Assembly (NCBI GenBank): GCA_903842455.1
Contig: CAIMLX010000155.1
Span: 1-46,159 of the forward strand
Source: an uncultured Hyphomicrobiales bacterium
GTDB taxonomy: Bacteria > Pseudomonadota > Alphaproteobacteria > Rhizobiales > Devosiaceae
Length of the DNA: 46,159 nt
Reading direction: 5' to 3'
Translations under genes and position numbers: made by a program
Notes under the pieces: model-generated
What the model was told of the DNA's origin: nothing
The model's database searches: none
Seen by the model: only the letters and a program-made list of their open reading frames with translations
In this document: positions 1 to 46,159 of the stretch, piece after piece
Layout: the number at the start of each line of letters is the position of its first letter
Position numbering within the stretch: position 1 is the stretch's first letter

Positions 1-106
1 ATGCAAGGGCGCTCGAGATCGAGCTTCGGATTGATGCAAAAAACGCCCTGCACCTGGCAGGACCCCATACCGGCATGGTGTAGCATAGCTAAACTGGCTG
101 TCGAGA

Positions 107-142
107 AAACCCGCGAAAGCCGAGCTTTTTCGTGCTGGGTTT
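107..142. other. Small bulged inverted repeat
   Basis: AAACCC at 107-112 pairs with GGGTTT at 137-142, and an inner CGAAA/TTTCG pair extends the stem. It lies in DNA with no convincing gene on either side. It could be the relic of a terminator for a gene beyond the left edge, but there is no T-tract, so the function is unknown. Confidence 0.2.
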
Positions 143-214
143 GGCCGCTCGGAATGGCTCCGCTCACGCTCCGCCATCCCACCCACGACAGAGGCAGCGC
201 GGAGAAAGTCTACT

Positions 215-526
215 TCATGATCTGCTTTGGAGCAGTCGTAGTTGGCTATACACTCTTCCGAGGGCCGGATGAACGAGGTGGCTTTCAAGCTCGTTTCGAA
301 TTGCGCCAAGTTCCTCAGGGGTGGGTGGCGGTCCCGACTGCCGCAGCCGGCGCTTGAGCAGCGCGTCCAGTATCTTCCTTGCTTCGCCGCTCAGAGAGTC
401 GAGCTCCTGGCTCAAATAGACCTCCAGGGCACACTCGAAGGCTCGCTCAGATAGGTGCAGCGCGTCGAGTTCCGACTGCAGCAAGTGATTTTCCAGCTCC
501 CTATTCAACCTCCCGTCCCCCTGCAT
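215..526 (-). CDS. Possible small helical hypothetical protein
   Basis: An open frame of about 103 residues from an ATG at 526; a TTG at 607 would add 27 residues. I do not recognise the family. The predicted product is charged and looks almost wholly helical, with Leu/Glu/Arg-rich stretches (for example ELENHLLQSELDAL and ARKILDALLKRRLR) and a PPPTPEEL turn near the middle. No strong ribosome-binding site precedes either start, and no neighbour suggests a role. The amino-acid composition is more protein-like than the plus-strand frames over the same bases. It may be a real gene, a decayed gene or chance. Confidence 0.3.
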   Translation of the reverse strand: MQGDGRLNRELENHLLQSELDALHLSERAFECALEVYLSQELDSLSGEARKILDALLKRRLRQSGPPPTPEELGAIRNELESHLVHPALGRVYSQLRLLQSRS

Positions 527-607
527 CACCCCGGCAGCATCGCTGCGAAACGAACTTGGCCCCAAATGGCATGCAGCCGCTTGTTGAACTACGCTCTTGG
601 CCGCCAA

Positions 608-1164
608 GTCCTGCGGAAAAGGCTCGCTGGCTCATCCTGTCCGGCATTCGGACATCGGCGCCGCAGCCACGAGATCACGCTACCATAGAGACCGTTAGTC
701 ACGGCTTGATCAAAATCAATGTGCTCAACGCTGCCCCTTGGCTTGCATGGTGCCAGCTGGCTGGACAGGTCCGCTTAGTTGCCCGGTCGCACATCCAGAG
801 GTTTGCGGCGTGCCGTCCTCACAGAGGTACGGGCGCAATGCGCCGTCCCGTAGTAAAATCCCGTTGGAGTTCACCCCTGCAATCCGGCGCCCGTCACCGC
901 CAGCCTCGAGGCGGGCGCGGCGTCGGGCATGCGGGGCCCTCCCGCGGACAACCCTCCGCGCCACCAACACCCTTAACTGCAGACACTGAAATCCAGAATG
1001 AAGACAGGCCCTGCAGGCCCCTCACGAGGGTGGCTGGATGTTCATGGAACGGCCGGCCGGATGCGCGTGGAATGGATGGCCGGATGCCGTGGAATGCGCA
1101 GTACCGGCACAGTGATCGTCCCCGCAGCGTAGATCGCTGGCGTGCGCATTTGACCTTTGCATTT
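608..1164. other. Non-coding stretch left of the catabolic island
   Basis: I see no convincing gene in this roughly 560-base stretch. A plus-strand frame runs through it but its composition (Arg/Pro/Ser-rich, no domain) looks like chance. It holds the 23 bp tandem repeat at 1032-1100 and ends at the promoter/operator region of the M81 gene. It probably marks the left border of the functional cluster. Confidence 0.5.
1032..1100. repeat. Three-copy 23 bp imperfect tandem repeat
   Basis: Copies begin at 1032, 1055 and 1078, each exactly 23 bases apart. All start GGCYGGATG and contain a TGGAAY core; copies 2 and 3 match best, with a one-base shift in the middle. It sits about 65 bases upstream of the operator-like site before the M81 gene. 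No function is evident. Confidence 0.6.
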
Positions 1165-1186
1165 GGTTATCATAGTAGCATGATAG
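1150..1186 (+). promoter_or_regulatory. Putative promoter with operator 1 (M81 gene)
   Basis: A TTGACC box at 1150-1155 could be a -35 element. The following stretch 1165-1186 contains GGTTATCAT and a perfect inverted repeat TATCAT (1168-1173) / ATGATA (1180-1185) with a 6-base spacer. The GGTTATCAT half is identical to the one in the site at 12157-12171 read on the minus strand. It lies 15 bases ahead of the M81 start, whose ribosome-binding site GGAGG is at 1190-1194. A regulatory role is inferred from recurrence across the window. Confidence 0.5.
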
Positions 1187-1200
1187 GGTGGAGGTGAAAT

Positions 1201-2697
1201 ATGACGAAACGCGTGCTGTTCGGCGGCTTGTTCCACGAGACGCACACCTTCCTGCGCCAGCACACGTCGATTGCCGCGTTCGAGGCAACGGCCCTCCATA
1301 TCGGGCGCGACGCCATCGACAAAAACACCGGGAACGGCTCGCCGAGCGCGGGCTTCCTCGAGATCGCAAAAGGTGCTGGATGGGACGTGGTGCCGACCAT
1401 CCAGATGGCGGCCATGCCGAGCGGGGTCGTCGAGGATGCGGCAATCGAATTGTTCCAGCGCCATTTCTTCCCTGTGCTCGAGGCCGAGATTTCCGGGCTC
1501 GACGGAATCTTTCTCGTTCTCCACGGCGCCATGGTCAGCGAGAGTTCCGACCATCCGGAGGCCGATATCCTGGCCGAGGTCCGCGCCCTGCTCGCCGCAC
1601 GGGGGCTGGATATTCCGGTCGTCTGCGTGCTCGACCTCCACGCCAATGTCCCGCAAAAGCTTATCGATAATTGCAGCGCTGCCGTCGCCTACCGCGAGAA
1701 TCCGCATCGTGACGCGTATGAGACCGCCGTGCGGGCGGCGCACATCCTGGCCGACGTGATGGCATGCCCGGGCATCGCGCAGGTGCACCTTCCGACGCGC
1801 TATGTCCTGCCGCCCACCGGCGTGGGCTCGGCCGACGACCCGATGCGGGCGGTGCTCGCGGCGGCCCGAGCGATCGAGGCGAGTGATCGCGACATCGTCA
1901 ATATCAATGTCATGGCCGGCTATTCCTACGCCGACGTACCGCATTGCGGATGCAGCCTCAGTGCCGCGACTCGCGGCGATCCGGGCCGGGCGCAGGAGCA
2001 CTTGCAGTACCTTGCCGATGTTCTTGAAGACAACATCGCCAGAGGCTATCCGCGCGATGCGGCTCTTTCGGACGTCCTTGACGCTGTCGACCAGCTGGCG
2101 CCCGGCCGCGGCCCGGTGCTGCTGGTCGAGCCGGCGGACAATATCGGCGGCGGCGCGCCGGGCGACGCGACCGATCTGCTTGGCCCGCTGCTCGCCCTTG
2201 GACGGCGCGGCATCGTTGCCGCCCTCGCCGACCCCGAAGCCGTCGACCAATGCCGCGCCGCTGGCATCGGTAACGCCATCTCATTGATGGTTGGCGGCAA
2301 GACCGATGAGCATCACGGCGTGCCGATCGCGTTCGAGGGCAAGGTGACCAACCTCACCGGCGGCAGCTTCGAGCTTGAGCTCAAGACATCGCATCTGGCC
2401 TCTATGCTCGGCACGCATGCCGAGATGGGACCGTGCGCGGTAATGGAGAACGACCAAGCGACGATCCTGCTGTCGAGCCGCAAGATGCCGCCGATGGATC
2501 TGGGGCAGCTTCATTCGCAGGGCATCCGCCCGGAGGAAGCAACCTATGTGTTGGTAAAGGCTGCGGTATCGCATCGCGACGCGTACGGCCCGATCGCCCG
2601 GGCCAGCTTCAATGTAGACAGCGCGGGCTTGTGCACCAGCAATCTGACCCGACTGCCCTATCGTAAGCTCAAGGGAAAGATCATTGCTCTGCCGTGA
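1201..2697 (+). CDS. M81 family metallohydrolase (MlrC-like)
   Basis: A 498-residue protein of the M81/MlrC family, zinc-dependent amidohydrolase-like enzymes named after microcystinase C, which cleaves linearised microcystin; most members in catabolic clusters have unknown substrates. The N-terminal domain shows FHETHTF (11-17), DLHAN (145-149) and NPHRDAYE (167-174), which carry the family's metal ligands. The C-terminal domain starts near 305 with VEPADNIGGGAPGD, the family's phosphate-loop-like signature. Length is typical. The start follows GGAGG at 1190-1194 with a 6-base spacer. It is alone behind operator 1 and convergent with the PhyH gene. The actual substrate cannot be read from sequence; an amide or a lactam/hydantoin-like bond in an amino-sugar derivative is a guess. 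Confidence 0.85.
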   Translation: MTKRVLFGGLFHETHTFLRQHTSIAAFEATALHIGRDAIDKNTGNGSPSAGFLEIAKGAGWDVVPTIQMAAMPSGVVEDAAIELFQRHFFPVLEAEISGLDGIFLVLHGAMVSESSDHPEADILAEVRALLAARGLDIPVVCVLDLHANVPQKLIDNCSAAVAYRENPHRDAYETAVRAAHILADVMACPGIAQVHLPTRYVLPPTGVGSADDPMRAVLAAARAIEASDRDIVNINVMAGYSYADVPHCGCSLSAATRGDPGRAQEHLQYLADVLEDNIARGYPRDAALSDVLDAVDQLAPGRGPVLLVEPADNIGGGAPGDATDLLGPLLALGRRGIVAALADPEAVDQCRAAGIGNAISLMVGGKTDEHHGVPIAFEGKVTNLTGGSFELELKTSHLASMLGTHAEMGPCAVMENDQATILLSSRKMPPMDLGQLHSQGIRPEEATYVLVKAAVSHRDAYGPIARASFNVDSAGLCTSNLTRLPYRKLKGKIIALP

Positions 2698-2755
2698 TCT
2701 CCAGATCAGGCCGATGCGGGCGGAGCCTCAACCGGGGCGCCGCCCGAGCGATATT

Positions 2756-3538
2756 TTAGATCTTGCCAGCAGCAGCCAATTCGGCGTCAAGCTTCGCTTG
2801 GTATGCGATCTTCGCCGCCTCGTCCGGCCTGGCGCTCTCGCCAAAAAATACGAAACCCAAGGCTCGGCGCGAGCGGGTCGGCGAGCGATTGGGGCTCGCC
2901 CAGTGCACCGTCTTGCAGTGATGAACAAGCATCATGCCCGCGCCACCCGGCATGGTCACTGTATTGGCGATGTCGCCGGGCGTACCAAAATCGGTGACCC
3001 CCTGCGAGAAGCCGAGTATATGCGACCGCCCGTGCGGACGCCAGCCATCTGCCAGATGCGAGCCGCGAACATAGTTGAGGCAACCGTTCTCGTCGTCGAC
3101 CGGCTCCAGGGCCAGCCAGCCGGTGATGGCCTGCGGCGGTGCGAGCTTGAAATAATAGCCATCCTGGTGCGGCGGCGTCTGCTTGCCAATGCCGGGTGGC
3201 TTGTTGAAGTACTCCATGTTCTGCGGAATGGCGCGCTCGCCCAGAACCGTCTCGGCCAGATCGTAGACCACACCGGACTGCAGGAGCTCCGCGAAGTAGT
3301 CATCGTACTTTTCGAGGTACATCATCTGCTTGACCGTGCTGCGGTCGGACTTGTCCTCGTAGTAGACTTCCGTGTCCTTCATCTTGGGCACTGCGTCGCG
3401 CAGGAACCGGTCGAGCTCACGGTTGATCTCGGCCATCTTGGCGGCATCGAACAGCGGCCGGATGGCAATGTAGCCATCGCGATCGAAATCCTGCTTCAGC
3501 GTCGAGGCGTCGCTAGTCACGCTCATGTCAAGGCTCAT
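2756..3538 (-). CDS. Phytanoyl-CoA dioxygenase (PhyH) family protein
   Basis: A 260-residue member of the Fe(II)/2-oxoglutarate dioxygenase PhyH family, cytosolic oxygenases that hydroxylate small molecules. The iron site is visible: H124-x-D126 in PPHQDGYYF and the distal His near 212 in KTVHWASPN. A basic residue for 2-oxoglutarate binding lies in TRSRRALGF (about 221-229). The start at 3538 is chosen because AAGGAG lies seven bases upstream (3545-3550); a longer frame to 3700 would overlap the AraC start and has no ribosome-binding site. It is divergent from the AraC regulator (127 bases between), which may control it. Family members often hydroxylate amino acids or sugar acids; the substrate here is unknown. 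Confidence 0.88.
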   Translation of the reverse strand: MSLDMSVTSDASTLKQDFDRDGYIAIRPLFDAAKMAEINRELDRFLRDAVPKMKDTEVYYEDKSDRSTVKQMMYLEKYDDYFAELLQSGVVYDLAETVLGERAIPQNMEYFNKPPGIGKQTPPHQDGYYFKLAPPQAITGWLALEPVDDENGCLNYVRGSHLADGWRPHGRSHILGFSQGVTDFGTPGDIANTVTMPGGAGMMLVHHCKTVHWASPNRSPTRSRRALGFVFFGESARPDEAAKIAYQAKLDAELAAAGKI

Positions 3539-3665
3539 CTCAAACTCCTTAATGGCCGATCGACCCGGCCCAAGGCAATGAGAGCGCACGATTGCGCCCA
3601 CGTCACCATCGGGGAACGGCCACCGATTCTGAATTCCGATTGCCTCGTGCGCGGGGAGCCTTGTC

Positions 3666-4457
3666 TTGGCCATGCAGCGTGACACACAGGAAGACGACAT
3701 CGCGCTGGGCGATCACCGTTTCGGGCGCGTTAACCGGCGGATGCCGATCGGACCTGTGCGATGGCCATTCCACGATCTGTTCTGGATACACGAGGGCAGT
3801 GCCCGCATCACCTTTCCGGAGCACGATGCAACGCTGGACCTGATGGCGCCAGCCGGAGTGCTTATTCTCCCCGGTACGCTGTTTCGCGGCGCAACGATTG
3901 GCGCCTTCGCCACGGCCTCGATCTGCCATTTCGAGCTGGCCGGGGCGGAGGAGCACCCCGGCTGGCTAATGCCGCATCCCGGCGAGGCGCTGCATCTGCA
4001 GAACGTGATCAAACTCGCCATGGAGTTGGCGCGCCACAACCGCCCAGAAGAGCTCGCACGCCGCAAGCGCCTCTTGCTTACGCTGCTAGACGGATTCGCC
4101 GCGCTCGCTCACGCCACCAGCACGACAGTCGATGGCCGCCTCGCCACAGCCTGGCGGCAGGCGGGACAGAATTTGCACCGCATGCGGACGCTGGCCGACG
4201 TTGCGGCCCTGCTCGGCATTTCGGAGAGCACCCTGCGCGCGATGCATCGCGATGCGTGGGACACATCGGCCGGCGAACACCTGCGCGAGTTGCGATTGAC
4301 CCGCGCTGAAGAGTTGATCGTGAGCACGGACAAGACGCTGGCCGAGATTGCGGAAGCCGTCGGCTACCGGCACGCCGCCACACTCAGCGCCGCCTTTCGT
4401 AGTCGCCGCGGCAAGACGCCGGGCGAGTATCGCCGCTGGTCCAACCCCTTCGCATAA
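3666..4457 (+). CDS. AraC-family transcriptional regulator
   Basis: A 263-residue regulator. The N-terminal half (about 15-110) looks like the cupin-type sensing domain (FHDLFWIHEGSARITFPEH, then LDLMAPAGVLILPG). The C-terminal part (about 165-258) is the double helix-turn-helix of AraC/XylS proteins, with LADVAALLGISESTLRAM, LTRAEELIVSTDKTLAEIAEAVGY and the closing GKTPGEYRR. The start is a TTG at 3666, seven bases after GGGGAG (3653-3658); an ATG at 3672 is the alternative but sits 13 bases away. It heads a likely operon with propeller A (12-base gap) and the MFS/HEAT gene, so it probably governs uptake and first processing of the same ligand, and perhaps the divergent PhyH gene. Confidence 0.88.
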   Translation: MAMQRDTQEDDIALGDHRFGRVNRRMPIGPVRWPFHDLFWIHEGSARITFPEHDATLDLMAPAGVLILPGTLFRGATIGAFATASICHFELAGAEEHPGWLMPHPGEALHLQNVIKLAMELARHNRPEELARRKRLLLTLLDGFAALAHATSTTVDGRLATAWRQAGQNLHRMRTLADVAALLGISESTLRAMHRDAWDTSAGEHLRELRLTRAEELIVSTDKTLAEIAEAVGYRHAATLSAAFRSRRGKTPGEYRRWSNPFA

Positions 4458-4468
4458 GAGGACAAGAA

Positions 4469-5545
4469 ATGAAGTGCCTAGACGAATTCACGATCTACCA
4501 GAATCCGGCGCCGCTGCTAGTGAGCCGGCAGGCGACGTTCCCAGGTCTAGTGCAACTGCCCAGCGGCGAGTTGGTGGCGGTGTTCACTATCGGACAGGCA
4601 TTCGACGCAGCGGATGCTCGTGCATATGTCAGCCGCAGCAGCGACGAGGGGCGGAGTTGGAGCGCGCCCATGCGACTGTCGCCCCATGAGCCGGAGCCTG
4701 AGGAGTCCCAATCCTTCAAGCCGCTGCTGTTGCGCGATGGCACGCTCATGGCTGCCGGTTATGTCTTCGTTCGGCCGACGCCCCTTACCCCGATCGTCGA
4801 TCCTGACACTTTCGAACTGCTGCGCCTCCGCAACAGGGTCAGCTTTTCGTCCGATGGCGGGCTCAACTGGAGCCAGCCACAGTTGATCGACGTCGGGGGG
4901 CAGCCGCTGGAGCTTTCCGGCCCATGCATCGAACTCAGTTCCGGTCGCCTGATCGGCGCGACGGCCCCCTTCCATCTGCACAAGGATGGCCACGCGGGCT
5001 GGATCATCGCGAGCGACGACAAGGGCCGCAGCTGGCGCAAGCTGTCGGAGTTCTACAGTTCGCCGACGGGCAGCGTGGCAAGCTGGGAGTGCCGGCTCTG
5101 CGAGATGTCGCCGGGCCGCGTGGCGGTCATCATGTGGGCCTATGACAACGCGACGTCGGCCAACCTCGACAACAAGCTGGCTCTCTCGGACGATAGTGGC
5201 GAGAGCTTCCGGGTCATCGAAACGGGCGTCCACGGTCAGGCATCGAACGTTATGCCGCTCGGTGGCAACAAGCTGCTGACCATCCATGCTCATCGCGAGG
5301 CACCGATCGGGCTGATCGTCCGTCGCGTTGATGTGAGCGGCGACCACTTCACCGTGGAAGAAGAACTGAATCTGCTCGGGAACGCCGATATGGCCAGCGA
5401 AACCGCCGACATCCGCAAGCAGTTCGCCAGCCTCAAATTTGGCCAGCCATCGCTTCTCAAACTTGCCAGCGGCGACATCCTCGCGGCTTGCTGGAGTTTC
5501 GAGAATAGCCAATACGTCATCAAGGGCTATCGGCTCGCGCTGTAG
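4469..5545 (+). CDS. Asp-box (BNR) sialidase-fold propeller protein A
   Basis: A 358-residue protein with four Asp boxes at 57-64 (SSDEGRSW), 127-134 (SSDGGLNW), 182-189 (SDDKGRSW) and 240-247 (SDDSGESF), the hallmark of six-bladed sialidase-type propellers. There is no signal peptide or membrane segment, so it should be cytoplasmic. An early Arg (R20 in LLVSRQ) and FKP near 83 resemble active-site strands of exo-sialidases, but a classical FRIP motif is not seen, so hydrolytic sialidase activity is unproven; a lyase or isomerase role is possible. It is strictly collinear with propeller C (20873-21952): I count 38 identities in the first 60 residues and the Asp boxes fall at the same residue numbers. 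It lies between the AraC regulator and the MFS/HEAT gene. Confidence 0.85.
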   Translation: MKCLDEFTIYQNPAPLLVSRQATFPGLVQLPSGELVAVFTIGQAFDAADARAYVSRSSDEGRSWSAPMRLSPHEPEPEESQSFKPLLLRDGTLMAAGYVFVRPTPLTPIVDPDTFELLRLRNRVSFSSDGGLNWSQPQLIDVGGQPLELSGPCIELSSGRLIGATAPFHLHKDGHAGWIIASDDKGRSWRKLSEFYSSPTGSVASWECRLCEMSPGRVAVIMWAYDNATSANLDNKLALSDDSGESFRVIETGVHGQASNVMPLGGNKLLTIHAHREAPIGLIVRRVDVSGDHFTVEEELNLLGNADMASETADIRKQFASLKFGQPSLLKLASGDILAACWSFENSQYVIKGYRLAL

Positions 5546-5589
5546 CGAGATTCGGCGGGGGCGCGACAGAGATGTCACGGGGGACGGCA

Positions 5590-7842
5590 ATGAGCACGGA
5601 TGCGGTGGAACTGCAGTCGGACTACGACAAGCTTCGTCGCATGCCGTATCTCTACGCCTTCAATATCCTCAACATGGCGGCGCTGGTGTGCACGGTGAAC
5701 TCGCCGCTGGCGCTCTATGCGGCGGAGCTGGGCATCGAGAAGGGCCGCATCGGAATCCTGGGCGGCATGATGCCGTTCGCCCAGGCGCTGTGCATCGTCT
5801 TCCTGCCGCTGGTCATGGCCTACAGCCAGCGTTTCATTACTGGGGCCGCCTATGCCAGCCGTTATCTTTTCGTGCTGCCATGGCTGCTAGCGCCAATGCT
5901 GGCTACACCCCACCAGGCGTTCTGGCTGCTCTTTGGATGCATGGCGGCGTTCTCGATCGCCCGTACGCTGGCTGAAACCGCGATCTGGCCGTGGTCCCAG
6001 GAATACATGCCGCGGCAGGTCCGTGGCCGCATCAACGGTATAGTTTCGGTGGCGATCCTGCCGATCGCCATTGCCGGCTCGGTGCTCATTCAGCTGTGGC
6101 TCGACAGCCGCACCGGGATCGAACGCTTTTTTCCGATCTTCGTTATCGGCGCCGGGTTCGGGCTAACCAGCGTGCTGAGCCTCATCGGTTTGCGCGGAGG
6201 CCATCCGCGTCCTAACTCGCCGCGCGGGCTCGCGGCGATCAAGGCCATGCGCACGCCGGTCAAGGACGGCAATTTCTGGCTCTACCTTTACTCGTCAGGC
6301 ACGCAGTATTTCGCCTACACGGCCCTCAACCTGTTCCTCGTGCTGTTCTTCAGGGACAGGCTCGGGCTGAGTTCGGGCCAGCTCGTGCTGATGATTGCGC
6401 TGGTGCCGGTCGGTGGCGCGCTGGGCAGTCTCGCGGCAGGCTGGTTCGTCGACCGCTACGGCACCCGCGCAATCCGCGTAACGCTGCAGAGTTGGCAGGT
6501 CGTGCTCCTCCTCTGCCTGCTGCTGATTCATCCCGGGATCGCGTTCCCCGAGATCATCGCCGGCCTCATCTTCTTCCTGATGGGATTGCTGTTCCAGAGC
6601 AGCATCGCGATAGGCGGCATCTACATGCTGAACTACGTCCCGCCCGCCCAGAAGGAAAACTACATGACGCTGGCCTATGCTAGCGACGGCATCATCGCCG
6701 GAGGCGCCACCTTCCTCGCCGGCATCCTGTTGCAGTTCCTCGATGACCACCCACCAATTCTGATGGGCGCGGCGGTCGACAGCTATAACGTGCTGTTCGT
6801 TATTTGCGGGGTCGTCATCGTGACCTCGGCACTGGCCTTTGCGGCGCTCAAGGAGGAAGGAGCGACGGGCGTGCGCGCCTTCTTCGCCAATTTCGGCAGC
6901 GGCAGTGCGATCCGCGCCCTGCTCGCCATCCCCCGTTACAGCGCCCTCACTTCCGACGAGCGCCGGCAGGAACTGACTTACGGCTTCGGCGGCACTCGCA
7001 GCTCGCTGGTGAAGGAAGAGCTGATAGCCGCGCTCTCCGATCTCAGCTTCGACGTCCGGCACGAAGCCATTCAGTCGCTCGGTCGCCTGCCGCCGAGTCC
7101 GGCAGTGATCGAGGCGCTCGAATCCATGCTCGCCTATGACGGCCTTGAGGAGCTGCAATATGCCGCACTGACGTCGCTTGGCCGACTGAAAGCCACGGGC
7201 AGTAGTGCGCGGATTGCGCGTTTCCTCGACAGCACCAGCGTGCTGTTGCGCTCCCGCGCCATCCGCTCGCTCGGCGAGATCGGCGACAAGAACTACCTGC
7301 CCCGCATCCGCGAGTTGTTGCACGACGACCGCGAGATTGACTGCCGCCTCGCTGCCGTGTCGGCGCTGGGCAAATATCGCGACGTGTCGAGCGTCGCCGG
7401 GCTCGTCGAAATCTACACCGAACTCGCCGCTGACGATGTCAGCACTCTTGGGGAGCCGCGCAGCAAGGTTGTCCTGCTTGCCCTCGCCAAGATTCTCGAC
7501 ATCGAGGAGAGTTTTTCGCGCGAGTGGCGCCTCGAGGAGCGCATGGTCGGCCAAAGGCTACCGGGGTTGATCGAGCGGCTGGCAGGCACGGTGCGCCGCA
7601 TGCCGGGCAAACAACCGGGAGGGATGTCAGCGCACCTCAAAGCAACGGCCCTTCTCGCCAGCACGGGCTCTACGGGGGAAGCTTTCCATGCCGTCCAAGC
7701 GCTCACGCAACGCGTCGAGACGAGCGGGCAAGTTGATTCGGCAATGGTGGCTCTGATCCTGCACCGGACCAGCAACCTAGAACGGCCGCATCGTGCGCTT
7801 CTGGTCCTCCTCACACTAGCGGTGCGAAAAGTGCTCGCATAG
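5590..7842 (+). CDS. MFS transporter fused to C-terminal HEAT-repeat domain
   Basis: A 750-residue fusion. Residues 15-425 form a major facilitator superfamily permease with about 12 hydrophobic segments and a RGRING cytoplasmic loop near 145-150. Residues from about 430 onward are soluble, and about 475-640 carries several HEAT/PBS-lyase-like repeats (for example LSFDVRHEAIQSLGRL, EELQYAALTSLGRL, VLLRSRAIRSLGEIGD, IDCRLAAVSALGKY). An ordinary MFS permease is 400-450 residues, so the tail is an addition. The start at 5590 is preferred over 5572 because GGGGGA precedes it by six bases. It follows propeller A by 44 bases and likely imports that enzyme's substrate; the HEAT tail may bind a cytosolic partner or regulate transport, which is inference. 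Confidence 0.85.
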   Translation: MSTDAVELQSDYDKLRRMPYLYAFNILNMAALVCTVNSPLALYAAELGIEKGRIGILGGMMPFAQALCIVFLPLVMAYSQRFITGAAYASRYLFVLPWLLAPMLATPHQAFWLLFGCMAAFSIARTLAETAIWPWSQEYMPRQVRGRINGIVSVAILPIAIAGSVLIQLWLDSRTGIERFFPIFVIGAGFGLTSVLSLIGLRGGHPRPNSPRGLAAIKAMRTPVKDGNFWLYLYSSGTQYFAYTALNLFLVLFFRDRLGLSSGQLVLMIALVPVGGALGSLAAGWFVDRYGTRAIRVTLQSWQVVLLLCLLLIHPGIAFPEIIAGLIFFLMGLLFQSSIAIGGIYMLNYVPPAQKENYMTLAYASDGIIAGGATFLAGILLQFLDDHPPILMGAAVDSYNVLFVICGVVIVTSALAFAALKEEGATGVRAFFANFGSGSAIRALLAIPRYSALTSDERRQELTYGFGGTRSSLVKEELIAALSDLSFDVRHEAIQSLGRLPPSPAVIEALESMLAYDGLEELQYAALTSLGRLKATGSSARIARFLDSTSVLLRSRAIRSLGEIGDKNYLPRIRELLHDDREIDCRLAAVSALGKYRDVSSVAGLVEIYTELAADDVSTLGEPRSKVVLLALAKILDIEESFSREWRLEERMVGQRLPGLIERLAGTVRRMPGKQPGGMSAHLKATALLASTGSTGEAFHAVQALTQRVETSGQVDSAMVALILHRTSNLERPHRALLVLLTLAVRKVLA

Positions 7843-7856
7843 CAGAGCCCGAGTAG

Positions 7857-8972
7857 CTAAATCGCGATCCGCGCCCACCGAACATCGAGCGCCTTGGGCT
7901 CGCCGGCATAGTATAGCACCAGCACGTCGCCATCAGACAGCACTTCGGCGAAGGGAAGGCCAAAACTCCACAAATCCATGCTGGCGAGCATATCACCCGT
8001 ATCGGCGCTTGCAGCTTCGCCTTGCCCGTGCTTGTAGATCACGACCTCGCTCGCCGGATCGAATGGTGCATCCAGCGAAGGTGCGTAGCGGGCGCGGATC
8101 GACTTGCTGCCGAAGCGATCAACCCAGGCGAGAACGATGCTGCCATCCGGGCGGATGGCCGGACGTGCTGCCTGATCGGAAATGCCAATCGCCTCGGGAG
8201 TGGTCCAACTGTCGCCGCCGTCGCTGCTGAGGCGCTTGTGGATATCGAGATAGGTGCTGGTCTGGCTGTCATATGTCCAGGCGAACGACCCGATGCGGCC
8301 ATCCGGGCCCACCGCGGCGCGCAGATCCCAATTGAAGATGCGCCCCGAGGAGTCTTCCGCCACGGTCACCGGAAGCGACCAGGTCTGTCCCCTATCCGAG
8401 GAGTGGAAGTAGACGGCACGCTGCTGCCATTTCGAGCGGTCGAGATAGGGCTTGTTGGTCTCGATGCTGAGCGCCAGCCGCCCATCGGCAAGCTTGAGGA
8501 TCGGGCAGGTAAGGCTCGCCGGACCGATGTCGGTCGGCATCGGAACGTGCCGCCACTCCGTCCAGGTCTGGCCATGATCGTGCGAGTCCGCGAGGAGGAT
8601 CTCCATCGGCAGACAGCCTTCGGTCTCGGCGTTAAAGAGCGGCTGGCCCGGATAGGTGGTGCGGTCGATCCACATCGAAGCGGCGATCAAATGGCCGGGT
8701 GCGAGCTCGGTCAGATAACAGAGCTTGAGCGAGCCACTCTTGCCGCCAACATCGGGAGACACGAATGGAAAATCCGGTCCGCTCCATGTCGCACCACCGT
8801 CGACCGAGCTATAGAACTCAATTCTGTCGGCCGCCGAGTCCTTGTCCGGGCCGGAGCGAAGCGTCGCGATGAGCGCCCCGTCGGCCAGCGCGAGCGCCAT
8901 CGGAAACGTGAGATTGGCTCGATTGGTGCCAAGCTCGGCACGGCTCAATACGCCCGACGCAGTAATCCGCAT
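7857..8972 (-). CDS. Asp-box (BNR) sialidase-fold propeller protein B
   Basis: A 371-residue signal-less propeller with Asp boxes at 55-63 (SSVDGGATW), 129-137 (DSHDHGQTW), 191-198 (SSDRGQTW) and 249-256 (SSDGGDSW). It is only distantly related to propellers A and C: box spacing differs and the N-terminal region (RANLTFPMALALADG) is its own. It is the last gene of the minus-strand operon 12130-7857, nine bases after the Gfo/Idh gene. Lack of an export signal again suggests action on imported substrate. Exo-sialidase is the default database call for such proteins; a glycan lyase, or an intramolecular trans-sialidase working with the neighbouring oxidoreductase, is equally possible. The gene converges on the MFS/HEAT gene with 14 bases between stops. 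Confidence 0.8.
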   Translation of the reverse strand: MRITASGVLSRAELGTNRANLTFPMALALADGALIATLRSGPDKDSAADRIEFYSSVDGGATWSGPDFPFVSPDVGGKSGSLKLCYLTELAPGHLIAASMWIDRTTYPGQPLFNAETEGCLPMEILLADSHDHGQTWTEWRHVPMPTDIGPASLTCPILKLADGRLALSIETNKPYLDRSKWQQRAVYFHSSDRGQTWSLPVTVAEDSSGRIFNWDLRAAVGPDGRIGSFAWTYDSQTSTYLDIHKRLSSDGGDSWTTPEAIGISDQAARPAIRPDGSIVLAWVDRFGSKSIRARYAPSLDAPFDPASEVVIYKHGQGEAASADTGDMLASMDLWSFGLPFAEVLSDGDVLVLYYAGEPKALDVRWARIAI

Positions 8973-8981
8973 GTTCGTCTA

Positions 8982-10004
8982 TTATCCCAGTTTGACCGGC
9001 TGACCGGAGTTCGACGACTCCCAGGCCGCCATCACGAGCGCCACCGCCGCACGACCATCCTCGCCCGATACCGTGTCGGGGCGACCATCAAGCACATCGT
9101 CGACGAATGCCTGCGTTTGGCGGAAGAACGCCTCCAGCCGGACCGGTTCGAGCGGCCGGTTGATGTAATCGATCGGTGGCTGTTCCCAGTAGGTTTCCCA
9201 CTGGCCATTCCGGCCCAGTTGCACCTTCCCATAGGCGTCGACGTCGATCGTGCCGGTCTCGCCAACCACCACATAGCGGTGCTGCGAGTTCGGCAGGCTC
9301 GGCGTCGGCATCTGGTATGTCATCCAGTGCTGCGCCATGATGCCACCGGAAAAGCGGATCTGGCTCATCGCGTTGAGACCCGGATAGGGCACGTCGCCGA
9401 ACGTCGTGACCGTAGCAAAAATACTCTCGGCTTCCGCTCCAAGGACGAAGCGCATCAAGTCGAAGAAATGCACGCCGGTATCGAGGAAGGCGCCGCCCTG
9501 CTCGGTCTCGCCGGCCCACGGGCTTTGATCCACGACATAGTCCGTAAACAACGACCGACCGTCGAACATACGAACGGCCCCGATCGCGCCATCGGCCACC
9601 AGCTTTCTCGTCCGCGAGACCGCACCGCGAAAGCGCTGCGTCTGGATGACCTCGAACCGCACGCCGGCGTGCTTGCAGGCTTCGATCATTTTTGTGCAGT
9701 CGGCGACACTCGTTGCCATCGGCTTTTCGACCAGCACATGCTTGCCTGCCGACGCTGCCGCCAGCACCTGCGCGCAATGGTCGACGTGGGGCGTTGCGAT
9801 CAGGACCGCGTCGACATCGCCGCGCGCCAGCATAGCCTCGTAGCTCGTCTCGACGGCAACGCCGTAGTCGGCGGCAAGTGCCGGCGCTCTGCGGCCTCCG
9901 GCAATGGCAATCAGCCGGGAGCGATGCACATGCTTGGTGATGCATTCCGCATGGGTCCGTCCCATGTAGCCCGAGCCCAGAATGGCAAGACGCAGTTCGG
10001 CCAT
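8982..10004 (-). CDS. Gfo/Idh/MocA family NAD(P)-dependent oxidoreductase
   Basis: A 340-residue cytosolic dehydrogenase. The Rossmann fold shows GSGYMG at 11-16 and the family Lys in VEKP (92-95); the substrate domain follows (GGAFLDTGVHFFDLMRFVLG near 170-190, with the D and H that often bind sugar). The family oxidises or reduces sugars, inositols and, in known gut systems, 2,7-anhydro-sialic acid. GAGGGGA precedes the ATG by five bases and overlaps the end of the upstream gene (10-base gap). It sits between the two small coupled paralogs and propeller B in an operon headed by the NagA-like deacetylase, so it likely acts on the propeller's product. Exact substrate unknown. Confidence 0.88.
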   Translation of the reverse strand: MAELRLAILGSGYMGRTHAECITKHVHRSRLIAIAGGRRAPALAADYGVAVETSYEAMLARGDVDAVLIATPHVDHCAQVLAAASAGKHVLVEKPMATSVADCTKMIEACKHAGVRFEVIQTQRFRGAVSRTRKLVADGAIGAVRMFDGRSLFTDYVVDQSPWAGETEQGGAFLDTGVHFFDLMRFVLGAEAESIFATVTTFGDVPYPGLNAMSQIRFSGGIMAQHWMTYQMPTPSLPNSQHRYVVVGETGTIDVDAYGKVQLGRNGQWETYWEQPPIDYINRPLEPVRLEAFFRQTQAFVDDVLDGRPDTVSGEDGRAAVALVMAAWESSNSGQPVKLG

Positions 10005-10014
10005 CGACTTCCCC

Positions 10015-10503
10015 TCATCTCGGCTTGCGTCCGGGCCATCCCATCAGCAGCCGCACATCCACTTCGGCTTCGCGCGCTTTTTCCTCGTCTTTGAAGATGC
10101 GCATGACGCATTGCGGTTTGTCCCGGTCGATCACATCGTAGACCAGATGGTAGCCGGTTTTGTCCATGATCGGCCCTATCCATCCGGCGCAATGGTCGCA
10201 ATAGCGATCCCAGCGCTCGGCATCATTGTCCTTGGCCTTGGTGAGGCTGGGACAAAGGTGCATCGTCAGTTCGAACTTGTCGTCGTCGTAGCCGAGGTCG
10301 AGCTCGCAATTCTCCTCGTCGCGGATCACGCTCCAGTACTGGTACATACCCTCAAAGCCCTTCGTGCGAATGAGCTCGAGAATGTGGTTCTCCTGGTTCT
10401 TGCTGATCTCGAGGAAGTAGTCGTTTAGGTCTTCCTCGCCCTTCCCTTCGAGGAATTTGAACACCTCGTTGTAGAAGCGGGTAAAGTGGTCCGACGGAAT
10501 CAT
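10015..10503 (-). CDS. ATC-hydrolase-like small protein, paralog 2
   Basis: A 162-residue protein. The start at 10503 overlaps the stop of the preceding gene as ATGA and has AGGAG upstream, so the two are translationally coupled. The C-terminal half carries LTMHLCPSL (C84), YCDHC (C102, C105) and QCVMRI (C132). This Cys...Cys-Asp...Cys layout is what I associate with the L-2-amino-thiazoline-4-carboxylic acid hydrolase (PF14196)-like superfamily; I am only moderately sure. It is paralogous to the upstream gene: the first two Cys are 18 residues apart in both. The N-terminal half is helical and acidic (EGKGEEDLNDYFLEI). The two may form a heterodimer, as may fit their coupling. The reaction is unknown; ring opening or C-N/C-S cleavage of a sugar derivative is speculative. 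Confidence 0.6.
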   Translation of the reverse strand: MIPSDHFTRFYNEVFKFLEGKGEEDLNDYFLEISKNQENHILELIRTKGFEGMYQYWSVIRDEENCELDLGYDDDKFELTMHLCPSLTKAKDNDAERWDRYCDHCAGWIGPIMDKTGYHLVYDVIDRDKPQCVMRIFKDEEKAREAEVDVRLLMGWPGRKPR

Positions 10504-10961
10504 CCTCGACTCCTGATGATCTGTCTGCACGAGCCCGGTCCGTCGATGATGGTGTCGATGGCGAACGGTGTGCCTTCGGCGAGTGCTTGGTTGACCACTG
10601 TGGTCTGGTCGCAGAACTGCGCGGAGACGGCACCGTGGATTTGCTGGACGTGGTGCCAGGCCGTGCAGTGGCGGACCGTCAGCACGATTTCATCGGCACC
10701 GATCTCGATATTGAAGTCGGCCCCCTCGCGGGTAAAGAAATGCTGCCAGTGCTTGACCACTTCCTGGCTGTCGCCGGCCATCAGCTTGCCACGCATGTCC
10801 TGGTACACGTCGGTCCCAACACGCCGGAAGATTTCGTGCAGCGCCGCGATGCCATAGCGCTCGACGAGGAATTCGATTGTTGTGTTCGCCGCCCCGTGGA
10901 AATCCATGTGGACGTTGCCGTCCTCATTGTAGCGGAGGGGTGCGTCCGGGGTGGCGTTCAT
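10500..10961 (-). CDS. ATC-hydrolase-like small protein, paralog 1
   Basis: A 153-residue protein whose ATG overlaps the stop of the NagA-like gene (ATGA) and whose own stop overlaps the next start (ATGA). The C-terminal half shows LTVRHCTAW (C99), FCDQT (C117) and GPGSCRQ (C145), matching the Cys positions of the downstream paralog. The N-terminal half is helical (NTTIEFLVERYGIAALHEIFRR). The best family guess is the ATC-hydrolase-like/PF14196 group, from memory of its Cys...Cys-Asp...Cys signature. Being wedged between a deacetylase and a Gfo/Idh dehydrogenase with both junctions coupled implies equimolar production and a step in the same pathway. No signal peptide. Confidence 0.6.
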   Translation of the reverse strand: MNATPDAPLRYNEDGNVHMDFHGAANTTIEFLVERYGIAALHEIFRRVGTDVYQDMRGKLMAGDSQEVVKHWQHFFTREGADFNIEIGADEIVLTVRHCTAWHHVQQIHGAVSAQFCDQTTVVNQALAEGTPFAIDTIIDGPGSCRQIIRSRG

Positions 10962-12130
10962 GCTACGCGCCTGAAGAGGCGCTGCCCTTCCACATAGGTT
11001 TCGACGACCTCCAGCGATCGTGCATCGAGGACGGCGAAGTCGGCAAGCTTACCTGGGGAGATGCTGCCCAGATCGGCCTCACGGCCAATCACCCGGGCGG
11101 GCACCAGACTCGATGCGTGTGCCGCCTGCACCAGATCGGCACCGACGATGCGGACATAGTTGCGCATGGCTTCATCGGGCGTCAGCGACGAGCCGCACAG
11201 CCCTCCGTCACGATCGACGACTGCTTTGCCTGGCGCGCTGCGCACCCAATAGCCGGGGAAGAACTCGAACTCTGTTGCCGGGGCGCCCGCATATTTGTTG
11301 GCGTCAGTCTCGAGGAAGACACGGTCCCTCGGCAATTGCGCGAGGATCTTCATCAGCTTGGGGTCGACGTGGATGCCATCGCAGATCAGCCCCAGCGCAA
11401 TACTGCGCTCGGCGAGTATGGCGTCGGTCAGCGAGAGGATGTGGAGCCCCATATTCCCCGGCGGCTCGGTGGGCATGACGTTGTACATGTGGGTGACCGC
11501 ATCTATGCCCCAACTGGCATAGCGCGATACGTCTTTAGGGGCGGCGCGGCTATGGCCGAGATGAATGCTGGCCCCTGCCCGCTTCAGTGCGCCGATGAAG
11601 CCCTCGGCGCCCGGCAATTCCGGTGCAACAGTCACCGCCTTTAGCAGCCCTTCAGCCGCGCGGATCATCCGCTCAGCCAACTCGACACTGGGAAGAACGA
11701 TGTTCTTGGGGTTGTGCGCGCCGGGCGATGCAAAGCACGGACCTTCGCTGTGAATGCCGAGCGCGCGCGCTCCCTTCGCATTGCCGATGTCGTTCGACAG
11801 GCGGGTGAGAACACGCTCCATCGTCTCGGGTGCAACGCAAGGGATGGACGGTAGAAAGCCCGTTACGCCGCGCGCCAGCAGGAGTTCGGCGCTGTGCGCG
11901 ACAGCGCCGGGTGTGGTGTCGCAATACAGATTGACGTCGAAGCCGTGCTGCAGCAAATCAATGATGCCGGGATAGAGCAGCCGGCCGGTCGCATCGACGG
12001 TTTCCCATTCCTCGCCTGTGCTAGAATTCCGCTCGACGATGGCAGAGAACCGCCCCCCATCGACGAGAAGATCTTTCTCTACCGCCCCGTCGGGGGTCAC
12101 TAGCGTGGCGTTGCGCCATCTCTGTTTCAC
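10958..12130 (-). CDS. NagA-like amidohydrolase (N-acetylglucosamine-6-phosphate deacetylase family)
   Basis: A 390-residue TIM-barrel amidohydrolase. NagA-type landmarks are in order: PGIIDLLQHGFD (54-65), HSEGP with the metal Glu (127-131), LGHSRA (191-196), THMYNVM (213-219), ICDGIHV, LETDA (catalytic Asp) and the closing SPGKLADFAVLD. The usual HxH is partly lost (L60, H62), as also happens in some proteobacterial NagA. NagA removes the acetyl group from GlcNAc-6-phosphate after sialic acid or chitin breakdown. No sugar kinase is seen nearby, so the substrate may be non-phosphorylated. Start is GTG at 12130. It heads a five-gene minus-strand operon behind operator 2. Confidence 0.82.
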   Translation of the reverse strand: MKQRWRNATLVTPDGAVEKDLLVDGGRFSAIVERNSSTGEEWETVDATGRLLYPGIIDLLQHGFDVNLYCDTTPGAVAHSAELLLARGVTGFLPSIPCVAPETMERVLTRLSNDIGNAKGARALGIHSEGPCFASPGAHNPKNIVLPSVELAERMIRAAEGLLKAVTVAPELPGAEGFIGALKRAGASIHLGHSRAAPKDVSRYASWGIDAVTHMYNVMPTEPPGNMGLHILSLTDAILAERSIALGLICDGIHVDPKLMKILAQLPRDRVFLETDANKYAGAPATEFEFFPGYWVRSAPGKAVVDRDGGLCGSSLTPDEAMRNYVRIVGADLVQAAHASSLVPARVIGREADLGSISPGKLADFAVLDARSLEVVETYVEGQRLFRRVA

Positions 12131-12156
12131 TTGAAGTGCCTGTAAGGGTATAGTAT

Positions 12157-12171
12157 ATTGTCATGATAACC
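12157..12171. promoter_or_regulatory. Putative operator 2 between divergent NagA-like and SDR operons
   Basis: The sequence reads ATTGTCATGATAACC; on the minus strand it is GGTTAT-CATG-ACAAT, that is GTTAT-N4-ACAA(T), an imperfect version of the GTTAT-N4-ATAAC repeat at other promoters here. AT-rich DNA just beside it (TATAGTATA, 12149-12157) could serve as a -10 region. It is placed to control both the minus-strand operon 12130-7857 and the SDR-regulator-Rid operon, which would make the regulator autoregulated. Confidence 0.45.
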
Positions 12172-12198
12172 ACCTAACAGCGGAATTCAAGAACAAAA

Positions 12199-12960
12199 AT
12201 GGCAGGACGTTGCGTCTGCATCAGCGGTTCGACGCATGGCATCGGATACGCCATCGCCGAGGCATTTGCGCGGGACGGCGCACGGCTGGTTATCAATTCG
12301 CATCTTGCGGACACCGACGCCGTCGCGCGGATGAGCGCTCTGACGGAGTGCCATTTCGTCCAGGCGGATCTGTCGAGCGTGGATGGTCCCCGGGCCTTCA
12401 TCGAGGAAGCCAAGGCCAGGCTCGGTCGCCTCGACACCTTGGTCAACAATGCCGGCACCTTCCGAGATACCGACTTTGCCGATCTCGACGCCAGCCGCTT
12501 CGAGCAGACTTTCAATCTCAATGTCCGCGGCTATCTGCTCGCCGCACAGGCCTTCGGCGCTGTGGTCGAGACGGATCAGACCGACCCCAGCATCGTCTGC
12601 GTGGGGTCCACCAACTCACTGGCAGCCGAGAAGAACAGCGTCATATACGACGCCTCGAAAGGCGCGGTGCTGATGCTGATTCGCTCGCTCGCAGTGACGC
12701 TCGCAAGCCGGGGAATCAGGGTCAACGGCGTCGGTCCGGGTATCGTCGAAACCCCGCTGACCGCAGCGGGACTGGCAACGCCGGGCGTGCGCGAGGCACT
12801 GGACGGCCAGATTCCGCTCGGGCGGATCGGACGTCCTGTGGATATCGGCGCGGCGGCAGTATTTCTTGCCTCGGCGGGCGCAAGCTACATTACAGGTCAA
12901 ATGCTATATATCGACGGCGGAATTCTCGCCAACCAGATGTCATGGGAAGTCAGGACTTGA
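12199..12960 (+). CDS. Short-chain dehydrogenase/reductase
   Basis: A 253-residue classical SDR. Cofactor loop GSTHGIG (10-16, a variant of TGxxxGIG), NNAG (83-86), catalytic Ser137 (GSTNS) and Y150-x3-K154 (YDASK), with the typical closing GQMLYIDGG. The Asn/Ser/His after the second strand (VINSHL) leaves NAD versus NADP preference open. The ribosome-binding site is weak. It is the first gene of the plus-strand operon with the GntR/LacI-type regulator and the Rid protein, divergent from the NagA-like operon. It likely interconverts a hydroxyl and keto group on the imported sugar or sugar acid. Confidence 0.88.
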   Translation: MAGRCVCISGSTHGIGYAIAEAFARDGARLVINSHLADTDAVARMSALTECHFVQADLSSVDGPRAFIEEAKARLGRLDTLVNNAGTFRDTDFADLDASRFEQTFNLNVRGYLLAAQAFGAVVETDQTDPSIVCVGSTNSLAAEKNSVIYDASKGAVLMLIRSLAVTLASRGIRVNGVGPGIVETPLTAAGLATPGVREALDGQIPLGRIGRPVDIGAAAVFLASAGASYITGQMLYIDGGILANQMSWEVRT

Positions 12961-13934
12961 GTTTGGACCTTTCACCTCGTCACCTCCAACTGCGGGACAC
13001 GTTGTTCCGCCGGTGGAAAACCAATGGGGTCAAAGTCGGCGACAAGATCGAGTCGCAGAACGAGATCGTAAAATTTTGCGAGTTCTCGCTGATCACCGTC
13101 ATCAAGACGCTGAAGGACCTTGAGGCCGAGGGCATCATTCGGCGGCAGGTGGGCAAGGGCTCGTTCCTGGTAAAGGTGCCCTGGGCCGAAGCACACCACC
13201 GTATCGGCTTCTTCTACAACCGCGACATCGTCGGCGGCGGCATCTTCAAGAACGACTTCTATACTAAGCTGGTGGTCGGGTTCGAAAAGGGCGTGGTGTC
13301 GGACGGCCATGAGTTCATCCTCGGCAGCTTCACGCATAAGAGCATGCCGACGCATCTGTGGGACGCGCTCGATGTCGTGGTGCTGACCGGTATCACCAAG
13401 CAGACCCGGCTCGACCGCTTGAGCGAGACCTCCAGCCAGGTCGCGATCATCGATCTCGTGCTCAAGGATCTGCCCTATCACGCCTACCGCATCGACTTCG
13501 AACCGGCCTTCCAGGCGATGTTCAAGAAGTTCGACGGCAAGAAGCATAAATACCTCTACCTCAACTCCTCCATCGCCTCGAGCGAGCAGGCCGCGCGACT
13601 GGCGGCATTCAAGCGGGCCTGCACGGCCAGCAAGACGCCGCAGACGCTCAAGGTTATCTCGGTGAACCAGGAAGACGGCGACACGGGTGAGCTCGAAACC
13701 GTGCTGGCAAGCTACAAGCCGGATTTCGTCTGCGGCTACATCCACCACAGCTGGAACCCGATGATCAACGCCCGGTCGAAGGCCTATCCCTACGCCCTCG
13801 ACGCAGACCGCCCTAGTTTCCTGGTCAAATCGGACGAATGGATGCAGCAGGTGCTGGCCGACATCTATTCCAACCTCAAAAACCGAAGGCCGGGCGCCCA
13901 GATATTCAGCTTCCCGGCGACCTTCCGCCCCTGA
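12942..13934 (+). CDS. GntR-type winged helix fused to LacI/periplasmic-binding-like effector domain
   Basis: A 330-residue regulator. Residues 12-78 are a GntR winged helix-turn-helix (IESQNEIVKFCEFSLITVIK, then LEAEGIIRRQVGKGSF). From about 86 to the end is a LacI/ribose-binding-like effector domain (HHRIGFFYNRDIVGG, then VVVLTG, VAIIDLVL, YLYLNSS). This architecture is known from AraR, where a sugar releases the protein from DNA. Start choice is uncertain: ATG at 12942 overlaps the SDR stop by 19 bases; TTG at 12957 or 12963 has a better spaced GGAAG/AGGA. It is the only GntR-type regulator in the window and lies next to operator 2, so it is the best candidate to bind the recurring GTTAT-type inverted repeats. 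Confidence 0.85.
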   Translation: MGSQDLSLDLSPRHLQLRDTLFRRWKTNGVKVGDKIESQNEIVKFCEFSLITVIKTLKDLEAEGIIRRQVGKGSFLVKVPWAEAHHRIGFFYNRDIVGGGIFKNDFYTKLVVGFEKGVVSDGHEFILGSFTHKSMPTHLWDALDVVVLTGITKQTRLDRLSETSSQVAIIDLVLKDLPYHAYRIDFEPAFQAMFKKFDGKKHKYLYLNSSIASSEQAARLAAFKRACTASKTPQTLKVISVNQEDGDTGELETVLASYKPDFVCGYIHHSWNPMINARSKAYPYALDADRPSFLVKSDEWMQQVLADIYSNLKNRRPGAQIFSFPATFRP

Positions 13935-13941
13935 GGATTTC

Positions 13942-14340
13942 ATGACCGATCTGAAGATCATCGACGCCGGCGCGCGTTCGCATCTGCCGTTCAGCCCCGC
14001 GATCGTGGCTGGTGACCTCATGTTCGTGTCTGGCCAGGCGTCGGTCGATGCCGAGACCGGCGCGATCATCACCGACAGTTTCGAGGGCGAGATGCGCCGC
14101 TCGATCGCCAATCTCAAGGCGATCCTCGAGGCTGGCGGCCTGAGCCTTGATCACGTCGTCAATGTCAAATCCTACGTCGCGGATGAGGCGTATCTGGCGC
14201 TCTACAACCGCATCTACCCCGAGTACTTTGCGCAACCGGCGCCGTCGCGCAGCACCATTGTTGGCGTGCTCGGCACCAAGCTCAAATTCGAGCTCGACTG
14301 CGTCGCCTATACCCGCGCGACCCGGCAGCAAGCCGGCTGA
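13942..14340 (+). CDS. Rid (YjgF/YER057c/UK114) family protein
   Basis: A 132-residue Rid-family protein: FSPAIVAGDLMFVSGQ near 17-32, SIANLKAILEAGG in the helix, and PAPSRSTI with the Arg that defines active RidA-type deaminases, then LKFELDCVAY. RidA hydrolyses reactive enamines/imines such as 2-aminoacrylate made by PLP dehydratases. Seven bases separate it from the regulator stop, with GAGG overlapping that stop. It converges, stop against stop (the two TGA codons form TGATCA), on a fold-III PLP enzyme that could generate such intermediates. Other Rid subfamilies have diverse roles, so activity on a pathway intermediate is also possible. Confidence 0.88.
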   Translation: MTDLKIIDAGARSHLPFSPAIVAGDLMFVSGQASVDAETGAIITDSFEGEMRRSIANLKAILEAGGLSLDHVVNVKSYVADEAYLALYNRIYPEYFAQPAPSRSTIVGVLGTKLKFELDCVAYTRATRQQAG

Positions 14341-15621
14341 TCAAAAGAAGGTCAGCACGCCGTCGATGATGGTGTAATCGTCGTCGACAATCGGGATGAA
14401 CCGCCATTTGTCAAAGGCGGTGCACGGGTGGGAGATGCCGGAGGCAACCAGATCTCCCACCCGCCACTGTGCATCTGCGCCCAGACGCACATAGGCATGC
14501 TGATCGTTCGTCGCAAACACCTGCGCGGTTCCGACCGGCAGGAATCCTTCGCCCGGTCGATAGAGCTGCGCCGGCACGGGCAGACCGGCGTCGTAGGGCA
14601 CGTCGCGCTTGCCCATGCTGAGAAACGCCAGGCCCGGCTCGGGCATCGACTGCACATAGGCCCAGACCTCGAGCGCCGGCCGCAGATCGGCCGGATGGTG
14701 CTCGTGCCGGTGCGGATCGGCCTTGGCCTGATCCTGGGCGGCATTGTAGGCGCCGGAATCATGAGTGACATAGCAGCCGCTGCGCAGCAGCACGCGCACC
14801 GGCACCGCGAGTTCGAGCGTCTTGAAGCGCTCAGCGACAATATCGAAGTAGCTCGAACCACCGCCGGACAGCAGGAATTCATTGAGCCCTGTGTAGAGCG
14901 AGGACGGCAGCCGCCTTGCGACGTCGACGACGAAGCCGGCAAAATCGGCGACCGGCTGCGTGCTCTTGTCGAGCCCCGGCAAGATACCCTCGAAGGCCGC
15001 GACGCCGGCAAAATGGAAGAGACCAGGATCTGCGGCCGCGATTGCCGCGGCCAATTCGTCCGCCTGCTCCAGCGTGCGGATGCCCGTGCGGCCGCCGACG
15101 GCGCCCACGTCGATAAGCAGCTTGATCGGATGATCGAGCTGGCCCAGATGCGAGGTCATATTGTCGAGTTGCGCGACGGAATCGACAAAGCAATAGAAGT
15201 CGAATTCGGGGTCGCGATTGATCTCGGCCGCGATGCTCGCCATGTGCGCGCGACCGAGCAGCTGGTTGGCCAAGACGATCCGGGACACCCCACAGGCGCG
15301 CATCACCTGCACCTGGTTGACGGTTGCCGCCGTCATGCCCCAGGCACCGTGCTTGAGCTGCTCGGCGAAGATCTGCGGGCTCATCGTCGTCTTGCCATGC
15401 GGCGCCAGCGACAGACCGCCGTCAACGAGGTAGTCGCCGAACACTGCTGCATTGTGATCGAGCGCTGAGCGCTTGAGCACCATCAGCGGCAGCGGCAGAT
15501 CTTCGCGCAGGACGTTCCAGCCCTGCTTGCCGATATCGCGCAACGCAAAGGGCTCCGCGGTGGACGGGATCCCCTTGGTCCGGCCATCGAGGATCGTTGC
15601 GCTGATATCGTTGAGTGTCAT
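14341..15621 (-). CDS. Fold-III PLP enzyme, D-serine dehydratase / D-threonine aldolase-like
   Basis: A 426-residue enzyme of the alanine-racemase-fold D-serine dehydratase (DSD1)/D-threonine aldolase group. The PLP lysine is K77 in APHGKTTMSP, and the C-terminal metal pair H398/C400 is in HPCTAFDKW, both standard for this group. These enzymes cleave or dehydrate D-beta-hydroxy-amino acids using PLP plus a divalent metal. It is the last of six minus-strand genes and its ATG overlaps the aldolase stop as ATGA. The N-terminal region (RTKGIPSTAEPFALRDIGKQGWNVL) is typical of a subfamily often annotated as amino acid deaminase. Dehydration would yield an enamine, which fits the adjoining Rid gene. 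Substrate unknown. Confidence 0.85.
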   Translation of the reverse strand: MTLNDISATILDGRTKGIPSTAEPFALRDIGKQGWNVLREDLPLPLMVLKRSALDHNAAVFGDYLVDGGLSLAPHGKTTMSPQIFAEQLKHGAWGMTAATVNQVQVMRACGVSRIVLANQLLGRAHMASIAAEINRDPEFDFYCFVDSVAQLDNMTSHLGQLDHPIKLLIDVGAVGGRTGIRTLEQADELAAAIAAADPGLFHFAGVAAFEGILPGLDKSTQPVADFAGFVVDVARRLPSSLYTGLNEFLLSGGGSSYFDIVAERFKTLELAVPVRVLLRSGCYVTHDSGAYNAAQDQAKADPHRHEHHPADLRPALEVWAYVQSMPEPGLAFLSMGKRDVPYDAGLPVPAQLYRPGEGFLPVGTAQVFATNDQHAYVRLGADAQWRVGDLVASGISHPCTAFDKWRFIPIVDDDYTIIDGVLTFF

Positions 15622-16433
15622 GCAAAGGCCTTGTCGAATGCTTCCATCGATGCGTCAGCATATTGGGCCAAAGCGACGACGTCTGCACCGACCGACAGGA
15701 TGTTGTAGCCCATCTCGGCATAGTCCTTGATCTGGTCCCGCCCGCAGACCGTGGCTGCCATTTTGCCGTGCTTGCGCGTCACTTCCGCAATACGCTGGCG
15801 TACGGCCTTGATGTCGGGGTGCTGCAGTTGTCCGGGGACACCCAGCGCCAGCGAGTAGTCGCCCGGACCAAAGAAGATGCAGTCGACGCCGTCCATCTCG
15901 GCGATCGCCTCGAGGTGATCCATCGCTTCAGGATCCTCGATCTGGTAGAGGGCAAAGCGCTCGCGATTGGCCTGTTCGAGGTAGTCGGCAAGGCCGACGC
16001 GGGTGTATTGCGCGTCATTGTTGCCGCCATCCAGCGCGCGCTTGCCCAGGGGAGCGAACTTGGTAATGTCGCGGACTTTTCGCGCGTCCTCGGTGTTAAT
16101 CACATGCGGCACCATCAGCGCCGTCGCGTCAGCCTCGAAGGCCCGGACGTAGTCGCTGTAGCTGCCCCGCGCGACGCGGACGATCGTATCGACGTCATGG
16201 ATCTTGGCCGACCGGATCTGGTGTTCGATCGACTCCATCGTGCCGGAAACATGCTCCTGGCAGGCCCAGAGCGCGTCGGGCTGCGAGGCGGCGAAAATCT
16301 CGGCAACCTTGGCGTCATTGGTATTGAGCTTGAGGACGCGGGCGACCTTGCCCTCGCGGATCCGGCGGAGGATGCGGCTGGGCCGCATCTGGAAGCGGCT
16401 GGGCGCGGAGGCATAGGGCTGGGGCTCAGACAA
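15618..16433 (-). CDS. HpcH/HpaI family class II aldolase/lyase
   Basis: A 271-residue TIM-barrel protein of the HpcH/HpaI family (2-keto-3-deoxy-sugar-acid or 4-hydroxy-2-oxo-acid aldolases releasing pyruvate). Landmarks: a catalytic-type His61 (CQEHVSG), R/VP-containing LMVPHV, PLGKRALDGG (128-137), QIEDPEA with the metal Glu (164-170) and FFGPGDYSLALG (187-198) with the metal Asp. The start is a TTG at 16433 because GGAG lies just upstream; the longer frame has no such site. It follows an SDR by 10 bases and overlaps the next gene by ATGA. In context it would cleave a keto-deoxy acid made by the upstream dehydrogenases. Confidence 0.85.
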   Translation of the reverse strand: MSEPQPYASAPSRFQMRPSRILRRIREGKVARVLKLNTNDAKVAEIFAASQPDALWACQEHVSGTMESIEHQIRSAKIHDVDTIVRVARGSYSDYVRAFEADATALMVPHVINTEDARKVRDITKFAPLGKRALDGGNNDAQYTRVGLADYLEQANRERFALYQIEDPEAMDHLEAIAEMDGVDCIFFGPGDYSLALGVPGQLQHPDIKAVRQRIAEVTRKHGKMAATVCGRDQIKDYAEMGYNILSVGADVVALAQYADASMEAFDKAFA

Positions 16434-16443
16434 GATACGTCTC

Positions 16444-17229
16444 CTATTTGGCGGTATAGCCGCCATCGATGGGGATGTTGGCACCGGTCACATAGGCCGA
16501 GGCGTCGGAGGCAAGGAAGACGATCGCGCCCTTGATGTCGGTATTGCTGGCCATCCGCCCCAACTGCGTGCGCTCGCTATAGGCCTTGACGAAGGGCGCC
16601 GGCTGGCCGGTGAAAAAGCCGCCCGGCGACAGGCAGTTTACCCGCACATTGTCCGCCCCGAGGATGCTCGCCGCCCAGCGCGTGAAGTTGAGCATGCCAC
16701 CCTTTTCGTAATGATAGATCGGCGAGGGGTTGGGATGCATGTCAGTGCCGGCATAATTAGCCATCTCCACCCCGACCGACCCCATCATCGAGCCGATATT
16801 GATCACCGAGCCGGACTTCTGCGCGCGCATCGTCTCGCCGAACAGATAGGTGATCTTGAACAACGCCGACGCATTGACCCTGAGGCTGCGATCGAACGCC
16901 TCGAGATCGTGATCCCAGCCGTCGAGGGCAGAACGCGCCACTGCATTGTTGACAAGCACGTTGCAGCGGCCCGCCCGCTCGATCACCGCCTTGTGCAGCG
17001 CTTCGATCGAGGCGTCCGAGGACAGATCGAGCGGCAGCGCCGTCACGTCGTATCCCTTGGCCCGCTCTTCGGCCGCGGCCGCCTCCAGCTTGGCGAGGTC
17101 GCGCGCCGCGATGATCGTGGTCGCGCCGGCTTCGGCCAGCGCCTCGACGATGTGGCGGCCATAAAGGCCGGCACCGCCGGTCACCAGCGCCACCTTGCCC
17201 TTCAGGGAAAAGCTATCGAGAACGGTCAT
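16444..17229 (-). CDS. Short-chain dehydrogenase/reductase
   Basis: A 261-residue SDR with TGGAGLYG (17-24), NNA (94-96), Ser147 (NIGSMMG) and Y172-x3-K176 (YHYEK). The closing VTGANIPIDGGYTAK is typical. ATG at 17229 is five bases after GGAG, while a GTG at 17235 overlaps the previous stop; either gives coupling to the upstream Gfo/Idh gene. The family variant with IYHYEKGGM and an insertion MHPNPSP before it is common among sugar-acid-related SDRs. It probably oxidises a hydroxyl of an intermediate passed to the HpcH/HpaI aldolase. Confidence 0.87.
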   Translation of the reverse strand: MTVLDSFSLKGKVALVTGGAGLYGRHIVEALAEAGATTIIAARDLAKLEAAAAEERAKGYDVTALPLDLSSDASIEALHKAVIERAGRCNVLVNNAVARSALDGWDHDLEAFDRSLRVNASALFKITYLFGETMRAQKSGSVINIGSMMGSVGVEMANYAGTDMHPNPSPIYHYEKGGMLNFTRWAASILGADNVRVNCLSPGGFFTGQPAPFVKAYSERTQLGRMASNTDIKGAIVFLASDASAYVTGANIPIDGGYTAK

Positions 17230-17231
17230 CC

Positions 17232-18191
17232 TCACTCCAGTTCGCTCAAAAGGATTTTGCGGCCACCCTGCTCGCGGCTCTCAATGCCGGCGATCACGAG
17301 GCGCATCAGTTCGCGCGTCTCCGCCCATGGCACGGGCGGCTTGCCGGTGCGCAGATAGTCGACGAAGCCGACGAGCTGGGTGCGGAAGGCGTGGTAGGTG
17401 TCGTTGAATTTGAGCTGCAGCCCGGAGGACGTGCCCGCGAGGGTCACCATGCCGAAGCCGCCGAACATGTCCTTGGTGGTCTGGATGAGGACGTCGGTGC
17501 CGTCCTTGTGGACGAGGTGCACGATGTTGTTGGTGGCGCTGCCGATATTCTGCACCGAGACATAGCCCGGCCCGGTGATCGGGTAGATGCTCTCGAGCGC
17601 ATGAATGCCGTAGGCTTCCCAGGCCTTAGCCATGGTGATTCCGATGTGGCGGAGCTGGCCCAGCGCATGGGTCGCCCGATGATAGGGCACGAACTCCTTG
17701 GCAAAGCGCATGGCGGACGAGCTGATCAGCGGCCTGCCCTCGCCGACCCAGCGATCGAACGTGGCGAGGTCCGCGCGGTTGTCGCAGAGCGGCTTGTCGA
17801 TGAAGACAGGAATGCCGGCTTCGATGAACGGCCGCGCCCGCTCGACATGCTCGAAGCCCTTGTCGGTGGCGATCAGCACGGCATCGACCTGGCCGATGAC
17901 GTCCTCGGCGCGGGCGACGACATTGGGGACCAGCGCGACCTTTGCGACGTCCTCGGCGTCGGCCGGATTGTCCGTCCACACATGGGTGACCTTGGCACCG
18001 GCGATGCCCAGCGTTTCCGGCGGCTGTTTGACGATGTAGTCGCGAATGCCCGGATACGGGCAGGCATCGAGCGCTGCGCGGTCATAGCCGCCGTTGAAGA
18101 TGATGCTCCACGAATAGGGGTGGCCATTGCCCTCGACCATGCCCAGCATGGCGAGGCGGATGTCCGGCCTGGTGATCGGCAATACGCTCAT
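17232..18191 (-). CDS. Gfo/Idh/MocA-type oxidoreductase with atypical N-terminal loop
   Basis: A 319-residue protein. The Rossmann part is recognised by DAVLIATDKGFEHVERARPFIEAG and the family Lys in FIDKP, but the first glycine loop is LGMVEGNGHPYSWS instead of GxGxxG. The substrate domain contains HIGITMAKAWEAYGIHALESIY with a plausible catalytic His. The loop change could mean altered cofactor placement or tight binding. Start ATG 18191 has GAGG eight bases upstream; a longer frame to 18830 lies in the shadow of the SDR gene and is rejected. The 3' end overlaps or abuts the next SDR. It is one of three Gfo/Idh genes in the island and is not closely similar to the others. Confidence 0.82.
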   Translation of the reverse strand: MSVLPITRPDIRLAMLGMVEGNGHPYSWSIIFNGGYDRAALDACPYPGIRDYIVKQPPETLGIAGAKVTHVWTDNPADAEDVAKVALVPNVVARAEDVIGQVDAVLIATDKGFEHVERARPFIEAGIPVFIDKPLCDNRADLATFDRWVGEGRPLISSSAMRFAKEFVPYHRATHALGQLRHIGITMAKAWEAYGIHALESIYPITGPGYVSVQNIGSATNNIVHLVHKDGTDVLIQTTKDMFGGFGMVTLAGTSSGLQLKFNDTYHAFRTQLVGFVDYLRTGKPPVPWAETRELMRLVIAGIESREQGGRKILLSELE

Positions 18192-18201
18192 CTTGGGGTC
18201 C

Positions 18202-18978
18202 TCACCATGCTGTCCAGCCGCCATCGACATTGAGGCACTGGCCGGTGATGTAGCTGGCCGCATCGGAAAGCAGGAAGACGGTGGGGCCGGCCATCTCGTC
18301 CTGCCGGCCGATGCGGCCCAGCATGGTCGAGCGCGACAGATTGCCCATGAACTCAGCCGATTCCTGCGTCGCCTGATGCGGATAGGGTCCGGGGGCCACG
18401 GCGTTGACGCGGATGCCGCGACGTCCGAAATGGCCGGCCATGTAACGCACCATTTGGATGATGCCGGCTTTGCCAGCCCCGTATTCGATCGGGTTTGGCG
18501 CCATCGGCGCCGGGTAGTTGGCGGGGTTGGGAGCGACGACGCCGTACATCGAGGCGAACATGACCAAGCTGCCACCCGCCTCCATGTGCCTGGCGGCCTC
18601 GCGCGCCAGCACGAAGGTGCTGGTGAGGTTGAGGCGGTTGGTCCGGTCAAAGTCGGCCACGGTGAGATCGTCGAAGCGCTTGCCGGTCGAGCCGAAGGTG
18701 GCGTTGACGACGCCGTGCAAGCCGTCCATCTGCTCGACTGCGGCGCGGACGCAGCCCAAAATCGAGTCTTCGTCGGCAAAATCGATTGGCAGTCCGAGCG
18801 CCCCGCCGCCCGCCTCGCGCACGGCCGCAACAGCTTTTTCCAGCCGCACCGGATCGATGTCGGCGATGGCCACCTTCGCGCCTAGCCTGGCCATCAGCAG
18901 GCAACCCGGCAGTCCGAGGTAACCGGCGCCGCCAGCGACGAGGATCGATTTTCCGGTCAGGTCGAAGGGCGCACTCAT
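18202..18978 (-). CDS. Short-chain dehydrogenase/reductase
   Basis: A 258-residue SDR: cofactor loop GGAGYLG (16-22), an acidic residue after strand 2 (IADID, suggesting NAD), Ser143 (ASMYG) and Y166-x3-K170 (YGAGK). The usual NNAG is VNATFG here. An insertion with repeated Pro (NPANYPAPMAPNP) before the catalytic Tyr resembles the insertion of the other SDR in this operon, hinting at related substrates. ATG overlaps the upstream Gfo/Idh stop as ATGA. Second gene of six. Confidence 0.87.
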   Translation of the reverse strand: MSAPFDLTGKSILVAGGAGYLGLPGCLLMARLGAKVAIADIDPVRLEKAVAAVREAGGGALGLPIDFADEDSILGCVRAAVEQMDGLHGVVNATFGSTGKRFDDLTVADFDRTNRLNLTSTFVLAREAARHMEAGGSLVMFASMYGVVAPNPANYPAPMAPNPIEYGAGKAGIIQMVRYMAGHFGRRGIRVNAVAPGPYPHQATQESAEFMGNLSRSTMLGRIGRQDEMAGPTVFLLSDAASYITGQCLNVDGGWTAW

Positions 18979-19976
18979 AGCGCGATGATCCGCTTCTCGA
19001 GCCAGGACTGCTTGGCGGCCAGGGCGATCCGCAGATTGTCGCGCGCTTCGTCCAGTGTCGCGAGCCAGCAGGGCTTGCCTTCGATGGCGTGCAGCATGGC
19101 GTCCGCCTGCAGCCGGAAGCGCGCCTGATGCGCTTCGACCGGGACCAGCCCATCCATGTAGTTACGTTTTTCCTTCCACTCGCCGCTGTCGTCGTCGGCA
19201 AATTGCAGGGTCGAATGCCCGAGCAGGAGGTTGCCCTTGGTACCGATGAATTCGAAGGCGGCGATGTTCGGCTTCTGGAACTGGTTGATCGTCACATTGG
19301 CCATGGCGCCGCTTTCGAAGCGAATGTTGACGAGGCAGGTGTCCTCGGTGTCGGTGCCCTCGAGCACCAGCCGATCGAACATGCAGCTCACATCGGTGGG
19401 CCGACCCATGAGCCAAATCAGCATGTCGAACAGATGGCTGGCCGCGTCGAGGATGGCGCCGCCGCCCATCTCCGGGCGCGCATAATAGGTGCGCTGGAAA
19501 TCCGGGCGGTATTTCGGGAATTCCTGCGAGGAGTTGAGATAGGCGAGCCGCAGCGTGCCGATCTTGCCGTCGAGGATTTGCTGGCGCAGCGCGATCACCT
19601 CTTCGGCGACGCGTCGCACATAGCCGACGCGGGCCACAACTCCATGCCTGGCAACCAGATCGAGCGCCGCATCGACACCGTCCATCGTGACCGAAAGCGG
19701 CTTTTCGACCATGAAGGCGACGCCGGCTTCGGCGCAGCGCGTCATCAACGCGACGTGGTGATTGGCCGGGGCGCAGATGATGGCGAGGTCGAAACTCGAG
19801 AGCGGCGCGTCCGAGATGTTTGGATAAGCTTCTGAGATCCCGAACAATTGTGCTGCTTCGGCGCGACGTCCGGCGTCCGGTTCGACGATGGCCAGTTCGG
19901 CACGGCCGGTGAGCCCGTAACCCTTGAGGTGACGGCGGCCGATGCCGCCGCTCCCGATGATCAGGACACGCTTCAC
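18975..19976 (-). CDS. Gfo/Idh/MocA family oxidoreductase
   Basis: A 333-residue dehydrogenase with GSGGIGRRH (8-16) and VEKPLS, followed by the substrate domain (GGGAILDAASHLFDMLIWLMG). It heads the six-gene minus-strand operon that ends with the fold-III PLP enzyme. The start is a GTG at 19976 with a GGTGG-like site upstream. Operator 3 at 20044-20064 lies between it and the divergent uronate-dehydrogenase-like gene, so both should be controlled together. As first gene it may carry out the first oxidation of the imported sugar or sugar acid. Confidence 0.87.
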   Translation of the reverse strand: MKRVLIIGSGGIGRRHLKGYGLTGRAELAIVEPDAGRRAEAAQLFGISEAYPNISDAPLSSFDLAIICAPANHHVALMTRCAEAGVAFMVEKPLSVTMDGVDAALDLVARHGVVARVGYVRRVAEEVIALRQQILDGKIGTLRLAYLNSSQEFPKYRPDFQRTYYARPEMGGGAILDAASHLFDMLIWLMGRPTDVSCMFDRLVLEGTDTEDTCLVNIRFESGAMANVTINQFQKPNIAAFEFIGTKGNLLLGHSTLQFADDDSGEWKEKRNYMDGLVPVEAHQARFRLQADAMLHAIEGKPCWLATLDEARDNLRIALAAKQSWLEKRIIAL

Positions 19977-20043
19977 TGAGGCACCACCCTAGTCTCCATC
20001 GACCCGCCAACAATGGCCCGGGAGGCCACAGCTTCAAAACAGC

Positions 20044-20064
20044 ATGTTGTTATGTTAACGGCAT
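20044..20064. promoter_or_regulatory. Putative operator 3 (divergent promoter)
   Basis: A 21-base imperfect palindrome of the form ATGT-N2-TTA-N3-TAA-N2-(A/G)CAT. Its core GTTA-TGT-TAAC (20049-20059) is a perfect inverted repeat. Closely matching elements occur at 22019-22039 and 23038-23058, each followed about 45 bases later by TCGGGGG and a start codon. It lies between the six-gene minus operon and the dehydrogenase at 20094. Confidence 0.6.
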
Positions 20065-20093
20065 ATCTTGTGATGTCAATTCGGGGGATGCGC

Positions 20094-20876
20094 ATGACCG
20101 ATAAGAAGAAGGTTCTGGTCACCGGTGCAAGCGGCATGATCGGGCAATTGGTCATCAAGCGCCTGGGGGACCGGTATGACTTCAGCGGGTTAAGTCGACG
20201 TCCGGTTGAGGGTATCGCGCACATCGCTGCCGACATCACCGATCTCGATGCCGTCCGCCGCGCCTGCGCGGGGATGGACATGGTGCTGCATCTCGCCGCC
20301 GAAACGCAGGACTATGACGACTGGGACAAAGTGATGGCTGTTACCATGGGCGGCACGCTCAACGTCTATCGCGCCGCGCAGGAAGCAGGTGTCGAGCGCG
20401 TGGTCTTCGGCAGCGCCGGCAGCACGATGATCGGCTATGAATGGTACGAGGGCTCGCCCTATGCCGCGCTCACCGCCAACACGATCCAGCGATTGCCGCC
20501 GGGCGAGCGCATGCTGATGCACACCGACCCGCCGCGACCGGCGGATTTCTACAGCGTCGGCAAGCTGTTCGGCGAACATACCGGTCGCCTGTTCTCGGAC
20601 CGCCACGGCATCTCCGTGCTGGTCATCCGCATCGGCGCCGTGCTGCCGGACGACCGGCCAAGCATCGTGCGGGAACTGCCCGGCTATTTGTCGCACCGGG
20701 ACCTGGTCAGCATCATCGACATGTGCCTGTCGGCACCGCCGGAGCTGAAGTTCGATATCTTCCACGCCATCTCGGAGAATAGTCGCAGGTGGCGCGACAC
20801 CGACCACGCCAAGAAGGTGCTCGGCTGGCAGCCCGTTGATTCATCGGATGTATTCGATCCCGCAACACTCGCCTAA
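20094..20876 (+). CDS. Extended SDR, uronate-dehydrogenase-like, paralog 1
   Basis: A 260-residue NAD-dependent epimerase/dehydratase-family protein. GASGMIG (11-17) is the Rossmann loop; LHLAAET (65-71), a Ser/Thr-rich strand end (GSAGST, 107-111) and Y153-x3-K157 (YSVGK) form the active site. RPADFYSVGKLFGE and the late SENSRRWRDTDHAKKVLGW strongly recall bacterial uronate dehydrogenases, which oxidise uronic acids to aldaric lactones. The ATG at 20094 has GGGGG six bases upstream; an in-frame ATG at 20088 is less likely. Its stop overlaps that of propeller C by four bases. It is collinear, without gaps over the first 170 residues, with the dehydrogenase at 22072. Confidence 0.85.
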   Translation: MTDKKKVLVTGASGMIGQLVIKRLGDRYDFSGLSRRPVEGIAHIAADITDLDAVRRACAGMDMVLHLAAETQDYDDWDKVMAVTMGGTLNVYRAAQEAGVERVVFGSAGSTMIGYEWYEGSPYAALTANTIQRLPPGERMLMHTDPPRPADFYSVGKLFGEHTGRLFSDRHGISVLVIRIGAVLPDDRPSIVRELPGYLSHRDLVSIIDMCLSAPPELKFDIFHAISENSRRWRDTDHAKKVLGWQPVDSSDVFDPATLA

Positions 20877-21952
20877 AAGGTGAGGTGGAAGCCCTTGATG
20901 ATGTATCGGTGGTTCTCAAAGCTCCAGCAATAGGCGAGGATTTTGCCGCTCTGGAGCCTGAGGACCGTGGGCTGGCCGAACTTCAGGCTGCCGAATTGCT
21001 GCTTCATGTCGATGGTGGTGCTGCCCATCGCGGGGTCGACGAAGAGGTCGAGCTCGTCCTCGATCCGGAACATATCCTCGGAAAGATCGACCAAACGCAC
21101 CACCAAACGGGCGTCATTTTCGCGTTGTGCGTGGATTGTCAGCAGGCGCTCGCCGTCCAGATGAACAAGGCTCGAGGACTGGCCGAGAACACCGGTGTCG
21201 ATCGCCGGCCCGAAGCTCTTGCCGCCGTCGCTGGAGAGCGCGATGTGGTTGTTCAGATTGCGCTCGGTTGTGTGGTCATAGGCCCACCAGAGCACGGCCA
21301 CCCTGCCCTCGCCCCAACTGGCGACACGGCACTCCCAGGCGTGAATGTCGCTGGCCGGCGCGCGGAAGAACTCGCTGAGCTTGAACCAGGACTGCCCGCC
21401 ATCGTCACTGGCAACGATCCATCCGGCATGGCCGTCCCGCCGCAGATGGAAGGGCGACGTCGCCGTGATGATCCGGCCTGCCGGAAGCTGCGTCGCGGGC
21501 CCCGAGAGCTCGAGCGGCGCGCCCTCGATGTCGATCCTCCGTGGCACGGTCCAGCTGTGTCCCAGATCGGTCGAGAGGCTGATTTTGGTCCGCAGTTCCG
21601 GCAAGGCCTGCGTTGCCAGATCGACGATCGGCTGCAGCGGGTCGGGGCGGACGAACACATAGCCGGTCGCCAGCATGGTGCCGTCCTCAAGCAGCACCGG
21701 CTTGAAGCTCTCCTGCTCGGGCGGATCGAATTCTGTGCCGTGCAGCCTCACCGGAGCCGTCCAGGTCAGGCCCTCGTCGCGGCTGCGGATCACGTAGGAG
21801 CGCATGTCGGCGGCATCGAACGCCTGCCCGATCGAGAGCAGGCCGAGGAGTTCGCCATCCGGCAATTGCACAATTCCCGGGAACAGTCCCTGCCGGCTCA
21901 CCAGCAGCGGGTCGGCGTTCTCATAGATGGAGAAAGCGGCGGTCCGCTGCAT
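20873..21952 (-). CDS. Asp-box (BNR) sialidase-fold propeller protein C
   Basis: A 359-residue signal-less propeller with Asp boxes at 57-64 (SRDEGLTW), 127-134 (STDLGHSW), 182-189 (SDDGGQSW) and 240-247 (SSDGGKSF). It is a clear paralog of propeller A with the same residue numbering of all boxes and the shared segments LLVSRQ, IGQAFDAAD and SGP. GGAGTGG lies six bases before the ATG. It is divergent from the second uronate-dehydrogenase-like gene across operator 4 and converges on the first. Together the three genes form a small unit that looks assembled by duplication. Function as for propeller A: cytosolic sialidase-fold enzyme, reaction unproven. Confidence 0.85.
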   Translation of the reverse strand: MQRTAAFSIYENADPLLVSRQGLFPGIVQLPDGELLGLLSIGQAFDAADMRSYVIRSRDEGLTWTAPVRLHGTEFDPPEQESFKPVLLEDGTMLATGYVFVRPDPLQPIVDLATQALPELRTKISLSTDLGHSWTVPRRIDIEGAPLELSGPATQLPAGRIITATSPFHLRRDGHAGWIVASDDGGQSWFKLSEFFRAPASDIHAWECRVASWGEGRVAVLWWAYDHTTERNLNNHIALSSDGGKSFGPAIDTGVLGQSSSLVHLDGERLLTIHAQRENDARLVVRLVDLSEDMFRIEDELDLFVDPAMGSTTIDMKQQFGSLKFGQPTVLRLQSGKILAYCWSFENHRYIIKGFHLTF

Positions 21953-22001
21953 TAGAATCCACTCCTACTGTGCTGCCGGCGCGTCCGGCGCCCGGGCTCG
22001 C

Positions 22002-22039
22002 TTGACACCCTCTGAGACATGTTATTATATTAATGACAT
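22002..22039. promoter_or_regulatory. Putative promoter with operator 4
   Basis: TTGACA at 22002-22007 and TATATT at 22026-22031 (18-base spacer) form the clearest sigma-70-like promoter in the window, directed at the dehydrogenase at 22072. The palindrome ATGT-N2-TTA-N3-TAA-N2-ACAT at 22019-22039 covers the -10 box; its core ATTA-TAT-TAAT is perfect. Binding there would block polymerase, so repression is the natural reading. Confidence 0.65.
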
Positions 22040-22071
22040 ATCTGTGCAGTCAACGTATCGGGGGAACGTGC

Positions 22072-22857
22072 ATGGCCGGCAAACCGAAAGTCCTGATCAC
22101 CGGCGCAAGCGGCCTGATCGGCGGACTTGTGATCCGCGACCTTTCGGACAGATACGAATTCAGCGGCCTCAGCCGCCGCGTCGTTCCCGGCATCGCCCAC
22201 ACCCAGGCGGAAATCACCGACCCCGTTGCCATCCGCAAGGCCGCGGCCGGCATGGACATGCTGCTGCACCTTGCCGCCGAAACCCAGGACTATGACGACT
22301 GGGACAAGGTGATGACCAATACCATCGGCGGCACGCTCAACATGTTCCGCGCTGCCCAGGAAGCTGGCGTCAAGCGCGTCGTGTTCATGAGCACCGGCAG
22401 CACAATGTGCGGCTATGAATTGTATGAGGGCTCGCCCTATGGCGCCCTCGCCGCCAACGAGCTGACCGGTTTGCCGCCGGGTGAGAAGATGCTGAGCTAT
22501 CTCGATCCGCCGCGCCCCGACAGTTTCTACGGTGTGGGCAAGCTGTTCGGCGAGAATACCGGGCGTCTTTTTTCCGACCGATACGGCATGTCGGTGATCT
22601 GTATCCGCCTCGGCGCGGTGCTTGCCAGCGACAAACCCGAACTGATCCGCCACTATCCCGGCTATCTGGCGCAGGCCGACGCTGTGCAGATGGTGGACAA
22701 GTGCCTCTCGGCACCCGATGCGATCCGCTTCGACATCTTCGATGCGATTTCGGAGAACAAGCGGCGCTGGCGCGACACGTCTCACGCCAAGGATGTCATC
22801 GGTTGGCGGCCCACCGGCTCGGCCGACAATTACGACATCACGCTGCTCGAAGCCTGA
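22072..22857 (+). CDS. Extended SDR, uronate-dehydrogenase-like, paralog 2
   Basis: A 261-residue paralog of the gene at 20094, collinear from GASGLIG (11-17) through LHLAAETQDYDDWDKVM to Y153-x3-K157 (YGVGKLFGE) and SENKRRWRDTSHAKDVIGW. Ends differ most, so the two may have diverged in substrate. The ATG at 22072 follows TCGGGGG, the same leader sequence as in paralog 1. It is likely a sugar-acid dehydrogenase (uronate-dehydrogenase-like) rather than a sugar-nucleotide epimerase, judged by the short length and the YxVGKxFGE segment. It is controlled by the promoter/operator 4 region and transcribed away from propeller C. Confidence 0.85.
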   Translation: MAGKPKVLITGASGLIGGLVIRDLSDRYEFSGLSRRVVPGIAHTQAEITDPVAIRKAAAGMDMLLHLAAETQDYDDWDKVMTNTIGGTLNMFRAAQEAGVKRVVFMSTGSTMCGYELYEGSPYGALAANELTGLPPGEKMLSYLDPPRPDSFYGVGKLFGENTGRLFSDRYGMSVICIRLGAVLASDKPELIRHYPGYLAQADAVQMVDKCLSAPDAIRFDIFDAISENKRRWRDTSHAKDVIGWRPTGSADNYDITLLEA

Positions 22858-23019
22858 CTCTTTCGGCATGCGCCCGACAGCGCGTGCCGGGCCGTTTCGT
22901 GCACCATTAAAACCTCGTTCTTATGGCGCGCCATTGGGCGCGATGCCTATAATTTCGCCTTTCATAAGGGGCACTTGGCGGCTGCGGTGCAGCGCTCGGA
23001 AATCCCTTTAAAACGTCGA

Positions 23020-23058
23020 TTGACTCGTCGAACTAACATGTTGTTATGTTAATGACAT
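23020..23058 (+). promoter_or_regulatory. Putative promoter with operator 5 (RraA-like gene and ABC importer)
   Basis: TTGACT at 23020-23025 is a possible -35. The palindrome at 23038-23058 (ATGT-N2-TTA-N3-TAA-N2-ACAT) is almost identical to operator 3 over its left half and to operator 4 over its right half, and overlaps the place for a -10 (TATGTT, 23045-23050). TTCGGGGG and a GTG start follow. The rest of the gap from 22858 holds nothing I can recognise. Confidence 0.6.
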
Positions 23059-23082
23059 ACGCAGCAAAGTTCGGGGGTTTGA

Positions 23083-23757
23083 GTGGCCGTTTCAGACAAT
23101 CTCGTGGAACTGGTTCGGGAGTGCCGAGCCCGGCTAAACTCCGCCGCGATCTCCGACTCGCTGGACAGTTTCGGCTACCACGATCAGGTCCTTACCCCTG
23201 GCATCAAGGCCGTAGACCCGTCTCTGGTCCTCTGCGGCATGGCCCGCGTCGGGCTATACATGCCCGTCTATCACGATGACGAAACCACCAAGGTCTATGA
23301 GCACGAGATCGCTCTCGTCGACAGCCTGAAGCCGGAAGAAGTGCCGGTCCTCGTCTGTCACGGAAATTTGCGCATCTCGCCGTGGGGCGAGCTGCTGTCG
23401 GAACGCTCGAACTATCTCGGCGCCGCGGGCTGCCTCACCGATGGCAGCGTGCGCGACACCAGCCGCATCCGGGCGCTCAACTTCCCGGTCTATTCGGGCG
23501 GCACCAATCCCGTCGATACGAAGTATCGCGGCAAGCTGATGATGTGGGACGTGCCGGGCGAGATCGCCGGCGTGCGCGTCGAGAGCGGCGATCTAGTGTT
23601 CGGCGATTTTGACGGTACGGTTATCGTGCCCAAGAAGGTCCTCCGGCCGGCGATCGAGAAGGCCCTCGAAAAGGTTGCCGCCGAGAATGTGGTTCGCGAC
23701 GAGATCCGCGCCGGCGGGACACTGGTCGACATATTCGACCGACATGGAATTCTGTGA
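23083..23757 (+). CDS. RraA-like family protein (4-hydroxy-4-methyl-2-oxoglutarate aldolase type)
   Basis: A 224-residue member of the RraA/HMG-aldolase family. The family core is GAAGCLTDGSVRD (near 114-126), giving the metal-binding Asp and catalytic Arg, and GDFDGTVIVPK. Members cleave 4-hydroxy-2-oxo acids to pyruvate and an oxo acid; some only bind RNase E. Presence of the full DG-VRD motif favours the aldolase role. Start GTG at 23083 after CGGGGG. It is first behind operator 5 and 124 bases ahead of the binding-protein gene; that gap shows no clear regulatory element. Likely a late step producing pyruvate from a keto-deoxy acid. Confidence 0.82.
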   Translation: MAVSDNLVELVRECRARLNSAAISDSLDSFGYHDQVLTPGIKAVDPSLVLCGMARVGLYMPVYHDDETTKVYEHEIALVDSLKPEEVPVLVCHGNLRISPWGELLSERSNYLGAAGCLTDGSVRDTSRIRALNFPVYSGGTNPVDTKYRGKLMMWDVPGEIAGVRVESGDLVFGDFDGTVIVPKKVLRPAIEKALEKVAAENVVRDEIRAGGTLVDIFDRHGIL

Positions 23758-23881
23758 GGTGCGGCAGGCGCGGCGCGAGCCATCCTGCCGGGTACCATCA
23801 CAGTGAAAGGCTGGGAGCCACTCGGGAATGCATGAAAGGCTCTCATTGAAATCGGCGCAGTATCTAACCCAGGAGACGTGA

Positions 23882-25504
23882 ATGAGGATTCTAAAGGCCG
23901 CCGCGGTGGCCCTACTTCTGCAGACCGGCATTAGTACTTTTGCGCAAGCCCAGGCTCTGAATGCCAACCCACTCTCGGACGTGCGCGTCCGGCAGGCCAT
24001 CGCCTACGCGATCGACAGGAACCTGATCGTTGAATCCGTGTTCGGCGGCTACGCAGTCCCTGCCGACGGCCTCCTCCCGAACGGCCCGTTCAAGAGCCCC
24101 AATCTCGACGCCTATCCCTACGACCCGGAGAAGGCCAAGGCCCTGCTCGCTGAGGCCGGCTGGGATTCGAGCCGGACGCTCGAGATGGTCTACTACTATG
24201 ACGACCAGATCACTGCCGACCTTATGGCCGTGCTGCAGGCGCAGCTTGCCGACGTCGGCATCAACATGACCTACGGCCTGATCGTGGGCGACGTGGCCAA
24301 GACTCTCAACTCCATCCCCGAGGATCCCAAGGGCAAGTCGGTCGTGACCTGGGACATGGCCTACGGCGCCCGCGCCGCCATGGTGATGCAGGAATATTTC
24401 AACGACTACGCCACCGGCAAAGCTTCCGCCGACGGCTTCCCCGGCTCGCCTGAGCTCGACGCGCTGATCGCCGAGTCCAACACGGCGACCGATCCCGAGG
24501 CCGCCAAGGCGACGTTGATGAAGATCGACGAGTTCATCAACGCCAACGCCATCACCCTGCCGCTCTACTACCAGCAGCTGCAGTCGGTTGAGAGCACCCG
24601 CCTCGACCGTCATGGCGAGCCCTATGGCAACGACCAGTTCAACTACGACTGGAACGTCCACAACTGGACCGTCACGCCCGATGCGGACGGCAAGGCGATC
24701 CTCTATACCAACGGCGCGCCGCTCGACTATTTCGAGCAGCCGTGGGTCAATCTGGGTCTGTGGGCCGGCAACAAGTTCATCTGGGCGCACATGCTCGGCT
24801 CCAAGCCCTTCCTCGATGGGATCACCGGCGGCGATTTGGCCGAAACCTACGAGATGAGCGAAGACGGCAAGACGCTGACCTTCACCATGCGTGAGGGCAC
24901 CAAGTGGCACGACGGCGAAGCGATCACTGTGGACGACGTCACCTTCAGCCTCGAATTCGCGCTGAAGACACCGAACCTGCAGGGCGTGCTCGCCAGCGTG
25001 TTCAACTCGATCGAAGGCGCGGCTGAATATGTGGCCGGCACCGCCGAGCACGTGTCCGGCATTTCTTCGGACGGCAACACGGTCACCATCAAGTTCACCA
25101 AGCCGAACGCCAATACGCTGATCTCCTTCACCCAGTGGGGTCCGTTCCCCAAGAAGTACTTCGAAGGCGTGGATCCGACGCTCGTCCAGCAGGCCGAGTT
25201 CTGGCAGAAGCCGATTGGCTCGGGCCCGTTCAAAGTTGAAGAAGCCAAGTTCGGCGACTTCTCGTCCTTCGTGCCCTTCGACGACTATTACGAAGGCAAG
25301 CCCAAGATCGACCAGATCATTGCCTGGTCGAGCTCGGACGGCGACGTGAACATGGTAAAGAATGCCTCTGCCAACCGTATCGACTTCGCCGTGACCAAGG
25401 TCGTCAGCGACATCGAAGCGATCAAGGCACTGGACTTCATGCGGCTGACGCCGTTGGATATCCCCTACACGCGCATGGTCTGGTTCAACCAGTACGACAA
25501 GTAA
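23882..25504 (+). CDS. ABC importer substrate-binding protein (SBP_bac_5 family), apparently circularly permuted
   Basis: A 540-residue periplasmic binding protein with a signal peptide (1 to about 25, ending AQAQA). Segment order is unusual. Residues 28-265 match what is normally the C-terminal part of DppA/OppA-type proteins: NPLSDVRVRQAIAYAIDR (29-46), YDPEKAKALLAEAGW (80-94) and LPLYYQQ. Residues 266-540 match the normal N-terminal part: ETYEMSEDGKTLTFTMREG (321-339), KWHDGEAITVDDV, IGSGPFKV (445-452), then YEGKPKIDQI. The protein stops at MVWFNQYDK, exactly where the NPLSDVRVRQA segment normally follows. It is a single uninterrupted frame. New termini fall near a domain crossover, so a stable fold is plausible. 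It is followed by a hairpin and the permease genes. Ligand probably an oligosaccharide, sugar acid or peptide. Confidence 0.88.
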   Translation: MRILKAAAVALLLQTGISTFAQAQALNANPLSDVRVRQAIAYAIDRNLIVESVFGGYAVPADGLLPNGPFKSPNLDAYPYDPEKAKALLAEAGWDSSRTLEMVYYYDDQITADLMAVLQAQLADVGINMTYGLIVGDVAKTLNSIPEDPKGKSVVTWDMAYGARAAMVMQEYFNDYATGKASADGFPGSPELDALIAESNTATDPEAAKATLMKIDEFINANAITLPLYYQQLQSVESTRLDRHGEPYGNDQFNYDWNVHNWTVTPDADGKAILYTNGAPLDYFEQPWVNLGLWAGNKFIWAHMLGSKPFLDGITGGDLAETYEMSEDGKTLTFTMREGTKWHDGEAITVDDVTFSLEFALKTPNLQGVLASVFNSIEGAAEYVAGTAEHVSGISSDGNTVTIKFTKPNANTLISFTQWGPFPKKYFEGVDPTLVQQAEFWQKPIGSGPFKVEEAKFGDFSSFVPFDDYYEGKPKIDQIIAWSSSDGDVNMVKNASANRIDFAVTKVVSDIEAIKALDFMRLTPLDIPYTRMVWFNQYDK

Positions 25505-25518
25505 GGGTTTTTCCCTTC

Positions 25519-25544
25519 GGGCGCCGCGACCTGTTGCGGCGCCC
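25519..25544 (+). other. Strong stem-loop between binding-protein and permease genes
   Basis: A perfect 9-base inverted repeat, GGGCGCCGC (25519-25527) and GCGGCGCCC (25536-25544), with an 8-base loop. A T5 run lies before, not after, the stem, so it is not a classical terminator. Hairpins at this position often protect the upstream message or partly terminate, giving more binding protein than membrane subunits; that role is inferred. Confidence 0.6.
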
Positions 25545-25582
25545 CCACTCTTAGCCCATCGCTGATCTGCCGGGACAAATGC

Positions 25583-26542
25583 ATGCTGACTTACATCATC
25601 CGCAGGGTACTGATTATCGTCCCGATGGCCATCGGCATCAGCTTCCTCATCTACCTTGCTCTCGATCTGTCTCCCGGTGACGCGGTTACCCGCATGCTCA
25701 ACCCTGTGCAAACGGTCGACCCCGAACGCATCGAAGAGCTGCGCCGTGCCCTCGGCCTCGATGCCCCGCTCCTCGTTCGCTACTGGATCTGGTTCAGCGG
25801 CGTGCTGCAGGGCAATTTCGGCCGCACCCTGACCGGTGGCGTACCCATCTCCCGCATTCTCATGGAGCGCCTCCCGGCGACCCTGGAACTGTCGACCATC
25901 GCGCTGGTCCTTTCGAGCATCTTCGGCGCGATCCTGGGCACCATCAGTGCGCTGCGCCGCGGCACCACCACCGACAATGTGCTGACCGTTGCGGGCATGA
26001 TCGGCGTGTCGATCCCGGAGTTCTTCTTCGGTCTCGTCGCCATCGTGATCTTCGCGCTCAATCTGCAGTGGCTGCCGGTCGGCGGACGGCTCCTCCCCAG
26101 CTATGACAGCTATTGGGACCACATCCCCAATCTGATCATGCCCTCGCTCGTCCTCTCCATTATGATGACCGCAGGTGTGATGCGCTATGCGCGCGCCGCC
26201 ATGCTGGACGCGCTCAGCCGCGAATTCATCAAGACTGCCCGCTCCAAGGGCTTGCCGGAATGGCGGGTGAACCTCTTGCACGGCTTCCGCGTGGCGCTGA
26301 CCCCCGTCGTCGTCCTGATCGGCTTCCGTCTGCCGATCCTTATCGGCGGCTCGGTCATCGTCGAGCAGGTGTTCCAATGGCCGGGTCTGGGCAATCTGTT
26401 CGTTCTGTCGGTCCGCAACAAGGATCTCCCCACGGTGATGACGATCGCCCTCCTCTCGGTGGTGCTGGTCCTCGTGGTCAGCCTCGTCATCGACATTCTC
26501 ACCGCGATCATCGATCCGCGGGTCCGGCTGGGTGGGGACTGA
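25583..26542 (+). CDS. ABC importer permease, DppB/OppB type
   Basis: A 319-residue inner-membrane subunit with about six transmembrane helices: N-terminal TM (IIRRVLIIVPMAIGISFLIY), a periplasmic loop containing the family segment LGLDAPLLVRYWIWFSGVLQGNFG, then a five-helix core. The EAA-type loop contacting the ATPases is at about 212-236 (SREFIKTARSKGLPEWRV). Standard family length. It pairs with the DppC-type subunit five bases downstream. The importer is of the peptide/nickel/oligosaccharide type, which also includes known sialic acid importers (SatABCD in Haemophilus ducreyi). Confidence 0.92.
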   Translation: MLTYIIRRVLIIVPMAIGISFLIYLALDLSPGDAVTRMLNPVQTVDPERIEELRRALGLDAPLLVRYWIWFSGVLQGNFGRTLTGGVPISRILMERLPATLELSTIALVLSSIFGAILGTISALRRGTTTDNVLTVAGMIGVSIPEFFFGLVAIVIFALNLQWLPVGGRLLPSYDSYWDHIPNLIMPSLVLSIMMTAGVMRYARAAMLDALSREFIKTARSKGLPEWRVNLLHGFRVALTPVVVLIGFRLPILIGGSVIVEQVFQWPGLGNLFVLSVRNKDLPTVMTIALLSVVLVLVVSLVIDILTAIIDPRVRLGGD

Positions 26543-26546
26543 CCCC

Positions 26547-27482
26547 ATGGCCCTCAGCGATATCGTCAGCCGCCGCACCCGCCTCGATCGCCAGTTCGAC
26601 CAGCTTCGCAGGCTCGAGGAAGCCGGCAAGCTGAAGCCGGCCAGCGGCAGCCGCGTAGTCCGCAAATTCCTCAACAACCGCCTCGCCGTGATCGGGCTGG
26701 TGGTGTTCACGCTCATCCTCCTCGCCTCGATCTTCGCGCCGCTGCTGACGCCGTGGGATCCGACCAAGATCAACCTGCGCGCCATCAACCAGTCGCCCTC
26801 GTGGGAGCACTGGTTCGGCACCGACAAGACAGGGCGCGACGTGTTCGCCCGGGTGCTCTATGGTGGTCGCATCTCGATCCTGGTGGGCCTCGGTAGCGCC
26901 CTGATCTCGGCGCTGATCGGCGTCATCATCGGCTGCTATGCGGGTTATGTCGGCGGCTGGCTCGACGCTATCGTTATGCGCATTTCGGAAGCCATCATGG
27001 CCTTCCCCGAAATCATCCTGGTGCTGGTGCTGGTGACGATCCTGGGCCAGTCGCTGTTCAACATCATGGCGATCTTCATCGTTGGCGGCTGGTGCGGCAT
27101 CTATCGGCTGGTGCGGGCGCAGATGCTGTCGCTGCGCGAGGAAGAGTATGTGCAGTCGCTGCGCAGTTTCGGCCTCAACCGGGCGCTGATCAGCTTCAAG
27201 CACATGCTGCCCAATGCGCTCGGGCCGGTGATGGTCAACATCACGCTGTCCACCGCCGCGTTTATCCTGCAGGAGGCCGGCCTTAGCTTTCTCGGCCTCG
27301 GCGTGCCGCTGTCGATGCCGACCTGGGGCAACATCCTCAATGTTGCGCAGGACCTCACGGTGCTGCGCAACAGCTGGTACCTATGGCTGCCGGTGGGCAT
27401 CTTCATTTCGCTGTTCGTGCTCAGCGTGAACTTCATCGGCGACGGGTTGCGTGACGCCACCGACCCAACAGCGCAGGGCTGA
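26547..27482 (+). CDS. ABC importer permease, DppC/OppC type
   Basis: A 311-residue inner-membrane subunit. It has the cytosolic N-terminal tail and first helix (NNRLAVIGLVVFTLILLASIF), the family segment HWFGTDKTGRDVFARVLYGGRIS, and the EAA loop REEEYVQSLRSFGLNRALI. ATG 26547 is preferred (GGGGA upstream, four bases after the DppB-type stop); a GTG at 26532 would overlap. The tail is long and Arg-rich (SRRTRLDRQFDQLRRLEEAGKLK), which is longer than in DppC but not exceptional. Forms the translocation pore with the previous gene product. Confidence 0.92.
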   Translation: MALSDIVSRRTRLDRQFDQLRRLEEAGKLKPASGSRVVRKFLNNRLAVIGLVVFTLILLASIFAPLLTPWDPTKINLRAINQSPSWEHWFGTDKTGRDVFARVLYGGRISILVGLGSALISALIGVIIGCYAGYVGGWLDAIVMRISEAIMAFPEIILVLVLVTILGQSLFNIMAIFIVGGWCGIYRLVRAQMLSLREEEYVQSLRSFGLNRALISFKHMLPNALGPVMVNITLSTAAFILQEAGLSFLGLGVPLSMPTWGNILNVAQDLTVLRNSWYLWLPVGIFISLFVLSVNFIGDGLRDATDPTAQG

Positions 27483-27485
27483 GCC

Positions 27486-28493
27486 ATGTCCGAGATCGCC
27501 ATCAGCGTACGCAACCTCAAGACCTTCTTTTACACCAACCAGCGGTGCAACAAGGCGGTCAACGGCGTGTCGTTCGACATCCACAAGGGCAAGACGCTGT
27601 GCATTGTGGGCGAGAGCGGCTGCGGCAAGTCGGTGACCGCGGCGGCGATCATGCAGCTCCTGCCCCGCCTGTCGCGAATCGAGGATGGCTCGATCACCTA
27701 TCACAGCGACCAGGGCGATATTCACATCGAGCGGCTGCCGCGCAACGGCCCCCAGATGCGCGCCATTCGCGGCGCCGAGATCGCCATGATCTTCCAGGAT
27801 CCGATGACGGCACTGAACCCGGTGTTCACCGTCGGCTTCCAGATCATGGAGAATTTGCTCTACCACACGAAGCTGCGCGGCCGGCAGCTCAAGGACAAGG
27901 CGATCGACCTTTTGCGCTCTATGGGCATTCCGGCGCCGGAACGCCGCGCCGAACAGTTCCCGCACCAGTTCTCGGGCGGCATGCGGCAGCGGGCGATGAT
28001 CGCCATGGCGATGGCCTGCAACCCGAAAGTGCTGATCGCCGACGAGCCGACGACGGCGCTCGACGTCACCATCCAGGCGCAGATCTTCGAGCTGATGACG
28101 ACGCTCAAGCGCGAGCACGGCACGGCGATCATGCTGATCACCCACGATATGGGCGTGGTCGCCGAACTCGCCGACGATGTGGCCGTGATGTACATGGGCA
28201 ATATCGTCGAGGCGGGCACGGTCGAGGACATCATGCGCCGGCCGACGCATCCGTATACGCGGGCGCTGCTCAACTCGATCCCGGTGCTGGGGCGCGGCAA
28301 GAACCAGCGCGTGCTGCCGATCCCCGGCTCGACGCCCGATCCGCTGAACCGGCCCGTCGGCTGCCAGTTCGCCGATCGCTGCACCTACCGGATGGAGGCG
28401 TGCAATGTGATGCCCGCCGAAACCCAGATGACCCCCACCCACCGCGTCATGTGCTGGCGCCATGAGGAGCTCGCCAATGCTCCGCGACAGTAA
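27486..28493 (+). CDS. ABC importer ATPase, DppD/OppD type
   Basis: A 335-residue ATP-binding subunit: Walker [10 protein letters not shown]-loop [11 protein letters not shown], signature SGGMRQR, Walker [13 protein letters not shown], switch His in LITHDMGVV, and the C-terminal oligopeptide-transporter domain with clustered Cys ([14 protein letters not shown]) that in relatives binds an iron-sulfur cluster. All key residues are intact. Three bases separate it from the permease, and its 3' end overlaps the next ATPase by 17 bases, so the pair is translated together. Confidence 0.93.
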
Positions 28494-29502
28494 CGACGTC
28501 ATCCTCAGCCTACGCGGTGTGAAGTCGCACTTCCCGGTCAAGGCCGGCGTGTTCAAGCGCACCGTCGGACAGGTGAAAGCGGTCGACGGTGTCGACATCG
28601 ACATTTATCGCGGCGAAGTGCTCGGCCTGGTGGGCGAAAGCGGCTGCGGCAAGACCACGCTGGGCAAGACGATTCTGCAGCTGGTGCGGGCGACAGCCGG
28701 CGAGATCGTCTACAGTTCCAAGACCGAGAGCGCCGACCTCAACAAGCTCTCCAACCGCGAGCTCGACCCGTATCGCCGCCGGCTGCAGATCGTGTTCCAG
28801 GACCCCCATTCCTCGCTCAATCCGGCCTTCACCATCTTCGGCTCGCTCGAGGACGCGCTGATCAAGTTCGGCGTCAAGACCAGGAATGCGCGGCGCAAGA
28901 TCGTCGGCGATTTGCTCGAATCGGTGAACATGCGGGCCGAGTACATGGACCGCTATCCGCACGAGTTTTCGGGCGGGCAGCGCCAGCGCATCGGCATTGC
29001 GCGCGCGCTGTCGGTCGATCCCGAGCTCGTGGTCTGCGACGAGGCGGTGAGCGCGCTCGACGTGTCGATCCGCGCCCAGGTGCTGGAGCTGCTGATGCAG
29101 CTCAAGCGCGACCGCAACCTCACCTACATCTTCATCACCCACGATCTCAGCGTCACCGAATATATCTGCGACCGTATCGCGGTGATGTATCTGGGCCGGA
29201 TCGTCGAGCTCTGCTCGTCCGAGGATCTCTACGCCCGCCGGCTGCATCCCTATACGCAGGCGCTGCTGTCGGCCATCCCGGTGGCCGATCTCGATCGGCG
29301 GAGCCAGCGCGTGGTGCTCGAGGGCGATGTGCCGAGCCCGGTGAATCCGCCCTCGGGCTGTCCGTTCCACCCGCGCTGCCGGTTCAAGCAGGACATCTGC
29401 AGCCAGGTCGTGCCGCAACTGAAGCGCTATTCCATCGACGGCCGCGGCGACCATTTCGCGGCCTGCCATCTCATCGACGCACCCGAGGCGACAGTCGCCT
29501 GA
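28477..29502 (+). CDS. ABC importer ATPase, DppF/OppF type
   Basis: A 341-residue ATP-binding subunit with Walker A GESGCGKT, Q-loop VFQDPHSSLNP, signature SGGQRQR, Walker B VVCDEAVSALD (Ala in place of the usual Pro, common in OppF) and ITHDLSV. The C-terminal Cys motif (CPFHPRCRFKQDIC) is present. Start ATG 28477 follows GAGGAG by about seven bases; the frame begins earlier at 28462 but that codon lacks a site. It completes the importer and is followed after 30 bases by the NanA-like lyase, consistent with import coupled to cleavage. Confidence 0.93.
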   Translation: MLRDSNDVILSLRGVKSHFPVKAGVFKRTVGQVKAVDGVDIDIYRGEVLGLVGESGCGKTTLGKTILQLVRATAGEIVYSSKTESADLNKLSNRELDPYRRRLQIVFQDPHSSLNPAFTIFGSLEDALIKFGVKTRNARRKIVGDLLESVNMRAEYMDRYPHEFSGGQRQRIGIARALSVDPELVVCDEAVSALDVSIRAQVLELLMQLKRDRNLTYIFITHDLSVTEYICDRIAVMYLGRIVELCSSEDLYARRLHPYTQALLSAIPVADLDRRSQRVVLEGDVPSPVNPPSGCPFHPRCRFKQDICSQVVPQLKRYSIDGRGDHFAACHLIDAPEATVA

Positions 29503-29532
29503 CGCCGCCCAGTCACGGAGCCTACCCAGAAA

Positions 29533-30459
29533 ATGCCGGTCTTCGATCTCAAGAACGTCCCGGGTGTCATCCCCGCGATGGTGACGCCGTTCGACGAAAA
29601 CGAGAAGCTCGACGAAAAGCGCCTGCGCGCCGTCGTCAACTTCCTCATCGAGCACAAGCTCGAGGGGCTCTACATCACTGGTTCGACCGGCGAGAGCTTC
29701 CTGATGTCGCCCGAAGAGCGCAAGCGTGTCGTCGAGATCACGGTTGAGGAAACCCGCGGCCGCATTCCAATCATCGCCCATATCGGCGCCATCGGAACGC
29801 ATTCCTCGATCGACCTCGCCAAGCACGCCGCGGCGGCCGGCGTCGATGCGATCTCCTCGGTGCCCCCCTTCTACTGGGGATTTTCCGCCGACCAGATCGT
29901 CAGCTACTACACCGACCTCACCGCCTCCACGTCGCTGCCGATGTTCGCCTACAATGTGCCCATGGCAGCGCTCGGCTTTGACGTGATCAAGCGGTTGGCG
30001 CAGATCCCAGGCTTGGTCGGGGTCAAGTACACCGCCTCCACGCATCACGAGATCATCCGCATCAAGCAGGAAATCCGGTCCGATTTCATCGTCTATTCCG
30101 GCTCGGACGAGATGGCGATGTCGGGCCTCGGCTTCGGGGCCGAAGGGATCATCGGCTCGTTCTACAATCTGATGCCCGAAATCTTCATCCCGCTGCGCGA
30201 TGCCGTGGCGGCGGGTGACCATGTCGAGGCTAAGCGGCTGCAGGAAATCGGCAATGCGGTGATCTTCCACTCGCTGCCACGCGGCGGCGTCACCTGCATC
30301 AAGCGCGGTATGGCATGGCTTGGCTGCGATGCGGGCTATACGCGAAAGCCCCTCGGCTCTTATGTCGATGCGGCCGCAGAGGCAAAGCTCAAGGACGACT
30401 TCCGCACCCTGCGCGACGAGCGCGGCCTCAAGGGTGTCGCGTTCCTCGACGCGCTCTGA
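29533..30459 (+). CDS. DapA/NanA family aldolase, N-acetylneuraminate lyase-like
   Basis: A 308-residue class I aldolase of the dihydrodipicolinate synthase superfamily. ITGSTGESFLMS (48-59) matches the GSTGE(A/S)F motif of N-acetylneuraminate lyases; Tyr140 (FAYNVP) and the Schiff-base Lys165 (LVGVKYTAS) are the catalytic pair, with nearly NanA numbering. NanA splits sialic acid into pyruvate and N-acetylmannosamine. The match is good but the superfamily is functionally broad, so a keto-deoxy sugar-acid aldolase is possible. Directly downstream of the importer and upstream of an unknown protein and an FMN oxidase. Of the two DapA-type genes here this is the nearer to NanA. Confidence 0.85.
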   Translation: MPVFDLKNVPGVIPAMVTPFDENEKLDEKRLRAVVNFLIEHKLEGLYITGSTGESFLMSPEERKRVVEITVEETRGRIPIIAHIGAIGTHSSIDLAKHAAAAGVDAISSVPPFYWGFSADQIVSYYTDLTASTSLPMFAYNVPMAALGFDVIKRLAQIPGLVGVKYTASTHHEIIRIKQEIRSDFIVYSGSDEMAMSGLGFGAEGIIGSFYNLMPEIFIPLRDAVAAGDHVEAKRLQEIGNAVIFHSLPRGGVTCIKRGMAWLGCDAGYTRKPLGSYVDAAAEAKLKDDFRTLRDERGLKGVAFLDAL

Positions 30460-30470
30460 GCGGGGCTGCG

Positions 30471-31379
30471 ATGGCACAGGGGCTCCGCAACGTTCTGACG
30501 CTGAACTCGGATCGATCGGTCCGCGACGGCAGCACAACCGACCTTGTCGACGCGATCCGGCGCGGCGCGGATCTCCGCATCGGCACCGCGTTCCGTCACA
30601 ATGAGCATATCGACACCTCCTCGCCCAGCAATGAGCTGATCGAGGAGGTAGCAGAGTTCCGCCAGACGCTACTGCTCGATGACCGCTGGGCGGCCGGCAT
30701 CATGACGCTGCGAATGCCGGTGGAATTACCCGAGGGGTTCGGGCCGCGTCCATCGATGTCGTTCTTCCTCTACAATCAGGATGGCACGCAGGCGATCGCC
30801 CGCCCCTATCTCGACGGCGAGGCGCCGACGGGAGCGCCGGGGTCCTATCCGGTCGAACCCGACCCGGCGATGCCGAAATACCATCAGTTCGACAATTTCG
30901 ACGTCGGCACGAACGGGCCCTCGCACAATTTCGTCTACGACTTCGACAGCTTCCGCTTCCTCGTTAACGATCGCTGGCGCGAAGTGCTGGCGCACGACTA
31001 CGAAGGGCGGCCGAAATCGGGGTCGATCGACGCGCTGACCGAAGCGTTCCTGCGCGGTTCGCCGGTGAAGGTGGCGATCGACAAATTCTGTATCGGCCTC
31101 GTGCCGCCGGACGAAACGGCGCCCGATCACGAGGCCTTCATCCACGCCGGCTCCTGCTACTACTACACCGACCGCAAGCTGTTCATCACCGGCACGCACC
31201 CTGCGGTGCGCGTGAAGCCGGCCATTCCGATGCGCTATGGCACGGGCGGCTGGGATTTCTGCTGGCTGGTGGCGCGGACCGACGGCCAGGTCGAACGCTG
31301 GCGCTGCGATCCGCAAACGCTGAAATTCGACCGCAGCACACATCGCTACGACATGCGCTGGTTCGTTCTGAAGGATTGA
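30471..31379 (+). CDS. Conserved-looking protein of unknown function
   Basis: A 302-residue protein I do not recognise. No signal peptide, membrane helix or nucleotide-binding loop is visible. It looks beta-rich, with several aromatic-rich segments: PSMSFFLYNQDGTQAIARPYL, HNFVYDFDSFRFLVNDRW, SCYYYTDRKLFITGTHP and GTGGWDFCWLVARTDG. Two halves may be similar beta-sandwich or calycin-like units. It is placed 11 bases after the NanA-like gene and two bases before the FMN oxidase, so it is surely co-expressed and probably enzymatic or substrate-binding in the same pathway. Codon and base use match the neighbours, so it belongs to the operon. Confidence 0.75.
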   Translation: MAQGLRNVLTLNSDRSVRDGSTTDLVDAIRRGADLRIGTAFRHNEHIDTSSPSNELIEEVAEFRQTLLLDDRWAAGIMTLRMPVELPEGFGPRPSMSFFLYNQDGTQAIARPYLDGEAPTGAPGSYPVEPDPAMPKYHQFDNFDVGTNGPSHNFVYDFDSFRFLVNDRWREVLAHDYEGRPKSGSIDALTEAFLRGSPVKVAIDKFCIGLVPPDETAPDHEAFIHAGSCYYYTDRKLFITGTHPAVRVKPAIPMRYGTGGWDFCWLVARTDGQVERWRCDPQTLKFDRSTHRYDMRWFVLKD

Positions 31380-31380
31380 A

Positions 31381-32553
31381 ATGGCCAAGCTCGACAAGTT
31401 CCTGACAGTAGACGACTTCAAGTGCGTGGCCGAGCGGCGCGTGCCACGCATGTTCTTCCAGTACGCGGACTCCGGCGCCTATACCGAGAGCAGCTATCGC
31501 GCCAACGGCGACGACTTTGCGAGGATTAAGCTCGAACAGCGCGTCGGCCGCGACATTGCGGTGCGGAGCCTCAAGACCACCATGCTCGGGCGCGAGGTCT
31601 CGCTCCCACTGGCCATTGCGCCGACGGGTGCCGCCGGCATGCAAGCGGCGGATGGAGAGATAAAGGCGGCGCGAGCCGCCGAGAAGGCCGGCATCATCTG
31701 GACGATGTCGACGGTCAGCATCTGCTCGATCGAGGATGTCGCGGCAGCGACCAGCGTGCCGTTCTGGTTCCAGCTCTATGTGCGCAAGGACCGCGAGTTC
31801 ACTAACAAGCTGATCGACCGCGCCAGAGCCGCCGGCTGCGAGGCGCTCGTCGTCACAGTCGATTGCCAGCATTACGGGCAGCGCCACAAGGATGTCCGCA
31901 ACGGGCTGACAGTGCCGATCAAGTTCACGCCGAAATTCCTTGCCGGCCTCGCCCTCAAGCCTCGCTGGGCGCTGAGCATGCTGGGCACACGCCGTCATAG
32001 CTTCGGCAATTTCGTCGGCCATGTGCTGGGCGCGAGCAGTGCCGCTGCGCTTGCCCAATGGATGAGTCAGCAGGACGATCTGACGCTCAACTGGGAAGAC
32101 ATGCCGGCGATCAGGAAGCGCTTCGGCGGGCCCCTCGTGGTCAAGGGGATCCTCCATCCGGACGATGCCCGCGATGCCATCAATCACGGCGCTGACGCCA
32201 TCATCGTATCCAACCATGGCGGCCGGCAGCTCGACGGCGCGCCCTCGACCATCAGCGTCTTGCCGCGCATCGTCGATGCCGTGGCCGGGCGGTGCGAGAT
32301 CTATCTCGACAGCGGCGTGCGGTCCGGCCACGATATGCTGAAGGCCGTCTCGCTCGGCGCGAAAGCCGTCTTCATCGGCCGGCCTATGCTCTATGGCCTC
32401 GGCGTTGCGGGTGAGGCCGGGGTGACGCGGGTCATCGACATCATCCGCGCGGAAGCCGACTCCGCACTCGGACTGATGGGCGAGACCGACGTCACGACGC
32501 TGGGGGCTCACAATATCCACCAGCCCGACCCCCGCTTCAGCGATGGCGTTTGA
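31381..32553 (+). CDS. FMN-dependent alpha-hydroxy-acid oxidase/dehydrogenase
   Basis: A 390-residue member of the lactate dehydrogenase (LldD)/glycolate oxidase family. FMN-barrel landmarks: APTGAAGM (80-87), QLYV (131-134), VTVDC, DVRNGL, K255 (VVKG), the catalytic His279 and Arg282 in SNHGGRQLDG, and DSGVRSGHD with GRPMLYGL at the phosphate end. Such enzymes oxidise L-2-hydroxy acids to 2-oxo acids. A stretch near 196-237 (LSMLGTRRHSFGNFVGHV) corresponds to the variable loop that decides membrane or quinone interaction. It may feed 2-oxo acids to the aldolases here. The next gene's start overlaps its end by 11 bases. Confidence 0.9.
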   Translation: MAKLDKFLTVDDFKCVAERRVPRMFFQYADSGAYTESSYRANGDDFARIKLEQRVGRDIAVRSLKTTMLGREVSLPLAIAPTGAAGMQAADGEIKAARAAEKAGIIWTMSTVSICSIEDVAAATSVPFWFQLYVRKDREFTNKLIDRARAAGCEALVVTVDCQHYGQRHKDVRNGLTVPIKFTPKFLAGLALKPRWALSMLGTRRHSFGNFVGHVLGASSAAALAQWMSQQDDLTLNWEDMPAIRKRFGGPLVVKGILHPDDARDAINHGADAIIVSNHGGRQLDGAPSTISVLPRIVDAVAGRCEIYLDSGVRSGHDMLKAVSLGAKAVFIGRPMLYGLGVAGEAGVTRVIDIIRAEADSALGLMGETDVTTLGAHNIHQPDPRFSDGV

Positions 32554-33223
32554 CAACGCTAAAATCGGTGCCTCGACCATCATCGAGCCCGGCGCCGAGA
32601 TCGGCTTTCGCTACAGCGACGGCTGCGGTCCAGCCCGCATCGGCGCCCATGGCATCATCCGTCGCGGCACGCTGATCTATCGCGATGTCAGCATCGCCGA
32701 CCATTTCCAAAGCGGCCACAATACGACGATCCGGGGCAAGGTGCGCAATGGGCGACTATTGCACCGTTACCAACAATTCGACGCTCGAAGGCCTGATCCG
32801 CCTCGGCACCGGCGTTCGCATCATGTCGCATGTCTATGTGCTGTCGCGGACCTGGTTTGGCGACCGGGTGTTCGTCGGGCCGGGGACGTGTTCCTCAACG
32901 AAAAGCTGCCAGGGCGCGTCGATCGTCCACCGACGCCGCGCGGCGCGACGATCAAGGACGATGTGCTGATCGGCGGGGGCTGCACCATCCTGCCGGGCGT
33001 CACCATCGGCGAACGGAGCTTTGTCGCCGCGGGAACGCTGGTGACCAAGGATATCCCGCCGCGCAGTTTCGTCGTTTGCCGGCCTGCGCGGATCGAGCCC
33101 CTGCCCGCTCATCTCGACCATCCGAAGTCGGCGCATCTGTGGCAACAGCAGCGCGACCTCTGTCACACGGCGGCCGACAATGCCGCCCTCGACTGGCCGG
33201 CGGACTGGCCCGAGCGCTACTGA
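32543..33223 (+). pseudogene. Left-handed beta-helix (hexapeptide) acetyltransferase with two compensating frame changes
   Basis: Reads as a hexapeptide-repeat acyltransferase (GASTIIEPGAEIG, GAHGIIRRGTLIY at the start; IKDDVLIGGGCTILPGVTIGE at the end), a family that O- or N-acetylates sugars. The middle is out of frame: from about 32747 the family-like reading (MGDYCTVTNNSTLEGLIRLG, then VFVGPG) is in the +1 frame, and near 32883-32886 it returns. One extra A in CAATG and one missing G in GGGGACG would restore a single 226-residue protein. Both lie in short homopolymers, so sequencing error is possible; if real, about 45 residues at the centre are scrambled and the enzyme is probably dead. 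ATG overlaps the FMN oxidase end. Confidence 0.75.
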
Positions 33224-34245
33224 GGCAGTTGCACCGAATCGACCAGCGCCCGCGCCGTGCCATAAAACAGGGCTTCACGCTGCGCGGTGCTGAGCCCGAC
33301 CTGCCGCGAGCCGCGCTTCATGGCGCGCAGCTGTTCATAGCGGACGAAGGTCATGCGCGGGTCGCAATGGGCCAGACTCATCGAATGGTTGGTGGGTGAG
33401 AGATAAGCCCAGGCATTGCCGAAGGTGATGTACTTGCCGCGCATCGGCCCGATCATGTCGTCCGAGCCATACATCACCCGATCGACGCCGACACCCATAT
33501 AGAGCGCGTCCAGCGCATCGGAGTCGCAGACCGTCGAGGTGTCGTACCAGACATTGGGCAGGCCGCGCAGTTTGGCCGCGACCTTCTCGATCGCCCAGGG
33601 GGAGTAGCTGCGCGCACAATGTGCCAGGATCCATTTGGCGCCGGGATATTTCTCGCTCAGCCGCACCACATCGGCGATGTTGTCGGGGTCGGCAATGGCG
33701 TCGCGCTTGCTCAGATGCATCATGATGATGAGGCCAAGCCGGTCGGCCACCGCGATCTGGTGCTCCGGCATGAAGTCGGTCAGCCGGCCTTCGACCGCAT
33801 CGCCGGTCGAGGCGTACCAGCGATAGGGTTTGAAGCCGATCAGCCCGGTCCGCCGCACCATTGTTTCGACATCCTCGGCGGTCATCGCCGGGTGCACGAG
33901 CCCAAGCCCCCGCCCCGCATTGCCGCCCTTGGCCACTTCGTCAGCCACGTAGACGTTCGAGCCGTCGAAGTCGCAGGGATGGGGGAATGGAAACGGGAAG
34001 GCCAGGCGTTCCATTTCGCGCCCCGGCATCAGGGCCGCATCGACCTCATCGGCCAGCTCCCACGTGACTTCCGGAAACAGCTTGCCGATGCCATCGACGA
34101 ACGGACCAGTCGCCTTGTTGGGGGCGAGGTCGAAGGCCCAGCGATAGATGTGCGTATGCACGTCGAACACTTTGGCGGGCACGAAGCCATCGAGTTCCTC
34201 GGCCCAGATGCGCTGGTCGAGAGAGGTGAGATCGAGTTCGCCCAT
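33217..34245 (-). CDS. Amidohydrolase-2 (metal-dependent TIM-barrel hydrolase)
   Basis: A 342-residue protein of the amidohydrolase-2 (ACMSD-like) family. Metal site: H30-T-H32 in FDVHTHIY, His in IIMMHLSK, His in ILAHCARS and the late Asp in MYGSDD. Family members decarboxylate or hydrolyse lactones and amides. A lactonase acting on an aldonolactone from the dehydrogenases is one sensible option. It follows the FAD oxidase by nine bases in a two-gene minus operon and overlaps the acyltransferase tail by seven bases. Confidence 0.85.
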   Translation of the reverse strand: MGELDLTSLDQRIWAEELDGFVPAKVFDVHTHIYRWAFDLAPNKATGPFVDGIGKLFPEVTWELADEVDAALMPGREMERLAFPFPFPHPCDFDGSNVYVADEVAKGGNAGRGLGLVHPAMTAEDVETMVRRTGLIGFKPYRWYASTGDAVEGRLTDFMPEHQIAVADRLGLIIMMHLSKRDAIADPDNIADVVRLSEKYPGAKWILAHCARSYSPWAIEKVAAKLRGLPNVWYDTSTVCDSDALDALYMGVGVDRVMYGSDDMIGPMRGKYITFGNAWAYLSPTNHSMSLAHCDPRMTFVRYEQLRAMKRGSRQVGLSTAQREALFYGTARALVDSVQLPQ

Positions 34246-34254
34246 TGTTGGTCC

Positions 34255-35451
34255 TCAGTGACGACGGCGGGCAGCATTGCGCTGCGGCAAGGTGGAAGCG
34301 AGATAGCCGGCGGTCTGGGCCGCGTCGAAACGATCGGGCGAGAAGGCGCTGAGGTCTATTGAGGTGCGCCCGTTGGCGACGAACTCGGCGAGGTAGTAGC
34401 CGGAGGCCGGGTTGTAGCTGAAGCCACCCGAATGGAAGCAGACGCCGACAAACAATCCTTCAGCCGCGCCGAACGGTCCGAGGATGGGCTCGCCATCCAT
34501 TGAAAAAGACAGCAGCCCGACCTTGCGGGTCTCCCACTCGGCGTTGTTCAACGCGGGAACGAAATCGCCGAAGCGCGCGAGCACCGCTGGCAGCACTGTG
34601 GGGTCATCGGCAATCTCGGTCAGCCGGAAGCCGAACTCCCCCACTTTCCAATCGTCGCGGTCCGGCGTTTCCGCGCCGATCAGGATGCGGTTGCCGGCGG
34701 CGGGGCGGACATAGCCGAGATAGGGGTCGGCGTTGACCGGTGGCGCCGCGAACGGCGTGGGCAAGGGCTTGGACACATAGCGCTGATGGACGAAAGTCTT
34801 GGCCGGGATAGTGATACCCGCCGTCTCGAGCAACGGCAGGATCCATGCGTAGTTGGCGACCACCACGGCGTCGGCCGGCTCAACACCGGTGTCGAGGCGC
34901 ACGCCGGTGACGCGGTCGCCCTCAGTCACCAGTTCCAGCGCCGTGGCATTTTCGATGATGCGCACGCCGAGCTGGCGGATTTCGGCCGTCAGCGCCGCAA
35001 GGTATTCCTCCGGCTCGCTGTAGCCACCGAGCGGATCGAGCAATCCGACATTGTCGGCCTCGGGGTTGAGCTGCGGCCATCGCCGGCGGATCTCGGCCGA
35101 AGAGAGTATCTGATAGGGCACATCATATTCGTCGTAGAGCGGCAGCAGCGCCTCGCGCGCCGGCCAGAGCTCAGGACTGAACAGGCCTAGGCAGCCATGC
35201 TCGTTGTGGAACACGTAGGAGTCTAGTTCGCGGCTCATCTCGCGGAAACGGCGGAGCGCGGTCTTGCGCGCTAGAATGCCGGTCTTGGACCACAACAATC
35301 CGGTCGAGATGCCGCCGGCACGGCTGCTCGAGCCAGCGCCGATCGTGTCCTTTTCGAGTAGGGTCACGTCGCCATAACCAAGCCGCTTCAGATGATAGGC
35401 GGTGGAGAGCCCGGTGACGCCTCCCCCGATGATGATGGCTCGTCTGCTCAA
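34255..35451 (-). CDS. FAD-dependent amino-acid oxidase (DAO/glycine-oxidase-like)
   Basis: A 398-residue DAO-fold flavoprotein. Residues 5-35 are the FAD Rossmann unit (IIIGGGVTG ... VTLLEKD); AGSSSRAGGI follows, and near the end VGVCFHSGGFSYNPASG is the second flavin contact. Such enzymes oxidise amines of D-amino acids, glycine or N-methyl compounds. Start is set at the TTG at 35451 (GGGGA eight bases upstream); a GTG at 35466 is possible, and an ATG at 35520 is unlikely as it would put the operator inside the gene. It is divergent from the unknown gene at 35536 across operator 6. A related but broken DAO gene occurs at 43149. Confidence 0.85.
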   Translation of the reverse strand: MSRRAIIIGGGVTGLSTAYHLKRLGYGDVTLLEKDTIGAGSSSRAGGISTGLLWSKTGILARKTALRRFREMSRELDSYVFHNEHGCLGLFSPELWPAREALLPLYDEYDVPYQILSSAEIRRRWPQLNPEADNVGLLDPLGGYSEPEEYLAALTAEIRQLGVRIIENATALELVTEGDRVTGVRLDTGVEPADAVVVANYAWILPLLETAGITIPAKTFVHQRYVSKPLPTPFAAPPVNADPYLGYVRPAAGNRILIGAETPDRDDWKVGEFGFRLTEIADDPTVLPAVLARFGDFVPALNNAEWETRKVGLLSFSMDGEPILGPFGAAEGLFVGVCFHSGGFSYNPASGYYLAEFVANGRTSIDLSAFSPDRFDAAQTAGYLASTLPQRNAARRRH

Positions 35452-35466
35452 CTCTCGTGTCCCCAC

Positions 35467-35505
35467 TTGACAGGCTTCCCACACTGCGTCTGTTATAATG
35501 ATAAG
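35467..35505. promoter_or_regulatory. Putative promoter with operator 6
   Basis: TTGACA is at 35467-35472 and a perfect TATAAT at 35494-35499, though 21 bases apart, longer than normal. GTTAT (35492-35496) - AATG - ATAAG (35501-35505) is a near-perfect inverted repeat covering the TATAAT. It serves the gene at 35536 and possibly the divergent FAD oxidase. Confidence 0.55.
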
Positions 35506-35535
35506 ATGATATTCGATCAAGAGGTACGGCGTTCA

Positions 35536-36240
35536 ATGACATCCTATTTCGAAGAATTCGACGATGATCCGGGCGGGTGGATGCGCGTTGCCAACAATTT
35601 CGATCCGCCGACGGCTCTACCCATCCGCAACGGCGCGGTCCGCTGCCAGGGGCCGTGGTGGGTCGACTACAACCACGCACCACCTGGCGGCGGGTACCTC
35701 CAATTGCTGATGGCGATGGTGACGCACGGGCCGACCACCGAGGCCGTGCGCGAGGTTTCCGGCAAGAACCGCTTCACCGCCGGTATATACCCCACCAACT
35801 TCACCAATGCGCGGATGACGCTGCGCACCCGCGGCGAACTCGAAGCGGCGGGCACGAAACTGTCGCTGCTGATCCAGGGATCGGTCGACGGCATCACCTC
35901 GGGCTGGGTGCTGAGCGGCGACACTTTCGCGGTCAACAGCGAGTGGACCGAGACCACCGTGACCGCCAAGCCCGACCCGGCGCTCTGGACCAGCATCGGC
36001 TCGCGCCACGACCGCACCGACACCTATGGCGAGAAGCCGCTGATCACGGTGCTCGGCAACGTCAATGTCAACATTCACATCATCATGTTTCCCGTAAAGC
36101 CGAGGCCGATGGGCGAGATCGGCGGCGATCCGCATATGCTGCGCGCCGGGCGCGACTATCCGATCTGGCCCTCGAGCATTGCTCAGGGCTATGTCGAGAT
36201 CGACCGCGTGCAGATCGACTTCGCTGGAGCCAACAATTGA
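35536..36240 (+). CDS. Beta-rich protein of unknown function
   Basis: A 234-residue protein I cannot assign. It lacks a signal peptide and membrane helices. Alternating hydrophobic strands (ARMTLRTRGELE, TKLSLLIQGSVDG, TSGWVLSGDTFAV, EWTETTVTA) and acidic turns suggest a jelly-roll/concanavalin-type beta-sandwich, as in many carbohydrate-binding or lyase domains. Trp-rich GPWWVDYNH near 37-45 could bind sugar. ATG 35536 has GAGG 11 bases upstream; ATG 35506 falls beside the operator and is less likely. The next gene starts with TTG overlapping its stop, so the pair is coupled to the second DapA-type aldolase. Confidence 0.7.
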   Translation: MTSYFEEFDDDPGGWMRVANNFDPPTALPIRNGAVRCQGPWWVDYNHAPPGGGYLQLLMAMVTHGPTTEAVREVSGKNRFTAGIYPTNFTNARMTLRTRGELEAAGTKLSLLIQGSVDGITSGWVLSGDTFAVNSEWTETTVTAKPDPALWTSIGSRHDRTDTYGEKPLITVLGNVNVNIHIIMFPVKPRPMGEIGGDPHMLRAGRDYPIWPSSIAQGYVEIDRVQIDFAGANN

Positions 36241-37157
36241 GCCGCTACCCTCGTACTGTCCTCGGCACCGTCTGCGTCCCCTGGAAGGTGGATGGCACTC
36301 TCGACGAGGCGTGCTTCCGCCGCACCATCACCAATCTCGTCAAATCCGGCATGCCCGACCTCTACATCTTCGGCACCGCCGGTGAGGGGTATGCGGTCAG
36401 CGAGTCCGACTTCCGCCGTATCGCAATTGTCTTCGCCGAGGCAATGCGCGAGGCGGGCGGGTCGCCGCCTATGGTCGGCGTGGTCAGCCTGTCGCTGGCG
36501 ACGATGATCGAGCGGATCGGCTATTGCCGCGAGCGCGGAATCGATACCTTTCAGTTCTCGCTCCCCAACTGGCAAGCAACGTCGGACGCAGAGATGTCGC
36601 GGGTGTTCGCCGAAATCTGCGGCAGTTTCCCGGACTGCAGCTTCCTTCACTACAATCTGATGCGCTCGGGCCGACTGGTGCGGCCGCAGCACTATGCCGA
36701 GCTCGCGGCGGCGCATCCCAATCTCGTTGCCACAAAATATGGCGGCGGCGATCCGTTCATGATCTCGGGATTGATGCGGCACGCCGGCATGCTGCGGCAC
36801 TTCTTCACCGAGCAGGGCTACTATCTGGGTGCGCCGCTTGGCGATTGCGCCCTGCTGACCTCGATCTCGTCGAGCAATCCGCGCCGCGCGCACGCCTATC
36901 TTCAGGCCGGCGCGACTGGCGATTCGGCACAATTCGCGACGCTCTATCGCGAGTTGTGCGGCGTGCTGCATGCGCTGCTCGATTCGACCGGAACCAACTT
37001 CATCGATGGCGCCTATGACAAGGCGATCCATCGACTGTCGATCCCGGACTTTCCTCTGGCACTGCTGCCGCCTTACGAGACGAGTTCGGTGGTGGCGTTC
37101 GAAAAGTACCGCGACCGGATGATCAGGGATTTTCCGGAATGGATGCCGGAGCATTGA
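36237..37157 (+). CDS. DapA/NanA family aldolase, second copy
   Basis: A 306-residue class I aldolase. FGTAGEGYAVS (45-55), Tyr139 (FLHYNLM) and the Schiff-base Lys167 (LVATKYGG) mark the superfamily. The motif GTAGE and the residue after Tyr differ from NanA-type enzymes, so a different keto-acid substrate than the protein at 29533 is likely. The start is a TTG at 36237 overlapping the previous stop as TTGA, with GGAG seven bases upstream. The 3' end overlaps the oppositely oriented GH43-like gene by 35 bases, an unusually long tail-to-tail overlap. Possible reactions: aldol cleavage or dehydration of a 2-keto-3-deoxy acid. Confidence 0.82.
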   Translation: MSRYPRTVLGTVCVPWKVDGTLDEACFRRTITNLVKSGMPDLYIFGTAGEGYAVSESDFRRIAIVFAEAMREAGGSPPMVGVVSLSLATMIERIGYCRERGIDTFQFSLPNWQATSDAEMSRVFAEICGSFPDCSFLHYNLMRSGRLVRPQHYAELAAAHPNLVATKYGGGDPFMISGLMRHAGMLRHFFTEQGYYLGAPLGDCALLTSISSSNPRRAHAYLQAGATGDSAQFATLYRELCGVLHALLDSTGTNFIDGAYDKAIHRLSIPDFPLALLPPYETSSVVAFEKYRDRMIRDFPEWMPEH

Positions 37158-38175
37158 CGGCGCTGGCGATGCGCCAGACGCCAAGGGCATCGCAGGCCGC
37201 GTAGTACATGCGCAATCGCCCGTCGGGGAGTGCGATCAGCGACATGTCCTCGGCATGCACCGCATCAATGTCGGCGCCGCAATAGCCATCGCCTTCGATG
37301 ACGATGCCGTCGCGGGTCCAGGTCATGCCATCGGCCGAATGAGCGACGAAGATGCGCGAGCGATAGCCGGACATGTCGGCGGCGATCGAGGCGGCCGCAA
37401 AGCTCGCACTCTGCCCTGTCGCGACGGCGTCGGCATTGAGGCTAGGATGCGAGGGTCGCGGCTGTCCCTCGGGCAGATCCTGCCAGCCGGAATAGTACAG
37501 CCGCGACGGCCCGCCGGGGGCAATCTCGGCGGCCGTGATCCCGGCACTGTCGAGGACGTGGGTCCGATCCGCGAGCCGCAGACCGGTCTCGGCCGTGAAG
37601 TTCAGCCCGTCCCGCGTGATGGCGCTGATCACCGGGGTGCCGATGCGATCGCCCTGCCCCGGCGCGCCGCCTCTATAGCGGGATTCGAAGCAATAGAGCC
37701 GGCCGCTGCCATCCGGCGATTGCCGGAACCGTGGCGCACCGACGCCGCCGGGCCGCGTGAAGCGGATGCCGTCCTCAATGTGCCAGGCGAGCTGGTCGCG
37801 CGAGACGGCGCTGCAGATGGTAGTCGGGCGATCCGCCGTGCCGCGCGCTTCGAAATACATGCGCCAGCCGCCGTCGGGCAGTTCCACAATGCTGGGGGCG
37901 AGGACGCGCAGCGCAAGATGCGGCTGCGCCGGCAAGGGCACGACCCGGATGCTTGGTTCGGGCGCAAAGGAGAGGCCGTCTTCGGAGGTGGCGCTGAGAA
38001 TATAGCCCTGGCACGCATCGAACGGTTTGCCCGGACCGATGCCGGTATAGAACAGCCGATAGCCGCCGCCAGGCTTGCGGACAATGCACGGCGCCTGCAC
38101 CTTGTCGCGATCGAGATCGCGGCTGCCTTCGACGCGCGCGCCTACTTCCTTGTACCAAAGCTCCGCCGAGGCCAT
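37123..38175 (-). CDS. GH43/GH32-type five-bladed propeller protein
   Basis: A 350-residue protein with repeated strands typical of the five-bladed GH43/GH32/GH130-like fold: APCIVRKPGGGYRLFYTG, APSIVELPDGGWRMYFEARG, SRLYYSGW and EDMSLIALPDGRLRMYYAA. Each blade holds a P(D/G)GG(W/Y)R(L/M)(Y/F) motif. No signal peptide. Members hydrolyse or phosphorolyse glycosides; catalytic acids cannot be fixed by eye. ATG 38175 is chosen because GGTGGGA precedes it; an ATG at 38190 is the alternative. It is divergent from the aminotransferase operon across operator 7, and is the only propeller here without Asp boxes. Confidence 0.75.
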   Translation of the reverse strand: MASAELWYKEVGARVEGSRDLDRDKVQAPCIVRKPGGGYRLFYTGIGPGKPFDACQGYILSATSEDGLSFAPEPSIRVVPLPAQPHLALRVLAPSIVELPDGGWRMYFEARGTADRPTTICSAVSRDQLAWHIEDGIRFTRPGGVGAPRFRQSPDGSGRLYCFESRYRGGAPGQGDRIGTPVISAITRDGLNFTAETGLRLADRTHVLDSAGITAAEIAPGGPSRLYYSGWQDLPEGQPRPSHPSLNADAVATGQSASFAAASIAADMSGYRSRIFVAHSADGMTWTRDGIVIEGDGYCGADIDAVHAEDMSLIALPDGRLRMYYAACDALGVWRIASAVNAPASIPENP

Positions 38176-38211
38176 CGCAAATCCCACCATTGAAACAGCG
38201 CCTTAGAGCGC

Positions 38212-38239
38212 TTGACGAATATCGGGTTATTCTTATAAC
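38212..38239. promoter_or_regulatory. Putative promoter with operator 7
   Basis: TTGACG (38212-38217) and TATAAC (38234-38239) with a 16-base spacer give a plausible promoter toward the aminotransferase. GTTAT (38226-38230) - TCTT - ATAAC (38235-38239) is a perfect inverted repeat and covers the -10. This is the clearest member of the N4-spaced operator class. Confidence 0.6.
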
Positions 38240-38285
38240 AATATAGCATGGCGTTAAAGATCGACGCAACAGGAGGACGGGCCGG

Positions 38286-39590
38286 ATGGGCAAGGGGCAG
38301 GATATGTGGAAGACGGCCAAGACCGTTATTCCGGGCGGCAATATGCTGCTGTCGAAGCGCCCCGAAATGTTCCTGCCCGAGCAATGGCCGGCCTATTTCT
38401 CCCGCGCCGCCGGCTGTCGCGTCTGGGATCTCGACGATCGCGAGTATATCGATATGTCGATTATGGGCATCGGCTGCAATACGCTGGGCTATGGCCGTCC
38501 GGAAGTCGACGACGCAGTGCGGCGGGTGATCGACCTCGGCAACATGGCAACGCTAAATGCGCCCGAGGAGGTCGCGCTCGCCCAGAAGCTGGTCGAGCTC
38601 CACCCCTGGGCCGACATGGCGCGCTTCGCCCGTTCGGGCGGCGAGGCCAACGCGATCTCGATCCGCATCGCCCGTGCCGCCAGCGGCCGCGACGGCGTGG
38701 CGCTGTGCGGCTATCATGGCTGGCACGACTGGTATCTCGCCAGCAATCTTGGCGACGCTGGCAAGCTGGCCGGCCATCTGCTGCCGGGCCTCAATCCGAA
38801 TGGCGTTCCACAATCCTTGCGGGGCTCGGTGTTCCCGTTCGCCTACAATGACATTGGCGCGCTGGAGACCTTAGTTGGTACCGGCAAGATCGGCGTCATC
38901 AAGATGGAAGTCTCGCGCAACTATTCGCCCGACCCCGACTTCCTGATCCGAGTCCGCAAGCTCGCGACGGACAATGACGTCATCCTGATCTTCGACGAAT
39001 GCACGTCAGGTTTCCGCCAGGCGCTTGGCGGTCTCCACAAGATCTATGGCGTCGACCCCGACATGGCCGTGTTCGGCAAGGCGCTGGGCAATGGCTACGC
39101 AGTCACAGGCGTCATCGGTCGCCGCGGCATTATGGAAGCGGCGCAGAACACCTTCATCTCCTCGACCTTCTGGACCGAACGCATCGGTTCGGCCGCCGCG
39201 CTTGCGACCCTTGCTGTCATGGAAAAGGAACGCTCGTGGGAAACGATCACCGCGATCGGGCAGGATATCACCACGCGCTGGCAGGCGCTGGGCAAAAAGC
39301 ACGGCCTGCCGATCACCACGGCAGGCGTCCCAGCCCTCACCAGTTTCGGTTTCAAATCGCCCAATGCCCAGGCCTACAAGACGCTGATCAGCCAGGAGAT
39401 GCTCGCCAAGGGCTATCTCGCGGGCAACAGCGTCTACACCTGCACCGAGCATACGCCTGCTATCGTCGACGGTTATTTCGAGGCGCTCGACCCCATTTTC
39501 GGGCTGATCCGCGAGTGCGAGGACGGACGCGACGTGCTGTCGCTGCTCAAGGGTCCCATCGCCCATAGCGGTTTCACCCGGCTCAACTGA
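38286..39590 (+). CDS. Class III PLP aminotransferase (glutamate-1-semialdehyde aminomutase-like)
   Basis: A 434-residue fold-I PLP enzyme. RSGGEANAISIRIAR (116-130), GYHGWHDWY (142-150, stacks on PLP), DECTSGFR (237-244, PLP nitrogen Asp) and the Schiff-base Lys265 in VFGKALGNGYAVTG. It resembles GSA aminomutase in length and motifs, but homologs outside haem synthesis are transaminases for amino-sugars or keto acids. AGGAGG lies nine bases upstream. It heads an operon with an AllA-like protein and a class IV aminotransferase. In this setting it probably moves an amino group on a sugar-derived compound rather than making tetrapyrrole. Confidence 0.87.
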   Translation: MGKGQDMWKTAKTVIPGGNMLLSKRPEMFLPEQWPAYFSRAAGCRVWDLDDREYIDMSIMGIGCNTLGYGRPEVDDAVRRVIDLGNMATLNAPEEVALAQKLVELHPWADMARFARSGGEANAISIRIARAASGRDGVALCGYHGWHDWYLASNLGDAGKLAGHLLPGLNPNGVPQSLRGSVFPFAYNDIGALETLVGTGKIGVIKMEVSRNYSPDPDFLIRVRKLATDNDVILIFDECTSGFRQALGGLHKIYGVDPDMAVFGKALGNGYAVTGVIGRRGIMEAAQNTFISSTFWTERIGSAAALATLAVMEKERSWETITAIGQDITTRWQALGKKHGLPITTAGVPALTSFGFKSPNAQAYKTLISQEMLAKGYLAGNSVYTCTEHTPAIVDGYFEALDPIFGLIRECEDGRDVLSLLKGPIAHSGFTRLN

Positions 39591-39598
39591 GACAGACC

Positions 39599-40063
39599 AT
39601 GACCCTGCCCCCGCTCACCGCCGACGCCATCGCCCCTTACGCCACGCTGCTCAAGGCCAAGGACGGCAAGTACACCGACCTCCCAGCCGTGCTGGAGATC
39701 GGCGACTCGCCCGGCCGGCATGGCTTCGCCATTCTCTGTCCGCAGCCGGCCCCGCCCGGCAAGATCAGCATTGGCAGCCTCGAGCGGCATCCGCATTCGA
39801 CGCAGTCCTTCGTTCCGATCAAGGTCGGCCGCTGGGTTATCGTCCTCGCGCCGAGCCTGCCCGACGGCTCGCCCGATGCTGCCAATGCGCGTGCCTTCAT
39901 CGCCGGCTCGTCCGACGCCATCTGCATTCATCGTAACATCTGGCATGCCGGCCTCACCGTGCTCGATACGCCGGCCGAAGTCGCCATGATGATGTGGCGC
40001 GCCGACGCGGGCGATGACGGCATCGTGGCCGACCTTGCCAATCCCATCGTGCTCGACCTCTAG
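39599..40063 (+). CDS. Ureidoglycolate lyase (AllA)-like cupin-fold protein
   Basis: A 154-residue protein matching the AllA family (PF04115): LERHPHSTQSFVPI (61-74) and the late HRNIWHAGL (111-119) are the conserved strands, with His residues lining a small-acid pocket. AllA releases urea from ureidoglycolate in purine breakdown. No other allantoin gene is here, so a related reaction on a small amino or ureido acid is more likely. Eight bases after the aminotransferase; its stop is followed directly by AGGAGG of the next gene. Confidence 0.8.
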   Translation: MTLPPLTADAIAPYATLLKAKDGKYTDLPAVLEIGDSPGRHGFAILCPQPAPPGKISIGSLERHPHSTQSFVPIKVGRWVIVLAPSLPDGSPDAANARAFIAGSSDAICIHRNIWHAGLTVLDTPAEVAMMMWRADAGDDGIVADLANPIVLDL

Positions 40064-40072
40064 GAGGCGCCA

Positions 40073-40984
40073 TTGACCCGACTGGTTCATCTAAGCGGCG
40101 AACTGGTCGCCGAACAGGATGCAAAGATCTCGATCTTCGACAGCGCCATCATGCTGGCCGATACGGTGACCGAGTCGACGCGGACCTTCCACCACACGCC
40201 GTTCAAGCTCGATGAGCATATCGAGCGGCTCTATCTGTCGCTGAAACTCACCCGCATCGATCCGCAGATGAGCCCGGCGGAGATGAAGCGCATCACGCTC
40301 GAAACGTTCGAGGCCAACCTCCACACTTATGAAGCGCATGAGGATTGCTGGATCGTCCACAACATCTCGCGCGGTCTGTCGATCGCCGGTGCCGATCCGA
40401 CCAAGCAGGTGGGCGCACCCACCGTGATGATCTTCACCCAGCCGATGAATCTGAAGCCCTGGGCCAAGTTCTACAAACAGGGCTGCCACGGCGTGACGCC
40501 GATGAGCCGCATGGTGCCGTCGCAGTCGCTCGATCCGCGCATCAAGAACCGCAGCCGCCTGCCCTACACCCTCGCCGAGATGGAGGCCAAGCTGGTCGAT
40601 CCTGAGGCGCAGAGCGTCATTCTCGACCTCGATGGCCACGTCGCTGAAAACAAGGGTGGCAACATCTTCGCCGTAAGCAAGGGCGTGCTGAGGACGCCGA
40701 CCACGGTCAACTGCCTCGCCGGCATCAGCCGCGCCGCGGCGCTGGAGCTGGCACAGCAACTGGGCATCCCCACGCAGGAAACCGTGCTGCAACCCTACGA
40801 CCTCGCCACCGCCGACGAGATGTTCTTCACCTCGACGCCCTATTGCATCATGCCCTCGACCAAGTTCAACGGCCACGCGGTTGGAGATGGCCAAGTCGGC
40901 CCGGTGACAAAGCGCCTCCTCGCCGCGTGGAGCGAGCTGGTCGGACTCGACATCGTCGCCCAGGCCGAAGCTCAGATCAACTGA
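40073..40984 (+). CDS. Class IV PLP aminotransferase (BCAT/D-amino-acid transaminase fold)
   Basis: A 303-residue fold-IV PLP enzyme. FDSAIMLADTVTESTRTF corresponds to the GD.VFE region, the PLP Lys is probably K158 in DPRIKNRSRLPYTLAEMEA, and AENKGGNIF (191-199) is the phosphate-side motif. The start is a TTG at 40073 right after a strong AGGAGG. Fold-IV enzymes transaminate branched-chain or D-amino acids or lyse aminodeoxychorismate; which applies here is open. Two transaminases around an AllA-like protein suggest handling of nitrogen from an amino-sugar or amino-acid part of the substrate. Confidence 0.85.
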   Translation: MTRLVHLSGELVAEQDAKISIFDSAIMLADTVTESTRTFHHTPFKLDEHIERLYLSLKLTRIDPQMSPAEMKRITLETFEANLHTYEAHEDCWIVHNISRGLSIAGADPTKQVGAPTVMIFTQPMNLKPWAKFYKQGCHGVTPMSRMVPSQSLDPRIKNRSRLPYTLAEMEAKLVDPEAQSVILDLDGHVAENKGGNIFAVSKGVLRTPTTVNCLAGISRAAALELAQQLGIPTQETVLQPYDLATADEMFFTSTPYCIMPSTKFNGHAVGDGQVGPVTKRLLAAWSELVGLDIVAQAEAQIN

Positions 40985-41008
40985 GGCGGCGGAGGACCGG
41001 GACGGCTC

Positions 41009-41965
41009 ATGGCAAACAACACCATCGTGACCGTCACCGGCGAGATCAATGCCGCCGACCTCGGCCCTACCCTATCGCACGAGCATCTCTATTGCGACGT
41101 GTCGGTTCACTCAAGCCGTCCGGATAACCAAGTCACCGATATCGATTTGGTGATTGCCGAGCTCGCGGCGTTCCGGCTGGCCGGAGGCCGGTCAATCATC
41201 GAGGTGACGCCGGAGGGTATCGGTCGCGATGCCGGCAAGTTGCGGACGATCAGCGAGCGATCGGGTGTGCAGATCGTCAGCGGCATCGCCTTCTAAGATG
41301 AGAGCACCTACCCCGATTGGCTGCGGACGGCGACGATCGGGCAGATCGCCGACTATTTCGTGCGCGAGATCGAAGAGGGCACCGACGGTGTTCGCGCCGG
41401 CCTCATCGGCGAATTGATGAGCCACAACGAGCCGGTGGCGAATGCGTCGGGTTACCGTTTGCACGAGATGGAAGAGCGCGTGTTCATTGCGGCCGCTCAG
41501 GCGCAGAAACGAACCGGCGTCGCCATATCGACGCATGCCTCCCTGGGGCGGGCCGGACATGCGCAGCTCGATGTCCTTGAACGGCACGGCGCCGACCTCG
41601 GCCGCGTGGTCATCGGCCATTGCGACGCACACTGGCACGCCGATATCGACCTCGACCTCGACTATTACCTGCCGATCCTTGCGCGTGGTGCCTATTGCCA
41701 GTTTGACATGATCGGCTGGACCGAACTGGCGGCCGACACCACGCGCGCCGATCGCATCGCAGCGCTGATGGCGCTCGGCCATGCGGGGAAAGTAACACTG
41801 TCCACCGACACCTGCCGCCTGTCGCAGATGCACCGCAACGGGGGACGTGGCTTCGACCACGTCTGGACCTCTTTCCTGCCCGAACTGCGCGTCCGGGGTG
41901 TCACCGAGGCACAGATCGACAGCATGCTCGTCGATGCGCCCCGCAGCGTCCTCGCGGCAGCATAA
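41009..41965 (+). pseudogene. Phosphotriesterase-family hydrolase interrupted by an in-frame TAA
   Basis: A phosphotriesterase/lactonase-like TIM barrel of about 318 residues, broken after residue 95 by TAA at 41294-41296. The frame then continues without any shift (DESTYPDWLRTATIGQIADYF and on). Metal ligands are present on both sides: SHEHLY (HxH) before, and STHASL, IGHCD and STDTC after. The stop sits where a Tyr (TAC or TAT) would read naturally. One substitution therefore explains the break. If real, the enzyme is lost, though a restart at 41360 could give a fragment without the HxH ligands. Relatives hydrolyse lactones, which fits an aldonolactone step. Confidence 0.8.
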
Positions 41966-41974
41966 GGGGGGCCG

Positions 41975-43120
41975 ATGAGAGTCTCCATTTTCGACGATGT
42001 GGCAGTTTCACCGGAGCGCCATCTGGGTGAGCGATGGGCGTTCGCCTTCCCGACCTCCTGCCGGCTGCGCGACGGGACAATCCTGTCGGTCTATCGTCGC
42101 GGCAAGGAGAAGCACTCACACGACGGCGTGTTCATGGTGCAGCGCTCGGATGATGGCGGGCGGAGCTGGAGTGAGCCGCAGACGATCTGGGACGGCTTGA
42201 AAGCGGCTGTGCCGCAGTCGGTTCATGCTGGCACGGTGGTCGAGGCCAGCGACGGCAGCGTCCTCGCCATGTTCACGGCCGTTGAGATTACCGATGCGGC
42301 GGAAGCCTTTATCTTCAGCAGCACGGGCCGCCATCTCGAGCAGAGATTCTACGTCGTGCGAAGCGCAGATGGCGGCAGGACATGGTCGGCGCCGACGCTC
42401 GCCCACTTGCCGGGCACGCCGCCGCTGCGCTACATCAACAGCCGCCCCCTGCCCCTGCCCCTGCCCGATGGCCAGGTGCTGGTGCCGGCCGAGGTCACCA
42501 CGGACGCCGGACTGCAGGCCGTCATGACCGGGCATTATGACGTCTCGTCCGGTGTTTTCTCCCCGTTCCAGTTCGTTGCGCGTGACACCAGCGGCCGGCT
42601 GAGCTTCGGGGACCCCAAATTCGCGGCGCTACCCGACAGCACGATCCTGATGTGGCTGTGGGCCTTCGTGAACGCAACGGAAGAGACGGTTGCGGCACAT
42701 CTTTGCGCGTCGACGGACAATGGCCGCAGCTGGAGTGCACCGCGGCCGACCCCGATTGTCGCCCAGGCCTCTGCACTGCTCACGATCGACGACGCAAGGG
42801 TGATCGTCGCCGGCAATGTGCGAACACCACCCGAGGGCATCCGACCCTGGCAATCGCCCGATGCAGGCCAGCATTGGGACGAGGCCTCGCCGATCCAGAT
42901 GTGGGACGCGCGGAGCCACCGGATGCTCGGCGCGCCGATAGGGGAACGGGCGCAGGCAGCGCGCGATCCGAGCGACGGTAAGCTCTGGGAGTCGCTGCCC
43001 GGCTTCACCTTCGGCTCGCCGGATCTGGTTCCCGCGGAAGAGGGCGTGAGCCTTTTGACCTATTACGTCATGAATGACGGGTTCGCGGAGGTGCGCGCAT
43101 GCCGCTTCGTTGTGGACTGA
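41975..43120 (+). CDS. Asp-box (BNR) sialidase-fold propeller protein E
   Basis: A 381-residue propeller without signal peptide. Asp boxes: 58-65 (SDDGGRSW), 130-137 (SADGGRTW), 246-253 (STDNGRSW) and 294-301 (SPDAGQHW). The N-terminal half (RWAFAFPTSCRLRDGTILSVYRRG) resembles sialidase-family exo-enzymes more than the A/C pair does; similarity to the other three is low. AGGGGGG precedes the ATG. It sits between two broken genes but is itself intact. Reaction unproven, as for the other propellers. Confidence 0.82.
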   Translation: MRVSIFDDVAVSPERHLGERWAFAFPTSCRLRDGTILSVYRRGKEKHSHDGVFMVQRSDDGGRSWSEPQTIWDGLKAAVPQSVHAGTVVEASDGSVLAMFTAVEITDAAEAFIFSSTGRHLEQRFYVVRSADGGRTWSAPTLAHLPGTPPLRYINSRPLPLPLPDGQVLVPAEVTTDAGLQAVMTGHYDVSSGVFSPFQFVARDTSGRLSFGDPKFAALPDSTILMWLWAFVNATEETVAAHLCASTDNGRSWSAPRPTPIVAQASALLTIDDARVIVAGNVRTPPEGIRPWQSPDAGQHWDEASPIQMWDARSHRMLGAPIGERAQAARDPSDGKLWESLPGFTFGSPDLVPAEEGVSLLTYYVMNDGFAEVRACRFVVD

Positions 43121-43148
43121 CACCTTACCAGCGCTCGGGAGCAGTCAC

Positions 43149-44312
43149 ATGAGATCGACTGCCGACATCGTGATCATAGGCGCCGGTCTGCACGGCGCGT
43201 CGCTCGCCTACCATCTTGCCAAAGCCGGCGCCGGATCGGTCGTCGTGCTCGAGAAAAAGCACGTCGCGGCGGGGCCGACGGCGAAGTCGGGTGCGATGAT
43301 CCGGCCGCTGTTTTCGGACGCGATCTACATCCGCCTGGTGCTCGAGGCGACGGCGATGTTCGAGCAATGGGACGACGTGATCGGTGGCGATGCAGGCTTC
43401 GTCCAGAACAGCTTCCTGCGGTTCACCGAGAGCTTCGATCAGCCGACGCTCGGCGCCGATCTCGACCTGATGACGCGCCTTGGCGCCCCATTCGAGTTGA
43501 TCGCCCCGGCGGACCTGCCTGGGCTGGCGTCGTCCTGCGTGTTCAGTGGCTCGGAGTCCGGCGTGCTCCTCACCAAGGGGGGCTTTGCCGACGCGATCAA
43601 GACCACCGAAAGCCTCGTCGCGGCGGCTAAGCGTCTGGGCGTGCGCTTCATCGAAGACGCCGAGGTCACCGGCATCGATGTGGCCAATGGCAAGGTGCAG
43701 GCAGTGGTGACCGCGTCCGGCCGGATCGCGACGGGCCTCGTGGTCAATTGCGCCGGGGCCTGAGGCGACCGCGTCGGCGCGATGGCCGGCGTGACCTTGC
43801 CGATCGAGATTCACCGCGTGCCCACGGCGCTCTACCGCAAGCCCGAGAGCCTCCGTGTGCCCGGCCCGATCCTGTCGGACGGCATCAACCAGATTTATCT
43901 GCGCGATGCCGGCGAGGGCTATTTGCGGGCAGCGCGGTTCGGCTGGACGGCCGACCGCGTCGACCCCGACAGCTATGACGAGACCGTCAGCCGCGCGCAG
44001 CATGATGATGTTCGCCGGCTGGTCGAGCAGCGCGTGCCGGCGATGCGGCGCACGCCCTCGGTCGGCGGCTTTTCGGCGATCTACGACATGACTCCCGACG
44101 GCCACCCGATTGTCGGGCCGGTCGGCGATATCGATGGCTTCTGGTGCGACTGCGGCTGGAGCGGCAATGGCTTCGCCAGCGCTCCCGCCGTCGGCGCGCA
44201 TATCGCGGCGGCGATCACCTGCAAGACGAGCGAGGTCGACCTGTCACCCTTCGCATGGCCCCGCTCAGCCGATGCCACACCGCGGCCCGACGTCAGTTGG
44301 GTCCGCCGATGA
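43149..44312 (+). pseudogene. FAD-dependent oxidoreductase (DAO family) interrupted by an in-frame TGA
   Basis: A DAO-fold flavoprotein of about 387 residues: IVIIGAGLHGASLAYHLAKAG and VVVLEKKHVAAG at the start, and DGHPIVGPVGDIDGFWCDCGWSGNGFASAPAVG at the end. A TGA at 43761-43763 splits it within VVNCAGA-stop-GDRVGAMAGV; family members usually have Trp here (TGG), so a single G to A change explains it. The frame is otherwise intact. TGA serves as a normal stop in many neighbouring genes, so recoding is unlikely. The 3' end overlaps the GNAT start as ATGA, so loss of translation may also lower GNAT expression. It may once have duplicated the role of the oxidase at 34255. Confidence 0.8.
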
Positions 44313-45286
44313 TCAAACTCAGTCGCCACGCCGACCCGCTAGAACCTGCCGGACAGCAGGAATTGATCGGCCTCTGGCGCAGCGAGTGGACACGCACCGA
44401 CTATGATTGGCTGGAGGCGCTTAACGGCGACTATGCAGACACGCTGCGCACGGTCTCCGTCGTCGCGCGGATTGACGGTCGGGCCGTCGCGAGCGCCACG
44501 GTCAATTTCGCCGCGCATGCGCCGGAAACCTGCCTTATCGGCAATGTGGTGACGCTGGCTGCATTTCGCGGGCAAGGCCTCGCCAAACTCGTGACAGATG
44601 CAGCGGTCGCGATCGGCTTCGAGGCAGGCTGCACCCTGGCGTTTCTCGGTTCATCGCGGATGGAAGGAAATGTCTACGAGCGATGCGGTTTCATCCGTGT
44701 AGCCGGCTCGATCATGTGCCGCGCTGCGCCAGGATTCGAGGCAGACATGACCTTCGCACCGGGGCATGCTGTCGCCCTCCGGGATGCGCAATGGGGCGAC
44801 ATGACGGGCTTCGTCCGGCTTCTGACCCAGCCCTTGGCGGACGCCGTGATCGACATGCCGCGAGGGCTGATGTCGATCGCCGCCGCAGATCCGAAGCGCT
44901 GCGTCTCGGCCTTCCCCCTTGTCCACGAAAGTGTGCATCTGCGCGGCGGCGTCGTGCTGATGCTGGCTGCGATCGACTCCAGTCGGATCTTCGGCATGGG
45001 GACGCTGACCCCTGGCCCCGCACCCAGCGTTTCGCATCGCGGCATCGTCGATGTCGCTGCGCATGCGAGCTACGCCACTCATCGCGATGAGATGCTCGCC
45101 CGCCTGCTGGCTGCGGCGGGAAGCCGACGCATCGAGACACTAGAGGCCGTCGTGGTCACCTCAGACACTGCCAAACTCGAGGCCCTCGGGCGCGCCGGCT
45201 TTCGGCCAGTTGCCACCCTGCCCGGTCATCTGCGGTTGCGGAGCGGTCCCGCCGACGCCGTGCGGCTCGAGCTCAAACTTACATGA
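44309..45286 (+). CDS. GNAT-family N-acetyltransferase, apparently two-domain
   Basis: A 325-residue protein. The first GNAT unit is clear: NVVTLAAFRGQGLAKLVTDAAV (about 75-96) carries the R/Q-x-x-G-x-G/A acetyl-CoA loop, followed by AFLGSS and VYERCGFIRV. The second half (from about 150) repeats the strand pattern in weaker form (GIVDVAAHASYATHRDEMLARLL, then LEALGRAGFRPVATLPG) and lacks the CoA loop, as in other tandem GNATs where one copy is structural. ATG overlaps the upstream stop and its stop overlaps the next start, both as ATGA. It may acetylate an amino-sugar or an amine product of the pathway. Confidence 0.8.
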   Translation: MIKLSRHADPLEPAGQQELIGLWRSEWTRTDYDWLEALNGDYADTLRTVSVVARIDGRAVASATVNFAAHAPETCLIGNVVTLAAFRGQGLAKLVTDAAVAIGFEAGCTLAFLGSSRMEGNVYERCGFIRVAGSIMCRAAPGFEADMTFAPGHAVALRDAQWGDMTGFVRLLTQPLADAVIDMPRGLMSIAAADPKRCVSAFPLVHESVHLRGGVVLMLAAIDSSRIFGMGTLTPGPAPSVSHRGIVDVAAHASYATHRDEMLARLLAAAGSRRIETLEAVVVTSDTAKLEALGRAGFRPVATLPGHLRLRSGPADAVRLELKLT

Positions 45287-45783
45287 CCAGAGCTATGTAT
45301 CTTTATCCTTGGGATCTCGAGTACGAAGGCGCCGAAACCGTGCTGCCGCGGCTTCGCGACTTAGGCATCGACGCCGTTTTGCTGACCGTGAGCTATCATG
45401 CCAACAAGTTTGTGCGCCCGCATGCCACGCCTCGCGTCCAGATTATGCTTGGCATGTGCTTCTGCGACGCCCGTCTCGCGACAGCCTCCGCCGCTGGCAT
45501 TGATGGCCACGCCGTGAGCGGTCGCAACTGCTACCAACCCGATCTCTTCTTCACCGACGGTATAGAGCCCGCGAGCGATCCGTAGACCGACCCTGAGTCG
45601 CGCGCATTCAACGCCTTTCGGGCTAATGTCGTGATAGCATGCGCCGCCGACGAGGTACGAAGCGCCGTGACGCAGCTCGATGCCGCTGGCGCCGCGTCGA
45701 TCTCGTTATACAACTACGGCCACATGCGGCTCAAATCGCTCGACTGGATAGCAGCCGCGCTCACCCGACCGAAAGGGCAACCT
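45283..45783 (+). pseudogene. Remnant of an unknown TIM-barrel-like protein
   Basis: The start MYLYPWDLEYEGAETVLPRL with LTVSYHANKFVRPH looks like the N-terminus of a larger conserved family of unknown function, seen in my memory with YHAGKF-type motifs. After about 50 residues the text changes to low-quality sequence, then hits TAG at 45583-45585. Beyond it the same frame reads like a proper C-terminus (FNAFRANVVIACAADEV, SISLYNYGHMRLKSLDW). The total is much shorter than expected, so an internal deletion plus a stop is the likely history. Its start overlaps the GNAT stop. Confidence 0.6.
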
Positions 45784-46159
45784 ATGCGACATGACAACAC
45801 TGTGGCGATCATCACCGGTGCCGGCCAGGGCATCGGCCGGGCGATCGCGATGCAGCTCGCGCGGGAGGGCGCTGCGGTTGGCATCGTCGATATCGATGAG
45901 GCTGGCGGCCGCGATACCGTCGAGCGCCTCAACGACACCGGCGCGCCGGCGCATTTCCACTATGGCGACATCACCGATTTCGCGGCCGTGGAGAGCGCTT
46001 TCGCGGAAATCGCCGCGGCGCTCGGACCGGTGACGCTACTCGTCAACAATGCCGCGTTCACCGAGGCCGGCAGCCTCGAGACGATCTCGCTGGACGGCTG
46101 GCACCGCGAGATCAACATCAATCTCAACGGTACCTATCACTGCACACGCGCGATCGTTC
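45784..46159 (+). CDS. Short-chain dehydrogenase/reductase, cut by the window end
   Basis: The first 125 residues of a classical SDR: TGAGQGIG (11-18), an Asp-rich end of strand 2 (IVDIDEAG, pointing to NAD) and NNAA. The catalytic Ser-Tyr-Lys lie beyond the edge. It follows the gene remnant in the same frame; the start at 45784 is chosen since the cofactor-binding strand follows directly, though no strong ribosome-binding site is seen. Appears intact as far as visible. Confidence 0.82.
   Translation, partial: MRHDNTVAIITGAGQGIGRAIAMQLAREGAAVGIVDIDEAGGRDTVERLNDTGAPAHFHYGDITDFAAVESAFAEIAAALGPVTLLVNNAAFTEAGSLETISLDGWHREININLNGTYHCTRAIV

Follow-up and report, generated by a model that had tools for sequence, protein, structure and literature searches.

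Among ABC receptors, the binding proteins of SBP family 5, which include DppA, OppA and MppA, are very common, and the order of their chain is usually assumed to be fixed. Outside this family a natural exception has been described: TpMglB-2 (Tp0684) of Treponema pallidum, which has been crystallised, is a naturally permuted ABC binding protein designated 'Type Ic / Cluster Bc', reportedly binds D-glucose and changes conformation, and shares its topology with relatives in treponemes and Gram-positives (PMC4990184). Here we describe a gene, in a stretch of DNA of 46,159 nucleotides that was analysed as a whole (the window), whose product is very probably a working, secreted binding protein of cluster C (SBP family 5) with a natural circular permutation, and the predicted receptor of the adjoining Opp4/Dpp-like ABC importer.

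Rotated chain order in a single reading frame

The ATG of the gene is preceded by an AGGAGA-type ribosome-binding site, and the 540-residue product begins with MRILKAAAVALLLQTGISTFAQAQ, judged by eye to be a signal-peptide-like start; the protein is classed as a non-lipoprotein because it has no Cys anywhere in its sequence. The preliminary description, which proposed a circular permutation, placed the DVRVRQA and YDPEKAKALLAEAG segments at residues 33-94 and the SEDGKT and IGSGPF segments at residues 326-452, with both halves in one clean frame, and we find positions and frame exactly so (Table 1). Residues 29-267 comprise the bulk of lobe 2 together with the return crossover and the C-terminal tail of lobe 1, and residues 268-540 comprise lobe 1, the hinge and the first strand of lobe 2, the last strand of the protein being VWFNQYDK.

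Table 1. The permuted gene, its parts and the genes that follow it, in window coordinates
Feature	Position	Strand	Remarks
Permuted SBP_bac_5-type substrate-binding protein gene	23882..25504	+	540 aa
Putative signal peptide, about residues 1-24	23882..23953	+	By eye; AQAQ at end
Residues 29-267, equivalent of the DppA/OppA C-terminal half	23966..24682	+	
Linker TVTPDADGK, about residues 263-271	24668..24694	+	Ancestral C terminus joined to ancestral N terminus
Residues 268-540, equivalent of the DppA/OppA N-terminal half	24683..25501	+	PDB-sequence matches, model
DppB-type permease	25583..26542	+	PF00528; best NCBIfam match Opp4B, 273 bits, below the cut-off of 450
DppC-type permease	26532..27482	+	Opp4C, 347 bits; cut-off 350
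DppD/OppD-type ATPase	27486..28493	+	
DppF/OppF-type ATPase	28462..29502	+	
DHDPS/NanA-superfamily lyase	29533..30459	+	NCBIfam N-acetylneuraminate lyase, 251 bits; cut-off 281

Profile matches bear out the proposed permutation. On the native sequence the family profile, PF00496, scores 223.1 bits (gathering score 32.4), but it needs two stretches to do so, with profile positions 4-208 falling on residues 317-537 and profile positions 202-321 lying N-terminal of these residues. After rotation, i.e. a cut at residue 268 and removal of the first 28 residues, which leaves 512 aa without the signal peptide, a single stretch scores 244.3 bits. The window protein does not show the domain order of a canonical SBP_bac_5 member and is classed as a permuted variant. 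Searches of PDB sequences with phmmer give the same picture and speak against a chance arrangement, in that residues 318-495 match 49-230 of DppA (1dpp) and residues 9-127 match 282-405 of the 8z1z DppA chain as a second, out-of-order piece, whereas the rotated query matches 1dpp in a single piece (51-347 to 49-348). In a plasmid collection, at least 80% of the query was covered at one place in 24 of 2461 matching records with the native 540 aa query and in 1232 of 3598 with the rotated one, the shorter length of which (512 aa) slightly helps its count.

The genome that carries the window has 22 PF00496 matches, two of which are the pieces of the permuted gene, in reversed profile order (202-321 first, then 4-209). 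None of the 20 others is reversed: in 15 a single stretch follows the profile in order for most of its length, and the remaining five are incomplete (profile 3-260, 103-363 and 2-130, plus 2-170 and 166-349, which are neighbours in different frames). A linear SBP_bac_5 gene of this genome (G000:C176:8775-10015) has its halves in different frames.

Predicted structure and the new termini

The AlphaFold2 model (pLDDT 82.5, pTM 0.82) was obtained from a 44-row alignment, A4, that includes unaltered fragments of 17 of 23 linear homologs and in which many tails beyond about residue 230 are misplaced; an earlier model on 10 rows was poor (pLDDT 65). Comparison by Foldseek and VIA-align shows that the model matches DppA/OppA structures one half at a time, each half fitting the swapped half of the known structures. 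The termini had been suggested to lie close to a domain crossover, and in the model they are indeed within lobe 2, some 12-15 residues beyond the hinge that leads from lobe 1 to lobe 2.

If the real protein follows the model, its chain would pass from the signal peptide into lobe 2 at the first helix, through the return crossover to the C-terminal tail of lobe 1, and then, via a short linker between the former C and N termini, through lobe 1 and the hinge to what was formerly the first strand of lobe 2. The two hinge crossovers would thereby remain covalent, and the sole cut would be in a strand-to-helix loop of lobe 2.

Relatives with the same order and their distribution

Homologs in the same permuted order, a check proposed in the preliminary description, were found in further genomes. 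Among 33 related loci from a scan of genome contigs, 10 (L021-L030; 44-100% identical, with L021 near-identical to the window gene) have the permuted order in a single frame that opens with a signal-peptide-like start, both junctions being common to related proteins at 44-50% identity; the other 23 are linear, each giving one unbroken alignment with the rotated query across the old junction. A profile built from the ten permuted loci was used for whole-genome searches and matched in 9 of 19 genomes of the genus and 26 of 136 of the Devosiaceae-family sample, counts that take in the window's own genome and overlap the ten loci. The gene is in one frame in 24 of the 26 family genomes, and six of these 24 are single-contig (G004, G441, G457, G472, G500 and G501); one of these one-frame members, L065, has no clear signal peptide. 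In G409 the gene is interrupted by contig ends, and in the single-contig genome G413 (locus L081) it is split over three frames, reflecting either sequencing error or a broken gene.

Apart from a small number of groups, the permuted family is rare. In the order to which G179 belongs, one of small genomes, 24 of 162 genomes carry the gene in permuted order in one frame, all of one genus and all drafts of 1.0-1.6 Mb; the class-wide sample gave 2 of 385 (the window's own genome and G179) and the phylum-wide sample 1 of 398 (the window's own genome), and none of 72 pattern-matching stretches on viral contigs encodes a relative. All 54 permuted loci match the permuted-order query in one best piece. 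A motif-order test is passed by 35 of them, the remaining 19 all belonging to the G179 group; in L091, the aligned member of these, the motifs read FHDG and GSGA and their order is unchanged. The linker at the TVTPDADGK position is 5 residues shorter in the G179 group. A Cys in the first 32 residues occurs in only one of the 54 loci (L065). A rougher motif test on 39 linear proteins was uninformative, with 25 scored as linear, 13 lacking a motif and L042 scored in the opposite order owing to an early chance match.

Neighbouring importer and lyase genes

In the window, the permuted gene precedes genes for DppBC-type permeases and DppDF-type ATPases. All four DppBCDF-type genes follow it, wholly or partly, in 16 of the 19 stretches inspected, which span Devosiaceae, Paracoccaceae/Roseobacteraceae and G179; the other three end early, in DppD (L082), in DppB (L030) or inside the permuted gene itself (L083). 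A DHDPS/NanA-superfamily lyase gene follows the transporter genes in those Devosiaceae stretches that reach far enough and in G179, and L025-L029 have a more distant member of this superfamily upstream, on the opposite strand. We offer as a tentative guess that the ligand is sugar-acid or sialic-acid-like, perhaps amino-linked.

The rest of the window includes genes for a Gfo/Idh oxidoreductase, an RraA-like protein, aminotransferases and an M81 metallopeptidase. Three BNR-repeat (sialidase-like) proteins with no obvious signal peptide are encoded at 4469-5545, 20873-21952 and 41975-43120, and the second of these genes is flanked by two epimerase-like genes (20013-20876 and 22033-22857) that are similar by eye and may be a local duplication. 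Between the lyase and an FMN dehydrogenase lies an ORF of about 300 aa (30471-31379) for which Pfam gives no match at E <= 1e-5.

Ancestry and selection

A tree that combines 35 linear rows with 21 permuted ones, the latter aligned after rotation, was made by a quick method, with long branches among the linear rows and with these rows collected partly by motif. In it a branch with SH-aLRT 100 separates the permuted proteins from the rest; most likely the permutation arose once and has been inherited since. The nearest linear row, L031 from a Trueperaceae MAG, is sister to them with support 93. The best identity to the linear proteins found is about 28-33% over most of the length. No linear relative reached E <= 1e-55 against the rotated profile in 289 genomes of the class, with up to 5 candidates scored in each, and the linear parent is therefore distant. 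Relatives of DppC at E <= 1e-80 were confined, among 240 genomes, to the two that carry the permuted gene, and thus the closest linear transporter was not found.

When the halves are taken separately, L032 (Paludifilum) is the linear row closest to residues 268-540, followed by a Cytobacillus plasmid protein and then L031, and the one closest to residues 29-267 is L031, at a mean distance of 2.67 versus 3.40 for the next; among the best 25 plasmid rows for each half, the top proteins also differ. These differences would fit a chimera, in which the C-half of one linear gene was fused to the N-half of its neighbour rather than one gene being permuted. On this thin sampling we consider such an origin unlikely, given that every linear relative is only about 30% identical, that the single-half trees are weak and have linear rows gathered partly by motif, and that the full-length tree has L031 as the sister of the permuted proteins. 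On the two-parent view, tandem, diverged genes would have been fused through their middles, so that lobe 2 and lobe 1 came from different parents, and permutation would then be a route to new ligand specificity. The combined proposal that the window protein represents the first naturally permuted class in SBP family 5 ('Cluster Cc') and that its lobes derive from two linear parents is, in our view, doubtful.

The permuted gene is under purifying selection, with dN/dS values of 0.095, 0.152 and 0.225 against three relatives, the two halves of the gene being alike in this respect. These values speak against a relic of gene rearrangement that is decaying or without function, a reading that the three-frame gene of G413 and the want of a clear signal peptide in L065 might otherwise suggest; retention of the gene alongside DppBCDF-type genes across groups, and in small draft genomes of 1.0-1.6 Mb, makes a relic very improbable. 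That two halves of a linear gene were misjoined in the draft assembly of the window's own genome (280 contigs) is rejected, and in effect refuted, because other genomes carry the identical order, including the six single-contig genomes and the record of a named isolate, Thalassovita autumnalis (L028), and because relatives only 44-50% identical share both junctions. Homologs whose DppBCDF neighbours are closely related to those of the window have the permuted order, both in near relatives and in remoter ones, and no linear homolog was seen among them.

Proposed function and origin

We favour a working, permuted receptor for the adjoining importer. By analogy with its homologs, the protein would be exported by its own signal peptide, fold as a two-lobed receptor and bind its ligand between the lobes, which would then close and deliver it to DppBC. 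Since both hinge crossovers are kept covalent in the predicted fold, ligand closure like that of a normal Venus-flytrap protein, as well as docking to DppBC, is expected.

Duplication, fusion and trimming are a usual account of natural permutations. The simplest origin here would start from a linear gene that was duplicated in tandem; the copies would have been fused in frame and both outer halves trimmed, with a signal peptide retained at the new start. No close linear parent, and hence no intermediate of this route, was found. The window's own genome has two adjacent, related linear SBP_bac_5 genes (G000:C161:6642-7748 and 8320-9411); tandem duplication within the family occurs in this genome.

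A conserved natural permutant with intact hinge crossovers lends itself to experiments on the part that chain order plays in folding and export, in opening and closing and in docking, and its natural lobe 2 termini may be usable in biosensor design. Profiles in linear order split their match to such proteins into pieces, and permuted receptors can therefore be misjudged in annotation.

Comparison with known binding proteins

The window protein is homologous over nearly its whole length to DppA, OppA and MppA (SBP_bac_5, PF00496, cluster C), with a matching predicted fold for each half and the same kind of adjoining importer genes, but differs from them in its rotated order and in having its termini at a strand-helix loop of lobe 2. 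Opp4-type importers provide the best NCBIfam matches both for the binding protein (Opp4A) and for the two permeases (Opp4B and Opp4C), the Opp4A match (NF045467) being of 188.1 bits in two stretches, far below the equivalog cut-off of 650.

The preliminary description regarded it as new that a full ABC binding protein should be naturally permuted and carry its own signal peptide. It is not wholly so, since TpMglB-2 has been published; among the matches listed in the open-licence literature, TpMglB-2 is the one naturally permuted ABC binding protein, and none belongs to family 5. TpMglB-2 resembles the window protein in being a naturally permuted component of an ABC importer with an export signal and relatives of the same topology. 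TpMglB-2 has a cluster B fold and is lipidated, whereas the window protein belongs to SBP family 5 (cluster C) and has no Cys; a Pfam scan (E <= 0.001) found PF00496 alone in it and no cluster B sugar-binding domain. The anchoring idea put forward for TpMglB-2 would therefore not explain both, the window protein being non-lipidated. A poorly conserved permuted segment and an extra fourth crossover are described for TpMglB-2, whereas both halves of the window protein can be aligned to linear relatives and its model keeps both hinge crossovers and adds none. Together, the two proteins suggest that permutation has arisen independently in at least two clusters of binding proteins.
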